This document shows positions 1-64,000 of a stretch of DNA of 64,000 bases, piece after piece. The position numbers and the translations under genes were made by a program. The stretch's first letter is position 1. Each line of letters begins with the position of its first letter. The DNA comes from Brumimicrobium glaciale (GTDB taxonomy: Bacteria; Bacteroidota; Bacteroidia; Flavobacteriales_D; Crocinitomicaceae). The stretch is from NCBI RefSeq assembly GCF_004152935.1, contig NZ_SETE01000003.1, forward strand, positions 186,001 to 250,000. The letters run 5' to 3'. Below the pieces are notes generated by a model that worked only from the letters and a program-made list of their open reading frames with translations, searched no databases and was not told the DNA's origin.

Positions 1-1163
1 CCAGAATTTGTTAAGCTTAATATTTCTTCTTGCACTTTGAAGTTTACTTTATTTACATCTTCGTCTTGATAAAGAAAATTGAAGTATTCATCTCCTTTTT
101 CTTCACTAAAGCAAAATAATATCTTACGCTGTAATGCCATGTAGTCAAACATTTTACTACCTACTATACAATAATCATTAAACAATAACATAACATTGTG
201 TTTCGCTAATATTTTAAATAAATCTTGGTTATTTAATTTTGGATAAATATTTACTAATGAATTTAAAGAGGGAAACTCTGAATTAATTAATCTTTGAACT
301 TCTTTTTTCTTATTTATACCATAAAAATTCAATTCAAATGAAAAGTCGTTATATAACAAGACAAAGTCATTAAATTGGCTTAAGACTACTTTCAATGGGT
401 GCCAAGGATATACCGTACCAACAAAAGCAAACTTTAGAACCTCATTGTTCTGTTTTAAGTTCTTTATTGCTTCTTTGTTATCAGGATTATAACCGTTTGA
501 TATAATCTCGATATTTTTGTCTAGAATTAGACTTGATATCTTATTGGAATGAAAATCAGAAACAGCAACAATTCTTAAAGCACTTTTTATATATCTTTTC
601 TCAAAAAACTCATTCCATTTTCTAAGGAAAGTGTTTACACTGCGTGATTTGCTTTGAGACCAGGGATCTCTATAATCAGCAATCCACGGAGGATTGTTTT
701 TTTTACTCAGCTTCGATGCATATTTAAACAAGATGTGCGGAGCACCGGTTGCAATTATTAAATCTACATCATTATCTTTCAAATACTCTTTAGCTCCAAA
801 ATACAATCCAGATTTAGTACCTACAAAACACAAAAACTGCATCATCTCATAATAAGCAGTAATTGCTTTGCGAATGATTCTAAACTTACCTTCTCCGTAT
901 TTTAACAGTAAACGATTTGATAAATTTGGTTTGTAGGGCGTACGAATAACTGTACCATATTCCGTCTCTTCAATAATTGTTTTATCTGATTCTCCTGGTG
1001 CAATATAATCTAAATGATTCCCATATTTATTCCCCCACTGACGAGTAACGACCACAGGGTGAATTCCAAATTCATTAAAGTATTTATACCAGGAATATGG
1101 ACGCAGACCCCCTACAGAGACATAAGGCGGAAAATCATAGGCGAGGATAAGGACTTTTTTCAT
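1..1163 (-). CDS. Glycosyltransferase family 4 (partial, runs off left edge)
   Basis: Open frame leaving the window at its left edge; about 387 N-terminal residues are present, the C-terminus and stop are not. The start is the ATG at 1161-1163, followed by a first beta-strand and loop (MKKVLILAYDFPP, then SVGGLRPY) typical of the N-terminal Rossmann fold of GT-B, family 4 enzymes. Further on come IADYRDPWS and FVGTVYPWHP, the latter where the donor-binding domain normally begins. Inferred role: sugar transfer from a nucleotide donor to a surface polysaccharide intermediate at the cytoplasmic membrane; the sugar cannot be read. It is divergent from the next glycosyltransferase, with a 77-bp shared upstream region. 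Confidence 0.8.
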   Translation of the reverse strand, partial: MKKVLILAYDFPPYVSVGGLRPYSWYKYFNEFGIHPVVVTRQWGNKYGNHLDYIAPGESDKTIIEETEYGTVIRTPYKPNLSNRLLLKYGEGKFRIIRKAITAYYEMMQFLCFVGTKSGLYFGAKEYLKDNDVDLIIATGAPHILFKYASKLSKKNNPPWIADYRDPWSQSKSRSVNTFLRKWNEFFEKRYIKSALRIVAVSDFHSNKISSLILDKNIEIISNGYNPDNKEAIKNLKQNNEVLKFAFVGTVYPWHPLKVVLSQFNDFVLLYNDFSFELNFYGINKKKEVQRLINSEFPSLNSLVNIYPKLNNQDLFKILAKHNVMLLFNDYCIVGSKMFDYMALQRKILFCFSEEKGDEYFNFLYQDEDVNKVNFKVQEEILSLTNS

Positions 1164-1240
1164 AATTGGCGTAAATATAGAAAAATGTAAAACTAATGAA
1201 TTCATTATCTTTCATTAACTTTAAACTCTCAATTGAAACA

Positions 1241-2458
1241 ATGAAAAAAAGATTAGTCTTAATAAGCTCTGGCTTTCCTTATGGGAAAAGCGAAACCTTC
1301 CTTGAAAGTGAAATCAAGTATTTGGCTAATGTTTTTGAAGAGATAAATATTCTATGCCCAGAACCAAAGGATACTCATTTGCGAAGCTTACCTTCAAACT
1401 GTTCTGTAGCATTTTATTCCAAAGAAATTTCAAATTTAGATAAACTAAAAGCTCTTCTAGGATTATTTTCTTCAACAGTTAGAAAAGAGTTAAATATCAT
1501 AAAAAACACTTATCAACTTAGACTATCCAAAGGAATTCTCTCTACACTTCTAATTTCAATTTATCAAGCAAAAAAAATAGCGGAAACGTGTCGAAATAAA
1601 TATTTAAAGGAACAACAAAAAGATAGTGAAACAGTTTTTTACTCCTATTGGTGCGATGATACCGCTTTGGCATTGGCACTTTTAAAACAAGAGTATCCGG
1701 AAATTAAATGTGTTTCGAGAACTCATGGGTGGGATGTCTATTTTGGGGTGCATGAACTAAACTATTTACCTTTTAGACATTTTATAGCAGATAATCTCAA
1801 TTCAATATTTACTATTTCTAATAAAGGGAAAGAGGAGATTAGAGAGACTTGGAAAGTAAAAGATTTAAGCACAATACAAGTCTCGAGATTAGGTGTAGAA
1901 AGACAAGAGATACAAACGAACCAGAACTCATCAGTTTTTACTTTGGTAAGTTGCTCTAATGTAATCCCCCTAAAACGTGTGAATCTAATTGCAGAAGCAG
2001 TTTTATCATCTCAAGAACCTGTGCATTGGATTCACTTTGGTGATGGAGTAGAATTGAATAAAATTCAAAAGTATTGTGAGGAAAACAAACAAGTTCATCA
2101 TGACATTTCATTTCGAGGGAGATTAGCTAATGAAGAAGTATTAGACTTTTACAAGACAAATTGGATTGATGCATTTATTAATGTGAGTTCTTCTGAAGGA
2201 GTGCCTGTTTCTATAATGGAAACAATGAGTTTTGGAATTCCATGTATTGCAACGGATGTTGGCGGGAATAGTGAAATTGTAAATGATGAAAACGGGGCTT
2301 TATTAGATTCTAATCCTAGTTTTAAAGCTATTCAAACGGCATTTAAACAGGTTTTAAACGATAGTAAGAAACGAGAAGCCGCTTATAAGACATGGGAAGA
2401 AAAGTATAATGCCGAGAAGAACTATAAAACGTTTGTTGAGAATTTGATGGAAAACTGA
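1241..2458 (+). CDS. Glycosyltransferase family 4
   Basis: 405 residues of GT-B type. The N-terminus MKKRLVLISSGFPYGKSE has the first strand and loop of the acceptor domain; the C-terminal domain shows HFGDGVELNKI and the family-4 EX7E region (SSSEGVPVSIMETMSFGIP) that binds the nucleotide sugar. Another in-frame ATG lies at 1196, but the family-like strand begins at 1241, and a weak -7-like TATCTTTC (1206-1213) sits between the two, so the downstream start is preferred. It belongs to the surface-polysaccharide cluster and is convergent with the next gene across an inverted repeat. Sugar specificity is unknown. Confidence 0.85.
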   Translation: MKKRLVLISSGFPYGKSETFLESEIKYLANVFEEINILCPEPKDTHLRSLPSNCSVAFYSKEISNLDKLKALLGLFSSTVRKELNIIKNTYQLRLSKGILSTLLISIYQAKKIAETCRNKYLKEQQKDSETVFYSYWCDDTALALALLKQEYPEIKCVSRTHGWDVYFGVHELNYLPFRHFIADNLNSIFTISNKGKEEIRETWKVKDLSTIQVSRLGVERQEIQTNQNSSVFTLVSCSNVIPLKRVNLIAEAVLSSQEPVHWIHFGDGVELNKIQKYCEENKQVHHDISFRGRLANEEVLDFYKTNWIDAFINVSSSEGVPVSIMETMSFGIPCIATDVGGNSEIVNDENGALLDSNPSFKAIQTAFKQVLNDSKKREAAYKTWEEKYNAEKNYKTFVENLMEN

Positions 2459-2470
2459 CACTTCGATTGA

Positions 2471-2525
2471 TGCCTTCGACAGGCTCAGTCAACTGGTTAA
2501 ATTGGTGAATAGCCTGTCGAAGGCA
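2471..2525. repeat. TTCGACAGG inverted repeat between convergent genes
   Basis: Perfect 15-bp inverted repeat, TGCCTTCGACAGGCT at 2471-2485 and its complement at 2511-2525, with a 25-nt loop. It lies between two convergent genes and could act as a bidirectional terminator, but the same arm sequence returns at 19286-19337, so a dispersed REP-like element is more likely. Confidence 0.8.
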
Positions 2526-2568
2526 CCGTGTTACTTTGATTCCTCCCAAAACCACCTTTTCAACCAAC

Positions 2569-3705
2569 TTATAAAATAGACTTATAAAAATTAATCAACT
2601 CTTCATTTTTTATAGAAACGTCAAATTGTTTTGCATATTCTTGTGCAAATTTAGACATAGCCGTATATTTTTCCTTATCTTGAGCGTATTCGATAATCTT
2701 ATCGGCAAATTGCACTGCGTTGGATTCATCCAATAAATAGCCGTTTTTATCATTTTCTATAATATCTCGATTACCTTTTCCATCTAAAGTGATAGTAGGT
2801 AAACCCGCAGACATAGCTTCTAAAAATACCAACCCGAAAGGTTCATAAGTGGCAGCGTGAACATAAATGTCAGACTCAGCATACCACTTTTCTACATTAT
2901 GTTGAATTCCTCGAACTTTTATGAATCCCTCTAGTTTCTTAGAAGAAATTTCTTCTTCTACACTTTTACGTAACCCTCCATCACCTATTAAGTTAATCTC
3001 AAAATCAATACCCCGTGATATCAATTCTTCAGCAACGTCAATAAAAAAGCGTTGATTTTTTTTCTTTTGATAAGAACCTACATTAATCATTCTTATTTTT
3101 CCATGAGAAGAAATTGACTTAGGTTTTTCTATCTTGTATTTATTATAATCAAAGCCGTATTGAATTAATTTCACGTTTCCTCTTTGTCTTCGAGGCAGTA
3201 TGTTTGTATAATAATCAAAAGTATGGGTTGAATTTGCAATAAAATGCGTTGGTACTTTCTTGTATTTTTTAAAGTACAACCATTGTCGTTCAAAATAGTT
3301 TAGTGTCTTTTCCTTACTTGCAAATGTTTGAGCATCTAAACGCTTTAATTGAACCATATTATCATGCCCATGACAAACGTACTTAATTGATGGATCTACA
3401 TAATAGCTACTCAAGAATTCCCCTAAAAAACGATTTGAATGGATGATGTCGGGTTGAAAGTCGGCTAATAGCTTTTTGTATTTAGGACATTCATTTTTAC
3501 CTTTAAAACTAAATGATTGATAGTTGAGTTGTTCGACACGAATACGTTGATCAAGCTCTGGAAATAAATTGGCAGGGAACAAAGACCCAATACAGATTTC
3601 AAACTCAGGATTATTGATTAGATCATTGCATAAATCAACCAAAAAGCGTTCTGCTCCTCCCTTGGCTAAGTCGGTAATTAAAAATAGTATATTGATTTTT
3701 TTCAT
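2569..3705 (-). CDS. Glycosyltransferase family 4
   Basis: 378 residues, GT-B fold, family 4. The glycine-rich loop of the acceptor domain is LAKGGAERF; the donor domain has MINVGSYQKKKN near residue 207 and the EX7E region YEPFGLVFLEAMSAGLP near 290. It is the last gene of a minus-strand operon of four (6406 down to 2569) with a 1-bp gap to the epimerase-like gene upstream, so the four are probably co-transcribed and act on one polysaccharide. Sugar and linkage cannot be inferred. Confidence 0.88.
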   Translation of the reverse strand: MKKINILFLITDLAKGGAERFLVDLCNDLINNPEFEICIGSLFPANLFPELDQRIRVEQLNYQSFSFKGKNECPKYKKLLADFQPDIIHSNRFLGEFLSSYYVDPSIKYVCHGHDNMVQLKRLDAQTFASKEKTLNYFERQWLYFKKYKKVPTHFIANSTHTFDYYTNILPRRQRGNVKLIQYGFDYNKYKIEKPKSISSHGKIRMINVGSYQKKKNQRFFIDVAEELISRGIDFEINLIGDGGLRKSVEEEISSKKLEGFIKVRGIQHNVEKWYAESDIYVHAATYEPFGLVFLEAMSAGLPTITLDGKGNRDIIENDKNGYLLDESNAVQFADKIIEYAQDKEKYTAMSKFAQEYAKQFDVSIKNEELINFYKSIL

Positions 3706-3706
3706 G

Positions 3707-4654
3707 TTATTTTAAAAATAAACTTTTACTTCTCAGTCTAGGGAGAATACGGTACATTAATTTGACAAAAATATAATTAATATTTCGGATGTTTTTTCTC
3801 CATTTCACTTCATACTTTAGAAAAATCTCTTCTCCAGTTAATTTATACATTACAGCCATCTGTGGCACATGGACATTCTTTTGGTAATAATATCGCACCA
3901 ATTCTTTATATTGTAAATCGTAGTAAGACCAGTATCCCGAATCAAATTTAGGTAAGTTGTTTTTTAAGGTTTTTACACATAAATCAATGTTCTTTTTCAC
4001 CTCTTCATCTTGGGTTACACGGTATAAATCATATAAACCAAATAAGGTGTAAATAAAACCATTCAATACATAAGAAGCAGGTTCAGACGGATATTCTTCA
4101 TACCACAAATCGCCATTTTTATCTATTCTCTTTACACCTCCTTCGGCAACAGGAACTGAAAGAAAATGATAAGCCTTATCTGATAAATGTAAATATTTTT
4201 CTTCTCCACTGATTTGATAATAACGAAGAAACAGTGAAATGATTTCTCCTTGTGCCATTGAACAAGCCCATGGTGCTTTAATATGGTATCTTTGGTTGTC
4301 GTAATCATGCCACCAAACACAATGCTCTTTTGTAATGACAGCCATTTCTTCAAGTTTTTCAATACATTTTTTTAATGTTTGGAGCAAGGCTTTATTTTCA
4401 CTTTCTAAATATTGAGCATGAATAATAAATCCGTATTGTGCAATGTTTACTGGAACATAAACTAAGCCATTTGAACCTCCGCACATCGGCACACCATTAT
4501 CATCAAATTGACCTTTGTAAAAGTTTTGTGTATAATGAATCTCAGCAGGACGCATATCAATATAATAAGCTCCTAAATTTGAATCTAAATTTACTGTTCC
4601 CAGTTTTAATTCAATGGTTTTACTTTCTTCTGAATGTTTATTGATTTTACCCAT
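3707..4654 (-). CDS. D-glucuronyl C5-epimerase C-terminal domain protein
   Basis: 315 residues resembling the catalytic C-terminal domain of D-glucuronyl C5-epimerase (GLCE_C family), an alpha-helical barrel that converts D-glucuronate to L-iduronate within a polymer. Supporting segments are CVWWHDYDNQRYHIKAPW, SMAQGEIISLFLRYY and YPSEPASYVLNGFIYTLFGL, with family-like aromatic and Tyr residues. No signal peptide, so the bacterial protein would act in the cytoplasm on a lipid-linked intermediate. Its start overlaps the preceding gene by 8 bp, indicating translational coupling. The family is known in heparosan modification; its real substrate here is inference, and a glycan-binding role without epimerase activity remains possible. 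Confidence 0.75.
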   Translation of the reverse strand: MGKINKHSEESKTIELKLGTVNLDSNLGAYYIDMRPAEIHYTQNFYKGQFDDNGVPMCGGSNGLVYVPVNIAQYGFIIHAQYLESENKALLQTLKKCIEKLEEMAVITKEHCVWWHDYDNQRYHIKAPWACSMAQGEIISLFLRYYQISGEEKYLHLSDKAYHFLSVPVAEGGVKRIDKNGDLWYEEYPSEPASYVLNGFIYTLFGLYDLYRVTQDEEVKKNIDLCVKTLKNNLPKFDSGYWSYYDLQYKELVRYYYQKNVHVPQMAVMYKLTGEEIFLKYEVKWRKNIRNINYIFVKLMYRILPRLRSKSLFLK

Positions 4655-5555
4655 TATAAATCCCTTTAGTATTAATAAAAATCTTGTTCTTTATATTATC
4701 AACTGCGTAAAAAACATCTTTCTCCTCCCAAGGCGCTTTTGTTCCATCATGTCTCCATTGACTCGATTTAAAATTCATAAAGTGAATGTACATAAACTCT
4801 CTATCATCTCTATTGTTTGTAACACTCCCATTTTTATAATACCATTCTTCTGGTTGATCGCTATTGATGGTGCCGTCTAACCATGGAATAGGAGTAAAAG
4901 GAGTGGAATATTGTTCTACAAAATAATAACGCTTCATTTTTTGTATCCGTTTCCAACTAAACAAACTGGCAATCCATGGCATTTTCAACTTCTCGCTCAA
5001 TTTATCCCAAACAGTCATTGTTAAAGCATTGGTCATTCCGTGTTCATCGATTCCTACAAAGTTAGGATTGTTAACCACTGCTGCCCAATTATAAACTTTA
5101 TACCCCATGTTTCTAAATTCTTCTTTATTTCTCAACAAGGCACAATGCCCAGCCAAACGAATAGCATGAGAAGAAATTACATCATGATTAGATAAAACCT
5201 CTTCAGTATAAAAACTACGTATATCTCCAAAGAGTAAATCTACATCTGTCCAACCAAAAAAGTCATAACCTTTTATGATATCAGCATGGATAATTCCAAA
5301 GAATGGTCTTAAATCACAGATCTTATAAGGGTTTGGAATATTGATGGGAACATCTAGTTTTTGTTGAGCGTTATTTACATATTCTTCAAAGGTTGATTTG
5401 TGAAAGAAAATGTTTGGAGCTTTACTTACTGTTGTATCACAATCAGTAATAAAATGAAAGTCAATGGTCTTGTTCCGTTCTATGCTGTCGATAAACAGTT
5501 CCATCCATTCAGGCCATTTGCCGAAGTAGGGGATTATGAAGGTTATTTTAAGCAT
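4647..5555 (-). CDS. DUF6625 family glycosyltransferase-like protein
   Basis: 302 residues beginning ITFIIPYFGKWPEWMELF, the typical opening of the DUF6625 family found in capsule and O-antigen clusters. GWTDVDLLFGDI near residue 120 has the spacing of a DXD-type metal/nucleotide-sugar site in GT-A folds, and ICDLRPFFGIIHADII precedes it as in relatives. Cytoplasmic, no membrane segment. It overlaps both neighbours (13 bp upstream, 8 bp downstream), so it is embedded in the operon. Assignment as a transferase is inferred from fold-like motifs and context; I know of no characterised activity for the family. Confidence 0.72.
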   Translation of the reverse strand: MLKITFIIPYFGKWPEWMELFIDSIERNKTIDFHFITDCDTTVSKAPNIFFHKSTFEEYVNNAQQKLDVPINIPNPYKICDLRPFFGIIHADIIKGYDFFGWTDVDLLFGDIRSFYTEEVLSNHDVISSHAIRLAGHCALLRNKEEFRNMGYKVYNWAAVVNNPNFVGIDEHGMTNALTMTVWDKLSEKLKMPWIASLFSWKRIQKMKRYYFVEQYSTPFTPIPWLDGTINSDQPEEWYYKNGSVTNNRDDREFMYIHFMNFKSSQWRHDGTKAPWEEKDVFYAVDNIKNKIFINTKGIYNG

Positions 5556-6406
5556 GATTTATTAATCCCTATTGTTAATTCTCCTGAATAAAAAAGTGTG
5601 AAGTTATTCTTTTTTAAAATTGCCTCAATATCTTCACGACAATGAAACTCATCATGAATTTCAATTGCAAAGACTTTAACTTTATCAAGCCATTTTAATT
5701 CATCTTCATTTTGAAAAAGTTCTTTCTCTCCTCCTTCAATATCAATTTTAAAAAGATCTATAGTTTCCCATTTATGGGTCTCAATTAAACTTTCTACTGA
5801 AATTGTTTCAAAAAGCTTCTCTGCTTCATTATTAGTTTCTTCTAACCTGAAAGACCAATCTTGTTTATCTCTAAAAGAATAATCTGCTTTTAAATAAGTG
5901 TCCTTACTCCAAAGTCCTTTTTGAATACAACTAACATTTTTTTTTAATTCGTTACTATCTATATTATGAGTTAGCCGCTTAAAAGTATTTTTGTTTGGCT
6001 CTAACGCTAGGATAGTTGCATCAGGATAAAAGTGAGATAAATAAATACTTGTGTATCCAACATTTGCACCTCCGTCTATAACATTTAACACCTCAATTTT
6101 GTGCTTAAGCATCAACTCTCTAACATGTTTATATTCTTCTTCGAGGATGATCTGTTTAAAGACATCTGAATCAGAGGAAGTTTCTTCGATTGAAAAAGAA
6201 TAGTTCGTTTTTTCTATTGGAAAATCGAATTGAATTAAGCCATTTTTTTTAATAAAAGAGATGTTTTGTGATTTTAGCCATCTTATAAATTCGTAGGAAT
6301 GTTTAAGTCCTTTGGGAACAGAGTTGATTAATCTAGAGCCAATACTATATTTTATAATTTTAAATTTGTGTTTATAATTAAACACTTGAAATGGTTTTGC
6401 TTTCAT
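5543..6406 (-). CDS. FkbM family methyltransferase
   Basis: 287 residues. The SAM-binding Rossmann signature is NVIDGGANVGYTSIYLS near residue 110, followed by the acidic strand end ALEPNKNTF and the FkbM-typical DLFKIDIEGGEKELF near 220. The family O-methylates sugars or polyketides; in this operon a cap or decoration of the polysaccharide is likely. It is the first gene of the minus-strand operon ending at 2569 and overlaps the following gene by 13 bp. The 100 residues before the SAM motif match nothing I recognise. Confidence 0.85.
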   Translation of the reverse strand: MKAKPFQVFNYKHKFKIIKYSIGSRLINSVPKGLKHSYEFIRWLKSQNISFIKKNGLIQFDFPIEKTNYSFSIEETSSDSDVFKQIILEEEYKHVRELMLKHKIEVLNVIDGGANVGYTSIYLSHFYPDATILALEPNKNTFKRLTHNIDSNELKKNVSCIQKGLWSKDTYLKADYSFRDKQDWSFRLEETNNEAEKLFETISVESLIETHKWETIDLFKIDIEGGEKELFQNEDELKWLDKVKVFAIEIHDEFHCREDIEAILKKNNFTLFYSGELTIGINKSCLK

Positions 6407-6779
6407 TTGGTGGAAGAGGTTATATTCAAAAGTCGAAAGATCGTTTCTTGAAGTTATTTACGAATGTATTCAAAATATGTGTTTTAATATGTATTTGATT
6501 CATTTCAACAGTTTTCTCTAAAGTTAAAAATGGAGAAAGTAATTTAGTGTATATATTGTTATGCTATTACCTGCGAATTTAATATTTTTAGTGAAGAAGT
6601 AAACAATTCCTCTAATTTTAAAGTAAAGATCTCTTATTTTTCTGAATTTTGATAAGTTTAGAGTGAACTAAGTTATTCGAGCGGACTAGGCAACTTTCAT
6701 TATTTTATCTATTTTTGACTACTTATTCAAAAATCACTTCACTTAAAAATATATACTTTCACCTCATATCAATATTAAA
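6407..6779. other. AT-rich divergent spacer without a gene
   Basis: 373 bp between the divergent FkbM gene and the next plus-strand gene. Very AT-rich; I see no open frame of useful length, no repeat shared with other spacers and no complete TTG-N19-TAnnTTTG promoter. The promoters of both flanking genes presumably lie here. Confidence 0.6.
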
Positions 6780-8066
6780 ATGGTTAAAAAATATTCAGAA
6801 ATAAAATTTGAAAAACTTGAAGACGGCTATAAACACAATTTAGACGCGGACTTCGGGTGTTTTGTTTTATGGGAAAGTACTTTTGAATACAGAAGTAGGG
6901 TTAGAAATTTATTAAATGAACAATTTGAGATCCTTTTAGAAGTTGAAATAGAATGGAGCGAAAAACATCTTTATCAGAATGCATGTAGATTATACGAAGC
7001 TCCTTTTTCCTCTAAGGAAAATTTAGACTCTAATATGGATAGTATAATGGGAAAAATAGGAGGAACCAATTTTATTTTATTTGTAATAAAAGACAATAAC
7101 CCAATTTATACTTATGCTCAATCAGTCTCTAAAAAAGTAGAGCTTTCTAATCTGAATATTGTAGAAGCAAAATATAAAGTTAGAGGTTGGATAGAGAATG
7201 ACTTAGGTCTTAAAAATGCTGTTCATTCAACAAATAATATCTATGAGTTTTACTTTCAAGCTCCTCTCCTTTTGAATTATGACTTATTTGAGAGATTAGT
7301 TTCAGGAGAACATCTAAAAATTGAAAAGTTAAGTAAAGATTTAGAAGGAGCAAATGGATGGAAGGATTATGACGAGTTTTTTAGAATGTTAAATCTAACA
7401 AGTAATTATCTAATTCAAAGAGGCTTTGAAGATCTTTTTAATATTGATAATGACGAAAAGGAATTAGATATACTAACTGATTCCTATCAAAGATTAGCTT
7501 CTGTTTTAGGCGCTGAACAAATATGGCTAGAAAAACCCCATAATGGCGTTGTTTCAATTGCGAACAAGGACATTATTCTAGACATTAGATATATTGGTGA
7601 TTTTTATTACGACACATCTTGGCAGAGAGATATGCTCAATAATAAAGTTTTAAAAAATAAAATATTTATACCAAGAGAGGATGATTATTTCTTTAGTCTA
7701 TTATATCACTGCAAGGCTCAAAAACCAAATGTGAAGAAAGAATATATTGGAGTCTTAAATGAATTAGCTAAAAAATTAAGATTTGAATGGTTCTATACGG
7801 ATTTATTGACAAATGATGAAACAATAGGGAAGGCATTGGGCGGTTATTATATAGCTAATGATTACTACTTCTCTAACCCTGTTGATCAAAAAGTTTATAG
7901 AAATCTAAACATAATAAAACATCTCCCTAGCAATACACCTTTAGATATTAAAGAAAATAAATCTAATATTCAAGTATTAAAAAGCTTTACAAAGAAGTTT
8001 ATACCTCAAAAAATAAAAACAGTTATCAAAAAAATGTTTCCTAAGAGGTACGGCGAAATCGCTTAG
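6780..8066 (+). CDS. Unrecognised protein of the polysaccharide cluster
   Basis: 428 residues, no signal peptide or membrane segment, and I do not recognise the family. Visible parts are an N-terminal region with FGCFVLWESTFEYRSRV and HLYQNACRLYEAP, a middle region with VDIRYIGD-like text (ILDIRYIGDFYYDTSW), and DDYFFSLLYHCKAQKP near residue 305, followed by a basic C-terminus. It is the only plus-strand gene among minus-strand cluster genes and ends 16 bp before the convergent next gene. The conserved-looking Asp, His and Lys residues suggest an enzyme, possibly a transferase or kinase-like fold, but this is only a guess. Confidence 0.6.
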   Translation: MVKKYSEIKFEKLEDGYKHNLDADFGCFVLWESTFEYRSRVRNLLNEQFEILLEVEIEWSEKHLYQNACRLYEAPFSSKENLDSNMDSIMGKIGGTNFILFVIKDNNPIYTYAQSVSKKVELSNLNIVEAKYKVRGWIENDLGLKNAVHSTNNIYEFYFQAPLLLNYDLFERLVSGEHLKIEKLSKDLEGANGWKDYDEFFRMLNLTSNYLIQRGFEDLFNIDNDEKELDILTDSYQRLASVLGAEQIWLEKPHNGVVSIANKDIILDIRYIGDFYYDTSWQRDMLNNKVLKNKIFIPREDDYFFSLLYHCKAQKPNVKKEYIGVLNELAKKLRFEWFYTDLLTNDETIGKALGGYYIANDYYFSNPVDQKVYRNLNIIKHLPSNTPLDIKENKSNIQVLKSFTKKFIPQKIKTVIKKMFPKRYGEIA

Positions 8067-8082
8067 ATTAGATGTTTGAAAA

Positions 8083-8964
8083 TTACTTTAAAGATGAGCT
8101 AAACGTGTCATTAAATATTTCCAATGCTTGTTCTTTTGAATAGACTTTTGATAATACTTGAGGCCAATTTTCAACATCTTTACTATTAATTATATTCGTG
8201 TTGGTGTTTAAAACAGTTGGAATTGAATCCGTCTCAATAGCGAATAATATAGCTGATCTGTGCCAAGCTCCTTCAAGCGTTACTTTATACTCATTATCTT
8301 TTATATAAATTTCAATAAAAGGAAAACCGAATTTCTCAATATATCCATGTTTTAGAATTGATTCATAAATATTTATTATTCGATTATATTCCATTTCAAT
8401 TAATCTATTAGATGCAGGACCAAATCCTTTCCATCCGTCTTCAGCAATATATGCTTTACCATGGTGTTCTTCAAACTCCTTTTTCATAAAACCTAAATAC
8501 ATATTATACTCTTCATCAGGCGATTGATCAACCCACGGAAATGTGGTGTAAAGGGGAGGTTTAGAAAAATATTCTTTTTGATGCTCATTTAATGATTTTA
8601 TTTCAAGCTCTAATCTTTCCATTACTGTTTTAGGCTGATAGGTATCAAAATAGTTTTTAAAAAACAAAAAAGATGGTCTTTCTTCTATTTTTAAATCAAT
8701 GTTCTCATTAGCCCTTATCTCTAACATTTCAATCCAAACTTCCATTATTTTCCTAAGAATAATCTTGTCTTTAGGAATATTCAAAATATAATTTATGTCA
8801 CGCTGCTTAGACTTAAATTCTAAAACATTTGTTGGGGTTAAAGAGGAACCAGAAAATCTTAAATCTATTTCTATAGGAATTGTAAATAAACTTTCTTTTT
8901 TCATTACCGTTAAATGAAAAATATCAAATAATCTTTTTATCAATTTAGTTAAAAAATCCTTCAT
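8083..8964 (-). CDS. Unrecognised protein with ParB/sulfiredoxin-like GxHR motif
   Basis: 293 residues, mostly hydrophilic, family not recognised. Near residue 245 it has EGAWHRSAILFAIETDSIP, which resembles the Gly-x-His-Arg and following Ile-Pro of ParB/sulfiredoxin-type nucleotide-binding folds; similar domains occur in capsule clusters. The preceding segment PFIEIYIKDNEYKVTLEG fits the beta-strand before that motif. It ends 9 bp before the ABC exporter gene in reading order reversed (the exporter is upstream), so the two are probably one operon. Function unknown; enzymatic modification of the glycan is only inference from context. Confidence 0.6.
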   Translation of the reverse strand: MKDFLTKLIKRLFDIFHLTVMKKESLFTIPIEIDLRFSGSSLTPTNVLEFKSKQRDINYILNIPKDKIILRKIMEVWIEMLEIRANENIDLKIEERPSFLFFKNYFDTYQPKTVMERLELEIKSLNEHQKEYFSKPPLYTTFPWVDQSPDEEYNMYLGFMKKEFEEHHGKAYIAEDGWKGFGPASNRLIEMEYNRIINIYESILKHGYIEKFGFPFIEIYIKDNEYKVTLEGAWHRSAILFAIETDSIPTVLNTNTNIINSKDVENWPQVLSKVYSKEQALEIFNDTFSSSLK

Positions 8965-8973
8965 CGTAAATAC

Positions 8974-10770
8974 TTATATTTCTTGTAATTCGACCATTTT
9001 CTCAAATCGTTTCGAGCTTTTTATTAACTCACTAAAACTACCTTCTGCGGCAATTTCTCCTTTTTCCATTAAATATATTTTGTCTGCATTTTTAATGGTA
9101 GAAAGTCGATGTGCAATGATAATAATAGTGTATTCTCCTTTAAGAAGGTCAATGTTTTTTTGAATTTCAGTCTCGGTTTCAGAGTCTAAGGCTGAGGTTG
9201 CTTCGTCTAAGATGAGGATATCTATATCCTTATACAATTCTCTGGCGATTGAGATGCGTTGTTTTTGTCCACCAGATAGATTGACACCATTATTACCCAA
9301 AACCGTTTGTTCCCTTTCAAATAATTCCTCAATATAATTTTTGATAGAAGCTTGTTCAACAGCTTTTTCAAAACGAATAATATTTTCGGGAGTTGGGTCT
9401 GCCCAAAAACTAATATTATTAAAAATGGTATCATTGAAAATAATTGGCTCTTGTGCTATATACCCAATCCTCTGTTGATAATCACTTCTCTTCAAACTCG
9501 TTATGTCATTATTGTCAATTAATATATTTCCTTCATTGGTATCCAAGAGTCCACAAATGAGATTAACAATTGTCGTTTTTCCACTACCACTCTCTCCAGC
9601 AAATGCAATTGTTTTATTCTTTGGTATATTTAAATTAATATTATTAATAACTTGTTTTTCTCCAAAACTAAAATGAATGCTTTTTAAAGATATGTCGCTC
9701 CTAAATCTAGGAAAAGGAATAGTACCATCTTTTTCAGCTACGTCATAAAGTTCTTTTTCAAAGGATGAAATGTTTTTCAAAGAGCCGGAATTTCCTAAAA
9801 AAGTATTGTAACTTGTTTGGAAATTAAATAACTGAGTTAAAGCTCTATAAAAAAGTATTAAACTTATTAAAATAGTCGCTAATTCCCCATCAAATAAATT
9901 TACTTGAATTAAAATAACAGAACAAACTACCAAGATGAGAAGAGGCTCTCTTGAGCCTAATAATTGCGCATTTAATTTGCCCATAATCTTATTGGTGCTT
10001 TCAATACTTTTAACTCTATGGATTAATTTTTCAGAATATATATTTATTGTTCCTGTAGCTTTTAAATATTTATAATTATTGATGTACTGAATTATATAGT
10101 TTTGATAATAACTATTTTTTTGTGATAAGTCATCCGACTCTTGTTTGGTCTTTTTGTAAATAGCACCAAAAACTAAATTAGTTAGCAAACCTCCTACACA
10201 AACCAAAATTGCGAACTTCCAATCAATCATGAATACAAAAATTATATAGACGAGTGCCATCAGTAATTGTTGAATCCCATTAATATAATTCTGATAAGCA
10301 CTTGACACTCTCGAAGCTTCTAATGTGAAAGTATTTTGAATATGCCCTACATCTGCACTTACAAAATTTTTAAATGGATACAATCCCAATAAACTGATTA
10401 GACGAATTCGAATTTTGGAAATAAAAGACTGATTTACGTTTACTTTATAAACTTCTGAAAAATAAACAGATACACCTTTAAAAATAAAAAAAATGAAGAG
10501 TATACTTACAGCAACAATTAGATTAAGTTGTATACCAATCGCGCTGAGCCCATCTATGACAATAGACATACCACCAAGGCTTTCACCAGTAATTTCGTTA
10601 TTATTACTAGTGAGTTCTAGAATAGGTAGAAACATAGTTAACCCAAAAGCGTCTAAAACACCCACCAAAACCCCAAAACCAATAACAATAAAAAGCCTGT
10701 ATTTTAAGTATTTATAAAAATAAATAAAATTGGTGAAGTGTTTTTTTAAAAGGTTTTTGATTGAATTCAT
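8974..10770 (-). CDS. ABC exporter, fused membrane and ATPase domains (polysaccharide flippase-like)
   Basis: 598 residues with about six transmembrane helices in residues 20-320 and a C-terminal ATPase. Walker A is GESGSGKTT, the signature LSGGQKQR, Walker B DILILDEATSALD and the switch histidine lies in IIIAHRLSTI. This architecture matches MsbA/PglK-type half-transporters that act as homodimers and flip lipid-linked glycans. Its position at the end of the glycosyltransferase cluster and the absence of Wzx in the window make a flippase role for the product of this cluster plausible. It is first in a probable two-gene operon with the gene at 8083-8964. A lipid or peptide exporter cannot be excluded. 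Confidence 0.85.
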   Translation of the reverse strand: MNSIKNLLKKHFTNFIYFYKYLKYRLFIVIGFGVLVGVLDAFGLTMFLPILELTSNNNEITGESLGGMSIVIDGLSAIGIQLNLIVAVSILFIFFIFKGVSVYFSEVYKVNVNQSFISKIRIRLISLLGLYPFKNFVSADVGHIQNTFTLEASRVSSAYQNYINGIQQLLMALVYIIFVFMIDWKFAILVCVGGLLTNLVFGAIYKKTKQESDDLSQKNSYYQNYIIQYINNYKYLKATGTINIYSEKLIHRVKSIESTNKIMGKLNAQLLGSREPLLILVVCSVILIQVNLFDGELATILISLILFYRALTQLFNFQTSYNTFLGNSGSLKNISSFEKELYDVAEKDGTIPFPRFRSDISLKSIHFSFGEKQVINNINLNIPKNKTIAFAGESGSGKTTIVNLICGLLDTNEGNILIDNNDITSLKRSDYQQRIGYIAQEPIIFNDTIFNNISFWADPTPENIIRFEKAVEQASIKNYIEELFEREQTVLGNNGVNLSGGQKQRISIARELYKDIDILILDEATSALDSETETEIQKNIDLLKGEYTIIIIAHRLSTIKNADKIYLMEKGEIAAEGSFSELIKSSKRFEKMVELQEI

Positions 10771-10944
10771 TCTTAAGTAAATAAATTGAGGAACAATATT
10801 AATGAATTTTTAAAAAGAATAGGTTCATTTATGGAAATAGTATTGATAATGATTTTATTGTTGAGCTTATGTAATGAAAGTTGTAAATGAAAAACCAATT
10901 TTTAAACTACGCACATTTTTTTTCTCAAAACTTATCTTTTTCCC

Positions 10945-10952
10945 TACTTTAG
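10945..10952 (+). promoter_or_regulatory. Possible -7 element TACTTTAG
   Basis: TACTTTAG resembles the Bacteroidota -7 consensus TAnnTTTG and lies 23 bp before the ATG at 10976. No clear TTG at -33. Its position supports that ATG over the in-frame one at 10874. Confidence 0.35.
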
Positions 10953-10975
10953 CCTTAAAAATATTTTGGATTATT

Positions 10976-13900
10976 ATGTTAAACATAAAATATATAATTC
11001 TTGCACTTTTACTTTGTTTAATAAATGGAGCTATTCTTGGGCAAGAGCAACCCATATTCCCTAAGAATGATCATGTATTTGAAAATGAGGAAATACAGTT
11101 TGAGTGGAACAGTAGTTTAGGAGCGATTGATTATCATATACAAATAGCGGATGATCTAAATTTCACTGCAATTACTACAGATGTTAACAACATAAACTCT
11201 CTCTCCTATTTATCCCAAAGCTTAGTAGGTAATAACATCTATTATTGGCGTGTAAAAGCTGATAATGGCAATTGGTCTGCTCCTAGAAGCTTTACAATTG
11301 TAGACTATAGTTCTTGGACAGACTTAAAAGTGTGGTTGAAGGCAGACAGCGTAGAGGTAGAGCCTAATAATTATATTTCTGCTTGGTATGATTATTTAGG
11401 CAATCATGATTTTACTATGCCCACCGCTTCAAGACAACCCCTAATTAAGGATAATGTAAAAAGATTAAACAGCCATAGTGTTATTGAGTTTCCGAGTGAA
11501 GAAAAAGCCTTTTTTAGTTCTTCAGGCTTTGCTTTTTTTTCTGAGGGGGATATTTTTTCTTTATTGAAAATTGATAAGGCAGTACCAATTAACTCATTAT
11601 ATTCAGGTCTATGGTCCTTTGGGAAATCCTTTCAAGAAGATTATTATCCTTTTACTGATGGCCTTATTTATTCTGATTGGGGAAGGACGGAATCATTTGC
11701 TATAAACAACAATACCGTTAATCTAGATAGTTTTCATATCTTAAACATCAGCACTGGTACTGATTTTGATTTGCGAATTAATAATAGTTCATTATTCAAC
11801 TCAAGCAATGGATCTGCGTTATTTAAAAATGGGGTTTCTATAGGGAAGTCTAGAGGAAACTCTTATTTCAATGGTTTAATGGCCGAAGTTTTGATTTTTG
11901 ACATTGTACTGAATGATTCATTGAGAGAACTAACTCATGAGTATTTACGTTATAAGTTTGCTCCCCCTGTTAATTTAGGGCGGAATATATCTTATTCATT
12001 GTGTGACTCAGTTCTATTTGCTGGGGCTCATTTTGATTCTTACCTCTGGTCGGATGGCTCAATAGCTGATAGCTTAATCGTAAATACATCTGGTACATAT
12101 TGGGTGGAAGTCGAAGATATTTTTGGACTTATTTCTCGAGATACAATTGAAGTACTAACCAAAAAATTTGAATATCCGAATCAGCAAAACTTCTGTTCAG
12201 GAGATTCTATAATTTGGCAAACTAATTTAGGATCAAACTACACCTACTCATGGAAAGATGGCTCAACCGCAGATACGCTGATTATAGATTCCCCTGGAAA
12301 TGTACATGTTTCAGTAACTGACATTTATGGTTGTGTTTTTGAATCAGATACATTAAGTTTTATAATTGATGAATTTGCTTTAAATGCAACTTTAGGCGCA
12401 GACACTAATTTATGTTCTGGGAATAATATAGGTTTAACAATAGGCGCTAATGATGCTGTCAACTATATATGGAGTACAGGAGAAAATACTCCAGAAATCG
12501 TTATCAACACAACAGGAACATATAGTGTAATTACTGAAAGTTCTATTGGATGTGTTCTTAAAGACACCATCAACGTCACCATCCTCGGCGACGCCCCAAC
12601 AATAAACACACAGCTCCCAACCACCATCTGCGTAAACGAAACTTTCAATTTCCAAGACCTCTCCACAACAACAGACGGCTCAACAATCATAGGATGGGAT
12701 TGGGATTTAGGAGACGGGACAACTTCACTACTCAACCAAGGAAACCATTCTTATTCCACAGGAGGAATCTATACCATAGATCTAACAATAGAAACTTCCG
12801 TAGGCTGTTTTAACAACCAAACAGCAACAATAGAAGTTAAGGAAAATCCAATTCTTACTTACGCTGCATCGAACCAATGTCAAGATGAAAGCATACAGTT
12901 CAACGGAGGACAAATGAGTCCACAAACCATCACCAATTGGGAGTGGAATTTTGATGATCCAACGAGTGGAATTGATAATATTGCCAATGGTCAAAACGTA
13001 GCACATACCTATACTGCATACGGAGATTATGATGTTATGCTCATTGGAACCGACATTTTCGGATGTGTTGATACATTGATCCAGACCAAAACAATTGAAC
13101 CTACTCCAGTTGCAGATTTTACATTTATTGAAGTTTGTGCAGGAAATATAGTGAGCTATCAAAACACTTCAACAGTGGCTACTCCTTCAGTAATTAGCAA
13201 TAATCAATGGAGCTTTGGTGACGGTACAAATTCGAATCAAGCTAATCCACAAAAACCTTATAGTTCGCATGGTATATATACAGTGGAATTAATTACAACG
13301 GCAAATAATGGATGCAGTAATAGTATCAGTAAGGACATTAAAATTCATGCAATACCTCAAGTAGAAAGCACTATCGATCAAGATTGTGCTGGACTTGAAA
13401 CTTCATTTACAGATGCTTCTTTTGTGCCCGATGGAAGTGTTGCGCAAGTGGAATGGATCTTTAACAATCAAAATCCTCTGAATGGATTTAATGTCACAAA
13501 GAATTTTGCAAACAGTGGAATTTATACTTTAGAACAAAAAGTAAGTTCTGGTTTTGGATGTGAGAATTCTAAAATCTCAAGTGTTACGATCAATTCCTAT
13601 TTAAATGCAGATTTCATTTTTACTCCAAGTGCTTTTATCGCTGAATACCCGATTGCATTTGAAAGTACAAGTTCAGGTGAAAATGAATATTTATGGTCTT
13701 TTGGGAATTTCGCTACTACTCAACAAGCAGATACCAGTGTTGTATTTGAGGAAAGTCAAATAGGAACAGAACAAACGGTTGAATTAAGAGTGAAAAATGA
13801 ATGGGATTGTTTGGACAGTATAAGCGTGAAGTTACCTGTTATGGATCAACGTACAGATTTAGAAATTTCTCAATTATTTAGTCAAGACATCAACGGATTT

Positions 13901-14446
13901 TTAACGATTGGTGTGCGATTGAAGAATATCGGGAGTACACCAATCTCGGAAGTAGATTTGGTTTTAAATAGTCCAAGCACGGGATTCATCAAAGAAACTT
14001 GGTCTGGAATGTTACAAGCCGATGAAGAAGAAATTTATATTTTCTCAGCCAATCCAAGTGCGAAGATTTCAGCGGAAGATACTTTACAGAATTTCTTATG
14101 TATTGAAGGAATTATCATTCAACCAGCGCAATTCATGGAAGAAGAAATCAGCAATAACGAGGTTTGTAAAACAATGACGGATAATCAAACGGTAATCGTA
14201 TTTCCCTATCCAAATCCAGTAAAAGATGAATTAACAATAAAAGTAGTAATGCCGAAAAAAGGTGTGATTGCTTTAAGTGTTTATGATGATAGAGGGAAGT
14301 TGATTTATATGATCACTGAAAAGCAAGAGTTAGAGAAAGGATTGAATGAATTTGTGATTGAAACGAGTACTTGGAGCAGTGGAAGGTATAGTATTGTTTT
14401 TGAAGGGGAAGGGCAAGTTCCGACGGTTGGGTTTGTTAAGATTTAG
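10976..14446 (+). CDS. Large secreted PKD/lectin-domain protein with type IX sorting tail
   Basis: 1156 residues from the ATG at 10976, chosen because a clean signal peptide follows (MLNIKYIILALLLCLINGA) while the upstream ATG would add 34 residues. In order: fibronectin-like segment (about 30-110, YYWRVKADNGNWS), concanavalin/LamG-like region (113-330, LKVWLKADSV), three SprB-like Ig repeats (332-545, each ending in GTYxV-type strands), about five PKD-like repeats (560-955, e.g. WDWDLGDGTTS), a CARDB-like region (960-1070) and a type A sorting domain (YPNPVKDELTIKV to the end). Type IX secretion to the surface is expected. Probably an adhesin or matrix protein. Codons in 12560-12790 are strikingly C-ending compared with the rest. 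Confidence 0.88.
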   Translation: MLNIKYIILALLLCLINGAILGQEQPIFPKNDHVFENEEIQFEWNSSLGAIDYHIQIADDLNFTAITTDVNNINSLSYLSQSLVGNNIYYWRVKADNGNWSAPRSFTIVDYSSWTDLKVWLKADSVEVEPNNYISAWYDYLGNHDFTMPTASRQPLIKDNVKRLNSHSVIEFPSEEKAFFSSSGFAFFSEGDIFSLLKIDKAVPINSLYSGLWSFGKSFQEDYYPFTDGLIYSDWGRTESFAINNNTVNLDSFHILNISTGTDFDLRINNSSLFNSSNGSALFKNGVSIGKSRGNSYFNGLMAEVLIFDIVLNDSLRELTHEYLRYKFAPPVNLGRNISYSLCDSVLFAGAHFDSYLWSDGSIADSLIVNTSGTYWVEVEDIFGLISRDTIEVLTKKFEYPNQQNFCSGDSIIWQTNLGSNYTYSWKDGSTADTLIIDSPGNVHVSVTDIYGCVFESDTLSFIIDEFALNATLGADTNLCSGNNIGLTIGANDAVNYIWSTGENTPEIVINTTGTYSVITESSIGCVLKDTINVTILGDAPTINTQLPTTICVNETFNFQDLSTTTDGSTIIGWDWDLGDGTTSLLNQGNHSYSTGGIYTIDLTIETSVGCFNNQTATIEVKENPILTYAASNQCQDESIQFNGGQMSPQTITNWEWNFDDPTSGIDNIANGQNVAHTYTAYGDYDVMLIGTDIFGCVDTLIQTKTIEPTPVADFTFIEVCAGNIVSYQNTSTVATPSVISNNQWSFGDGTNSNQANPQKPYSSHGIYTVELITTANNGCSNSISKDIKIHAIPQVESTIDQDCAGLETSFTDASFVPDGSVAQVEWIFNNQNPLNGFNVTKNFANSGIYTLEQKVSSGFGCENSKISSVTINSYLNADFIFTPSAFIAEYPIAFESTSSGENEYLWSFGNFATTQQADTSVVFEESQIGTEQTVELRVKNEWDCLDSISVKLPVMDQRTDLEISQLFSQDINGFLTIGVRLKNIGSTPISEVDLVLNSPSTGFIKETWSGMLQADEEEIYIFSANPSAKISAEDTLQNFLCIEGIIIQPAQFMEEEISNNEVCKTMTDNQTVIVFPYPNPVKDELTIKVVMPKKGVIALSVYDDRGKLIYMITEKQELEKGLNEFVIETSTWSSGRYSIVFEGEGQVPTVGFVKI

Positions 14447-14574
14447 ATGCGGTAGGCTATAGGCTTTATGCTGTTGGCTTTTATCTACTTTATGGAATGG
14501 GGGTTTTCTTTTCAATTTTTACATTTAGAAAGAATGTAAACCCTCACCTCTAATCATCAAAATAAGAAAAAAAA

Positions 14575-14622
14575 GATCCTTCAATCGGAAAACCATAGAT
14601 TTTCTCGATTTTCAGGATGACA
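14575..14622. repeat. GATCCTTC...CAGGATGACA element, left copy
   Basis: Runs from GATCCTTCAATC to TTCAGGATGACA with an A/T-rich middle. It is inverted relative to the copy at 14728-14780, so the two bracket the hairpin at 14642-14700. Related copies lie at 17011-17053, 25378-25427, 25521-25560 and partly 23293-23330. Confidence 0.75.
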
Positions 14623-14641
14623 GATACAGGGAGGGACATTG

Positions 14642-14700
14642 TCAAAAAAAGGGGTAAAAATAGTGGCGCGTTGCGTCACTATTTTTACCCCTTTTTTTGA
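14642..14700. terminator. Very long hairpin, likely bidirectional terminator
   Basis: Arms 14642-14665 and 14677-14700 are perfect 24-bp complements; counting a G-T pair and three more pairs inside, the stem reaches 28 bp with a 3-nt loop. The outer ends are A7 and T7 runs, so on either strand the stem ends in a U-run. It sits between convergent genes (stops at 14446 and 14892). In the 445-bp gene-free spacer 14447-14891 this hairpin and its two flanking repeats are all I can see. Much longer than a usual terminator; a mobile-element core is an alternative. Confidence 0.75.
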
Positions 14701-14727
14701 ACCCATAAACCCACAAACCCAACAACA

Positions 14728-14780
14728 TGTCATCCTGAAGTAAAGCAATAAAAACTTGTTTTTATGCTTTGCGAAGGATC
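14728..14780. repeat. GATCCTTC...CAGGATGACA element, right inverted copy
   Basis: Reads TGTCATCCTGAAG at the left end and GAAGGATC at the right, the reverse complement of the ends at 14575-14622. The middle forms its own hairpin (AAAGCAATAAAAAC against GTTTTTATGCTTT, one bulge). Confidence 0.75.
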
Positions 14781-14891
14781 TTTTACGAAGTCTTTTAGTA
14801 ACTTTAAAACAAAAATAAAAGGTGATGTCAAACTCAGTCAGCTGACGGAGAGATAAAGAAGGAGAACTTTACCAAGAATACTAACATAAAA

Positions 14892-16061
14892 TCAATTCTT
14901 AATTACCTTACTCTGTTTCCCCGCAAAATTCAAAATATAAATTCCTTTTTCAACATTCAGATGAATTTGGTTTTGTCCTTTAGTCAACTCACCTTTCCAA
15001 ACTTGTTTTCCGTTGAGATCATAAATTATGGCAGTTCCGTTATTCTTTACTTCATCAATTATTAAGTGGTCATTAAATGGGTTTGGATAAACAACAAGCT
15101 TCTCTAGATCTTGATTTATCGTATTGGCAACATCTGTGATTTTCACTGGAATATAGTTCGTATAGTACAAGTTTTCATTTCGTAAATCGTAATAATTTAC
15201 AGTGATGCTATCGTCTATAATACTTTGTGGATAACCAACAACACCGAAGCGTTCACCGGGGAACATTTGTAAGGTATCTGTGAAGAAACTATTGACTTCT
15301 CTACCATCACTTCCGAAAACTTTCACCTCGAGATTTTCTGGGAAAACAGTTTCTATTCTTCCATATCCGGTATTTGCCAAACGAATTCCAATTGAATCTG
15401 CTGTATTTCCGATTATTGATTGATTTTTAAGTTGAATTTCTGAACCTGCCCAGCCATTTACCATTCCATAATCTGCTTCGTATAAATAAAATGGACCAGG
15501 TGAAAGAGGATTCAAATTCCAATTTGTATTCATTTCAGAAAGTAAATAATTGTAGTCTTTTGTGTATTTTCCTGCGTTATTGTAAATCTGATTTTCTACT
15601 TCAGAATCAATAATGAAGAGTCCATACATTCCCATTGACAAATGCAAAGTTGTTAAAACATGGCAATGATAAATGAACGACCCAGGTTCTTTACAAACAA
15701 AAGTATAGGAAAATTCAGCTCCACCTCCATTCACTGGAGCACTTGTATGAGGCACGCCGTCATTGGCTTGATCAACATCTAAACCATGCCAGTGAATGGT
15801 ATGATCTTCGGGAGAATCATTTTTCAAATTTATAATTACAGTATCGCCAACATCAAACCTTAGCAATGGTCCAGGCAAAAATATTTTATCATTTTGCGAT
15901 AGTGTATCATCGTATCCATAGCCCCAAAAAATAATATCTTGACCATCGAGGAGTGTTTTCTGTCCATCCATTCTTGAAACAAGTGAAACTTCTTTTACTT
16001 GTCCATAAAGTGAAAAGATACAGCATATAAAAGTGACTATTAATGTATATTTCTTCATCAT
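14892..16061 (-). CDS. Secreted cupredoxin/multicopper oxidase with type IX sorting tail
   Basis: 389 residues. Signal peptide (MMKKYTLIVTFICCIFSLYG), then a cupredoxin domain carrying HTIHWHG (residues 87-93) and FIYHCHVLTTLHLSMGM (129-145), the His-Cys-His...His...Met set that supplies type 3 and type 1 copper ligands in multicopper oxidases. A C-terminal sorting domain begins at VYPNPFNDHLIID, so surface export by the type IX system is expected. Only one recognisable copper domain is present, too few for a complete oxidase; the overlapping upstream gene (4-bp ATGA overlap) supplies a second. Substrate unknown; laccase-like or metal-oxidising activity would be inference. Confidence 0.8.
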   Translation of the reverse strand: MMKKYTLIVTFICCIFSLYGQVKEVSLVSRMDGQKTLLDGQDIIFWGYGYDDTLSQNDKIFLPGPLLRFDVGDTVIINLKNDSPEDHTIHWHGLDVDQANDGVPHTSAPVNGGGAEFSYTFVCKEPGSFIYHCHVLTTLHLSMGMYGLFIIDSEVENQIYNNAGKYTKDYNYLLSEMNTNWNLNPLSPGPFYLYEADYGMVNGWAGSEIQLKNQSIIGNTADSIGIRLANTGYGRIETVFPENLEVKVFGSDGREVNSFFTDTLQMFPGERFGVVGYPQSIIDDSITVNYYDLRNENLYYTNYIPVKITDVANTINQDLEKLVVYPNPFNDHLIIDEVKNNGTAIIYDLNGKQVWKGELTKGQNQIHLNVEKGIYILNFAGKQSKVIKN

Positions 16062-16912
16062 GGATTAATTTTTAACATGGTCATCATCCCCGAAGGATAA
16101 TTATTATTGAATATTATGGCTACCAAATTATGATTGTGAACTGGATAAGTGCCCGGCTGGTCTGGAACAAGTCGTAAGGTCATTGTTTCGCCTTCATAAA
16201 TTGGAAAACTGTCTTTTGACCAACCTATTCGATTGGTTTGCATAGAAGCTCCGATTATTGTAATATGATAACCGTGAAAGTGAATATTATGGGTCATATT
16301 CCCAGAATTGAGTACAGAAATAATAATCGTATCACCCACATTTCCATAAATAATGGCGTTGCTGGTGTCCATTGGTGCCAAAGGATTTGCGTTAATTGAA
16401 AATACATCCGGCCTATAATTAGCAGGAATACTTGTTGCATTTGCCGCTGCAATATCTTGAGATAAACCAGTATTCATTTCCCAAAAATCCCAACTGTAAA
16501 GATAATCACCTTGTAAATCGACTCTCAAAATACAAGCGGTTCCCAATAATTCTCCCTCGGTTGTCGAGGACAAAATTGCATGTGTACCCGAAGATAAAAC
16601 AGGAATATTTACAGTAATTGTATCTTCAGCTCCTATTGTCCAAGTCAAAGATGAGTTTGTGTTTAGATAAAAATCATAAGAAATGGTATCTGTGTTGATC
16701 AGTAAAAATGTATTTGTGTTTCCACCAGTCAAATCTAAAACCGCATTATCAAATTGAACAGGACTCAGGCTATCAGAGATTACCCCTTTTTGAAAATTCG
16801 TTCCGTTGAAAGTAACATTTACCTTCAGCACATACAAAGTATCGACATTTGCCGCATAAGAAGAAATACTGAATACAATTAAAGAAATGGCAACTAAGAA
16901 CTTTATTTTCAT
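16058..16912 (-). CDS. Secreted cupredoxin-domain protein, partner of the multicopper oxidase
   Basis: 284 residues with a signal peptide (MKIKFLVAISLIVFSISSYA). The copper-binding region is at the C-terminal end: HNIHFHGYHITIIG near residue 210 and GTYPVHNHNLVAII near 260, matching the His pairs of a multicopper oxidase domain. No type IX sorting tail is visible, unlike the downstream gene, with which it overlaps by 4 bp. The two products together hold the His-rich motifs normally present in one polypeptide, which suggests a heteromeric enzyme. The N-terminal 190 residues have no motif I recognise. Confidence 0.75.
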   Translation of the reverse strand: MKIKFLVAISLIVFSISSYAANVDTLYVLKVNVTFNGTNFQKGVISDSLSPVQFDNAVLDLTGGNTNTFLLINTDTISYDFYLNTNSSLTWTIGAEDTITVNIPVLSSGTHAILSSTTEGELLGTACILRVDLQGDYLYSWDFWEMNTGLSQDIAAANATSIPANYRPDVFSINANPLAPMDTSNAIIYGNVGDTIIISVLNSGNMTHNIHFHGYHITIIGASMQTNRIGWSKDSFPIYEGETMTLRLVPDQPGTYPVHNHNLVAIIFNNNYPSGMMTMLKINP

Positions 16913-17010
16913 TGCGTTGAATGAGTTTTGTGTATTTGTAAGTTTATAGATGTGAAATTACGGAAAAAAATTAATTCATAATTATCGGGATTTAGAAAAA
17001 AGAAAAATAA

Positions 17011-17053
17011 GATCCCTCGCAAATTTATAAAAGAAAATTTACTTCAGGATGAC
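17011..17053. repeat. GATCCCTC...CAGGATGAC element, solo copy
   Basis: GATCCCTCGC to TTCAGGATGAC, with an internal A/T inverted repeat. It is a single copy without the inverted partner or long hairpin found at 14.6 kb. It lies in the 348-bp spacer 16913-17260, which otherwise holds only the AT-rich repeat at 17183-17236. Confidence 0.65.
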
Positions 17054-17182
17054 GATGGCTGGAGGGAATAGTTCAAAAACGAGGATGAGAAAATAATCAC
17101 AAATATTTCCACCCTTATCGCGTTAACCAACTTGCCCAACCAATGGCGGATTTATCCTTAAACAATTAAACATTGATTTTAA

Positions 17183-17236
17183 GGTTTAATTATTAACGGG
17201 GTTTGTGCTGTACACCAATTTCAAAGCTCGTTAAAC
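17183..17236. repeat. 54-bp dispersed repeat, first copy
   Basis: By eye about 48 of 54 bases match the reverse complement of 32114-32167, including GGTTTAAT, ATTAACGGGGTTTG, ACCAATTTCAA and GCTCGTTAAAC. Lies just downstream of rlmN. Looser relatives are in the spacers near 34.5, 45.0 and 48.5 kb. Confidence 0.7.
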
Positions 17237-17260
17237 CTTAATAATTAAACATTAAAAAAT

Positions 17261-18325
17261 CTATTTCATCATCCTCTCCGTAACAACTTCATTTTTATTT
17301 GCCAATTGTCCACATGCCGCGTCGATATCTTTACCTCTGCTTCGGCGAACATTCACAATTATATTTTTTTCTTCTAGGAAAGCCGCAAAACGATCTACTT
17401 TACTAGCATCAGCTTGTTGGAAAATCCCATCATCAATGGTGTTGTATTCAATAATATTCACTTTACACGGAACAATTTTACAGAATTCAGCAAGTTCTTG
17501 CGCGTCTTCTAATTCATCATTAAAATCTTTAAAGATGATGTATTCGTAAGTAACACGCGTTCCTGTTTTACCATAAAAATAGCCTATAGCTTCTGCCAAT
17601 GCCGCAAGATTATTTGTCTCGTTGATGGCCATAATTTTATCTCGCTTTTTATCATTAGCGGCGTGCAAGGAAACAGCAAGGTTGAATTTCACTTCATCAT
17701 CACCTAATTTCTTGATCATTTTAGCAATTCCTGCCGTTGATACAGTGATTCGCTTTGGAGACATTCCTAAACCATCTTCAGAAGTGATTTTTTCAATGCT
17801 GTCCATCATATTTTTATAGTTCAAAAGCGGTTCGCCCATTCCCATATAAACAATATTACTTAAGTTTTGTGAGTATTTTTCTTCAGCAAGATTTTTAAGA
17901 TGGACTACTTGGTCAACAATTTCACCAGCAGATAAATTCTTTAATAGTTTCAACTTTCCAGTAGCGCAGAACTCACAGGCTAAACTACAACCAACTTGGG
18001 ATGATATGCATGCGGTCATTCTCGTCTTACTAGGAATCAAAACTCCTTCAACAACTTTTCCTACGCCAACATTAAATGCACATTTAATAGTACGGTCTTT
18101 AGAAATCTGTTGTTCGTCCAAAGAAATGTGGTCAATAAAAAACTGGTCTTTTAACTGATCACGTAATTTTACACTCAAATTTGTCATTTCATCGAATGAA
18201 GCAGCGTTTTTTTGCCACAACCATTCATAAACCTGTGTTGCACGAAATGATTTCTCACCTAACTCAGTGAATTCTGCCTTTAATTCTGCTTTTGATAAAG
18301 CACGTATGTTTTTCTTGTCTTCCAT
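17261..18325 (-). CDS. rlmN: Dual-specificity 23S rRNA/tRNA adenine C2-methyltransferase RlmN
   Basis: 354 residues. Radical-SAM enzyme that methylates A2503 of 23S rRNA and A37 of some tRNAs. The iron-sulfur motif is C113-SLA-C117-EF-C120, followed by ATGKL; GMGEPLLNY and the C-terminal ACGQLA, with the methyl-carrying Cys, are family hallmarks. An in-frame ATG exists at 18367, but a promoter-like TTG and GAACTTTG (18337-18367) overlap that extension, so the ATG at 18323-18325 (MEDKKNIRAL) is taken as the start. Monocistronic, divergent from the DUF983 gene. Confidence 0.95.
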   Translation of the reverse strand: MEDKKNIRALSKAELKAEFTELGEKSFRATQVYEWLWQKNAASFDEMTNLSVKLRDQLKDQFFIDHISLDEQQISKDRTIKCAFNVGVGKVVEGVLIPSKTRMTACISSQVGCSLACEFCATGKLKLLKNLSAGEIVDQVVHLKNLAEEKYSQNLSNIVYMGMGEPLLNYKNMMDSIEKITSEDGLGMSPKRITVSTAGIAKMIKKLGDDEVKFNLAVSLHAANDKKRDKIMAINETNNLAALAEAIGYFYGKTGTRVTYEYIIFKDFNDELEDAQELAEFCKIVPCKVNIIEYNTIDDGIFQQADASKVDRFAAFLEEKNIIVNVRRSRGKDIDAACGQLANKNEVVTERMMK

Positions 18326-18336
18326 ATTTTGAGGTG

Positions 18337-18367
18337 CAAAGTTCGATGATATTTTTAGAATAGACAA
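18337..18367 (-). promoter_or_regulatory. Probable rlmN promoter
   Basis: On the minus strand TTG (18365-18367), a 20-bp spacer and GAACTTTG (18337-18344), close to TTG-N19-TAnnTTTG. It decides the rlmN start in favour of the ATG at 18325. Confidence 0.5.
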
Positions 18368-18462
18368 GTAAGGAATGACTTATGTCTAAAATTGGTTGTA
18401 GAAACACAGTTTTCAACCCTGAATTGTGATAAAAGTCACTATTTTATCACTGCTTTTCTTTG

Positions 18463-18470
18463 TATCTTTG
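18463..18470 (+). promoter_or_regulatory. -7 element TATCTTTG directly before the DUF983 start
   Basis: Exact TAnnTTTG match ending four bases before the ATG at 18475. Transcription would begin at or next to the start codon, so the message would be leaderless or nearly so. Confidence 0.6.
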
Positions 18471-18474
18471 CAAT

Positions 18475-18933
18475 ATGGGTTGGAACGAAAGTAGAGTTAA
18501 AAGTGTGTTAACGAATACCTGTCCTAGTTGTCATAAAGGGAAAGTATTTAAGTACAATACTATATTCAATTTAAGGAAGTTCGACAAAATGTATGAGCGT
18601 TGCAGTGAGTGTGGCCACAAATACGAAAGAGAAACTGCCTTTTTCATCGGTGCAATGTATGCATCTTATGGAATTACTGTAGCGATATCAGTAGCTACAT
18701 TTGTTTTGACCTACTTAATTTATCAAGAAACTCCGTATTGGGTTTATATGATAAACATCTTAATTGTGCTTATAATTTTTGCACCATTAAGTTTCCGATT
18801 GGGTCGTTTGGCTTGGATAAACATCTTTACTGGTTATGATCCAAAAGCAATAGAAAAGCACCAACAACAGACCAACGAGAGTTCAACGGCTGTCCCGAAA
18901 AATCGGGAAACACAAATAAATGAACAAGAGTAA
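18475..18933 (+). CDS. DUF983 family membrane protein with zinc-ribbon pairs
   Basis: 152 residues. Two CxxC pairs (C16-PS-C19 and C43-SE-C46) form a short zinc ribbon, followed by ETAFFIGAMYASYG and two transmembrane helices, the layout of DUF983 proteins of Bacteroidota and Proteobacteria. Function is not established. A longer reading from a TTG at 18460 is rejected because it covers the -7 element. The C-terminal 25 residues are polar. Followed 12 bp later by thioredoxin, so probably co-transcribed. Confidence 0.8.
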   Translation: MGWNESRVKSVLTNTCPSCHKGKVFKYNTIFNLRKFDKMYERCSECGHKYERETAFFIGAMYASYGITVAISVATFVLTYLIYQETPYWVYMINILIVLIIFAPLSFRLGRLAWINIFTGYDPKAIEKHQQQTNESSTAVPKNRETQINEQE

Positions 18934-18945
18934 ATAAAAAAGATC

Positions 18946-19242
18946 ATGAGTAGTTTTAATGATATAATTAAAGGAAAAACACCTGTTTTAGTAGATTTCC
19001 ATGCAGATTGGTGTGGACCTTGTCAAACGATGAATCCAATTATTGACGAAATCAAAAATTTGTATGGAGAAAAAATCCGTGTGATTAAAATCAATGTGGA
19101 TAAGAACCAAGCAGCTGCTCAGAAATATAAAGTGCGTGGAGTTCCAACATTTTTATTGTTTAAAGAAGGTGAAATCAATTGGCGTTCAGCAGGGATTCAT
19201 TCTCGAGCAGATTTGAAAGGAGTGATTGATAAGGCGTTGTAA
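18946..19242 (+). CDS. Thioredoxin family protein
   Basis: 98 residues, cytoplasmic, no signal peptide. The active site is W22-C23-G-P-C26 after VLVDFHAD, and the cis-proline is in VRGVPTFLLFK, so it is a complete classical thioredoxin fold slightly shorter than the usual 105-110. Reduces disulfides in target proteins using thioredoxin reductase. Located 12 bp after the DUF983 gene and probably in the same transcript. Whether it is the main cellular thioredoxin cannot be told. Confidence 0.88.
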   Translation: MSSFNDIIKGKTPVLVDFHADWCGPCQTMNPIIDEIKNLYGEKIRVIKINVDKNQAAAQKYKVRGVPTFLLFKEGEINWRSAGIHSRADLKGVIDKAL

Positions 19243-19285
19243 TTGATAATTGATAATTTTTCTAAGAGTAAACCTTTGAATGTAG

Positions 19286-19337
19286 TGCCTTCGACAGTCA
19301 CCGAGGAGCAATCCGTTGACTTAGCCTGTCGAAGGCA
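19286..19337. repeat. TTCGACAG inverted repeat, second copy
   Basis: TGCCTTCGACAG at 19286-19297 and CTGTCGAAGGCA at 19326-19337, 12-bp perfect arms with a 28-nt loop. Same family as 2471-2525 but with a shorter stem and different loop. Confidence 0.75.
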
Positions 19338-19359
19338 ACATCGAAGTCTTTATCGTCAA

Positions 19360-19423
19360 AACGAATTCACCAAATCAACGAATTCACAGATTAACGAATT
19401 CACAGATCAATAAATTTACATTT
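19360..19423. repeat. Short degenerate tandem repeat AACGAATTCACAGATT
   Basis: Three to four copies of a 16-17 bp unit (AACGAATTCACAGAT with variants) just before rnpA; the later units decay to AATAAATTTACA. Probably a slippage repeat in the rnpA upstream region. Confidence 0.6.
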
Positions 19424-19445
19424 TAACAAATCAACGAAAAACAAT

Positions 19446-19453
19446 TACTTTTA
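19446..19453 (+). promoter_or_regulatory. Possible rnpA -7 element TACTTTTA
   Basis: One mismatch to TAnnTTTG, four bases before the ATG at 19458; again implies a leaderless or very short leader. Confidence 0.35.
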
Positions 19454-19457
19454 CGCC

Positions 19458-19838
19458 ATGGACGAAAGTTTCGGTAAGGAATATAAACTGTGCAGTAAAA
19501 AAGTGATGACTTCCATCTTTGAAGACGGAAAACAAGAAAAAGTTTATCCTTTTTTATTGCGTTATCTTGCTGTAGATTTAAAAACAAATACCCGTTTCCA
19601 AATTGTAATTGCCGTACCTAAACGAAAGTTCAAAAGAGCCGTAGACCGCAATAGAATCAAGCGATTAATCCGTGAGGCAGTGCGCAAGAAAAAGCACATT
19701 ATTGAACAATCAATGACTGCTGAGGAACCACAATTAGCACTCTTTTTGATCTACACTTCAAATGAAGAAGAGACCTATCAACGAATCATTAATAAAATAG
19801 AAGCGCTTTTTCTGCGTTTAGTGGAGAGTAAGGCTTAA
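19458..19838 (+). CDS. rnpA: Ribonuclease P protein component
   Basis: 126 residues. Basic protein that binds the RNase P RNA and helps process the 5' ends of tRNA precursors. The RNR signature is present as RAVDRNRIKRLIREAVR near residue 72, preceded by the hydrophobic strand QIVIAVPKRKFK. Length is normal. It stands apart from rpmH, yidD and yidC, its usual neighbours in many bacteria; instead it precedes a C-terminal processing protease. Confidence 0.9.
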   Translation: MDESFGKEYKLCSKKVMTSIFEDGKQEKVYPFLLRYLAVDLKTNTRFQIVIAVPKRKFKRAVDRNRIKRLIREAVRKKKHIIEQSMTAEEPQLALFLIYTSNEEETYQRIINKIEALFLRLVESKA

Positions 19839-19843
19839 TTTTG
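19836..19843 (+). promoter_or_regulatory. -7 element TAATTTTG overlapping the rnpA stop
   Basis: Exact TAnnTTTG match; its first three bases are the TAA stop of rnpA. Lies 40 bp before the protease start. No clear TTG at -33, so it may be fortuitous. Confidence 0.4.
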
Positions 19844-19883
19844 CCCTTTTTCATTACATTAGAAGATTAAAATCAGAATTTAT

Positions 19884-21521
19884 ATGCGATATATTTATGG
19901 AATCGTCTTTTTATTTCTTTTTGGAATAAATAACAATAGTTTTTCACAATCAAACGGTTTTGAGGTCATCAAAAACCTTGAGCTTATTGATTTGATTTAC
20001 ATGAATTTAGATAAATATTATGTAGATGAACCAAAAACGGGTGAGATTTCTAAAGCTGCAATTGACGCAATGTTGCAGGAATTGGATCCTTACACTGTTT
20101 ATTATCACGAATCAAATATTGAAGATTATCGTTTAATGACAACTGGTCAATACGGTGGAATTGGTGCTTTAATTAGAAAATCTGGCGAATATGTTTTTAT
20201 TGCTGAACCGTATGAAAATATGCCAGCTCAAAAAGCAGGTTTAAAGGCGGGAGATAAAATTATATCAATCGACGGAAGAACTATGAAAAGTGTAGCTTCT
20301 GATGTTGTTTCAGATGCTTTAAAGGGATCGAAAGGTTCTTCTTTTATGCTGGAATATGAACGTCCGAATCAAGGCGTAAAAAAAATAAAAGTAGATCGTG
20401 ACGAAATTAAAGTACCAGATGTTCCGTATTTTGGAATGGTGGATGATAAAGGAAAAATCGGCTATATCAAATTGAGTTCTTTTACCCAAACAGCTTCCAA
20501 AAATGTAAAAAGTGCTTTTGAAGATTTGAGTAGTCAAGGAATGGAAAAAATCATTTTGGATTTACGTGGAAATGGAGGTGGATTATTAATTGAATCTATT
20601 GACATCGTAAACTTTTTCGTTGCACAAAATGAAGAAATTGTAAAGACGAAAGGAAGAATCTCAGATGAGAACAGAAGTTATAAAACCAGAAATAATCCGC
20701 TAGATTTAGAAATTCCAATTGTTGTTTTAGTAGATGGATTTTCAGCTTCAGCATCTGAAATTGTTTCCGGATCGCTTCAAGATTTAGACAGAGGAGTTAT
20801 AATTGGAAGCACCACTTTTGGGAAAGGATTGGTGCAAAGAACAATCGATTTGAAGTATGGCGCAAAAATGAAATTAACGATTGCTAAATACTATACGCCA
20901 TCGGGAAGATGTGTTCAGAAATTGGATTATTATCACAAGAATGACGGAAAAGTAGATGAGATTCCTGATTCATTAATTAAGATTTTCCATACCAAAAATG
21001 GAAGAGAAGTGATTGACGGTAGAGGAATAGAGCCAGATATTAGCATCGAAGAAGAAAATTTGGCAAGAATTACGGCTGTTTTAATGGTTGAAAATATCGT
21101 TTTTGATTTCGCAACTGAATTCGCACAGAATAATCCTGAAATTGCCCCAGCAAAAGAATTTAGAATTACAGATAAAATATACAAGGATTTCAAAGGCTAT
21201 GTTTTAAAAAAGGAATTTGAATACAAAACAGCAACTCAAGAATACTTGGAAAGAGTTTTAGAAGCTGCAAAACATGAAGGATACGACAAGAAAATTGATG
21301 GAGAATTTAAAGCACTTCAAAAAGTAGTGAGCGCTTCAAAAGAAGATGATTTAGATTTATTCGAAAGTCAAATTAAAGAATTACTATCCAATGAAATTGT
21401 TTCTCGTTATTACTATCAAGAAGGCCGAGTTTTAAACGCTTTTCAAGATGATCAGCCACTAAAAAAAGCCATTGAAGTGTTAAATAACAAGTCAGAATAC
21501 GAGTCACTTTTAAAACCTTAA
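19884..21521 (+). CDS. S41 family C-terminal processing peptidase
   Basis: 545 residues. N-terminal signal peptide or anchor (MRYIYGIVFLFLFGIN), a PDZ domain around residues 90-170 (GGIGALIRKSGE, AGLKAGDKIISIDGR) and the S41 catalytic domain. The serine is in DGFSASASEIVSG near 285-292 and the lysine in STTFGKGLVQR near 313. These periplasmic proteases recognise hydrophobic C-termini of membrane or exported proteins. The C-terminal 150 residues form a charged helical extension. The O-antigen-ligase-like gene follows after 9 bp, so the two may be one operon. Confidence 0.88.
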   Translation: MRYIYGIVFLFLFGINNNSFSQSNGFEVIKNLELIDLIYMNLDKYYVDEPKTGEISKAAIDAMLQELDPYTVYYHESNIEDYRLMTTGQYGGIGALIRKSGEYVFIAEPYENMPAQKAGLKAGDKIISIDGRTMKSVASDVVSDALKGSKGSSFMLEYERPNQGVKKIKVDRDEIKVPDVPYFGMVDDKGKIGYIKLSSFTQTASKNVKSAFEDLSSQGMEKIILDLRGNGGGLLIESIDIVNFFVAQNEEIVKTKGRISDENRSYKTRNNPLDLEIPIVVLVDGFSASASEIVSGSLQDLDRGVIIGSTTFGKGLVQRTIDLKYGAKMKLTIAKYYTPSGRCVQKLDYYHKNDGKVDEIPDSLIKIFHTKNGREVIDGRGIEPDISIEEENLARITAVLMVENIVFDFATEFAQNNPEIAPAKEFRITDKIYKDFKGYVLKKEFEYKTATQEYLERVLEAAKHEGYDKKIDGEFKALQKVVSASKEDDLDLFESQIKELLSNEIVSRYYYQEGRVLNAFQDDQPLKKAIEVLNNKSEYESLLKP

Positions 21522-21530
21522 AATAACTGC

Positions 21531-23099
21531 ATGCTTAACCGTTTCTTCGGTCCTAAAACACACGACAACATTAATATGTTTGCCGTTTTTGCTCTTGCTG
21601 TTGGAATTCCAGTGAGCAAAGTTGTGATGTCTTTAGCGACGCTGATTTTGGCGGTAAACTTTTTGCTTAATGCGGATTTTAAAGGAGCTTGGGAAAGATG
21701 TAAAAAGAATTTCGTTTTCTGGTTTGTAATCCTTGTTTTAGCGTTTCATCTTTTGGGCTTGCTGTACACAACAGATATGTCCTACGCCTTACGAGATTTG
21801 AATACCAAGCTTCCATTTTTAGCGATTCCAATCGTTTTGATCGCTTATCCAATTAAAGAGCGGTTTTTAAACTACGTTTTTTATGGTTTCTTAATCGCTT
21901 TATTGATTACCTCATTTGTGAATATCAAGTTCATGTTGGGCAATGAAGCAGAAGACTATAGAGATTTCTCTCTTTTCGGCTCACATATCCGATATGGTTT
22001 GCTCATTGTAACAGGTACATTACTGTCGATTTATTTGCTTTTACAAAACAGGAAAATGTGGATTATTTATGTGATTCTAATTTCTTGGTTTTCCTACTAC
22101 ACTATTACAAGTCAGGTTTTTAGTGGTTACGTAGCGCTTTTATTTCTTCTCTTGGGTTGCTTTATTTATTTTATCAAAACAGTTAAATCCAATTCTATAA
22201 AAGTGATTACTGCCGTTTGCTTTCTAAGTATTTTAGGAATTGGAGTATTCAAATTGTATGATTATTTAGTTCCTGATGAACCTTTCGCAGCGTTTAAAAA
22301 CCTTCCGGAATATAGTGAAAATGGAGAAAAATATTTTAACGATACAACTTCTTTGTGGTTTGAAAATGGACATCATGTTTTATCTTTAATTGCTGGAAAT
22401 GAATTAGAAAAAGCATGGAATAAGCGTTCAGAAATAGATTTTCGCGAAAAGTTAGATACCGGATATGATTTAAAAGGAATTTTACTCCGCTACATGACGT
22501 CAAAAGGACTAACCAAAGACAAAGCAGGAATGGCATCTATGTCGGATCAAGACATCAAGAATGTAGAACAAAGTATGTCATCGATTCGCCATACTTACGG
22601 CACTTTTGAATCTAGATTAGCAGGATTAAGAAATGAAGTTTTTCATTATTCAATAGGTGGAGATCCCGACGGAAATTCATTATTACAAAGGTTTGAACAT
22701 TGGAAAACAGGGAAATTAATCATCAAAAACAATTGGTTAATTGGAGTTGGAACTGGCGATTTACAAGAAGAATTTAATCAAGCTTACATTCTGTCTAACT
22801 CGCAATTGGATGAAGTACATTGGAACCGAGCACACAATCAATTCATGACTTTTTGGATCAGCTTTGGAATCTTTGGATTTGTTGTCTTTACCGGATTTTG
22901 GCTTTGGTTTTTATGGAGAAATATCAAGCTAAACAACCTTATTGGTATATGTTTTACTTTAATAGCAATTGGTTCATTCTTATCCGAAGACACCATCGAA
23001 ACGCAACAAGGAGTAACTTATATTGCTTTTTTCTTAGGTATTTCGGCTTTGATGAATTTTTGGAAAAAGAACAAAGAACAAATAATTAAAAATGAATAA
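21531..23099 (+). CDS. O-antigen ligase/Wzy-like polytopic membrane protein
   Basis: 522 residues with about ten hydrophobic helices and one large soluble loop (about residues 245-400). The region after the loop contains NWLIGVGTGDLQEEF and NRAHNQFMTFWISFGI, the G-G-D and H-N-x pattern of the O-antigen ligase/polymerase superfamily. Such proteins transfer or polymerise polysaccharide at the periplasmic side. It lies far from the 1-10 kb polysaccharide cluster. Ligase and polymerase cannot be distinguished from sequence. Confidence 0.75.
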   Translation: MLNRFFGPKTHDNINMFAVFALAVGIPVSKVVMSLATLILAVNFLLNADFKGAWERCKKNFVFWFVILVLAFHLLGLLYTTDMSYALRDLNTKLPFLAIPIVLIAYPIKERFLNYVFYGFLIALLITSFVNIKFMLGNEAEDYRDFSLFGSHIRYGLLIVTGTLLSIYLLLQNRKMWIIYVILISWFSYYTITSQVFSGYVALLFLLLGCFIYFIKTVKSNSIKVITAVCFLSILGIGVFKLYDYLVPDEPFAAFKNLPEYSENGEKYFNDTTSLWFENGHHVLSLIAGNELEKAWNKRSEIDFREKLDTGYDLKGILLRYMTSKGLTKDKAGMASMSDQDIKNVEQSMSSIRHTYGTFESRLAGLRNEVFHYSIGGDPDGNSLLQRFEHWKTGKLIIKNNWLIGVGTGDLQEEFNQAYILSNSQLDEVHWNRAHNQFMTFWISFGIFGFVVFTGFWLWFLWRNIKLNNLIGICFTLIAIGSFLSEDTIETQQGVTYIAFFLGISALMNFWKKNKEQIIKNE

Positions 23100-23140
23100 T
23101 TAAAAATGAAAAATGCGTGGTCAACGTAATTTTTCACTTT

Positions 23141-23216
23141 TCATTTAAAATTATCATTTTCCAATTCACTTTAGTTTGACTATAATTAGATTTTAAAAAC
23201 AAATCAGATTTTTAAA
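23141..23216. repeat. Direct repeat upstream of ssb, distal copy
   Basis: Shares TCATTTAAAA, TATCATTT, CAATTC and ATTTAGATTTTAAAAACAA-type text with 23405-23484. In the 405-bp spacer 23100-23504 the two copies, several TTTTCATTT runs and the GATCCTTC fragment at 23293 are all I see. Confidence 0.55.
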
Positions 23217-23292
23217 GTGAAAAAATAATTAAAAATGCTTATCCTCTTCTTTACCCCAAAACATTTACAAACTGAACAATTGGTAATACATA

Positions 23293-23330
23293 AGAGATCC
23301 TTCATCCGATGGATATCGGATCGAAAAATT
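23293..23330. repeat. GATCCTTC element fragment
   Basis: AGAGATCCTTC followed by ATCCGAT-GGAT-ATCGGAT, a 7-bp hairpin; the CAGGATGACA end seen in other copies is absent. Confidence 0.5.
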
Positions 23331-23404
23331 AAAGATTTGTGATTAGCACAGTTTTCCATTTTTCATTTATCATTTTTCACTTTTCATTTAAAAACTTTCA
23401 TTTT

Positions 23405-23484
23405 TCATTTAAAAACTATCATTTGTCAATTCCTCCCTGATTAACTATATTTAGATTTTAAAAACAACTCAGACTTATAAAAAT
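23405..23484. repeat. Direct repeat upstream of ssb, proximal copy
   Basis: Second copy of the 23141-23216 segment, ending 20 bp before the ssb ATG, so the duplicated unit probably includes the ssb promoter region. Confidence 0.55.
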
Positions 23485-23504
23485 TCAAAAAGAAAAACAC
23501 AAAC

Positions 23505-23951
23505 ATGGCAACGGTATTTGAGACAAGATTAATAGGTAATTTAGGTAAAGACGCAACAGTTAGAAAAATGGACAGAGGAGTGGTTGCAATTAACTTTCCA
23601 GTAGCTCATAATAAAAATTGGAGGGACAAAAGAACTGGAGAATCGCGCACAAAAACTACTTGGGTGAATTGCACCATCTGGAAGAAAGAAGGCTCTAATA
23701 TGAGAATTCTAGATTTTCTAAAAAGTGGAGCTTTAGTCGAAATCGTTGGGACACCTTATGCTAAAGCATTTCAACAAGAAGATGGAACAATCAAAACTGA
23801 AATTCGATTAAATATTGCCAGAACTAATATTCTAAGATCAAGTAAAAATACCACCGCTTCATCGGATGATGATTTCAATGAGGAAAATGATAATAATGAC
23901 GATTTGTATGGTGGAATGGATGAGTTTACGCTTAATGAAGATGATTTTTAG
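23505..23951 (+). CDS. ssb: Single-stranded DNA-binding protein
   Basis: 148 residues: an OB-fold (about 1-108, beginning ATVFETRLIGNLGKDATVR, with WVNCTIWKKEG in the DNA-binding sheet) and an acidic tail of Asp/Asn/Glu ending NEDDF. It binds single-stranded DNA and recruits partners through the tail tip. The tip ends in DDF rather than the common DDIPF or DLPF, so partner binding may differ; a second SSB elsewhere is possible. Monocistronic. Confidence 0.9.
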   Translation: MATVFETRLIGNLGKDATVRKMDRGVVAINFPVAHNKNWRDKRTGESRTKTTWVNCTIWKKEGSNMRILDFLKSGALVEIVGTPYAKAFQQEDGTIKTEIRLNIARTNILRSSKNTTASSDDDFNEENDNNDDLYGGMDEFTLNEDDF

Positions 23952-24045
23952 GCTTTTATAAAAGGAACCAAACCATTTATGGAACGGAAATTGATTATTT
24001 GAAATTAGTTTAAAAAAATTCTATATTTACTTAAAAAATAAGACG

Positions 24046-24342
24046 ATGAAAAAATCAATGATATTATTAGGAGCTTTTGCATTATTGTTAGCTGCTCCAT
24101 CTTTTGCTCAAGAAAAAAAACGAGAATTGTCTAGAACTGTGAAAGCAGAACCTATGAAAGAAGAGACGGTTAAGTTAAAGAAAGCACGATCTTCAAACGA
24201 AGAACTTATTGCGAAACCTCAAGCTGAAACTAAAGAGGTTACTGAGCCAAAAGTTGTAAAGAAAAAAGCAAGAAACATTGAGCCTGTAAAAAGCGAAAAA
24301 TTGAAAAAAGCTGAACCAATACGAAAAGAAGAGAGTAATTAA
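24046..24342 (+). CDS. Small secreted Lys/Glu-rich protein
   Basis: 98 residues. A clear signal peptide (MKKSMILLGAFALLLAAPSFAQ) precedes a low-complexity mature part of Lys, Glu, Val and Pro with repeated KKAR and EPVK-type blocks. No domain recognised; probably a disordered periplasmic or secreted protein. It has its own -7-like TATATTTA about 20 bp upstream and a hairpin terminator after it, so it looks like an expressed single-gene unit. Confidence 0.65.
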   Translation: MKKSMILLGAFALLLAAPSFAQEKKRELSRTVKAEPMKEETVKLKKARSSNEELIAKPQAETKEVTEPKVVKKKARNIEPVKSEKLKKAEPIRKEESN

Positions 24343-24369
24343 TTCTCACTAAAATATTTAATTTATAAA

Positions 24370-24399
24370 GAGCAGTTCCCGAAAAGGACTGCTTTTTTT
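24370..24399 (+). terminator. Rho-independent terminator
   Basis: GAGCAGTTCC pairs with GGACTGCT (one bulged T), followed by a run of seven T. Lies 28 bp after the stop of the Lys/Glu-rich protein gene. Confidence 0.75.
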
Positions 24400-24453
24400 A
24401 TATCTTCAAACCCATTTTCAGAAATTGGTATCACACAGAATTGCATTATTGAT

Positions 24454-25236
24454 ATGAGAACAAGGTTTTATTATTTAATGGAAATTCAATACTTGGGATT
24501 TCGTTATCATGGTTGGCAAAAACAACCCAACGTAATCACAGTACAAGAAATGATCACTAAAACCCTTAATTGGGTGCTGCCAGACACAGCAAGCAAAGTT
24601 TTAGCTTCCGGAAGAACAGATGCAAAAGTTTCCGTTAATCATACATTTATTGAGGTTTTTACTGATCAAAAAATTGAGGATTTAGATTTTTTTTTAAAGG
24701 ATTTTAATAACAATTTGCCTGCCGATGTAAAAGCGCTTTCCGTTGAACCAACGAATGCAGAATTCAATATTATTCAATCAGAAAAAGTAAAGGAATATCA
24801 TTATTATTTCGCTTACGGAGAAAAGTTCCATCCGTATTGTGCGGCTTTTATGTGTAATATCTTAAGTGATTTAGATATAGAAATAATGCAAAAAGCAGCA
24901 GTGTTATTTGTGGGTAAACGAGATTTCTATTCCTATACGTTTCGACCTAATCCTGAAACAAAAACAATTGGTGAAGTACTTTCTTGCGAACTCATAGAAA
25001 ATACAGAACTCACAGCATCATTTTTCCCAGAGAAAAGTTTCGTAGTAAAAGTCCGAGGAATAGGGTTTAAGAGAAATCAAATAAGATTAATGATGGGAAT
25101 GCTCTTCGAACTAGGTCAGCATGAAAAGACTTGGGAAGAGTTTTTGGAGACGCTTGACGGAGAGAATCGAGTTAAATTGTCTTATAATGCTCCGGCTTCG
25201 GGCTTGCAGTTGCATGAAGTTGAGTTCCTAAAGTAA
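24454..25236 (+). CDS. truA: tRNA pseudouridine synthase TruA-like
   Basis: 260 residues, cytoplasmic. Begins with the family strand YYLMEIQYLGFRYHGWQKQP; the catalytic Asp is in LASGRTDAKVS near residue 55. Converts uridines 38-40 of tRNA anticodon stems to pseudouridine. The second half has HYYFAYGEKFHPY and RGIGFKRNQIRLMMG, the family's C-terminal motif. Bacteroidota often carry more than one TruA-like gene, and this copy is slightly divergent, so exact positions modified are inferred. Confidence 0.85.
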   Translation: MRTRFYYLMEIQYLGFRYHGWQKQPNVITVQEMITKTLNWVLPDTASKVLASGRTDAKVSVNHTFIEVFTDQKIEDLDFFLKDFNNNLPADVKALSVEPTNAEFNIIQSEKVKEYHYYFAYGEKFHPYCAAFMCNILSDLDIEIMQKAAVLFVGKRDFYSYTFRPNPETKTIGEVLSCELIENTELTASFFPEKSFVVKVRGIGFKRNQIRLMMGMLFELGQHEKTWEEFLETLDGENRVKLSYNAPASGLQLHEVEFLK

Positions 25237-25246
25237 GGTGAAAAGG

Positions 25247-25330
25247 TGACGCGGAGTTACGCAAAGTTTTCGCAGAGGCTCGCAAAGGTAGAGGAGTTAT
25301 GAAGGTAAGGTAGCGCAGAGTTTAGCAAAG
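25247..25330. repeat. CGCAGAG/CGCAAAG repeat cluster, outer left arm
   Basis: Repeated short units (CGCGGAGTTACGCAAAG, CGCAGAGGCTCGCAAAG, GCGCAGAGTTTAGCAAAG) in plus orientation. The same text occurs inverted at 25571-25669 and again at 29903-29940. Confidence 0.7.
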
Positions 25331-25377
25331 AAAAAAGGAGAACGTTTGTAAAATATAAATTTATAGTTTTAAAAAGA

Positions 25378-25427
25378 GATCCCTCAATCATCAAAATCGA
25401 AGATTTTAAATGCTTTTCGGGATGACA
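25378..25427. repeat. GATCCCTC...GGATGACA element, inner left arm
   Basis: From GATCCCTCAATC to TCGGGATGACA with an internal A/T hairpin (AAAATCGAAGATTTT). Same family as 14575-14622. Confidence 0.7.
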
Positions 25428-25445
25428 AGTTACATAGTTTTAAAG

Positions 25446-25504
25446 TCAAAAAAGAGGAGGAAGACATTGAAGCATAGCTTCAATGTCTTCCTCCTCTTTT
25501 TTGA
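25446..25504. terminator. Perfect 59-nt hairpin, likely bidirectional terminator
   Basis: Arms 25446-25473 and 25477-25504 are perfect 28-bp complements around a 3-nt ATA loop. The left arm is purine-only for much of its length (AAAAAAGAGGAGGAAGA) and the ends are A6/T6 runs. It lies midway between convergent truA and alaS in the 438-bp gene-free spacer 25237-25674. Architecture matches 14642-14700 although the internal sequence differs. Confidence 0.78.
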
Positions 25505-25520
25505 TACCCCACCTCCTAAC

Positions 25521-25560
25521 CTGTCCTTCCGGATGAAGTGAAACGACTGAGGAATCTCTT
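25521..25560. repeat. GATCC element, inner right inverted arm
   Basis: CTGTCCTTCCGGATGAAG...ACTGAGGAATCTC, a degenerate inverted counterpart of 25378-25427. Confidence 0.6.
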
Positions 25561-25570
25561 TAACTTTCTT

Positions 25571-25669
25571 TCTCTGTGCCTTCTTTGCGAAAACTCACAG
25601 TAACGCTGCGTAATTCTTTTCTTTCTTTGCGAATCTCTGCACCTTTGCGAATCTCCGCGTAATTCTTCT
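25571..25669. repeat. CTTTGCGAATCTCTGC repeat cluster, outer right arm
   Basis: Reverse-complement version of the 25247-25330 units (CTTTGCGAATCTCTGC, CTTTGCGAATCTCCGC and relatives), ending just before the alaS stop. Confidence 0.7.
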
Positions 25670-25674
25670 AATCC

Positions 25675-28287
25675 TTAAATCAACGCTTTCACTTCCGCAA
25701 TAGCATCTTTCAGTCCCTCCGGCTTCTTTCCACCCGCAGTTGCAAAGAATGGTTGTCCACCACCTCCACCTTGGATATGTTTCGCTGCTGAACGAATAAT
25801 ATTTCCGGCATGTAAATCTTTGGCTTTCACTAATGCTTCATCAATAATGACAGTCAAAGTGCATTTTCCGTCACTTTCCCCACCAATTACAGCAAATAAG
25901 TTCGCAACTTCTCCTTTTAATTGGAACAGCACATCTTTAATCGCTCCACCATCCAATGGAACAATTGCTTCTATGAAATTCATTCCGTCTTTCTCAACGA
26001 TGCTTTTCTTTAAATCTGCTTTAATGTCTTTTGCACGCTCTTTTTCAATTTTTTCTAATTGCTTTTGCATGCGGTTATTGCTTTCCAAGATCTCTTCCAC
26101 CGATTGAACAACGTTCTTTGTGTTCTTAAATAATGCATTCACATTACTCAATTGCTCCAATTTATTATTGATGTATTGCTCCGCAGTTTGACTTGAAATC
26201 GCTTCAATTCTTCTAATTCCAGATGCAACAGAACCTTCAGAAATGATTTTAAACCATCCAATATTTCCTGTTCCTTGAACGTGAGTTCCTCCACATAATT
26301 CCATGGAATCACCAAATTGAATTACACGAACTGTATCGCCATATTTTTCACCAAATAACATAGTCGCTCCAAGCTCTTGTGCTTCTTTTATTGGTGTGTC
26401 ACGCATTTCATTTAATGGCGCGTTCTGACGAATTAAATCATTTACGATTTGCTCAATTTGAATCAATTCCTCCTCTGAAACTCTTGAAAAGTGTGAGAAG
26501 TCAAAACGTAAATATTCTGGATTCACCAAAGAACCTTTTTGAACTACGTGATCTCCTAAAACAGTGCGCAATGCATGATGCAAAAGGTGAGTAGCACTGT
26601 GATTTGCTGCTGAAAGTGCTCTATTTCCAGAATTCACAACTGCTTTAAATGTCGCGCTTGGATTTTTTGGTAAGCCTTTTACTAAATGAACGATCAGATT
26701 GTTTTCTTTTTTAGTGTCGAAAACTGAAATCTTTTCTCCATCAAATTCAATGTGTCCTTTATCTCCAACTTGTCCACCTCCTTCCGGATAAAATGGAGTC
26801 AAGTTAAATACCAATTGATAAAAAGTTTTCTTGTTTTGTTCTACTTTTCTGTAACGCGTAATTTTCACATCCGCTTCCAAATGGTCGTACCCAATAAACT
26901 CTTCTTTATCGTCTTTTTGAACTTCTGTCCAATCATCAGTTTTTAGAGAAGTCGCCGAACGAGAACGGTCTTTCTGAACTTTTAAAGCTTTATCAAATCC
27001 TGCTTGATCTAATGTCATTCCAGCTTCTCTAGCCATCAATTCTGTTAAATCATAAGGGAATCCGAAAGTGTCATACAATTCAAAAACTTGTTCTCCAGGA
27101 ATTTGTTTGATCCCTTCAGCTTTTTGATTTTCTAAGATTATTTCAATGCGTTTAATTCCTTGTTCTAAAGTCTTGAAAAAACTCAATTCTTCTTCACGAA
27201 TTACATTTTCAATCAATGTTTTATTGTCAACCAATTCTGGGAAAGCTTCACCCATTTCTTGAATTAAAACTTTACTTAAAGGAGCCAAGAATGGTTCATT
27301 CATTTTCAAAGTTTGATATCCGTAACGCACAGCTCTTCTCAAAATACGACGAATTACATATCCAGCTCCAGTATTTGACGGCAATTGTCCATCAGAAATA
27401 GAGAATGCAATCGCCCGCACGTGATCTGCAATTACGCGTAAAGCGATGTCTGTTGTTTCGGTTTTTCCGTATTCAAAACCAGACTGTTTCACGATTTGCC
27501 CAATCAATTTTTGAAATAAATCAATATCATAATTCGATTGAACTCCTTGCAGAACCATAGCTAAACGCTCTAATCCCATTCCAGTATCAATGTGCGTCTC
27601 TGGTAATTTCTCTAAACTAGCATCTGCTTTTCTATTGAATTGAATAAATACTAAATTCCATACTTCAATTACTTGAGGATGATCTTTATTCACCAATGTT
27701 TTACCATCAACTTTTTTCTTTTCTTCATCGGAACGAATATCTACGTGAATTTCAGAACAAGGTCCACAAGGTCCCATTTCGCCCATTTCCCAGAAGTTAT
27801 CGTCTTTATTTGCTTCAATAATTCTATCCTCAGCAATCCATTTTTTCCAGAAATCATAAGATTCAGTATCTCTTGGAACACCGTCTTTTTCGTCTCCTTC
27901 AAAGATGGTAACGTAAAGATTGTTCTTGTCAATTCCGTAGACTTCTGTCAGTAATTCCCAAGCCCAAGCAATAGATTCTTCTTTGAAATAATCTCCGAAA
28001 GACCAGTTTCCTAGCATTTCGAACATGGTGTGGTGATAAGTATCGACACCCACTTCATCCAAGTCATTGTGCTTTCCTGAAACACGCAAACATTTTTGAG
28101 TATCAGTCACACGTTTGTCCTTGGCAATGGCATTTCCCAAGAAAAATTCTTTAAATGGAACCATACCTGCGTTCGTAAACATCAAGGTCGGATCATCTTT
28201 TATTACCATCGGTGCGGAAGGCACAATTGTGTGTCCTTTCTCTTCAAAAAAAGAGAGGAATTTATTTCTGATTTCTTCGAGTATCAT
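25675..28287 (-). CDS. alaS: Alanyl-tRNA synthetase
   Basis: 870 residues, full family length. N-terminal class II catalytic domain (TLMFTNAGMVPFKEFFLG; motif 2 HHTMFEMLGNWSFGDYF), the tRNA-recognition domain, the editing domain with HSATHLLHHALR and CGGTHVQGTGNIGWF (zinc/His-Cys site), and a C-terminal DHHA1-like domain ending in the glycine-rich GGGGGQPFFATAGG. Charges tRNA-Ala and hydrolyses mischarged Ser/Gly-tRNA. Divergent from the M23 peptidase, with an interleaved promoter region. Confidence 0.97.
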   Translation of the reverse strand: MILEEIRNKFLSFFEEKGHTIVPSAPMVIKDDPTLMFTNAGMVPFKEFFLGNAIAKDKRVTDTQKCLRVSGKHNDLDEVGVDTYHHTMFEMLGNWSFGDYFKEESIAWAWELLTEVYGIDKNNLYVTIFEGDEKDGVPRDTESYDFWKKWIAEDRIIEANKDDNFWEMGEMGPCGPCSEIHVDIRSDEEKKKVDGKTLVNKDHPQVIEVWNLVFIQFNRKADASLEKLPETHIDTGMGLERLAMVLQGVQSNYDIDLFQKLIGQIVKQSGFEYGKTETTDIALRVIADHVRAIAFSISDGQLPSNTGAGYVIRRILRRAVRYGYQTLKMNEPFLAPLSKVLIQEMGEAFPELVDNKTLIENVIREEELSFFKTLEQGIKRIEIILENQKAEGIKQIPGEQVFELYDTFGFPYDLTELMAREAGMTLDQAGFDKALKVQKDRSRSATSLKTDDWTEVQKDDKEEFIGYDHLEADVKITRYRKVEQNKKTFYQLVFNLTPFYPEGGGQVGDKGHIEFDGEKISVFDTKKENNLIVHLVKGLPKNPSATFKAVVNSGNRALSAANHSATHLLHHALRTVLGDHVVQKGSLVNPEYLRFDFSHFSRVSEEELIQIEQIVNDLIRQNAPLNEMRDTPIKEAQELGATMLFGEKYGDTVRVIQFGDSMELCGGTHVQGTGNIGWFKIISEGSVASGIRRIEAISSQTAEQYINNKLEQLSNVNALFKNTKNVVQSVEEILESNNRMQKQLEKIEKERAKDIKADLKKSIVEKDGMNFIEAIVPLDGGAIKDVLFQLKGEVANLFAVIGGESDGKCTLTVIIDEALVKAKDLHAGNIIRSAAKHIQGGGGGQPFFATAGGKKPEGLKDAIAEVKALI

Positions 28288-28341
28288 TGGGATTCCTTTA
28301 AAAAATTATGGTCTTAAATGTGTTAATCAAAGTTAACGATT

Positions 28342-28371
28342 TTGCAAAGTTAGATTATTTACATAATTTTG
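28342..28371 (+). promoter_or_regulatory. Promoter of the M23 peptidase gene
   Basis: TTG (28342-28344), exactly 19 bp, then TAATTTTG (28364-28371): an exact match to TTG-N19-TAnnTTTG, 21 bp before the ATG at 28393. Confidence 0.7.
28345..28352 (-). promoter_or_regulatory. Possible alaS -7 element TAACTTTG
   Basis: Exact TAnnTTTG match on the minus strand, directly adjoining the -33 TTG of the opposite promoter, 57 bp before the alaS start. Confidence 0.5.
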
Positions 28372-28392
28372 CGATGTTTTACAAGTTAAATA

Positions 28393-29364
28393 ATGTCAAA
28401 GACAAAGTTCAGGTACAATCAAAAAACGCTTTCTTACGAAAAAGTTAAGCGATCAATAGGGGAACGTGTCCTACGTGGGTTTATATTTATTGCTCCAACA
28501 ATCGTTTTGAGTTTAATATTTGCTTTCTTCATTGCTTACAGAATAGATTCTCCAAAAGAAAAAGCACTTCAAAAAGAAATCCTTGAATTAAAAGGAGAAT
28601 TTGAAAACGTTCAAAAAAGATTAGAATTAGTTGATCGCGTTACGGAAGTAATTAAAAAACGTGACGAAGAATTATACAGAACTGCTTTGGGAGCAAGTGA
28701 ATTTCCTGAAGAATTGAGATTGATGGGAGTTGGAGGGAGTGATGCCTACAATTCATACAAGAAAATGTCAAACAGTGAACTGCTCATCGAATCCATTTCT
28801 AAATTAGATGAGGTAGAAAGAAAATTACACGCACAAAGTTTATCCTTCAAAGAATTGGTTTCATTGGCAAAAGAACGCGAAAGTAGATTAGCGTCTTTAC
28901 CAGCGATTCAACCAGTTAACAATAAAGAATTAAAGAAAATGGCATCTGGTTATGGCTGGAGAATTGACCCCGTTTATGGAACACGTAAAATGCATTGGGG
29001 TGTTGATTTCTCTGCGCCCGTAGGAACAGATGTTTATGCAACAGGAAAAGGTGTGGTTGAAGAAACCCGCGTTAACAGCTGGGGTTATGGTAAGGAAATC
29101 GTGATCAATCATGGATTTGGATACAAAACGCGTTATGCGCATTTAAGTTCTTTTCTAGTGAAGGAAGGTGATGCTGTAAAGCGTGGTGACCTTATTGGAT
29201 TGGTTGGAAGTACTGGTAAATCTACTGGGTCTCACTTGCATTATGAAGTTGAAAAAGATGGACATAAAGTAAGTCCTATCGATTATTTCCACTCTGATTT
29301 AACACCAGAGCAGTATGAGAAAATCGTTGAGATTTCTAAGAATGCGATGAAGTCGATGGACTAG
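28393..29364 (+). CDS. M23 family peptidase (LytM/DipM-type, membrane anchored)
   Basis: 323 residues. One transmembrane helix near 35-50 (FIFIAPTIVLSLIFAFFIAY), a coiled coil at about 55-85, a linker, and a C-terminal LytM domain. Zinc ligands are visible in MHWGVDFSAP (HxxxD) and GSHLHYEV (HxH) with the intervening H of RYAHLSSF. Such enzymes cut peptidoglycan cross-links or, if inactive, activate amidases; the intact ligands argue for an active endopeptidase in the periplasm. Monocistronic, next to the MerR gene. Confidence 0.9.
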   Translation: MSKTKFRYNQKTLSYEKVKRSIGERVLRGFIFIAPTIVLSLIFAFFIAYRIDSPKEKALQKEILELKGEFENVQKRLELVDRVTEVIKKRDEELYRTALGASEFPEELRLMGVGGSDAYNSYKKMSNSELLIESISKLDEVERKLHAQSLSFKELVSLAKERESRLASLPAIQPVNNKELKKMASGYGWRIDPVYGTRKMHWGVDFSAPVGTDVYATGKGVVEETRVNSWGYGKEIVINHGFGYKTRYAHLSSFLVKEGDAVKRGDLIGLVGSTGKSTGSHLHYEVEKDGHKVSPIDYFHSDLTPEQYEKIVEISKNAMKSMD

Positions 29365-29520
29365 ATTAATTACGAATTGTTAATTACGAATTATCAATTA
29401 CCGTAGTATAGCTTTTGGAATATCAGTTTCCGAATCTTCATGCGAACGCAATTGTAAAATTATTTATCTAAAGTTGTAGATTACTAACTAAACTTTCTCA
29501 TTAGATTGCTTTATTTTCAT

Positions 29521-29528
29521 TAATTTAG
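29521..29528 (+). promoter_or_regulatory. Possible -7 element TAATTTAG
   Basis: One mismatch to TAnnTTTG, 18 bp before the MerR start. No TTG at the ideal distance. Confidence 0.3.
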
Positions 29529-29546
29529 CCTGAACTATCTTAAGCT

Positions 29547-29882
29547 ATGATTAAAGCGTCTGAATTAACGAAATTGTATTATTCCATTGGTGAAGTGGCT
29601 GAAATGTTTGATGTAAACACTTCATTGATACGTTTCTGGGAAAAAGAATTTCCATCAATTAAACCTAAGAAAAACAACAAAGGAAATCGCTTGTTCTCTC
29701 CAAAAAGTGTCTTAGAACTTCAGAATATTTATCAATTGGTTAAAGTTGATGGACATACACTTGAAGGTGCTAAAAAAGCATTGAAAAGTGGAGAAGTAAT
29801 CCTTACCCAGCCAGAATTGAATAAAGAAGAATTGATTGGGAGATTGGAAGGGATCAGGGAGAAACTGAGGGCTTTGAGGTAA
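29547..29882 (+). CDS. MerR family transcriptional regulator
   Basis: 111 residues: a MerR winged helix-turn-helix (KLYYSIGEVAEMFDVNTSLIRFW split over residues 9-31) followed by EFPSIKPKKNNKGNRLFSP, the typical wing, and a short dimerisation helix. There is no effector-binding domain or Cys metal site, so it belongs to the short MerR-like regulators common in Bacteroidota. Its target is unknown; no nearby inverted operator stands out. Confidence 0.85.
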   Translation: MIKASELTKLYYSIGEVAEMFDVNTSLIRFWEKEFPSIKPKKNNKGNRLFSPKSVLELQNIYQLVKVDGHTLEGAKKALKSGEVILTQPELNKEELIGRLEGIREKLRALR

Positions 29883-29902
29883 ATAAGAGTAAGAAGAAGA
29901 AT

Positions 29903-29940
29903 AACGCAGAGATTCGCAGAGGAGCAGAGATTCGCAAAGA
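29903..29940. repeat. CGCAGAG/CGCAAAG repeat, third site
   Basis: AACGCAGAGATTCGCAGAGGAGCAGAGATTCGCAAAGAA, same family as 25247-25330, downstream of the MerR gene. Confidence 0.65.
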
Positions 29941-30155
29941 AGAAAAAAGGGAGAGGTCGGAATGGTTCAACCTTATTATTATAATTGTGTCCTTTTAATC
30001 TTCTGACTTGATCCATCATTAGTTTGTTCAAACAAATCAGTTCCAATTTTGTTAAATTTATAAGAGAAACGCTCATCCAAAATTTGACATCGTTCGCTTT
30101 AAACATGCGACAACTTTCGGATAACAGTTCACCAATATCAATTAAAAGAAAAAAA

Positions 30156-30617
30156 ATGAAATCTATAGAAGCAGGAGATAAATGTCCATTGTTCACATTG
30201 AAGAACCAAGACGGAAAAGCATTCAACATTGAAGATGCTATCGGGAAAGATAATTTAGTGATTTATTTTTATCCAAAAGATGAAACTGCTGGCTGTACTA
30301 AGCAAGCCTGTTCTTTTAGGGATGCTTATGAAGATTTTATTTCTGCTGGTGCTAAAGTGATTGGTATTTCAAGTGATGATGAAAAAAGTCACAAGAAATT
30401 CGCTGAGAAACACAAATTACCGTTTACTTTATTGGCCGATTCTGATAAGCAAGTAAGAAAGGCATTTGGTGTACCAACGAATTTATTAGGATTGATTCCT
30501 GGTAGAGTGACCTACGTGATTGATAAAAAAGGTGTTGTGAAAGGTGTTTTTAATTCACAATTGAAATTTGATCAGCACGTGAGTGAGGCTTTGGCAATTT
30601 TAGGTGAACTAAAATAA
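30156..30617 (+). CDS. bcp: Thioredoxin-dependent peroxiredoxin (BCP/PrxQ type)
   Basis: 153 residues. Reduces hydrogen peroxide and organic hydroperoxides. The peroxidatic Cys47 and resolving Cys52 are in ETAGCTKQACSFRD, the five-residue spacing of atypical 2-Cys PrxQ, after VIYFYPKD. The frame extends upstream to 30024, but the family start MKSIEAGDKCPLF is at 30156, giving the standard length. Cytoplasmic, monocistronic. The thioredoxin at 18946 could be its reductant. Confidence 0.92.
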   Translation: MKSIEAGDKCPLFTLKNQDGKAFNIEDAIGKDNLVIYFYPKDETAGCTKQACSFRDAYEDFISAGAKVIGISSDDEKSHKKFAEKHKLPFTLLADSDKQVRKAFGVPTNLLGLIPGRVTYVIDKKGVVKGVFNSQLKFDQHVSEALAILGELK

Positions 30618-30759
30618 CCAAAGCCTCACAGTAAGGAGTATTGAGTAGGGAGAGAAATCCACTTCTTTCTTAATCTAATTTCTTACTTTTATAAACATAC
30701 AAAATAGCGAACTTTGGGACGAACTAAAAGCCTCAAGACTCCCTACTAAATACTGAATT

Positions 30760-31755
30760 ATGATTTTTGTAGAAAACCAAGGCATCACAGATCCTCATTT
30801 AAATCTTGCGTTAGAAGAATATATCGTTCGAAATTTTAGTGCAGAAAACGATTATTTATTGTTTTACATCAACGAACCTTCAATTATAATTGGGAAAAAT
30901 CAAATCACAATTGAAGAGGTCAATCAAGATTATATCGACAACAATAATATCCATGTTGTGAGAAGAGTAAGCGGAGGTGGTGCAGTTTATCATGATTTTG
31001 GGAACTTGAATTTTAGTTTTATCACCAATCATGATATTACGCAAATGCACAATTTTAAAAAATTCACCGAACCTGTTATTAAGGTGTTGAACGATTTAGG
31101 ATTGGATGCAGAACTTAAAGGTCGAAATGATATTTTGGTTGGAGAAAAGAAAATTTCTGGAACAGCTCAATTTTCTACAGGAAAAAGAATGATTAGCCAC
31201 GGAACATTATTGTACAATACCGATCTTGGAGAAGTAGCGAATGCATTGAATGTGAAGCCAAGTAAGTTAGAATCCAAAGGACATAAATCGGTGCGAAGTC
31301 GTGTGGCTAACATCAGTGAGTTTCTAAAAGAACCACTGTCAATTGAAGAATTCAGAGCTTTATTACTCAAAGGATTATTTTCAGAATCAGAAGATTTTGA
31401 AACTTATCGCCTTACAGATGAAGAGTGGAAAGCGGTTCACAAACTCAAAGAAGAAAAATACGATACTTGGAAATGGAATTACGGCAGAGCTCCAAAGTTC
31501 AATATCCAGAATAATAAGCGCTTTTCGGTAGGAGAAATTGATGTCCGAATTTTCGTTGAAAAAGGCTTGATCAAAGAGGTTAATATTTTCGGAGATTTCT
31601 TTGGGAGAGATTCTGTTGAGGAATTAGAGAAATTATTGATTGGAATTCCTTATGATAAGCCCTCAATTGAAAAAGCATTGAAAGATGTTGATGTGAACAA
31701 TTATTTTGGCGCTTTCGAGAAAGAGGAACTTGTAGACTTAATTATTAATTTTTAA
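30760..31755 (+). CDS. lplA: Lipoate-protein ligase A
   Basis: 331 residues. Activates free lipoate with ATP and attaches it to lipoyl domains of 2-oxoacid dehydrogenases and the glycine cleavage H protein. The lipoate-binding loop is VRRVSGGGAVYHDFGNLNFSF, the lysine region GRNDILVGEKKISGTAQ, and the C-terminal accessory domain (from about 250) is present, so this is a full-length single-chain LplA. Cytoplasmic, apparently monocistronic. Confidence 0.92.
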   Translation: MIFVENQGITDPHLNLALEEYIVRNFSAENDYLLFYINEPSIIIGKNQITIEEVNQDYIDNNNIHVVRRVSGGGAVYHDFGNLNFSFITNHDITQMHNFKKFTEPVIKVLNDLGLDAELKGRNDILVGEKKISGTAQFSTGKRMISHGTLLYNTDLGEVANALNVKPSKLESKGHKSVRSRVANISEFLKEPLSIEEFRALLLKGLFSESEDFETYRLTDEEWKAVHKLKEEKYDTWKWNYGRAPKFNIQNNKRFSVGEIDVRIFVEKGLIKEVNIFGDFFGRDSVEELEKLLIGIPYDKPSIEKALKDVDVNNYFGAFEKEELVDLIINF

Positions 31756-32113
31756 GGATTGATTTAATATTTAATTCCCAATATCTAACAGATTGATAAT
31801 AACTCAATAACACATAGAAACTAAGGTTATTTCTTCCAGTAAACGCTCCAGAAAAAACAGCCTTTATCATTAAAAACTAATGGTTAATGGCTGGTTATTA
31901 ATCCTCCATGGGTCGGAGAAGTTCTTTAACGAATTGATATTGTGTCGCTAATGCGTAGAAATTGAGGCTGTCTTTTCCACAAAGAAGTAAAACGCAAACC
32001 ACAATAGTCACAACACCTTAAACAACTAACTAATCATGAAAAAAGTCTGTCCAGCGCAAACACACGTTAATCATTCAACCTTAAAAAATAATGTTTAATG
32101 GTTAATTCTTAAT

Positions 32114-32167
32114 GTTTAACGAGCGTTGAAATTGGTATCCAGCGCAAACCCCGTTAATCATTAAACC
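32114..32167. repeat. 54-bp dispersed repeat, second (inverted) copy
   Basis: Reverse complement matches 17183-17236 with about six differences; includes GTTTAACGAGCGTTGAAAT and CAAACCCCGTTAATC. Confidence 0.7.
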
Positions 32168-32189
32168 TTAAACTTTAATAATTAATCAC

Positions 32190-32199
32190 TATCTTTTTG
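32190..32199 (+). promoter_or_regulatory. Possible pxpA -7 element TATCTTTTTG
   Basis: TAnnTTTG with two extra T, two bases before the ATG at 32202, implying a leaderless message if real. Confidence 0.3.
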
Positions 32200-32201
32200 C
32201 C

Positions 32202-32921
32202 ATGCAAATCAATATAAACGCGGATTTAGGAGAAATGGCTGGACAAGACGAAGAGATCATGCCTTATTTGAGTTCATGTAATATTGCAACTGGTGGACAC
32301 GTTGGAGATATTGATTCGATGCAAAGGGCCATTTCATTAGCGAAAAAGCACAATGTTAAAATTGGTGCACATCCCTCCTATCCAGACTTAGAAAACTTTG
32401 GAAGAATTCGACCTAAAATTAGTGATGAAGATTTAAAGGAAAGCTTAACTCATCAATTGTCTACTTTTTATGAAATCGCAGTAAAAAACAATGTTGATGT
32501 TCATCATATAAAACCTCATGGCGCTTTGTATCATGATGTGATAAATGACAGAAATAAAGCCGAGCTATTTTTAAACGTTTTGGATGATTTAGGCCTGAAA
32601 ACATCTATTTACACCATGAAAAATGAATTTTTAGACCAATTAGGAAAGAAAAATCATATAATTCATAACGAAGCTTTTATTGATCGACGATACACTATAG
32701 ACTTGCGTTTGGTGAGTCGAAAACATCCAAATGCACTTATCGAAAATCCCGAAGAAGTTTGGGAACAACTTTATTCAATATTGTATTTAAATAAAATTAA
32801 TGTAATTTCGGGAGAGGTGATGGACATAAAAGCAGATACATTTTGTATTCATGGAGACCATCCGAATGCGGTAAAAATTTTAAAATACATTAAATTTAAA
32901 CTAGAAAAATTGAAGCCATGA
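32202..32921 (+). CDS. pxpA: 5-oxoprolinase subunit A (LamB/YcsF family)
   Basis: 239 residues of the LamB/YcsF family: NINADLGEMAGQDEEIMPY at the start, NIATGGHVGD and KIGAHPSYPDLENFGR follow, with HHIKPHGALYHDV near residue 100. With PxpB and PxpC it forms the ATP-dependent enzyme that opens 5-oxoproline (pyroglutamate) to glutamate. The next gene overlaps by 4 bp. Cytoplasmic. The three-gene order ABC matches the characterised bacterial operon. Confidence 0.92.
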   Translation: MQININADLGEMAGQDEEIMPYLSSCNIATGGHVGDIDSMQRAISLAKKHNVKIGAHPSYPDLENFGRIRPKISDEDLKESLTHQLSTFYEIAVKNNVDVHHIKPHGALYHDVINDRNKAELFLNVLDDLGLKTSIYTMKNEFLDQLGKKNHIIHNEAFIDRRYTIDLRLVSRKHPNALIENPEEVWEQLYSILYLNKINVISGEVMDIKADTFCIHGDHPNAVKILKYIKFKLEKLKP

Positions 32922-33649
32922 AGAAGAAACCCACAATTTCACAATTTGGAGACCATGGGATTCTCTTGCGCTATCCTGAAAAAATTGATCATAAAATTCA
33001 TAAGGCTTTAACACAATACACTCATTTTTTATCTAATTCATTTTCAGAAATTATAGATGGATTTACAATTGCCTATCATGAAAGTGCATTTTACTTGAAA
33101 CCAGATGTTTCTGTTGACATCGCTATTGAATTATTTGTGAGAAAATTTAATGAGGCGAATCTTCTAGAGGAATTTAAAGAAAGTTCTACCCTATATACTG
33201 TACCCGTTTGTTACGAAGCTCCTTTCGCACTAGATATTGATGAAATTGCTCAAAGTAAGAACATAAGCGTTTCAAAAATTATAAAAATTCACACTAAGCC
33301 TATTTATCCCGTTTATTTTATCGGTTTTTTACCTGGCTTTCCATACTTAGGTGGAATGAGCAAGAAAATATCTCACCCTAGAAAAGCCAGCCCAAGAGTT
33401 AAGGTTAGTTCTGGTTCAGTAGGAATTGCTGGAACACAAACAGGAATTTATTCCAGTGAATCGCCAGGAGGTTGGAATATTATTGGCAGAAGTCCTTTGA
33501 ACTTTTTTAATACTGAAATTGAAAATCCATCTTTGTTTAAAGCTGGAGATCATATTCGTTTTGAATCTATTGATTATGCTACCTATAAAAATATAGAAGA
33601 AGAAGTAAAATCTGGAAGTTATTCCATTCAAAAAAAGACTTACAAATGA
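32918..33649 (+). CDS. pxpB: 5-oxoprolinase subunit B (KipI/AHS1 family)
   Basis: 243 residues. Matches allophanate-hydrolase subunit 1-like proteins: YPVYFIGFLPGFPYLGG near 135, then HPRKASPRVKVSSGSVGIAG and SPGGWNIIGRSP, the cyclophilin-like domain signatures. Coupled by ATGA overlaps on both sides to pxpA and pxpC. Older names such as KipI (kinase inhibitor) refer to the same family, but the operon with pxpA favours 5-oxoprolinase. Confidence 0.9.
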   Translation: MKKKPTISQFGDHGILLRYPEKIDHKIHKALTQYTHFLSNSFSEIIDGFTIAYHESAFYLKPDVSVDIAIELFVRKFNEANLLEEFKESSTLYTVPVCYEAPFALDIDEIAQSKNISVSKIIKIHTKPIYPVYFIGFLPGFPYLGGMSKKISHPRKASPRVKVSSGSVGIAGTQTGIYSSESPGGWNIIGRSPLNFFNTEIENPSLFKAGDHIRFESIDYATYKNIEEEVKSGSYSIQKKTYK

Positions 33650-34497
33650 TTGAAGTTATACATCCGGGAATACACAGCACCATTCAAGATGCAGGTCGAC
33701 TAAGTTACCGCGAACAAGGTGTTCCTGTAAGTGGAGCGATGGATCAACACGCTTATATTTTGGCCAATCATTTATTGCAGCATGAGGAATTGGCGCCTGT
33801 AATCGAGTTTACTATTAATGGACCAACATTGTATTTCTATGCAGAAACTTTTATTGTATTAACTGGTGCAGAATTCCATTGTAAATTGAATGGGAAAATA
33901 ATTTCTCATGCCTCACCAATTTATGTTCCAGCAGAAAGTACTTTAGAAATTGGACATGTTTTTAAAGGAAATTATGGGTATTTGGGCATATTAGGAGGGT
34001 TTTCGACCGAAAAAATACTCAATAGTTCTAGTTTTCATCCAATTTTACTTCCTCAAGCAAAGTTGTTTAAAGGAATGCATTTAGTTTATGTAAAGACGAA
34101 ATTTAAAGACACAAATTTCAATGCACGAGTGATTCCTGTTCACGATAAATTTTGCAGAACAAAAATGGATGTTTATCCAGGACCAGATTTCAATTTATTA
34201 AGCAAGGAGCAAAAAGAAAAGCTATTGAATCAAAAATACTTTGTAGATCCAAGTAGTAACAGAATGGCTATTCAAATGGGAAATACACCCGAAATCAGCG
34301 CCCCAGAAATTATTACAGCACCCGTTCAGCCTGGAACAGTTCAACTCACGCCTTCTGGACAATTGATTGTTTTAATGCGCGATGCCCAAACGACAGGTGG
34401 ATATTCTCGTGTGCTTCAACTTACAGATTATGCAATGAATAGCTTATCTCAATGTGAAATTGGAGAGGGTTATGAAGCGACTTTTCACTTGATATAA
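33646..34497 (+). CDS. pxpC: 5-oxoprolinase subunit C (KipA/AHS2 family)
   Basis: 283 residues. Begins with the AHS2 signature IEVIHPGIHSTIQDAGR and GVPVSGAMDQHAYILAN; C-terminal part has MDVYPGPDF and VQLTPSGQLIVLMRDAQTTG. The length is typical. Last gene of the pxpABC operon, overlapping pxpB by 4 bp. Partner subunit of the biotin-independent 5-oxoprolinase. Confidence 0.9.
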   Translation: MIEVIHPGIHSTIQDAGRLSYREQGVPVSGAMDQHAYILANHLLQHEELAPVIEFTINGPTLYFYAETFIVLTGAEFHCKLNGKIISHASPIYVPAESTLEIGHVFKGNYGYLGILGGFSTEKILNSSSFHPILLPQAKLFKGMHLVYVKTKFKDTNFNARVIPVHDKFCRTKMDVYPGPDFNLLSKEQKEKLLNQKYFVDPSSNRMAIQMGNTPEISAPEIITAPVQPGTVQLTPSGQLIVLMRDAQTTGGYSRVLQLTDYAMNSLSQCEIGEGYEATFHLI

Positions 34498-34709
34498 CAG
34501 CTAATAATTATTAATGTTTAATTATTAATTGTTAACGCGGGTTTGTATTGAATTTCTACTTCGTCGAAATTGTGGTTGGCTCTTTAGGGAAACGTCGGTA
34601 CGCATGCCAACTAATGGCGGATAAATAACTATCCAATAAGTGTATTCCCGACTAGCGCTAATGGCGTTAACAATTAAACATTGACAATTAACCATTAATA
34701 ATTATTTCC

Positions 34710-34717
34710 TACCTTTG
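34710..34717 (+). promoter_or_regulatory. icd promoter -7 element TACCTTTG
   Basis: Exact TAnnTTTG match 52 bp before the icd ATG, with TTA 19 bp upstream (34688-34690). The rest of the spacer 34498-34769 contains AT-rich repeats related to 17.2 and 32.1 kb (GTTAACGCGGGTTTGT, CTAATGGCGGATAAAT). Confidence 0.55.
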
Positions 34718-34766
34718 CAACTGGAAAAAATACGATAATCGAGCGTTTGCTCACAAAACAAAATAA

Positions 34767-36992
<2,226 letters not shown>

Positions 36993-37008
36993 GAAATAGG
37001 TATAGAAA

Positions 37009-37071
37009 TATGTTGGTTTGTGCATATGTAGGCATGCTCTAGAGCAAACATACAAGGCAAACCACAACATA
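37009..37071 (+). other. Structured 3' region of icd
   Basis: Nested complementarity: TATGTTG..TTTG (37009-37020) with CAAACCACAACATA (37058-37071), TATGT (37025-37029) with ACATA (37048-37052), and the palindrome GCTCTAGAGC (37036-37045). Could fold as one extended hairpin. Role unknown; mRNA 3' structure or processing site is inference. Confidence 0.45.
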
Positions 37072-37082
37072 CCATAACATTT

Positions 37083-37123
37083 AAAACACCTCGTGGATTC
37101 AGTTCTGCGGGGTGTTTTTTTTT
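37083..37123 (+). terminator. icd rho-independent terminator
   Basis: AAAACACCTCG pairs with CGGGGTGTTTT (one G-T pair), 14-nt loop, followed by further T residues. Confidence 0.8.
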
Positions 37124-37142
37124 GGTAGGAAGCTTTTTTAAT

Positions 37143-38181
37143 CGTTAAAAACGGCTATTCATGAACTCTTGAGTTTACTAAGTTGAAGAGGTGATAAAGA
37201 ATCCTTGAACTACTAAAATCTCTGACAATTCAGAAGCTCTTATTCTCACGCTTTCACTAACGGTTAAAAACGACTAGCGTTAAAACCTTAATTCCACAGA
37301 GATACAGAGGATGATATCACTAGAAAACCGCTAAAAATCATAACCGATAGTGGTGAATTTTCATTAACCGTTAAAAACGGCTATTCATGAACCGTTGATT
37401 TCGTTGAGTTGAACAAGAGATAAAAAACCCTTGAATGACGGAAATCTCTGACAAATCACAAACGACTATTCTCTAATTTCTGCTAACGGTTAAAAACGAC
37501 TAGCGTTAAAACCTTAATTCCACAGAGATACAGAGGATGATATCACTAGAAAACCGCTAAAAATCATAACCGATAGTGGTGAATTTTCATTAACCGTTAA
37601 AAACGGCTATTCAAGAACCGTTGATTTCATTGAGTTGATCAAGAGATAAAAAACCCCTGAATGACGGAAATTTCTAACAAATCACAAACGGCTATTCTTT
37701 AATCTCTGCTAACGGTTAAAAACGACTAGCGCTCAAACCCTAATTCTACAGAGATACAGAGGATAATATCACTCGAAAACCGCTAAAAATTATAACCGAT
37801 AGTGGTGAGTTTTCATTAACCGTTAAAAACGGCTATTCAAGAACCGTTGATTTCATTGAGTTGATCAAGAGATAAAAAACCCCTGAATGACGGAAATTTC
37901 TGACAAATAACAAACGACTATTCTTTAATCTCTGCTAACGGTTAAAAACGACTAGCGTTAAAACCCAAATTCTACAGAGATACAGAGGATGATATCACTA
38001 GAAAACCGCTAAAAATCATAACCGATAGTGGTGAATTTTCATTATCCATTAAAAACGGATATTCATGAACCGTTGATTTCATTGAGTTGAACAAGAGAAA
38101 AAAAACCCTGAATGACGGAAATTTCTAACAAATCACAAACGGCTATTCTCTAAATTCTGTTAACGGTTAAAAACGACTAAT
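37143..38181. repeat. 226-bp tandem array, about 4.6 units
   Basis: Motif A (CGTTAAAAACGGCTATTCA or variant) occurs at 37143, 37369, 37595, 37821 and 38047, each exactly 226 bp apart. Motif B (CGGTTAAAAACGACTAGCG or variant) occurs at 37261, 37487, 37713, 37939 and 38164 (226, 226, 226, 225). So the array is A-B-A-B-A-B-A-B-A-b. The first B half is identical to the second over 108 bp; the first A half is strongly diverged. Each unit contains CCGTT-AAA-AACGG and ACCGCTA...TAGTGGT hairpins. 226 is not a multiple of three and I see no continuous frame. It fills most of the gene-free spacer 36993-38254. Confidence 0.92.
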
Positions 38182-38254
38182 TTGAGAAGAATAAATACCA
38201 ATCTTTAAGCAAATAATTCGCGCACACAGCCTACTGCTTGCAGCTTAAAACCCT

Positions 38255-39001
38255 CTAGAACAAAGAAATACTAACCCCCATAGAAATAGGAGTTAAATCA
38301 GCACTTCCACTATCAGTAAACAATGGTGAGAAATAATATGCACCATAAATTGCCCAATTACGAATTCCAATTCTCACTGTTGCACCATACCTTAATGGAT
38401 TGGAGTCAGCGAAATTGTATTGTTTTGTCGAGTAGTTTTTTCCATCAACACGATTAGTTTCTTTTGAGTAAGCGTTTAATTGATAACCGATTTTACCTCC
38501 AATCATAAACTTGAAATGACTGTGTCCTTTGGTTCTAAATCTTAATTCTAACGGGATTTCGATGTAATTAGCTCCAAACTTTGAACTTTTTGGTTCTAAA
38601 CCCACTGGGAAATCAGAAGTTAAAGTGGTTTTATTCACTAAATCTCTAAAAAATTGTAAGTTACTTTTATTACTGTAATGACTATAGCCAACTCCCCAAC
38701 CAAAGCTCATTGTGTTTCCTTTGGTCAAAACGACATCAAACATTAAGGCAGCATTGAAGCCAATTGAAGTTGGTGGACTTGCAAAATAATCTTTGTCACC
38801 ATACCAATCATTATAAACTACATCCAATATTAGGCGATCGTATTTATGGAGTTTCCCTTCTTCAAAAGGTTTTAATCCACTGTAGAACCATCCAATTCCA
38901 GGACGAAATCTAGAATACAATCCTTCATTTTCTACCTCATATTGAGCAGAAAGTGAAGAAGAATATATAAAAAGTACAAGTATTAAACTAAATCTTATCA
39001 T
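38255..39001 (-). CDS. Outer-membrane beta-barrel protein
   Basis: 248 residues. Signal peptide (MIRFSLILVLFIYSSSLSA), then alternating polar/aromatic strands (SIGFNAALMFDVVL, MSFGWGVGYSHYS, HFKFMIGGKIGYQLNAYS) ending in a strand with a terminal Phe, the signature for barrel assembly. Resembles small outer-membrane proteins of Bacteroidota; ligand unknown. Its start overlaps the galE stop by 4 bp, so it is translationally coupled to galE. Confidence 0.75.
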   Translation of the reverse strand: MIRFSLILVLFIYSSSLSAQYEVENEGLYSRFRPGIGWFYSGLKPFEEGKLHKYDRLILDVVYNDWYGDKDYFASPPTSIGFNAALMFDVVLTKGNTMSFGWGVGYSHYSNKSNLQFFRDLVNKTTLTSDFPVGLEPKSSKFGANYIEIPLELRFRTKGHSHFKFMIGGKIGYQLNAYSKETNRVDGKNYSTKQYNFADSNPLRYGATVRIGIRNWAIYGAYYFSPLFTDSGSADLTPISMGVSISLF

Positions 39002-40032
39002 TCATTTTTTCTTAATTCTCGGATGTATTTTTCAAAAGTCCAAGCGGAGGAAATAGCATCTGTGATGGTCTTTTTAGACTTCCAGTTCAACTCCTTATTG
39101 ACTTTATCAGTATTAGCAAAAATCTCCTTGATGTCTCCATCTCTTCGCGGACCGATTGTATATGGCAATTTTATTCCTGTAATGTTTTCAAATGTTTGAA
39201 TCATTTCAAGAACACTAGTTCCTGTTCCTGTTCCAACATTATAAACCATTGGATTAACGTCACTATTATCTGTGTTTTCTAAAGCTGCAACGTGTGCCTC
39301 AGCCAAATCAACTACATGAATATAATCACGAATACACGTTCCATCTGGTGTATCATAATCATCTCCAAAAACAGTTAATTCTTTCCTTACGCCAGCTGCT
39401 GTTTGCGTGATAAAAGGCAGTAAATTATTTGGTTTCCCATCTGGTTCTTCACCAATAATTCCGCTTTCATGAGCTCCAACCGGATTAAAATAACGCAATA
39501 AAGTTGATCTTACAAAAGGAGAACTTGCAACAAATTGTTGAATCATTTCTTCACAAACCTTCTTTGTAAATCCATAAGGAGAACTATAAGAAACAGGACT
39601 TTGCTCATTTACAGGAATATTTTCTGGTTCTCCATAAACAGTGCAGCTAGAAGAAAATACGAATCGTTTTATTTCAAACTCTTTCGCTAATTCAAGCATA
39701 CTGATTAAACTTCCGAAATTATTATTGAAGTATTTTAATGGTTCTTCCATAGATTCCCCCACCGCTTTATCAGCAGCAAAATGAATAATTCCATACACTG
39801 GAAACTGACTAAAAATCCCTTTGAGTCGCATAGCATCCTGACATGCGGCATCAAAGAAAATGATTTCTTCTTTTGTAATTTTTTCCAGACGGTAAATCAC
39901 ATCTCTATTGGAATTTCTAAAATCGTCGATAATGATAGGGGTATATCCTTTTTCAACTAATGCAACAACGGTATGTGAACCAATATAACCCGCTCCGCCA
40001 GTAACTAAAATGTATTTCTTATTAGAATCCAT
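38998..40032 (-). CDS. galE: UDP-glucose 4-epimerase
   Basis: 344 residues, extended SDR. NAD-binding GGAGYIGSHTVVALVEKG at the N-terminus, catalytic Ser/Thr region FSSSCTVYGEP and YGFTKKVCEEM (the YxxxK pair) near residue 150, and YNVGTGTGTSVLEMI downstream. Interconverts UDP-glucose and UDP-galactose, supplying galactose for surface glycans. First gene of a two-gene operon with an outer-membrane barrel protein. Confidence 0.93.
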   Translation of the reverse strand: MDSNKKYILVTGGAGYIGSHTVVALVEKGYTPIIIDDFRNSNRDVIYRLEKITKEEIIFFDAACQDAMRLKGIFSQFPVYGIIHFAADKAVGESMEEPLKYFNNNFGSLISMLELAKEFEIKRFVFSSSCTVYGEPENIPVNEQSPVSYSSPYGFTKKVCEEMIQQFVASSPFVRSTLLRYFNPVGAHESGIIGEEPDGKPNNLLPFITQTAAGVRKELTVFGDDYDTPDGTCIRDYIHVVDLAEAHVAALENTDNSDVNPMVYNVGTGTGTSVLEMIQTFENITGIKLPYTIGPRRDGDIKEIFANTDKVNKELNWKSKKTITDAISSAWTFEKYIRELRKNE

Positions 40033-40097
40033 ATTTGATTTTAAGTTAGATATAAAGTCGCTAAAATAAGAATTTGAATCGAGTAAACTACCTTATT

Positions 40098-40460
40098 TTA
40101 CTCAACATCTTCCATTTCTACAATATGAATTTGATTGTCAAAAGACGTCTTATATCCAACTTCATAAACCATTGTATATCTATCTCCTGATGGAGCATTA
40201 AACAAATGGGTGTGAAAACGTGAATTAAAACCATGCGCTTCAAGAATTGTTAGTGGAATCGCTGAACTTCTGTAGACTTTAAAAAGGTCTTTTAAAATTA
40301 CGCGGTTCTTTTGAAGCGTTTTATTCAAATTAATAACTGTGTGGTTAGCGTTACGGTATTCTTCGTTGTGAAATTGATTTTTACAAGCGACTGAACAAAA
40401 TTTCTTGTTCCTTCTTCCTTCAAATTCTTCCTGACAACTAGGACAGTTTTTTAAACTCAT
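40098..40460 (-). CDS. Small zinc-ribbon protein, function unknown
   Basis: 120 residues from the ATG at 40460 (MSLKNCPSCQEEF). Two Cys pairs, CPSC and FCSVACKNQF, form an N-terminal zinc ribbon like those in flavobacterial DUF proteins that resemble FCS or MYM-type fingers. The C-terminal part (RFHTHLFNAPSG, YTMVYEVGYKTS) is not recognised. An in-frame upstream ATG (40529) would add 23 residues crossing the divergent gene's promoter, so the shorter form is preferred. Cytoplasmic; a nucleic-acid role is only suggested by the zinc ribbon. Confidence 0.7.
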   Translation of the reverse strand: MSLKNCPSCQEEFEGRRNKKFCSVACKNQFHNEEYRNANHTVINLNKTLQKNRVILKDLFKVYRSSAIPLTILEAHGFNSRFHTHLFNAPSGDRYTMVYEVGYKTSFDNQIHIVEMEDVE

Positions 40461-40496
40461 AATTATAGCTTTGTAGTGTATAATAAAGAAATACGT

Positions 40497-40504
40497 TAAT
40501 TTTG
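40497..40504 (+). promoter_or_regulatory. -7 element TAATTTTG
   Basis: Exact TAnnTTTG match 32 bp before the ATG at 40537. Confidence 0.45.
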
Positions 40505-40536
40505 ACGTAAGGTTACTAAAAATTACCATAAAAGTG

Positions 40537-40752
40537 ATGAAAACTCCTGAATTCGACTTTAAAAAGCATCAAAACTTTTCTAGAAATAGGAAAATGATTG
40601 TTCGTTTTCTAATTTATTCAGTCGTTATATCAATGCTCATGTATTTGATTTATGATAGTGAAGACACAAAAGAAAACACCGAAAACGAAGAGAAAATAGA
40701 CCAGATTGATGTGGAAAGGGATGAAATAATCAATTACGAATTAGAGAATTAA
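40537..40752 (+). CDS. Small single-pass membrane protein
   Basis: 71 residues. Polar N-terminus (KTPEFDFKKHQNFSRNRK), one transmembrane helix (MIVRFLIYSVVISMLMYLIY), then an acidic tail rich in Glu, Asp and Asn. The ATG at 40537 is used rather than the adjacent GTG at 40534. No family recognised. It has an upstream -7 element, which supports expression. Divergent from the zinc-ribbon gene. Confidence 0.55.
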   Translation: MKTPEFDFKKHQNFSRNRKMIVRFLIYSVVISMLMYLIYDSEDTKENTENEEKIDQIDVERDEIINYELEN

Positions 40753-40833
40753 CAATTACGCATTTAGAAATGATGAAATTATTGGGTTATTCAACAAAGA
40801 TTTTCTAAGGAATGTTTTGGTAGTCTTCATGGT

Positions 40834-40863
40834 TTGTTAATCCACATATAAAATTTACTTTTG
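40834..40863 (+). promoter_or_regulatory. tadA promoter
   Basis: TTG (40834-40836), exactly 19 bp, then TACTTTTG (40856-40863): exact TTG-N19-TAnnTTTG, 36 bp before the ATG at 40900. Confidence 0.7.
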
Positions 40864-40899
40864 AGGACAATATTTTTATCCAAAAACTAAGAACTAGAC

Positions 40900-41340
40900 A
40901 TGATTACTCCCTTCGACGATACTTATTTTATGCGAAAAGCTTTGGACGAAGCTAAACGTGCATTTGATTTAGATGAAGTTCCTGTTGGAGCGGTAATTGT
41001 CGCAAATAATCAGATTATTGCTAAAGGTCATAATTTAACAGAGCAACTCAACGATGTAACGGCTCATGCGGAAATGCAAAGTATAACATCAGCGGCAGAA
41101 TATTTAGGAGGGAAATACTTAAAGAAATGCACTCTTTATGTTACGCTGGAACCTTGTGTAATGTGTGCTGGAGCATTAAATTGGTCGCAAATTAGTAAAG
41201 TGGTTTACGGTGCCAAAGACGAAAGACGTGGCGCATTGCGTTATGATAATATTCTCCATCCTACAACAGAAATTGTTGGAGGAATTTTAGCAGATGAATG
41301 CAGTGAACTAATGAAAGTTTTCTTTAAAAGTAAGCGTTAG
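40900..41340 (+). CDS. tadA: tRNA-specific adenosine deaminase
   Basis: 146 residues. Deaminates A34 to inosine in tRNA-Arg. Zinc and catalytic residues are in TAHAEMQ (HAE) and LEPCVMCAGAL (PCxxC), the cytidine-deaminase fold; VPVGAVIV and GAKDERRGALR are typical TadA segments. Cytoplasmic. Ends 14 bp before a convergent outer-membrane gene. Confidence 0.92.
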   Translation: MITPFDDTYFMRKALDEAKRAFDLDEVPVGAVIVANNQIIAKGHNLTEQLNDVTAHAEMQSITSAAEYLGGKYLKKCTLYVTLEPCVMCAGALNWSQISKVVYGAKDERRGALRYDNILHPTTEIVGGILADECSELMKVFFKSKR

Positions 41341-41354
41341 AGTCAGTTTAAAAC

Positions 41355-42260
41355 CTACTTGTTCTTCTGTTCTTCCATATAGCGTTTGTCAATAATATTA
41401 ACATCTACAGGAGGGCATCTGTCAGGGTCTCGGTTGAATAACCAAACAAACTTCAGCCTTAACATTGCTGGATAATATTTACTAGAAAACCAGTGAATTG
41501 CTGGCGAACCTCCATTCCATTCCTGAACTCCCAGAAAAGGTATTTCAATACTGGGAACAAAGAAAAATCCTTTGTCTGCTCTAGGCTTTATTCCCAACCC
41601 AAGAGAATAGTGCAATTGACCTATTAAATCTCCTTGAAATTTTTCTTCTGTTGGAACACGAAAACCATCGTAGACCATATTGCCATTCATTAGGGCGTAA
41701 TCTACATTAAATCCAAGTGCATTGTCTAGGAAGAAATTAGGATTGATTTGAAATACATTGTGCGCACTAAATCTTCCGTATAAATATCCATTATAGAACT
41801 TACCTTCGCCATCTAGTTTACCAATTAGTGTGTCTCTGTTGTCATAAAATTTTGATTCTGTAATTTCTCTTCCACCATATAATTTAAAGCCTATTCCCCA
41901 ATCATAATAATGAATAATCTTTCTTGGTTTTCTGGTGATGTGAACCATTCCTAATTCAGCAAAAATTCCAATTCGACTTTTCGCTTCTTGTGAATATCGA
42001 ATAAGTGAATCTGCTCCAAAATTGTCTGATTTTATTGTAAACTCCCCTTCTTTAGCTTTGGCATTTGTAAAAGTATAGGTTGGTCCAAAAGAAAATTGAA
42101 TTCCATGTTTCGCATAATCGCCAGTTACCCATCTAAAAAGTGGTTGCTGCAACCTTTGATTACCATAAAATTGATTTTTTTTCTTTTTCGGCTTATATTG
42201 TGCATTAAGTCCCGAACTAAAGAAAAAACCAATAAAAATTAGGAACACTAAATTTTTCAT
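41355..42260 (-). CDS. Secreted or outer-membrane protein, function unknown
   Basis: 301 residues with signal peptide (MKNLVFLIFIGFFFSSGLNA) and a basic segment KPKKKKNQF directly after it. The remainder has alternating beta-strand text (GIQFSFGPTYTFTNAK, RIGIFAELGMVHI, FLDNALGFNVDYALM), suggesting an outer-membrane barrel. A DPDRCPPVDVN stretch precedes the end. Not recognised. The 4-bp overlap with kmo implies co-translation, but no functional link is known. Confidence 0.65.
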   Translation of the reverse strand: MKNLVFLIFIGFFFSSGLNAQYKPKKKKNQFYGNQRLQQPLFRWVTGDYAKHGIQFSFGPTYTFTNAKAKEGEFTIKSDNFGADSLIRYSQEAKSRIGIFAELGMVHITRKPRKIIHYYDWGIGFKLYGGREITESKFYDNRDTLIGKLDGEGKFYNGYLYGRFSAHNVFQINPNFFLDNALGFNVDYALMNGNMVYDGFRVPTEEKFQGDLIGQLHYSLGLGIKPRADKGFFFVPSIEIPFLGVQEWNGGSPAIHWFSSKYYPAMLRLKFVWLFNRDPDRCPPVDVNIIDKRYMEEQKNK

Positions 42261-43600
42261 TTAATTAAAGATAAAATTTTGTCAATTACTTTTTGATCAT
42301 CCCAATTCTCATGGATATTATTCATTCCCATGACCTCATCCATAATTTTTCTTTGTCTATTTCCTGCTGCTAATGCTTCAGAATAGCGAATATGACTAAA
42401 AGTTACTTGTGAATATAATGGCATCCAGTTATCTGGGTACATGTCACTGAATTTACGTTCAATTTTCTTTCTCAATAAAAAGTCTTTATCGCCAGCCAAA
42501 TCACGCATTTCAATATAGTTATACAATGCTAAATCTGCAATTGCATTTCCATCTGGTACACGTTGTTTACTGAAAGCTTCAAACAATGCATTAACATCAT
42601 CTTTGTGTTCATCATACATTTCAAAGAATACAGAACAGTCTTCAAGACCAGAGTTCATTCCTTGTCCATAAAATGGAACTATTGCATGAGATGCGTCTCC
42701 TAACAACATTACTTTGTCTTCATAATTCCAAGGACTACAACGAATTGTGACTAAGGTTGATGTTGGATTTGAGAAATAATCATCAACCAAAGTTGGCATG
42801 TGCGGAACTGCATCTGCAAAAGTACTATTGAAGAAATCAACTACTTTTTCTTCTGTATCTATACTTTCAAAAGAAACTTCTCCTTTCATAGGGAAAAACA
42901 AAGTCACTGTGAAACTACCATCTAAATTTGGAAGGGCAATCATCATGAATTCTCCTCGCGGCCAAATGTGCAAGCAGTTTTTGTCCATGCAATGCGTTCC
43001 ATCAGGATTTGCAGGAAAATTTAATTCCTTATAGCCATGTGGTAAATAATCTTGTGAATAATTGAACATTGGCGTCTTTTGCAAAACTCCTCGCACTGAA
43101 GAAAAAGCGCCGTCCGTACCAAAGATTTGATCATATGAATAATGGTTTTTTTCTTTGGACTCACCATTGGCAAAAGTGATTTTGTTACTCGGTAAATCAA
43201 TATCTTCACAAGCGTGATCAAAGCGATACTTAACGTTTTCAAAATCATCCGCTAAATTCATTAACTTTTGATTCAATTGTCCACGAGAAACTGAATAAAT
43301 CGCTTCATTGTCCTTTCCGTAAGCTTGATATGTAAGATTTCCTTTTAAATCGTGCATTTTACGACCATACATTGGAATTGAAATATCTCTAATTTCTTGA
43401 TCGAATCCAGCCAGTGAAAGCGCTTTAAATCCACGGTTAGAAAGTGCTAAATTGATAGATCTTCCACCAATAGCTTTTGCTTTTCTCAAATCTGGTCGAC
43501 GTTCAAAAACATCTACTTGCATTCCTTTTTTCGCCAATAGAACAGCCAATAAACTTCCTACTAATCCTGCTCCTACAACTGCAACTTTCTTTTCTTCCAT
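42257..43600 (-). CDS. kmo: Kynurenine 3-monooxygenase
   Basis: 447 residues, flavoprotein hydroxylase. FAD-binding GXGXXG is VAVVGAGLVGSLLAVLLAKKG, the second motif GGRSINLALSNRGF, and LLGDASHAIVPFYGQGMN near residue 300 is the conserved GD motif. Hydroxylates L-kynurenine in tryptophan degradation or NAD synthesis from tryptophan. The C-terminal region is hydrophilic, unlike the membrane-anchored animal enzyme. Other kynurenine-pathway genes are not in this window. Probably co-transcribed with the outer-membrane gene that overlaps its 3' end. Confidence 0.92.
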   Translation of the reverse strand: MEEKKVAVVGAGLVGSLLAVLLAKKGMQVDVFERRPDLRKAKAIGGRSINLALSNRGFKALSLAGFDQEIRDISIPMYGRKMHDLKGNLTYQAYGKDNEAIYSVSRGQLNQKLMNLADDFENVKYRFDHACEDIDLPSNKITFANGESKEKNHYSYDQIFGTDGAFSSVRGVLQKTPMFNYSQDYLPHGYKELNFPANPDGTHCMDKNCLHIWPRGEFMMIALPNLDGSFTVTLFFPMKGEVSFESIDTEEKVVDFFNSTFADAVPHMPTLVDDYFSNPTSTLVTIRCSPWNYEDKVMLLGDASHAIVPFYGQGMNSGLEDCSVFFEMYDEHKDDVNALFEAFSKQRVPDGNAIADLALYNYIEMRDLAGDKDFLLRKKIERKFSDMYPDNWMPLYSQVTFSHIRYSEALAAGNRQRKIMDEVMGMNNIHENWDDQKVIDKILSLIK

Positions 43601-43693
43601 GATTTTTCTTCCTCTTAAATGATCTTGATGGATATACCGTTTACTATTTCTAGTGAATGTAACAACATCCGCTTACTTTGGTTTAATGTGAAT

Positions 43694-43903
43694 TTATTTT
43701 CTCCAACTTTTAGAGAAAGTATTATCAAAATATGCACTTGGCTTACGTTTGGCTTTTTTCTTTCGATGAAAAACAACCATTATTCTCCAGAGCAATAGCC
43801 CTAAAATAAGAACAGCAAAAACTTGTACCAAAAGCTCAATATATTCAGCTTCATTGTTGAGTTCCCCCGTAAATCTGCGTTGAATTAACTCTTGTATATC
43901 CAT
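43694..43903 (-). CDS. Small single-pass membrane protein
   Basis: 69 residues: acidic N-terminus (MDIQELIQRRFTGELNNEAE), one transmembrane helix (LLVQVFAVLILGLLLWRIM), then a basic tail (HRKKKAKRKP) ending FDNTFSKSWRK. The charge layout suggests the N-terminus is outside and the basic tail cytoplasmic. No family recognised. It lies between kmo and the divergent channel gene. Confidence 0.5.
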   Translation of the reverse strand: MDIQELIQRRFTGELNNEAEYIELLVQVFAVLILGLLLWRIMVVFHRKKKAKRKPSAYFDNTFSKSWRK

Positions 43904-44108
43904 TGTTCAAAAATACAAATTATTGAAGAATAAGAAGTGATTTAGAACTTTGGTTATAAGATAATGCCAATTAGACGATAATATTGATGTTTTGAGTCCA
44001 ATTCTAAGTTAATATCTCAACTGATGCAACAACATCGATTCATTCCACAGTTATTGGATATGAACTTATCTTAAATTTAAGTACTTTTATATCATCAGTT
44101 GGTAAAAT

Positions 44109-44960
44109 ATGAAAAAACAAATCGATAAATCTTTATCATTTCGAGAGAAGGAATTCAAACTAAGACCGTGGCAATTAAAAATACAGGAAGTAATTTACGG
44201 AACGTATACGCGACCAGGTAAGGTTTTCGATATCCTATTATTGATTATCATTTTACTTTCTGTTGTAGTAATAATGCTGGAAAGCGTTTCTTACTTAAAT
44301 CTAAAATATAATTTCGCTTTTCTTACAATTGAATGGATTGTAACAGGTTTATTTACCATTGAATATATTTTAAGAATTGTCAGTCTTAGAAAACCGTTTT
44401 CTTACATATTTTCTTTCATGGGACTGGTCGATTTGTTCTCACTCCTTCCATCTTATTTAAGTCTCTTCATCGACGGAGCAGCTTCTTTAATGATTGTACG
44501 CTCAATTCGTTTCTTAAGAATTTTCAGAATATTGAGACTCAGCAGATACATGATAGGCGCCGATGTTTTGGGTGATGCCTTAAAAAACAGTCGCCACAAA
44601 ATCGCTGTCTTCTTAATTTCAATGTTAACAATTGTAATTATTCTAGGTGGTTTAATGTATGTGATTGAACCCAAAGAAGCTGGTTTTACGAGTATTCCCC
44701 GAAGTGTTTATTGGGCAATTATCACAATAACAACGGTTGGTTATGGAGACATAGCACCCGTCACACCGCTAGGGCAAGCTTTGGCATCTTTCATAATGCT
44801 TTTTGGATATGCAATTATTGCCGTCCCCACAGGAATTGTATCATCTGAATTTACTTCATTAAAATCAAATGAAATCAAACCATTTGAATGTCAGAATTGC
44901 GGAGAAGTAGGCCATGAGAAGTCAGCTCATTTCTGTAAAAGTTGTGGTTATGAATTTTGA
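44109..44960 (+). CDS. Voltage-gated-type potassium channel with C-terminal zinc ribbon
   Basis: 283 residues in a six-helix Kv layout: S1-S3 hydrophobic helices from about 38 to 125, an S4 with regularly spaced arginines (VRSIRFLRIFRILRLSRYM), S5, the pore helix and the filter TTVGYGD near residue 210, then S6. The tail carries CQNCGEVGHEKS and HFCKSCGYEF, two CxxC pairs predicted to bind zinc. K+ selectivity follows from the filter. The zinc ribbon in the cytoplasmic tail is unusual and may set assembly or regulation. -7-like TACTTTTA lies at 44092-44099. Confidence 0.88.
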   Translation: MKKQIDKSLSFREKEFKLRPWQLKIQEVIYGTYTRPGKVFDILLLIIILLSVVVIMLESVSYLNLKYNFAFLTIEWIVTGLFTIEYILRIVSLRKPFSYIFSFMGLVDLFSLLPSYLSLFIDGAASLMIVRSIRFLRIFRILRLSRYMIGADVLGDALKNSRHKIAVFLISMLTIVIILGGLMYVIEPKEAGFTSIPRSVYWAIITITTVGYGDIAPVTPLGQALASFIMLFGYAIIAVPTGIVSSEFTSLKSNEIKPFECQNCGEVGHEKSAHFCKSCGYEF

Positions 44961-45086
44961 AAATAAAGGATAATTAATGATTAATTGTAAATGGTTAATT
45001 GTTAACGCGATTGGCGTGGATTTGAAATAATTCCTAATTCGTAATTGAAAATTCGTAATTCTTTTAATGGCTTACCCTATATTATT

Positions 45087-46040
45087 TTAGTAAAAGAATT
45101 TAAGCACATTCAAAGCGATCAACAGATAGAACAAGGTATTAGGAATCCATTTTCGTTTTACGTTTAGAAAAGCATAAGGCAGAATAAAGGGTAAGATTAC
45201 AAGTACAACTGTAAAGTAAAAATAAGTATCATATATCAGCAGAATTAAAGTACTTATACCCGCACCGAATAAAAGCGAAACCAATGTCACTGAAATAATT
45301 CTTTTGTAACGAATAGAGCTTTTTATTCTGCGTTCTAATATTTTTTTATTGGCCAATAAAGCCATTATTACAACAATCAAATAAGCTACATAAATCACAA
45401 AATCACCAACATGTGTATGACTGAGGTAGGAATTAAAGGAAAACATTTCTTCAAAAAAGAATGGATTAACCAATACTACCCAAAGAAATGGGAAAATAAA
45501 TCCAAAAAGAGGTAAAATATATTCCCTAAAAACAAATGGTCGAATAGTATATAATCCAAACCAAATAATAAGGAAAAATATACTGTACATAGGCAGGAAT
45601 GTGGCTGCAGCACCTAAAAACAATGCACTCAAAAAAGCATTATTACGTGCGTCTTCATTTTGTTGAATGCTCAATAATTGATAAAAGGAAAGTATAAAAA
45701 ACAAATGTCCAACTAAATCCTCCCCAAAACGCAAACTGATTGGAAATAAGAAAACCATGAGTACATACAATATACTTGGGAGATAAATAAATTTATCAAA
45801 AAATGATAAACTGTTAAACACGAAATTGAGCAAAATAGCATTAACACAGATAAAAATAACTGCCAATATCCTTGAATTCATAGTTCCTATGGCGTAAAAA
45901 TCTAAATTCCATAGATTTTCCTGACCAATGATTGACGTAGTGAAAGTAGGGAAATAATAATCCAACATCATGTGAAGAACTACAAATACAGGGATCAGTA
46001 GAACTATGAACGAATTATTATTTGAAAAATATTTTATCAT
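45087..46040 (-). CDS. DUF6427 family polytopic membrane protein
   Basis: 317 residues with about nine to ten transmembrane helices and few charged loops, as in the DUF6427 family of Bacteroidota. Start taken at the ATG at 46038-46040 (MIKYFSNNNSFIVLL), which gives the typical family start; an upstream in-frame ATG at 46073 is rejected because the -7 element TACATTTG (46071-46078) overlaps it. Function unknown. Divergent from a small membrane protein, a neighbour pattern I associate with this family. Confidence 0.7.
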   Translation of the reverse strand: MIKYFSNNNSFIVLLIPVFVVLHMMLDYYFPTFTTSIIGQENLWNLDFYAIGTMNSRILAVIFICVNAILLNFVFNSLSFFDKFIYLPSILYVLMVFLFPISLRFGEDLVGHLFFILSFYQLLSIQQNEDARNNAFLSALFLGAAATFLPMYSIFFLIIWFGLYTIRPFVFREYILPLFGFIFPFLWVVLVNPFFFEEMFSFNSYLSHTHVGDFVIYVAYLIVVIMALLANKKILERRIKSSIRYKRIISVTLVSLLFGAGISTLILLIYDTYFYFTVVLVILPFILPYAFLNVKRKWIPNTLFYLLIALNVLKFFY

Positions 46041-46070
46041 GTATTTTACAAGGTTTTTATAAACTGACAA

Positions 46071-46078
46071 CAAATGTA
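46071..46078 (-). promoter_or_regulatory. -7 element TACATTTG of the DUF6427 gene
   Basis: Exact TAnnTTTG match on the minus strand, 30 bp before the ATG at 46040. It decides the start codon. Confidence 0.5.
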
Positions 46079-46130
46079 TCTATTCATTAAGATAAATATA
46101 GAGTTTTTAAAGATTCAATTGGAAAAATAT

Positions 46131-46138
46131 TATATTTG
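46131..46138 (+). promoter_or_regulatory. -7 element TATATTTG
   Basis: Exact TAnnTTTG match 17 bp before the ATG at 46156. Confidence 0.5.
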
Positions 46139-46155
46139 TGTTTTAAATATTTGTT

Positions 46156-46347
46156 ATGACTTATACAGAACTTGTTGTTGAATTAGGAGATTGGACTTTG
46201 TGGACAACAGAATTGTTATTCGAAACTGTAGGTAATGTTTTTAACTATGCAGTTATCGTACTTGGTTTTGTTGGTTTGTTTATCTGGTTGCGTTTGCAAG
46301 CAAAATATAACAGACAAGCTGCAAATGATCCAAACAAGCTTAAGTAA
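46156..46347 (+). CDS. Small membrane protein (DUF6341-like)
   Basis: 63 residues: acidic, aromatic N-terminus (MTYTELVVELGDWTLWTTEL), one transmembrane helix (YAVIVLGFVGLFIWLRL) and a basic tail (KYNRQAANDPNKLK). It resembles DUF6341 proteins, which I recall near DUF6427 genes in Flavobacteriales; this assignment is from memory and context. Function unknown. Own -7 element upstream and a hairpin after it. Confidence 0.6.
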   Translation: MTYTELVVELGDWTLWTTELLFETVGNVFNYAVIVLGFVGLFIWLRLQAKYNRQAANDPNKLK

Positions 46348-46398
46348 ATCTGATCTCGTTTGATTATAATCTCTCTTTTAAATTGGGAGTATTACTAT

Positions 46399-46427
46399 AA
46401 TAGTTGCTTTTTTAAAAGGTAACTATT
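46399..46427. terminator. Bidirectional terminator-like hairpin
   Basis: AATAGTTGCTTTT pairs with AAAAGGTAACTATT (one or two mismatches) between convergent genes ending at 46347 and 46440; A/T-rich ends on both sides. Confidence 0.5.
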
Positions 46428-46439
46428 TTCTTTTTACAG

Positions 46440-47438
46440 CTAACTCTCAATAATTTGCACTATGCGATCGACTACAATACTATAAATATCTTCAAGTTTT
46501 GGATCTCCACTACTGTTGGCAGTAATTGCAATACTCTTCGCTCCAATTGGTGCCCATCTTCCAGGATGCATCGGACGTAAATCGGTATATAATCCAATTG
46601 CTTTCTTCCCTAAAACAGCTGCCAAATGTAAAGGTCCAGTGCTACAAGCGACTAGTACATCACACTTATCAATAAAGGTTATTAGTTCTGCCAAACTGCT
46701 TTTTCCCGAAATATCAATAATCTGCGGATGATTTGGTAAAGCACCACGAAATTGTAATCCTTCTTTTTCTGTTCCTGAAAAATAGACTGTATAATTTTTC
46801 GCTGCTAATTCAATTGCGAGTTGCACATATTTCTCCATTGGCCATTCTACTGCCGAACCTTGAGATTTTGTATGTAGAATTACTCGTTTTCCACTCTTTA
46901 ACACTTCCTTCAGTTGATTTGGTAATTCAACCTGTGGTTTAAATTTGCCAATATATTCTACTAACTCTTCTATTTTGGGTAACGATTTAACACCAAAGCT
47001 TCTCAGTAATTCAAAATTCAATTGTGCTTCATGGAAATTAGAATTCTTACGGGTGAAATTTGGTCGGAAATTACATGTAAATAAATGAAACATTCTGTGA
47101 GATGTTCCAATTCTCATCGGGATTTTAGCAGCTCTGCCCAGTTTCGCTAAGTGTTTATTAGGGAAAACATGAACGAAAGCATAAATATCTAGTGTTTTCA
47201 CTATTTCGATTTGTTCATTAAAGGAAACTTTATCCCAATCTTCTAATCGAATAATTTCATCAATATAAGGCGAGCATTTTAGCACATCAACAGTATAAGA
47301 CTTTCCAAGAAAAATGATTTTAACAGTCGGAAACTGCTTTTTAAGCCAACCACATAATGGCAGCGTTAAAATTACATCACCGATACTGTCTGTTCGACTG
47401 ATTACAATCGTTTTTCCAGATAAATCAACTATTTTCAT
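46440..47438 (-). CDS. Glycosyltransferase family 9 (lipopolysaccharide heptosyltransferase-like)
   Basis: 332 residues. ISRTDSIGDVILTLPLCGWL at the N-terminus and CSTGPLHLAAVLGKKAIGLY in the donor domain are the family-9 hallmarks; it also has LHTKSQGSAVEWP near residue 205. Such enzymes add heptose or related sugars to the lipopolysaccharide core at the inner membrane. It follows the GT2 gene with a 14-bp overlap, so the two likely act in sequence on the core. Confidence 0.85.
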   Translation of the reverse strand: MKIVDLSGKTIVISRTDSIGDVILTLPLCGWLKKQFPTVKIIFLGKSYTVDVLKCSPYIDEIIRLEDWDKVSFNEQIEIVKTLDIYAFVHVFPNKHLAKLGRAAKIPMRIGTSHRMFHLFTCNFRPNFTRKNSNFHEAQLNFELLRSFGVKSLPKIEELVEYIGKFKPQVELPNQLKEVLKSGKRVILHTKSQGSAVEWPMEKYVQLAIELAAKNYTVYFSGTEKEGLQFRGALPNHPQIIDISGKSSLAELITFIDKCDVLVACSTGPLHLAAVLGKKAIGLYTDLRPMHPGRWAPIGAKSIAITANSSGDPKLEDIYSIVVDRIVQIIES

Positions 47439-48186
47439 GCTGTAATCTTCTTAGTTCTTTGTATTTATAAATGTTAGACAAAGCGGAAATTCTTGCAATT
47501 GTAAATCCTGCTTTTCCATCTAAAAATCCTTTTTTGATGAAAAACATAGCTACAAATCGTCCAACTGCACTAATATATGGTTTTAGCGGTCCAACACGTT
47601 TTCCTTTTTCATGCATTTTTATTGCTGTCAATTCAGAATATTTATCTGCCCGTTGCCTATGGTCTTTTTGAGAATAATAGGAATAATGCAATAAATGTCC
47701 AGCTAGGTTTTTCGCAACAGGATTTCCTTCAACAACCAATTCTTCATGCACATAAGCACCTTCCCATTGACTTGTAGACTTTGGGAATATTCGGATTTTC
47801 ACATCAGGATACCAGCCCGAATGCTTAATCCATTTCCCACAATAATTGGTTAAGCGATTCACTTCATAAACACCAATTAATCCTTCTTTTTTAATGAAAA
47901 AAATAGCGTTTTGTAAAATCTCATCAGGAGCTTCGTCGGCATCTACAGAAAAAATATATTCGTGTGTTGCCAATTGGTTCAAATGATTTTTAGCATTAGA
48001 ATATCCTTTCCATTCTCGTTGTTCAATGCGAACGTTTTTACTTCTGCAAATTTCAATTGTTCGGTCAGTTGAAAAAGAATCAAGCACAATTATCTCATCA
48101 GAAATTGGAGCCAAAGCATCAATACAGCGGGCTATATTCCGCTCCTCATTAAAAGTGATAATTGTAGATGTAATTTTGTGTTCCAT
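47425..48186 (-). CDS. Glycosyltransferase family 2 (lipopolysaccharide core type)
   Basis: 253 residues, GT-A fold. TSTIITFNEERNIARCIDAL at the start, DSFSTDRTIEICRS for nucleotide binding and FSVDADEAPD (the DXD region) near 83. The form resembles KdtX/WaaE-type core glucosyltransferases. Start at the ATG at 48186, 16 bp downstream of a -7 element. First of a two-gene operon with the GT9 gene. Confidence 0.85.
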   Translation of the reverse strand: MEHKITSTIITFNEERNIARCIDALAPISDEIIVLDSFSTDRTIEICRSKNVRIEQREWKGYSNAKNHLNQLATHEYIFSVDADEAPDEILQNAIFFIKKEGLIGVYEVNRLTNYCGKWIKHSGWYPDVKIRIFPKSTSQWEGAYVHEELVVEGNPVAKNLAGHLLHYSYYSQKDHRQRADKYSELTAIKMHEKGKRVGPLKPYISAVGRFVAMFFIKKGFLDGKAGFTIARISALSNIYKYKELRRLQHENS

Positions 48187-48202
48187 TTATTTTCTTCAAA
48201 AA

Positions 48203-48210
48203 CAAATATA
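48203..48210 (-). promoter_or_regulatory. -7 element TATATTTG
   Basis: Exact TAnnTTTG match, 16 bp before the GT2 ATG, with TTC 19 bp upstream. Confidence 0.5.
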
Positions 48211-48258
48211 ATGGTTATTGCTGTATAGGGAAGATTATTCAGATTATAGTGAAAAGAA

Positions 48259-48286
48259 AAAACCACATCCCGGTGGATGTGGTTTT
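48259..48286. terminator. Hairpin terminator, probably of trpS
   Basis: AAAACCACATCC, loop CGGT, GGATGTGGTTTT: perfect 12-bp stem. It is downstream of trpS on the minus strand. The rest of the 321-bp spacer 48187-48507 shows only AT-rich text and a CACCCCGTTAAAC fragment of the dispersed repeat. Confidence 0.7.
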
Positions 48287-48507
48287 AAATAAGTTTCACA
48301 AATTGCAAGCTGTGAGGTTTTAAATTAGTTAATAATTAAATTCTACCCTAAATATATAAAATAAAAGGAGAGTTTCAATAAAAAAGATAAACTTTAGAGT
48401 ATTCACTGTGAGAAAAAAATCTTCCGAAATTGCAGATGGTTGCAAAACAGCCCCTCACCACCCCGTTAAACAAATTGTCCGACCACTGACGGATTAACAA
48501 TTACTTT

Positions 48508-49479
48508 TCAATAACCCAATTCTCTCCTAACTCTATACAACGTTTGATGCGCAACTTTCCTTGCTTTCTCCGCTCCTTCGCTCAAAATGCTATCAATTTC
48601 ATCTTTATTTTCAATGAAATAATTGAATTTTTCACGTTCAACTTTAAATTTTTCAATAATTAATTCGAAAAGTGCTTGTTTTGCATGACCATATCCGAAA
48701 TTACCAGCACGGTATTGATCTCCCAATGCTTTTATTTGCTCCTCTGAACCTAATAATTTATAGAGCGTATAAACATTACACGTTTCTGGATCTTTTGGAT
48801 CTTCCATCGGTGTGCTGTCTGTTTCAATTTTCATCACTTGTTTTCTTAATGCTTTTTCTGGCAAAAATATATTGATGAAATTATTTCTTGATTTACTCAT
48901 TTTCCCACCATCCGTTCCAGGAATAAGTGTTGTGTTTTCTTCAATTTTTGATTCTGGAAGGACTAAAACATCTTTTCCAACGCTAGCATTTAATTTTTGA
49001 GCAACATCGCGTGTCATTTCAATGTGTTGCAATTGGTCTTTCCCTACTGGTACTTCCGTTGCATCGTACAATAAAATATCAGCAGCCATCAACATCGGAT
49101 AATTAAATAATCCAGCATTAATATCGCTTGTTCTTCCTGCTTTATCTTTAAAGGAGTGTGCTAATGTTAACCTTTGATATTGAAAATGACACATTAAATA
49201 CCAAGCCAATTCCGTCACTTCTGGAACATCACTTTGACGATAAAACACCATTTTCTCAGGATTCAAACCAAAAGCAAGCCAAGCAGCAGCAACACCATAA
49301 GTGTTATTTCTTAAAGTTTCTCCATCTCTAACGGTCGTTAATGAATGTAAATCAGCAATAAATAAAAATGATTCTTCCTCATTGCTATCTGCCATTTTAA
49401 TTGCTGGCATAATTGCTCCCAAAAGATTTCCTAAATGAGGAACTCCCGTACTTTGTATTCCTGTTAAAACACGTGTCAT
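48508..49479 (-). CDS. trpS: Tryptophanyl-tRNA synthetase
   Basis: 323 residues, class I synthetase. HIGH-type motif in GIQSTGVPHLGNLLGA, KMSKS as GGKMSKSRNN near 198, and MCHFQYQRLTLAHSFKDK in the catalytic domain. Charges tRNA-Trp. Normal length for the bacterial enzyme. Divergent from the acyltransferase gene; no Trp-rich leader peptide is apparent upstream. Confidence 0.95.
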   Translation of the reverse strand: MTRVLTGIQSTGVPHLGNLLGAIMPAIKMADSNEEESFLFIADLHSLTTVRDGETLRNNTYGVAAAWLAFGLNPEKMVFYRQSDVPEVTELAWYLMCHFQYQRLTLAHSFKDKAGRTSDINAGLFNYPMLMAADILLYDATEVPVGKDQLQHIEMTRDVAQKLNASVGKDVLVLPESKIEENTTLIPGTDGGKMSKSRNNFINIFLPEKALRKQVMKIETDSTPMEDPKDPETCNVYTLYKLLGSEEQIKALGDQYRAGNFGYGHAKQALFELIIEKFKVEREKFNYFIENKDEIDSILSEGAEKARKVAHQTLYRVRRELGY

Positions 49480-49517
49480 AATAAAACTGATTTTTGTGTA
49501 TAAAAAATAGTTGATTA

Positions 49518-49525
49518 CAAAAATA
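49518..49525 (-). promoter_or_regulatory. Possible trpS -7 element TATTTTTG
   Basis: Exact TAnnTTTG match on the minus strand, 38 bp before the trpS ATG; TTG is 21 bp upstream of it rather than 19. Confidence 0.45.
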
Positions 49526-49533
49526 ATCTTTTG

Positions 49534-49563
49534 TTGAAGACCTAAGCAAATTATTTACCTTTG
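49534..49563 (+). promoter_or_regulatory. Promoter of the acyltransferase gene
   Basis: TTG (49534-49536), exactly 19 bp, TACCTTTG (49556-49563): exact match to TTG-N19-TAnnTTTG, 19 bp before the ATG at 49583. Confidence 0.7.
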
Positions 49564-49582
49564 GTGGACATTAATAATTAAA

Positions 49583-50329
49583 ATGAAATATATTCTTGGA
49601 TTAATTTACTATTCATGGAAACTTTATATTGGATTGGTGTTTGGACTTACCTTGCTCCTTTTTTATCCTGCGTTGTTATTCGTCCTTTCATTTGAAAGGC
49701 TAAAACCATACAGTTTTGATATTAATGTCGCTTGGTCAAGATGTGTTCGTATTTTTTGTTTTTATGCTGTAGAAAGCAATAGAAAAGTAGAATCAAGTGA
49801 TGAACCTTATGTCATTATCGCTAATCATACTTCTTACTTAGACATTTTTATTTTGTACAGTGTTTTGCCCAAACAAAGATTCATTTTTATGGGGAAAAGC
49901 GAAATTCTAAAATATCCATTAGTCAAAACTTTCTTTAAAAAATTAAATATCCCTGTGGACAGGAGCAGCAGTATTCGTTCTGCAAAAGCCTTTATTCAAG
50001 CAAAAAACGCTTTAAAAAATGGATGGAGCATTGTTATTTTTCCGGAAGGAGGTATTCCAGATTGCGCGCCACAATTGGCGCCATTTAAAGACGGTGCTTT
50101 TCAATTGGCAAAATCAACCTCTTGCGCTATTCTTCCCATTACTTTTATTAATCATTTTAAACTCTTTTCTGATCCAGAAAATTTTTGTGCTCCAGCAATG
50201 CCCGGAATAGCAAAATTACACTTTCATGAAATGATTGATAAAGAAGAAATCAAACGAGAAGAGCTCAATACAATTAAAGAAAAAACATATCAAGTCATTC
50301 ATTCTTATATACCGCAAAAAAATGATTAA
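49583..50329 (+). CDS. 1-acyl-sn-glycerol-3-phosphate acyltransferase (PlsC family)
   Basis: 248 residues. N-terminal hydrophobic helix, then the HX4D motif as IANHTSYLDIFIL near residue 82, and FPEGGIPD near 153 as the glycerophosphate-binding motif. Adds the second acyl chain to lysophosphatidic acid in phospholipid synthesis at the inner membrane. Divergent from trpS. Acyl or acceptor specificity cannot be read; lysolipid variants exist in the family. Confidence 0.87.
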   Translation: MKYILGLIYYSWKLYIGLVFGLTLLLFYPALLFVLSFERLKPYSFDINVAWSRCVRIFCFYAVESNRKVESSDEPYVIIANHTSYLDIFILYSVLPKQRFIFMGKSEILKYPLVKTFFKKLNIPVDRSSSIRSAKAFIQAKNALKNGWSIVIFPEGGIPDCAPQLAPFKDGAFQLAKSTSCAILPITFINHFKLFSDPENFCAPAMPGIAKLHFHEMIDKEEIKREELNTIKEKTYQVIHSYIPQKND

Positions 50330-50334
50330 TTTTG
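50327..50334 (+). promoter_or_regulatory. gatC -7 element TAATTTTG
   Basis: Exact TAnnTTTG match overlapping the stop of the acyltransferase gene, 21 bp before the gatC ATG, with TTA 19 bp upstream. Confidence 0.5.
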
Positions 50335-50355
50335 CAGATATAATTTTGATTCAAT

Positions 50356-50655
50356 ATGGAAATTAAGGACGAATTAATCGATCACATTGCACATTTGGCA
50401 AGACTTTCTTTTACAGGAGAAGACAAAGAAGCTATTAAAAATGACATGAATAATATTATTGATTTCATGGGGAAACTCAACGAAATCGATACTGATCATG
50501 TTGAACCGCTTGTTTTTATGTCTGAAGGTGTAAATGTTTTGCGTGAAGATATTCCTCAACAATCAATTACACATGAAGAAGCATTGAGAAATGCTCCTAA
50601 AAAAGATTCTGATTACTTTAGAATTCCAAAAGTATTGGACAAAACTGCAGAATAA
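50356..50655 (+). CDS. gatC: Asp-tRNA(Asn)/Glu-tRNA(Gln) amidotransferase subunit C
   Basis: 99 residues, full length. DHIAHLARLSFTGEDKEAI at the N-terminus and HVEPLVFMSEGVNVLREDIP in the middle are the GatC signatures. The subunit wraps the GatA-GatB complex. gatA and gatB are not adjacent, which is common in Bacteroidota. Its stop overlaps the start of the lipoprotein gene by one base. Confidence 0.9.
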   Translation: MEIKDELIDHIAHLARLSFTGEDKEAIKNDMNNIIDFMGKLNEIDTDHVEPLVFMSEGVNVLREDIPQQSITHEEALRNAPKKDSDYFRIPKVLDKTAE

Positions 50656-50927
50656 TGAAAACATTTAGTCTATTACTTCTCCTCACGTTACTTGTATCAT
50701 GCAACAATAGTCAGTCACTTTGTGATTGCGTTGAAGCAGGCGATGAAGTAAATAAAATTTCAGCTACATTTTTTAACCGTGCTCCAACACAAGCAGGTGA
50801 AGATAGTTTGAATGTAGCAAAAGACAAACGTGATGAATTGTGTGAACCATTTCAAGAAATGATGCCAAAAGAGTTGCATGAGCGAGCTGCAGATTGCAAA
50901 TCTTTAGAGAATACTCCAGAAATGTAA
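50655..50927 (+). CDS. Small lipoprotein, function unknown
   Basis: 90 residues. Lipoprotein signal peptide with lipobox LVSC (LLLLLTLLVSCNNSQ), then CDCVEAGDEVNK and further Cys residues (five in the mature part including the lipidated one) that may form disulfides. No family recognised. TAATG overlap with gatC and 37 bp to the sulfatase gene; likely in one transcript. Confidence 0.7.
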   Translation: MKTFSLLLLLTLLVSCNNSQSLCDCVEAGDEVNKISATFFNRAPTQAGEDSLNVAKDKRDELCEPFQEMMPKELHERAADCKSLENTPEM

Positions 50928-50964
50928 TTTTGATTTTATTATTTACTTTTAATCACTAATCATC

Positions 50965-52845
50965 ATGAAAATCTTTAAAAAAACAGGATTAGCGTTTATA
51001 TTTCTACTTATTTTCTGGATTCTTGTTTTTGATTTTCAAAGAATACTGTTCTCCATACACAATTTACCGAAACTCTCCGACAGCTCATTTTGGGACTGGA
51101 TTCAGGTTTTCTTCCATTCAATTCGTTTAGATATTGCTATGGGAAGTTACTTAAGTGCTGTTCCTATTATTTTCATTTTGAGTTACATTGTCTTTAAGAA
51201 GAAATTCCTTTTTATCATTTTTAAAGTTGTTTTAATTACCGAATTGCTTCTTGTTGCTATGATTCATGCAGGTGAAATTAATGCCTATGGCGAATGGAAT
51301 CATAAATTGACTTCACGTGTTTTTATGCACTTAGGAAATCCTGATGAAGTTTTTAGAACGGCAGATTACAGCATGACTTTTTGGTTTATTTTCTACCTTA
51401 TTTTAGAAGTTGCTTTTGGATGGAAAATAATGAAATGGCTTTTCAAAAAAGATCGATTTACTGTATTAAAGAGTCAACTTTGGGTGAAAATCGTGCTGTT
51501 TATTCCTGTTCTACCACTTTTAATAGGATTTTACTTCATTTTTGCTCGTGGTGGACTACAACAAATTCCGATCAATATCGATGCAGCCTATTTCTCAAAA
51601 AAGTATATTGTTAATGACATCTCTGTGAATTCCCCTTACTTTTTTGGAAAAAGTTACCTTCTGTTTAAACGCTCTAATATTGGAGAATTCCTGAGTAACT
51701 ATGAAGAGGAAGAAATCGAAGAGTTACTAAGTGATTTCTTGACATACGAAAAAAAACACGATAATTATATCCTAGAAAATACTTCTCCGAATTTAGTTTT
51801 TGTCATTTTGGAAAGTTGGACTTCTACAATAAGTAATCGTCTTTCGGGAAAACCTGGAGGAACACCAGAATTCGATAAACTCTCAAAAGAAGGGGTTTTA
51901 TTTACCAATATATATTCTACAGGAAGTACATCAGAGATTGGGAATTCAAGCATTTTCTCAGGATATCCAGCATTACCGGAGATTTCAATTTCAATGCAAC
52001 CATTCAAACACCGTAAACTGAAGTCACTCAACCAAAGTTTAAAACCAAGGGGCTATACGGCTGGTTATTTGTTTAGTGGAGATTTGAAATACGGAAATAT
52101 CGATAGCTATTTTACAGATCATGGATTCGAGCGCATTCAAGATGAATCTGATTTCCCGAAAAATCTTCAAAAAGGTAAACTCAATTACTATGACGAAGAT
52201 TTATTCCAAATATTTCTAGAAAAAATCAATCGTCAAGAACAGCCATTTATAGAGTGTGCATTTACTGGAAGTACGCATTCTCCGTATGATTTCCCTGGAC
52301 ATGAAAAATCAAATTGGAAAGGGGAAGAAAAGAGTTTTATGAATTCTGTTATTTATGCAGATCAATGTTTAAGTGATTTTATTGAATCAACTAAAAAGCA
52401 AGATTGGCATAAAAACACTTTGTTTGTGATTGTTGCTGATCATGGTCATGCTTCTCCCTACGTTTCTAATCCAAATGATTCAGAATTTTACCGTATTCCG
52501 TTGTTGTTATATGGCCCAGCATTAAAAGATTCTGCCAGAGGAATGGTAATTGATAAAGTAGGATCTCAAGCCGATATTGCACAAACTTTAATGTATCAAA
52601 TGAAAGTAGATACAGGAAATGATTATCCTTGGAGTAAAGACCTTTTAAATCCAAATGTGCCAGAATTTGCATTGCATACAACGACTAGAGGTTTTGGTTG
52701 GGTAACTCCAAAAGGGCAATTTACTTTTCACTTGGACTATCAAAGATACGTTGAAAACACATTTGATCCAGACGTGTTAAGCGTGGAAAGAAAAAGATGT
52801 AATGCGTTTATGCAGCTGTTGTATGAGCAGTATGAAGAGCTTTGA
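50965..52845 (+). CDS. LTA synthase family sulfatase-like membrane protein
   Basis: 626 residues. About five transmembrane helices in the first 210 residues, then an alkaline-phosphatase-superfamily catalytic domain. The metal site is visible in LVFVILESWTST (Glu), GSTSEIGNSSIFSG (nucleophile Thr/Ser region) and VIVADHGHASPY near 490. These enzymes transfer phosphoglycerol or phosphoethanolamine from a lipid to a glycan or lipid acceptor outside the cytoplasm. In a Gram-negative a lipid A or glycan phosphotransferase role is more likely than lipoteichoic acid synthesis. Confidence 0.87.
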   Translation: MKIFKKTGLAFIFLLIFWILVFDFQRILFSIHNLPKLSDSSFWDWIQVFFHSIRLDIAMGSYLSAVPIIFILSYIVFKKKFLFIIFKVVLITELLLVAMIHAGEINAYGEWNHKLTSRVFMHLGNPDEVFRTADYSMTFWFIFYLILEVAFGWKIMKWLFKKDRFTVLKSQLWVKIVLFIPVLPLLIGFYFIFARGGLQQIPINIDAAYFSKKYIVNDISVNSPYFFGKSYLLFKRSNIGEFLSNYEEEEIEELLSDFLTYEKKHDNYILENTSPNLVFVILESWTSTISNRLSGKPGGTPEFDKLSKEGVLFTNIYSTGSTSEIGNSSIFSGYPALPEISISMQPFKHRKLKSLNQSLKPRGYTAGYLFSGDLKYGNIDSYFTDHGFERIQDESDFPKNLQKGKLNYYDEDLFQIFLEKINRQEQPFIECAFTGSTHSPYDFPGHEKSNWKGEEKSFMNSVIYADQCLSDFIESTKKQDWHKNTLFVIVADHGHASPYVSNPNDSEFYRIPLLLYGPALKDSARGMVIDKVGSQADIAQTLMYQMKVDTGNDYPWSKDLLNPNVPEFALHTTTRGFGWVTPKGQFTFHLDYQRYVENTFDPDVLSVERKRCNAFMQLLYEQYEEL

Positions 52846-52991
52846 TTCAATTACGAATTAGGAAATTACGAATTACGAATTTCTTTAGATTTTGACTTCG
52901 TTTGGATGGATTGCCCAATCTTAAATCGAATACAAAGAAAACCAATTCATTAAAGAGAAATCTCAATTTTGTAAACCCAATTCGTAATCAT

Positions 52992-54722
52992 TTAATCTTT
53001 CCTCAATTTCCGAGGTGGATTCGCCTGAAAAGCAATTTTAGGATCAACTAATCTTTGTTCTCCCTTAATATCGCGCATAGCTTCAGAAACGCTTGGGAAG
53101 AAATTATCTTCTCCAATGATTTTAAACATATTTGTTTTCTCGAATTTATCACGAACAGGCCCTTTGAGACAAGCAATCATCATTCGAATATCTTTTTCCT
53201 TGTATTCTTCTGCAATCTCCTTTATTGAATCCAATGACGTTGTATCAATTGAATCTATTGAAGTCGCATTGATCACAACGAATTTCAGGTTCTTTTTTTG
53301 TGATTCAAACCTTCTTAATTTTTTAATAAAATGAGGGATATTTGCAAATGATAAAGCGGCATCAAAGCGATAAATTAGAATTTCATCTTGAACATCTGTC
53401 TCAGAATAACGATCAACGTTTCTAAATGTATGTAAAGAACCCCTTACCAATCCAACTTCGGCTGTATGTGGAAATGAAACTGCATAGACCAAAGACATGA
53501 TCGACAAAACGACTCCTGTGATAATTCCTTCTTGAACTCCAATTAGGAAAGTAACTAAAGTTGTTACTGCAAGCATCAAGAAATCACGCTTATCTATCCT
53601 CCATAAAGTCTTATAGTATTGGAAGTCCATTAAACCTATAATAGCAACAATAATGATTGCAGCAAGAGCTGCTTTAGGTAAGAAATAAAAATACGGGGTC
53701 AAGAACAACAATGTCATAACTACTAAACCAACGGTGAAAATCGTTGCAACATTCGTTTTTGTTCCACCTTGTTTATTAACGGCTGAACGAGAGAAACTAG
53801 AGGAAGTTGGATAAGCCATAAAAAAGGAACCAATAAATTTAGACAATCCCAACGCGATTAATTCTTGATTTGGCTTTAGATTCCCATGATCTTCTTTGTC
53901 TTCCAAAGAAACACCAATTGCATATACTTCAACAAAAGAAATAAAGGCAATTGTTATACTTGCTGGAAGGATTAACTTAATCAAATCCCAATCCATATAA
54001 GGTATAGAAAAACTTGGTAAACCTTCAGGAATCGTCCCTAAAATAGAAACTCCAGAATCATCTGTATTGAAGAAGAAGATGATCAATAATGAAACCAACA
54101 TCACTATTAATTGATTTGGAATTCGCTTACTGAAACGTTTCATGTAGAACAGGAAAGCGATTGATATTCCTGAAATCAAAATAGTATAAAAACTAAACGT
54201 AGAAATATTTGAAATTAATGCGACAAGTGTTTCTATAGAACCGTGGGCGTCTACATTAATTCCTGTAGCGCTCTTCAATTGACTCAAAAATATGGTCAAA
54301 GCAGCTCCAAATATGAAACCTTTAAGCACTGGTTTAGAAATGAAATTTACAATCAGTCCTAATTTTAAAATCCCCATTAAAAACTGAATTAAACCGGATA
54401 AGAGCGCGATTAATATAACAGCATTAAGGAATTTATCAGGATCAGTAATCCCAGCGTGATTTAAGCCTGAAAACGCCAATAGAGAAGTCAATGCCGCAGG
54501 TCCAATTGCCGCATAGATTGAGGTTCCCATTAACATATACACAAGCAAAGGAACGATAGAAGCATACAATCCGTAAACAGGTGGAATTTCAGCTAAATAA
54601 GCATAAGCCATCCCTTGTGGAATAAGCATTACTCCTACTGTGAGCCCACCTATTAAATCTTGCGTAAATGTTTTTCCGTTATAAGTTTTTAGCTGTTGAA
54701 AAAAAGGAAGTTTAAACTGCAT
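52992..54722 (-). CDS. SulP family anion transporter with STAS domain
   Basis: 576 residues. Ten or more transmembrane helices from 20 to 430, starting with the SulP signature LIGGLTVGVMLIPQGMAYA; a STAS domain follows (LKFVVINATSIDSIDTTSL near 490). Transports sulfate, bicarbonate or related anions across the inner membrane. Start chosen at 54722 (MQFKLPFFQQLKTYNG). The substrate is not determined by sequence; no sulfate-assimilation or carbonic-anhydrase gene is adjacent. Confidence 0.9.
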   Translation of the reverse strand: MQFKLPFFQQLKTYNGKTFTQDLIGGLTVGVMLIPQGMAYAYLAEIPPVYGLYASIVPLLVYMLMGTSIYAAIGPAALTSLLAFSGLNHAGITDPDKFLNAVILIALLSGLIQFLMGILKLGLIVNFISKPVLKGFIFGAALTIFLSQLKSATGINVDAHGSIETLVALISNISTFSFYTILISGISIAFLFYMKRFSKRIPNQLIVMLVSLLIIFFFNTDDSGVSILGTIPEGLPSFSIPYMDWDLIKLILPASITIAFISFVEVYAIGVSLEDKEDHGNLKPNQELIALGLSKFIGSFFMAYPTSSSFSRSAVNKQGGTKTNVATIFTVGLVVMTLLFLTPYFYFLPKAALAAIIIVAIIGLMDFQYYKTLWRIDKRDFLMLAVTTLVTFLIGVQEGIITGVVLSIMSLVYAVSFPHTAEVGLVRGSLHTFRNVDRYSETDVQDEILIYRFDAALSFANIPHFIKKLRRFESQKKNLKFVVINATSIDSIDTTSLDSIKEIAEEYKEKDIRMMIACLKGPVRDKFEKTNMFKIIGEDNFFPSVSEAMRDIKGEQRLVDPKIAFQANPPRKLRKD

Positions 54723-54858
54723 CTATGATTTTTTGTCTGTGTTGTAAAATTAACAATCTACAAAGATAAGAAGTATATTAAAAATTCAATGTGATAAAAA
54801 TCACACAAATCAATTACGAATTATGAATTAACAATTACGAATTAGTGATACGTTGTTG

Positions 54859-54878
54859 CTTTTTTGCAAGCAAAAAAG
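54859..54878. repeat. Short hairpin CTTTTTTGC/GCAAAAAAG
   Basis: Perfect 9-bp arms with an AA loop. First of three consecutive hairpins in the 407-bp spacer 54723-55129. Confidence 0.65.
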
Positions 54879-54896
54879 TGGTGAAAAGCTTTTAAA

Positions 54897-54963
54897 ATTC
54901 AAAAATGGGGTAGAAAAATTAATGACGCAATGCACCATTAATTTTTCTACCCCATTTTTGAAT
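54897..54963. terminator. Very long 67-nt hairpin
   Basis: Arms 54897-54924 and 54936-54963 are perfect 28-bp complements. The 11-nt loop (ACGCAATGCAC) can pair further, leaving a 3-nt turn. Its arms (AAAATGGGGTAGAAAAATTA-type) and loop are related to 14642-14700, with the loop sequence in the opposite orientation. Lies downstream of atpG on the minus strand and could terminate the ATP synthase transcript. Confidence 0.75.
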
Positions 54964-54980
54964 GAGTTCTTGAAGTGACC

Positions 54981-55009
54981 GTATGCTTGCCCTAGTAGGG
55001 CAAGCATAC
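54981..55009. repeat. Hairpin GTATGCTTGCCCT/AGGGCAAGCATAC
   Basis: Perfect 13-bp arms, loop AGT. Third consecutive hairpin of this spacer, without a U-tract, so more a REP-like palindrome than a terminator. Confidence 0.75.
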
Positions 55010-55129
55010 TTGGCACGAAAACAATACCAAAAAAAAAGAGGTCCTTCTTTCGAAAAACCTCCTTTTTAAAATCTTATGTTTTCACGTACTACAAAAATTC
55101 GTAATTCGTAATTTTTAATTCTTAATTGA

Positions 55130-56008
55130 CTACCCGTTCAATGCTTCAGCACCACCAACGATCTCTAAAATCTCGTTCGTAATTGCAGCTTGACGTGCTT
55201 TATTGTAAACCAATTTCAAGTCACGTTGTAAGTCAGATGCGTTATCTGTTGCTTTGTGCATCGCTGTCATTCTAGCTCCTTGTTCTGATGCCCAAGAATC
55301 TAAAACAGCTTTAAACAATTGCAATTTCAATGACTTAGGAATTAAGTCTCCGATGATTTCTAATTTAGAAGGTTCGAAGATGTAATCACCAATTTCACTT
55401 CCACTGTCTTCAACTGCTGATGGAATAATCGGCAACAATTGTTGGTCACGAATAATTTGAACTGCTGCGTTCTTAAATTCGTTATATACAACTATTACTT
55501 TGTCATATTTTCCATCGATGAAGCTATCCATTGCGTATTGAGCGTACTCAGAAGCATGATCAAAAGTTAAATCATCAAATAAAGCCGTTTCGTCACTTAA
55601 ATTTTCAGGACGTTTAATTAAACCTCCGTTTTTAAAAGCGTCATTAACTTTCTTACCGATTGTTAGCAATTCAACGTTTTTACCTTGTAAATCATTTGCT
55701 AAAAGCTCATTGATTTTCTTAGTAATATTATTGTTAAATCCACCACACAAACCTCTGTTTGATGATACCCCTATGATCAATACGTTTTCAACATCACGTT
55801 GTTCTGCGTATCTATTTTCAGAAAGATCAAGCGTAGCACTTACGTTTCCAAGAATCTCTTGAATCTTTTCAGCATAAGGGCGCAATTGTGTAATTGCATC
55901 CAATGCTCTCTTTAATTTTGCAGCAGAAACCAATTTCATGGCTTGTGTAATCTGCATCGTTGAAGAGATAGAAGTAATACGGTTTTTAATTTCCTTTAAA
56001 TTCGCCAT
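55130..56008 (-). CDS. atpG: ATP synthase gamma subunit
   Basis: 292 residues, full length. N-terminal MANLKEIKNRITSISSTMQITQAMK and the C-terminal helix (LVYNKARQAAITNEILEIVGG) form the rotor coiled coil; GVSSNRGLCGGFNNN is the family signature in the Rossmann part. Central shaft of F1. Last gene of the minus-strand atpBEFHAG cluster; the beta and epsilon subunits are encoded elsewhere. Confidence 0.96.
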   Translation of the reverse strand: MANLKEIKNRITSISSTMQITQAMKLVSAAKLKRALDAITQLRPYAEKIQEILGNVSATLDLSENRYAEQRDVENVLIIGVSSNRGLCGGFNNNITKKINELLANDLQGKNVELLTIGKKVNDAFKNGGLIKRPENLSDETALFDDLTFDHASEYAQYAMDSFIDGKYDKVIVVYNEFKNAAVQIIRDQQLLPIIPSAVEDSGSEIGDYIFEPSKLEIIGDLIPKSLKLQLFKAVLDSWASEQGARMTAMHKATDNASDLQRDLKLVYNKARQAAITNEILEIVGGAEALNG

Positions 56009-56037
56009 TCCTTACAATTCACTTTCTAAAAGAAAGA

Positions 56038-57612
56038 TTAATATTTTGAAGCAATCTCTTTAGCTACTTTAGTTAAAGTATCTGTAATTTCTTCAGTTAA
56101 TTTACCTGATTTAAGGTTGTTCATTAAATCTTTGTGCTTAGCATCTAAGAAATCTAAATATTCAATCTCGAAAGCTTTAACTTTGTCAACTGGAACATTT
56201 TGAATCAATCCTTTTGTACCCACGTAAATAATTGCTACTTGTCTTTCTACTGTAAATGGATCTCCCTCATTTTGTTTAAGGATTTCCACGTTACGGATAC
56301 CTTTATCCAAAACGTTTTTAGTTACTGCATCAAGGTCAGAACCAAACTTAGAGAAAGCTTCAAGCTCTCTGTATTGTGCTTGGTCTAATTTCAATGTTCC
56401 TGCAACTTTCTTCATTGATTTAATCTGTGCGTTACCTCCAACACGTGATACAGAAATACCTACGTTAATTGCTGGACGGATACCTGCGTTAAATAAATCA
56501 GACTCTAAGAAAATCTGTCCATCCGTAATCGAAATTACGTTTGTTGGAATATATGCAGAAACGTCACCTGCTTGTGTTTCAATAATTGGAAGCGCAGTTA
56601 AAGAACCACCACCTTTTACCATTGGTCTTAAAACATCTGGCAAATCGTTCATTTGTGCAGCAATTGAATCATCATTAATGATTTTTGCAGCACGCTCTAA
56701 CAATCTTGAGTGAAGGTAGAAAACGTCACCTGGATACGCCTCACGTCCTGGAGGACGACGTAACAACAATGAAACCTCACGGTAAGCAACAGCTTGTTTT
56801 GATAAATCATCAAAAACGATTAGAGCAGGACGTCCAGTATCACGGAAGAACTCTCCAATAGTTGCTCCTGTCATCGGTGCAAAATATTGCATCGGTGCAG
56901 GGTCAGAAGCGTTTGAAGCAACAACAGTCGTATAGGCCATTGCACCTGCTTCTTCTAATTTCTGAACGATTCCTGCAACAGTTGATCCTTTTTGACCAAT
57001 TGCTACATATATACAGTACACAGGTTTTCCTGCGTCATAAAATTCTTTTTGGTTGATGATCGCATCAATAGCAACAGTTGTTTTACCTGTTTGACGGTCA
57101 CCAATAATCAACTCACGTTGTCCACGACCAATTGGAATCATCGAGTCAATTGACTTAATTCCAGTTTGCATTGGCTCAGTAACTGGCTCACGGAAAATTA
57201 CACCGGGTGCTTTACGTTCAATTGGCAATTCGAACAATTCACCTTCAATTTTTCCTTTACCATCGATAGGTTGACCAAGTGTGTTAACAACACGTCCAAT
57301 AATGCCTTCACCTACTTTTACAGAGGCAATTCTCCCTAAACGTTTAACAGTATCACCTTCTTTAACCTTAGTTGAAGTACCCAAAAGTACAGCTCCTACG
57401 TTGTCTTCCTCTAAGTTAAGAGCAATTCCTTGAAGTCCACCGTCGAACTCAATAAGTTCTCCATATTGAACACCACCTAATCCGTAAATACGTGCGATAC
57501 CATCTCCTACTGTAAGAACGGTACCCACTTCTTGAAGTTCAGCTTCAGTTTTAAATCCTGATAACTCTTCTCTTAAGATTGCAGAAACCTCTGCTGGTTT
57601 TATATTTGCCAT
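56038..57612 (-). CDS. atpA: ATP synthase alpha subunit
   Basis: 524 residues. Walker A is GDRQTGKTT near 175, and the arginine-finger region reads [17 protein letters not shown]-terminal barrel, nucleotide-binding domain and C-terminal helical domain are complete. Non-catalytic nucleotide-binding subunit of F1. 29 bp separate it from atpG and 35 from atpH, typical of one transcript. Confidence 0.97.
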
Positions 57613-57647
57613 ATTTTCAAACTTTATATTAACGACGGGCGTTAAAA

Positions 57648-58181
57648 TTATCGTATTAAACGTTGTTTCATTTCATTCAATTGATGAGCAATACTCGCAT
57701 CAATACGTGTATCTCCCATCCTTACTACAAATCCTCCAATGAGTGATTCGTCAACTTTTTCTGTTAGTTCAATCGAACCTTTAATGCTTTTATTCAATCT
57801 TTCAAGAATTGTTGCTTTAACAGTTTCATCTAACTTTACAGCAGATGTTAATGTCATAGGAACAATTCCACGAATTACATTCAATTTAGCAACAAACTCT
57901 TCTGCAATAATAGGCAAAATCATTTCACGCTTATTCTTTGTCAATAAATGAATAAACTTTTTACTAATTTCTTGAAATTCACCGAATAATTTATCAAATA
58001 CATTATTCTTTTTATCCGCATTAATTAACGGACTATTCAAAAACACGTGGAAGTCTCTGTTATCATTTGTAGTCGCTAGTAAATACTCCATGTCTTTCAA
58101 CACAGCATCTGTTACTTGCTTTTCATCTGCCAACTCAATAAGAGACTGCGCATAACGACTTGCTACCTTCAATCCTTCCAT
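57648..58181 (-). CDS. atpH: ATP synthase delta subunit
   Basis: 177 residues of the OSCP/delta family: [20 protein letters not shown] at the N-terminus and the C-terminal [20 protein letters not shown] signature. Connects the peripheral stalk (b subunit) to the top of F1. 5 bp from atpF, so translationally close. Confidence 0.94.
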
Positions 58182-58186
58182 TGTTC

Positions 58187-58681
58187 TTAATTTAAATTGA
58201 TGTCTTTAGCAAAACTCTCTGCCAGTTGCTTTTGTTTTTCATCAGTTGAAAGTTCTTGACGAAGAATTTTTTCAGCAATTTCTAAAGCGATTGTAGCCAC
58301 TTGATTTTTCAATTCAGCAACTGCTGCATTTTTCTCAGCTTGAATAGATACTCTTGCATTTTCAACAATTTTATCCGCTTCAATTTGTGCTTTGCTTTTT
58401 GCAGAATCAATCATACTATCGCTAGTAATCTTCGCTTCTTTGATCATCTCATCACGTTCGATTCTCGCTTCTTTTAACAAGTTAGCATTTTGAGTCTGTA
58501 ACTTCTCCATTTCTGCTTTGGTCTTTTTAGCCATGTCCAAAGCTTCCTGAATGTTATTCTCACGGTTGTTTACAGCCGCCATAATTGGCTTCCAAATAAA
58601 CTTCGTCAAAATGAACATCAGAATGATAAAAGTCAATCCTGTCCAAAATACTAATCCTAAATCTGGTGTAATTAAATCCAT
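58187..58681 (-). CDS. atpF: ATP synthase b subunit
   Basis: 164 residues. One N-terminal transmembrane helix (LVFWTGLTFIILMFILTKFI) followed by a long Lys/Glu/Ala-rich coiled coil (about 30-155). Forms the peripheral stator stalk as a dimer. Sits between atpE and atpH in the usual order. Confidence 0.95.
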   Translation of the reverse strand: MDLITPDLGLVFWTGLTFIILMFILTKFIWKPIMAAVNNRENNIQEALDMAKKTKAEMEKLQTQNANLLKEARIERDEMIKEAKITSDSMIDSAKSKAQIEADKIVENARVSIQAEKNAAVAELKNQVATIALEIAEKILRQELSTDEKQKQLAESFAKDINLN

Positions 58682-58764
58682 TTCTTAATAATTTCTCTTT
58701 AAAATAATCTTTTTAAATAATTTCCGCACAACCAACCGTTGCGCGGAAATTAAGCTTCTTAATA

Positions 58765-59004
<240 letters not shown>

Positions 59005-60114
59005 TTAATGTTCCTCAGCAACTGCTTCTCCGATGAAGAGCGCTGATAACATGGTAAAAATGAAGGCTTGTAAAAAAGCAACCAACAACTCAAGTACGCC
59101 AATAAATAGCGACATTGGAATTGATAGTCCTGCCCACGCCACACTTCCGAACGTGAAAATTATTCCTGTTAATGCTAATACGATAATATGTCCAGCAGTA
59201 ATATTTGCAAACAAACGTACCATTAAGGCAAAAGGTTTAGCAATAATTCCAACAAGCTCAACAGGAATCATGATTGGCAATAAAGCAACCGGAACTCCTG
59301 GTGTGGAGAAAATATGTTTCCAATAATTTTTATTTCCAGAGAATACTGTAACAAGCATTGTCATTGCAGCTAGTGTTAAAGTAAAACTAATGTTACCTGT
59401 CAAGTTAGCTCCGCCAGGAATAATTGGAATTAATCCCAACATGTTGTTGATCCAAATAAAGAAAAATGCTGTTAACAAGAAAGGCATGAATTTTTTATAT
59501 TTTGCTTCTCCAATGTTTGCTTTAGCGATATCATCACGTACAAAGACAACGATTGGTTCAACAAATCTTGCGATTCCTCTTGGTGGATGCAATCCATCAC
59601 TCTTATATGACTTCACTGCCGCCTTCAACAAAACAAACAGTAATAATGATGAAAAGAACAATGTAAATACGTTCTTAGTAATTGAGAAATCGTAAGGCTT
59701 TGCATTAGTTACGTGACCTTCGACATCAAAATCTAATAAACCAGCTTCATTAAGCTTGTAGATTTCTTCATGGAAAATTCCGTATCCTAATTCTTGATTT
59801 ACTAGGTAGTGATCTGTTTCACCTTCTGGAGTTAGGATTTCAATCGCTTCCTCTTCATGGTAAAATCTTTTAGATGAGAAAACTTTTATTCCTCCGTCAA
59901 TCAAAATGATTGGTAAATGAACAGAAACGTGTTGCTTCCCATCATTATCATCAGTGTACGTTAAAACGTGCCACTCATGTGCATCCTTAATGTGATGCAT
60001 AATCATTTCTGCAACATCTACTGGCTCACCCTCTGCAGATGAACTTGAAAAAACTGGTGCTGATAGTAAGAGTACTACCATCCAAACAAATGCTTTAAGC
60101 GTCGTATTCAACAT
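59005..60114 (-). CDS. atpB: ATP synthase a subunit
   Basis: 369 residues, about 100 longer than the E. coli protein because of an N-terminal signal-like helix (MLNTTLKAFVWMVVLLLSAP) and a soluble domain (about 25-150) usual in Bacteroidota. The stator arginine is in VRLFANITAGHIIV near 285. Forms the proton half-channels with the c-ring. The ATG at 60114 is preferred to the GTG at 60123. First gene of the cluster. Confidence 0.95.
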   Translation of the reverse strand: MLNTTLKAFVWMVVLLLSAPVFSSSSAEGEPVDVAEMIMHHIKDAHEWHVLTYTDDNDGKQHVSVHLPIILIDGGIKVFSSKRFYHEEEAIEILTPEGETDHYLVNQELGYGIFHEEIYKLNEAGLLDFDVEGHVTNAKPYDFSITKNVFTLFFSSLLLFVLLKAAVKSYKSDGLHPPRGIARFVEPIVVFVRDDIAKANIGEAKYKKFMPFLLTAFFFIWINNMLGLIPIIPGGANLTGNISFTLTLAAMTMLVTVFSGNKNYWKHIFSTPGVPVALLPIMIPVELVGIIAKPFALMVRLFANITAGHIIVLALTGIIFTFGSVAWAGLSIPMSLFIGVLELLVAFLQAFIFTMLSALFIGEAVAEEH

Positions 60115-60157
60115 TATAATCACTTTAAAAATGAATCGTTCTGTTCAAATTTGGGTG

Positions 60158-60187
60158 CAAAGGTATATATTCTTTTCCAAAAGTCAA
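60158..60187 (-). promoter_or_regulatory. ATP synthase operon promoter
   Basis: On the minus strand TTG (60185-60187), exactly 19 bp, then TACCTTTG (60158-60165): exact TTG-N19-TAnnTTTG, 43 bp before atpB. Confidence 0.75.
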
Positions 60188-60304
60188 TGGCTTTTTTTAG
60201 CTTTTGAAAAAAAATTGAATAATGTGACCGAATAATTCGATGGGCGCGCCGAATGGCGCATAGGTTGTTGGGGTGAACGATCTGATCGGATGTTGGGTGA
60301 ATGT

Positions 60305-60356
60305 GGTGTATCGGTTGTTGGGCGATTTACTAATCGCCCCTACAACCGATCACACC
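60305..60356. repeat. Long imperfect palindrome with GGGCGATT core
   Basis: GGTG..TCGGTTGTTGGGCGATT, loop TACT, then AATCGCCCCTACAACCGATCACACC: about 23 paired bases with small bulges. Lies between msrA (3' end) and atpB. The GGGCGATT core links it to the palindrome at 61091-61120. Confidence 0.7.
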
Positions 60357-60369
60357 GAATAAATGTTAT

Positions 60370-61047
60370 CTATTTTAATAATTCCGGGAATTTTGCTTTG
60401 AATTTATTTAATCTTGGAACGGATACTGCTTTCACATATCCATTGTCCGGATTTTTATGCTCATAATTTTGGTGATAATCTTCGGCGGCATAAAATGCTT
60501 CAAAGGGAACTATCTCTGTTGTGATTTTTGAGAATGTTCCTTGCTTTAATAATTCTGCGACATATTGTTCAGACAAATCTTTTTCTTTTGCATTGCGGTA
60601 AAAAATTGAACTGCGGTATTGCTTTCCTCTGTCTGGACCTTGTTGATTTAATGTTGTTGGATCTTGAGAACCAAAAAACACCTTTAATAAGGTAGTGTAA
60701 TCGATTTTTGTACTATCATAATGAACAGCAACTGCTTCTGCATGATTTGTTCTACCAGCACTCACCAATTCATATTTTGCGTCAGAGGCTTTTCCACCAC
60801 TGTATCCTGAAATAACATCCCCTACTCCTATTACAGATTCAAATACTGCTTCGACGCACCAGAAACAACCCGATGCGAAATAGGCGATGGAGTTTGATTG
60901 GATTGCAGGGTCGGTTTGATTGGCGTCTATACGGACGGTTTGCAAACCGTCCGTACTACCGCCATTTGAAACTGGATTATCGTTTGCAGCATTTGAACAG
61001 CTTGATAATGTAAATATAAAGGACAGAAATAATATTGTTGTTTTCAT
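60370..61047 (-). CDS. msrA: Peptide methionine-S-sulfoxide reductase MsrA, lipoprotein
   Basis: 225 residues. Lipoprotein signal with lipobox LSSC (residues 14-17), a linker of about 35 residues, then MsrA: YFASGCFWCVEAVFESVIG contains the catalytic Cys of GCFW; SGYSGGKASDAKYELVSAG and NQQGPDRGKQYRSSIFY follow. Reduces Met-S-sulfoxide, here in the periplasm at a membrane. The linker (GSTDGLQTVRIDA) is encoded by a perfect 26-nt palindrome, an apparent in-frame repeat insertion. GCFWC has a second Cys common in secreted forms. Confidence 0.93.
   Translation of the reverse strand: MKTTILFLSFIFTLSSCSNAANDNPVSNGGSTDGLQTVRIDANQTDPAIQSNSIAYFASGCFWCVEAVFESVIGVGDVISGYSGGKASDAKYELVSAGRTNHAEAVAVHYDSTKIDYTTLLKVFFGSQDPTTLNQQGPDRGKQYRSSIFYRNAKEKDLSEQYVAELLKQGTFSKITTEIVPFEAFYAAEDYHQNYEHKNPDNGYVKAVSVPRLNKFKAKFPELLK
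60930..60955. repeat. 26-nt palindrome inside msrA coding sequence
   Basis: TACGGACGGTTTG followed directly by its complement CAAACCGTCCGTA, centred on TTTGCAAA. It keeps the msrA frame and encodes part of the linker between lipobox and catalytic domain. Confidence 0.85.
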
Positions 61048-61090
61048 TGGTTTTGTTTTTTATATAACGTTTTGGAATACGTTTTTGTTT

Positions 61091-61148
61091 GGTAAGGGCG
61101 ATTTGCAAATCGCCCTTACCAAATCGCCCTTACCAAATCACCCCTACC
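61091..61148. repeat. 30-nt palindrome with three tandem 14-bp units
   Basis: GGTAAGGGCGATTTG + CAAATCGCCCTTACC (61091-61120) is a perfect palindrome centred on TTTGCAAA. Its right half continues as AAATCGCCCTTACC at 61107 and 61121 and AAATCACCCCTACC at 61135. It lies between divergent msrA and aspS. Confidence 0.85.
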
Positions 61149-61197
61149 AAAATCCCACAAAAACCAAAAGCGTAGCCGTTAAGTTCAATCTTCTTTC

Positions 61198-61205
61198 TAT
61201 TTTTG
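61198..61205 (+). promoter_or_regulatory. aspS -7 element TATTTTTG
   Basis: Exact TAnnTTTG match, 19 bp before the ATG at 61225; no TTG at -33. Confidence 0.45.
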
Positions 61206-61224
61206 CAGCTATAAATTGAATATT

Positions 61225-62976
61225 ATGTATAGAACGCACACCTGTGGTGAATTACGCCTGTCTGATGTTGGAAATCAAGTTACTTTGAGTGGTTGGGTAC
61301 AACGAACTCGTGAAATGGGAGGAATGACTTTCGTTGATCTTCGTGATCGATATGGAATTACGCAATTGGCTTTCAGTACAGAGGATAATGAAGAATTAAA
61401 TCAAAAAGCACGTAAATTAGGTCGTGAGTTTGTAATTCAAGTTAAGGGTAAAGTTATTGAGCGTTCTAGCAAAAACAATATTATTCCTACTGGTGAAGTG
61501 GAAATTATTGTTTCTGAATTGAATATTTTGAATTCTGCTAAAACTCCTCCGTTTACGATTGAAAATGAAACAGACGGTGGTGATGAGCTAAGAATGAAAT
61601 ACCGTTATTTAGACATTCGCCGTAAAGCGATTCTAGATAAATTGCGTTTACGTAATAAGGTATCATTGGAAACAAGAAAATACTTAGACGGTGTTGATTT
61701 TATGGATATCGAAACTCCATATTTAATTAAATCAACTCCTGAAGGGGCGAGAGATTTCGTTGTGCCGAGTAGAATGAATCAAGGTGAATTTTATGCTTTG
61801 CCGCAATCTCCTCAAACTTTCAAACAATTGTTGATGGTTTCGGGAATTGATAAATATTACCAAATCGTTCGTTGTTTTAGAGACGAAGATTTGCGTGCCG
61901 ATCGTCAACCTGAGTTTACACAAATTGACTGTGAAATGTCTTTTGTTGAACAAGAAGATATCTTGAATACTTTTGAAGGAATGATCAAACACCTTTTCAA
62001 ATCTTGCAGAGATGTTGAGTTTAAAGGTGACTTCCCAAGAATGACTTATGCTGATGCAATGGAAATGTATGGTTCTGATAAGCCAGATATCCGTTTTGGA
62101 ATGGAATTCAAGGATATGAACTCTGTAACGAAAGACAAAGGTTTTAAAATCTTTGATGATGCAGAATTGGTTTTAGGAATTGTAGCTGAAGATTGTGCAA
62201 TTTACACACGTAAACAATTAGATGCATTAACGAAATGGGTTCAACGTCCACAAGTTGGTGCGAAAGGTTTGGTTTATGCGAAATATAACGATGACGGAAC
62301 TTTCAAAAGTTCAGTTGATAAGTTTTATAGTCAAGAAGATTTACAAGAATGGGCAGATTTAACAGGAGCAAAACCTGGAGACTTAATGTTCATTATGAGT
62401 GGAGATACTGACAAAGTACGCAGTCAAATGAGTGACTTGCGTTTGCACATGGGAGATGAATTGGGATTAAGAAATCCGAATGTATTCAAACCATTGTGGG
62501 TAATGGACTTTCCGTTATTGGAATGGGATGAAGAGGCGAATCGTTTCCATGCAATGCATCACCCGTTTACTTCGCCAAAAGCAGAAGATATTGCTTTATT
62601 GGAAACTGATCCAGGAAAAGTACGTGCAAATGCTTATGATTTAGCGATGAATGGTGTTGAATTAGGTGGAGGTTCAATCCGAATCCATGACAAAACACTT
62701 CAGGCAACGATGTTAAAGCTCCTTGGATTTACTGAAGAAGAAGCAAACAAACAATTTGGATTCTTAATGGATGCCTTTGAATTTGGAGCGCCACCACACG
62801 GAGGTATTGCTTTCGGATTAGACCGTTTGGTAGCAACAATGGGTGGTTCAGATTCGATACGTGATTATATTGCATTCCCAAAAAACAATTCTGGTCGTGA
62901 TGTTATGATTGATGCTCCGGCAACAATTGATAATGAACAGCTGAAGGAATTGGGATTATTGGTTAATTTGCAGTAA
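61225..62976 (+). CDS. aspS: Aspartyl-tRNA synthetase
   Basis: 583 residues, bacterial type. Starts at ATG 61225 ([16 protein letters not shown], the family start) rather than the TTG at 61216. OB-fold anticodon domain with [19 protein letters not shown], class II motif 2 [16 protein letters not shown], the bacterial insertion domain (about 290-420) and motif 3 [16 protein letters not shown]. Charges tRNA-Asp. The stop codon lies inside a degenerate TTTGCAAA palindrome. Confidence 0.96.
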
Positions 62977-63000
62977 AGACGTTTTGCAAAACTTCCGTAC
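62973..63000. repeat. Degenerate TTTGCAAA palindrome containing the aspS stop
   Basis: GTAAAGACGTTTTG against CAAAACTTCCGTAC; most positions pair. The TAA at 62974-62976 is the aspS stop. In the 420-bp spacer 62977-63396 the only other feature I see is the terminator and the -7 element near 63372. Confidence 0.6.
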
Positions 63001-63030
63001 ATCAAATCATTTAAGAAAATATATTTTAAA

Positions 63031-63063
63031 CAAAAAAGAAGCGCTAATGGCGCTTCTTTTTTG
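63031..63063 (+). terminator. aspS rho-independent terminator
   Basis: CAAAAAAGAAGCGC, loop TAATG, GCGCTTCTTTTTTG: perfect 14-bp stem with A/T runs at the ends. Confidence 0.85.
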
Positions 63064-63371
63064 TTGTACAGATTTCCATAGGCGATTATTCAACTCAACG
63101 AACAGTTCCTTATATTAAAATTTTTTAAAAGATCTCTTTATTAGAAACCAGCAATCCAATTGAAAGTTAGGTATGAATAATAAAACACAATTATTCGTAT
63201 ATCAATTGTGAAAACAAATATTCTATAACTTCCAATGTGCATCAATTTCTTTGTTTTTTACCATTTCTTGTAAAAGTCTGGCATTCCAATTGCTTAACTT
63301 GCCACAAATTCTTTGAAATGAAGTGAATTTCAAAATCGAATAAACAATACTAATTTGAACATATTATTATT

Positions 63372-63379
63372 TACTTTTG
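63372..63379 (+). promoter_or_regulatory. -7 element TACTTTTG
   Basis: Exact TAnnTTTG match 17 bp before the ATG at 63397; a TTG lies 14 bp upstream, shorter than the ideal 19. Confidence 0.5.
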
Positions 63380-63396
63380 CATAAAATATTTATCTC

Positions 63397-63981
63397 ATGA
63401 AATTAATTGTTGTACTTTTTTTGATGGCCATGACGCCAATTGCTATTTCTCAAAATGAATGGTGGAAAACTGGAAAGAATTCTGAATCAAAGAACAAAAC
63501 TGAAGAGGCAAAAGAGAAAGAGACCATAAAAGCAGTAGAAAAAGTTTCGCCGGAAATTTCACCAAAAGTGTCTGATGATGTTTGGATAAATGACAGTATC
63601 ATCGAACCTAAGACCATTAAGCCGGGGAAAATTAATGTGGTTAAAAGTGGATCGGTAGATAAAATAATTAAATTCAAATCTGCAACTATTCCGCCGAATA
63701 TGGGACCATTGATGGATGGATTCCGAATTCAATTATTTTTTGATCAAAACAGAACTGCAGTTGACAAAGCAAGAGCTACAATTCTTCAAATGGATGATGA
63801 ATCTCCAACTTACGTTAAATATAAAGCTCCGAACTACTTCTTAATGCAAGGTGACTATAGAACACAATTAGAGGCTGAGAAAACACGTGCAGCCTTAATT
63901 TCTGAATTTCCAGAAGCAATTGTTGTTGAGGATAAAATTTATTTGCCAAAAATAAAAGAAGAGATTATTGAAGAAGATTAA
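63397..63981 (+). CDS. Secreted SPOR-like domain protein
   Basis: 194 residues. Signal peptide (MKLIVVLFLMAMTPIAIS), a charged Lys/Glu-rich linker (about 30-55), then from about 105 FRIQLFFDQNRTAVDKAR, YFLMQGDYRTQLEAEKTR and FPEAIVVEDKIYLPK, the beta-alpha-beta layout of a SPOR domain. Such domains bind glycan strands lacking peptides; a periplasmic cell-envelope role is likely. Complete, ending 19 bp before the right edge. Confidence 0.75.
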   Translation: MKLIVVLFLMAMTPIAISQNEWWKTGKNSESKNKTEEAKEKETIKAVEKVSPEISPKVSDDVWINDSIIEPKTIKPGKINVVKSGSVDKIIKFKSATIPPNMGPLMDGFRIQLFFDQNRTAVDKARATILQMDDESPTYVKYKAPNYFLMQGDYRTQLEAEKTRAALISEFPEAIVVEDKIYLPKIKEEIIEED

Positions 63982-64000
63982 TTAAGTTGATGAGTTATCA

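Follow-up and report, generated by a model that had tools for sequence, protein, structure and literature searches.

The spacer downstream of icd in Brumimicrobium glaciale carries a tandem array of 226-bp units, and the question raised by this locus is what such an array represents: the initial annotation, which covered the same window (i.e. the whole stretch of 64,000 nucleotides that was analysed), proposed either an array of protein-binding sites or repeated small RNA units. Analysis with TRF delineated the array at 91% matches (Table 1), and the positions of the core sequence bore out the regular spacing first described, with the A motifs being 226 bp apart four times and the B motifs 226, 226, 226 and 225 bp apart. 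Each 226-bp unit is composite, comprising a 119-bp and a 107-bp part that have diverged from each other and that each contain a single core. The reported identity of the first and second B halves was found to extend across the whole half, the identical run measuring 131 bp (37257–37387), and the first A half is indeed strongly diverged, displaying 74% identity to the second A half as compared to 92–93% for A halves 3 and 4. The array starts directly behind a terminator-like stem-loop 3' of icd and ends before a convergent gene, as was originally noted, and no open reading frame of 60 aa or more is present inside it according to the ORF list of the window. It is unlikely that the array is an assembly artefact, because its units are not identical and arrays of this core are also found on other contigs; nor is it a product of chance.

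Table 1. Coordinates of the icd-spacer array, its cores and its neighbours in the window.
Feature	Position	Strand	Description
icd, left neighbour	34770..36992	+	name from the initial annotation; kept in 10/10 genus genomes searched
Terminator-like stem-loop 3' of icd	37083..37118	+	predicted from sequence
Tandem array	37138..38179	+	period 226 bp, 4.6 copies; core at both edges
A core 1, diverged, TAATCGTTAAAAACGGCTA	37139..37157	+	core positions
B core 1, TAACGGTTAAAAACGACTA	37258..37276	+	core match
A core 2, TAACCGTTAAAAACGGCTA	37365..37383	+	core match
B core 2	37484..37502	+	core match
A core 3	37591..37609	+	core match
B core 3	37710..37728	+	core match
A core 4	37817..37835	+	core match
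B core 4	37936..37954	+	core match
A core 5, diverged	38043..38061	+	core positions
B core 5, array end	38161..38179	+	core match
Convergent gene, right neighbour	38255..39001	-	ORF
Class H zinc-ribbon gene, without site upstream	40098..40460	-	related to class A; probably outside the system

The 19-bp core (TAACSGTTAAAAACGRCTA) also makes three more arrays of ~108-bp units and some small arrays in the same genome. A search with one unit returned 43 matches, 38 of which lie outside the icd-spacer array, and identified the three further arrays with ~108-bp spacing, two on contig C4 and one on C6; compared with 226 bp in the icd spacer, unit length at other loci of this genome is ~108 bp. Searches with the core (AACGGTTAAAAACGRCTA, up to three mismatches) yielded 41 + 36 matches (12 + 7 when the core was reversed as a control), and additionally led to small arrays on contigs C1, C2 and C5; at zero or one mismatch, 49 matches were obtained. 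When units were compared, with the two halves of the icd-spacer unit taken as two groups, identity was 80–95% inside a unit group and 53–67% across groups, and the core was the sole long conserved block between the groups, 17 of its 19 positions agreeing across all five group consensuses. The 9-mer TAACSGTTA alone was not enriched genome-wide (99 places versus 125 for the reversed control), and the signal therefore resides in the longer core and in arrays of it. A different, ACGCAGAGATACGCAGAG-like repeat was observed near one of the arrays in this genome (L021:793-937), and a repeat of this kind fills the icd spacer of another species (G003; L069, downstream of icd).

The initial annotation had named absence of the unit from all relatives as an outcome that would speak against its proposal. 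The opposite was found: the degenerate core (up to one mismatch) is present in 27 of 240 Crocinitomicaceae genomes, although some of the single matches may be due to chance, as may a match in a Saprospiraceae MAG (L134). In Brumimicrobium mesophilum, too, the icd spacer is occupied by an array built on the same core, here with a period of 214 bp; among ten genus genomes, those of this species and B. glaciale harbour an array at icd, which is absent from the other eight. Site spacing ranges from ~99 to 226 bp in Brumimicrobium and from ~98 to 192 bp outside it, being alike within one genome in the latter case. Outside Brumimicrobium, the sites occur as singles, pairs and arrays and present a fuller palindrome, e.g. 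TAGCGGTTTCTA-ACGGA-TAGAAACCGCTA (idealised), the left half of which is mostly lost in Brumimicrobium, B. glaciale included. Arm positions 2–5 pair in 81–89% of 70 sites outside Brumimicrobium, under a picking rule that favours paired arms, and within-genus shuffles reached the observed pairing in 33, 0, 50, 7, 16 and 3 of 300 instances for positions 2 to 7, respectively; covariation of the arms, as judged from these sites, is present outside Brumimicrobium but modest. Furthermore, the palindrome is accompanied at constant distance by another conserved block (TATCACTGAG), which shows at least seven matches in 27 of the 70 sites outside Brumimicrobium versus 1.7% in shuffled flanks, the block having been picked from the very sites where it was counted, and is seen at 4 of 69 Brumimicrobium sites versus 2.3% in shuffled flanks; this block could be a second binding site. 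Twelve of 36 element loci are flanked by convergent genes (according to a rough ORF assignment, and with one locus probably double, L142 and L174 being apparently one locus entered twice), where a promoter is not expected, thus making a classical regulon an unlikely explanation.

The proposal that the array consists of repeated small RNA units or RNA hairpins draws on its location behind a terminator and on the palindromic nature of the cores. However, RNA folding of one unit, on each strand, was no better than that of shuffled sequences (z -1.05 and -0.53), an Rfam search produced no match near the gathering score, and the orientation of the element relative to the linked gene, as assessed by eye, is not constant among genera. 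The two potential hairpins per unit that had been described therefore stand as short DNA palindromes, not as RNA folds, and an array of small RNA units is highly improbable. Protein-binding sites, the other half of the original proposal, are the better supported of the two, as the core is shared by arrays at separate loci, is present in further genera and precedes the genes of one specific zinc-ribbon protein family.

A small zinc-ribbon gene is located directly 3' of several elements (among the neighbours of the 36 element loci), and a profile of seven such proteins (A1) has homologues in 225 of 240 family genomes. These homologues were sorted by eye into classes to which we gave our own labels, namely the widespread class U (CRNxYNN), class H (GRxNK) and class A (GRxDK with CKNxYH); a second profile (A2), derived from 17 class A proteins, scored class A at 120 bits or more and the next matches at 86 bits or less across 299 genomes of the order. 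In B. glaciale, the class A gene (G000:C4:408031-408378) lies apart from the icd-spacer array, and synteny at this locus is shared by three Brumimicrobium species, all of which have at least three sites upstream. Not only in the window but also in several other Brumimicrobium genomes, a class H zinc-ribbon gene is found near icd. Searches of Pfam and NCBIfam gave nothing above cut-off for five of the proteins, four of them class A, PADLOC gave no match for class A, and no significant sequence or fold match to the PDB was obtained for the zinc-ribbon proteins. PHROGs returned weak HNH-endonuclease matches on the treble clef, with a best E value of 0.006 for class A and 1.5e-6 for the class H protein of the window. 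The confidence of structure models computed from five sequences each was low to moderate (mean pLDDT 58.8 for class A and 71.0 for the class H window protein); the predicted fold combines a long helix and a small sheet with an N-terminus that would bind zinc. A phage or plasmid origin was considered and rejected, since relatives of class A were absent from viral contigs, phages and plasmids; exact matches to the core in viral contigs numbered two. The class H gene of the window was similarly rejected as the partner of the array, as the 700 bp preceding it contain no site and as species without the array likewise have class H genes close to icd.

A TAACSGWTA-type site is present within 300 bp upstream of 25 of the 29 Crocinitomicaceae class A genes, six of which had led to the family, the figure for the later ones being 19 of 23 (L184 and L213, with too little upstream sequence, are not included in the 29). 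The nearest site is 72–127 bp from the start in 22 of these 25, often with a second one further up, while the four misses comprise two genes with one-base variants (TAACGGCTA and TAACCGCTA) and two orthologues with a degenerate form only. None of 20 class H and U control genes had a site within this distance (L204, where no gene was found, being left out), the 9-mer being seen at 688 bp upstream of one class H gene when 700 bp were inspected. Similarly, none of four divergent homologues in G143 had a site upstream (L217 and L220, in which the gene is unclear, being left out), and 9-mers within 400 bp downstream of class A genes were observed in 4 of 31 cases. In another family (f4), one of two class A genes possesses a site, located 41 bp upstream in G056, and the other, in G271, a variant; a pattern made from the G056 site matches one place in that genome, which is upstream of the class A gene. 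When 395 genomes of the phylum were searched by protein profile alone, class A was detected in seven, B. glaciale included, and the six other genomes hold seven class A genes (two of them identical copies); six of these are preceded by a site, and the remaining one by a close variant (TAACCGTTTC). The class A gene of G581 additionally has an upstream tandem array with a period of 199 bp and 94% identity (6.2 copies in the longer stretch, 5.3 in the shorter one). Counting all class A genes, 32 of 38 have a site, or 28 of 33 after clustering at 90% identity, the start of the L262 gene being uncertain. The Bacteroidota -7 box has the form TAnnTTTG, and among 26 genes with the exact site, two (L192 and L238) have it in the interval from site to start, as does L237, which has a variant.

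At genome level, the core was found in all 11 class A genomes and in 4 of 106 genomes without class A (117 family genomes listed; p = 1.6e-12, with kinship ignored), on the basis of hand-read lists in which some weak matches were counted as positive. Thus, G134 is core-positive by one match with one mismatch, and G002 by three matches, two of which resemble coding sequence (the array preceding class A in this genome does not conform to the core pattern); G003 is among the four genomes through coding-like matches. The matches to CAACGGATATAAACGGCTA and TAACGGATATAAACGGCTA in G002 and G003 (four) resemble conserved coding sequence by eye and were still counted. The correspondence also holds inside genera: in g10, the genomes with class A and those with the motif are the same three (G090, G092 and G099). 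These findings bear on the suggestion that the array is neutral satellite DNA, i.e. functionless repeats produced by unequal exchange, whose core is conserved only because exchange occurs there. Such an origin is compatible with the eight genus genomes that have no array at icd and with copy numbers and unit lengths that differ by species; however, it leaves unexplained both the genome-level co-occurrence and the fact that class A genes of other families are preceded by this core, and is regarded as quite unlikely.

Outside Crocinitomicaceae, seven of the eight class A genes (all but that of G581) are divergent with a tyrosine recombinase gene, six of the recombinases being confirmed by Pfam PF00589 and the seventh (G786) by translation only. 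Six class A/recombinase spacers contain the exact site in five cases and a variant in one. At two of 20 recombinase loci (L282 in G009 and L283 in G002), the gene divergent from the tyrosine recombinase encodes a further zinc-ribbon class, and the spacer contains repeated TATACG palindromes, which would fit a distinct site for every recombinase/zinc-ribbon pair. Contigs C1 and C2 of G007 carry twelve tyrosine recombinase matches (308–314 bits), nine of them without stops, which amounts to a multi-copy family. The palindrome may be read as the site of the tyrosine recombinase, with class A as an accessory or directionality factor and the arrays as gene-less cassettes generated by site-specific recombination. 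The divergent gene pairs and their site-bearing spacers favour this reading, as do array edges that fall at sites, on both sides in the case of G581 (see below). A tie between site and recombinase is additionally suggested by G009, a genome without class A, in which a TAACGGTTA-centred palindrome (TATATATGTAACGGTTACATATATTATA) lies 27 bp behind the recombinase gene (L282:2655-2663). However, no recombinase was seen by eye among the listed neighbours of ten Crocinitomicaceae class A loci, that of B. glaciale included, and a related recombinase (>280 bits) occurs in 6 of 11 class A genomes versus 8 of 15 others in Crocinitomicaceae; as this shows no correlation with class A, the recombinase was rejected as a general partner in this family. 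Moreover, G017 and G090 hold arrays or pairs without the related recombinase, and the 9-mer is missing from the fetched stretch at 18 of 20 recombinase loci, the remaining two being the G009 locus and one with a 9-mer ~950 bp before the gene. Homologous exchange of paired sites would give the same edges, and a recombinase site is considered unlikely as the explanation of the array.

The edges of the arrays are informative with respect to their growth. Across 11 arrays, 14 of 22 edges are no more than 18 bp away from a site, compared with 3.9 expected by random phase, and none of 20,000 simulations was as high; the left edge of L280, which has a site variant outside the pattern, was entered as a miss. 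Both edges are at a site in the icd-spacer array and in the G581 array. Exchange between neighbouring sites, be it homologous or site-specific, predicts edges at sites. Erosion sparing a selected core would likewise draw edges towards sites, but erosion alone is disfavoured because of the high identity within the G581 array. One possible, though doubtful, scenario is that of an undescribed Bacteroidota module in which a palindromic site lies between a zinc-ribbon protein and the tyrosine recombinase divergent from it; in Crocinitomicaceae the sites would have escaped from the module, multiplying as site-bounded tandem arrays through recombination at these sites, and of the two proteins only the zinc-ribbon one would have been kept as the binding partner.

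Comparison with known systems identified partial likenesses. REP sequences associated with RAYT proteins are outlined as short palindromes dispersed intergenically as singles, pairs and tandem clusters, and tied to a small gene (PMC3733652). The present element resembles such REPtrons in its dispersed intergenic copies and linked gene, which would be compatible with mobilisation by a RAYT (Y1) transposase, as in REP/BIME repeats; however, the protein linked to REPtrons is an HUH/Y1 transposase and here it is a zinc-ribbon protein, with the present sites upstream of the gene and rarely downstream. Additionally, Y1 does not track the motif: Y1_Tnp (PF01797) matches were found in 28 of 34 genomes but not in the motif-rich G017 (99% complete), and none of the nine Y1 matches in B. 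glaciale is within 5 kb of an array, so that the link was rejected and mobilisation by RAYT is extremely improbable. Direct repeats of the heptamer TAACTGA are described in intergenic regions of Beggiatoaceae, Cyanobacteria and some Bacteroidetes, with longer arrays in several Bacteroidetes, and were suggested to act as a post-transcriptional site near start codons (PMC4679880). These are likewise short intergenic repeats in arrays, but they are heptamers of another sequence, and the abstract of that publication makes no mention of a zinc-ribbon gene (PMC4679880). The dif site, which is stated to occur once per chromosome (PMC3025954), shares with the present element an imperfect palindrome of ~28–29 bp; with 49 core matches at zero or one mismatch, a dif/XerCD reading is not supported.

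CRISPR arrays have unique spacers, whereas here the spacers are repeated too, at the identity found inside unit groups. Autoregulated DNA-binding proteins, such as those of iterons and partition sites, possess multi-site operators upstream of their own gene. The repeated sites 5' of the linked gene are reminiscent of these operators, but here they are ~100–230 bp apart and arrays are also present at other chromosomal loci. Integron attC arrays comprise regularly spaced sites with gene cassettes between them and a divergent integrase. Regular site spacing and, in other families, a divergent tyrosine recombinase constitute the likeness to integrons, while the units here have no ORF of 60 aa, the palindrome is ~29 bp and arrays also occur without the related recombinase; no integrase was seen by eye among the listed neighbours of the B. 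glaciale class A gene. In titles and abstract beginnings of openly licensed literature, no published description of the element was found among the matches listed.

With moderate confidence, we consider that the icd-spacer array is probably a string of candidate binding sites for the class A treble-clef (zinc-ribbon) protein, derived from the site upstream of the gene for this protein and grown by recombination. The direct basis is formed by the array and its sister arrays, the conservation of the core, its link to class A across families and the array edges at sites; from these we infer binding by class A, autoregulation, the mode of growth and any benefit of the dispersed arrays. In the ancestral state, the site would serve as an operator in front of the class A gene, through which the protein probably controls its own transcription, and sites would have become paired in Crocinitomicaceae. 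Unequal recombination between neighbouring sites would then expand pairs to tandem arrays with a site at each end, and copies would have spread to other intergenic spacers, that of icd among them, where the dispersed arrays may serve as extra predicted sites that titrate, anchor or spread the class A protein.

An anonymous intergenic satellite is hereby tied to one specific, unnamed protein family by cross-family evidence, and the function of the repeat becomes testable with one small protein and one site of ~29 bp. If binding holds, this would represent another system of a repeat plus its cognate protein beside REP/RAYT, and would furthermore provide a handle on the recombinase-linked zinc-ribbon proteins.
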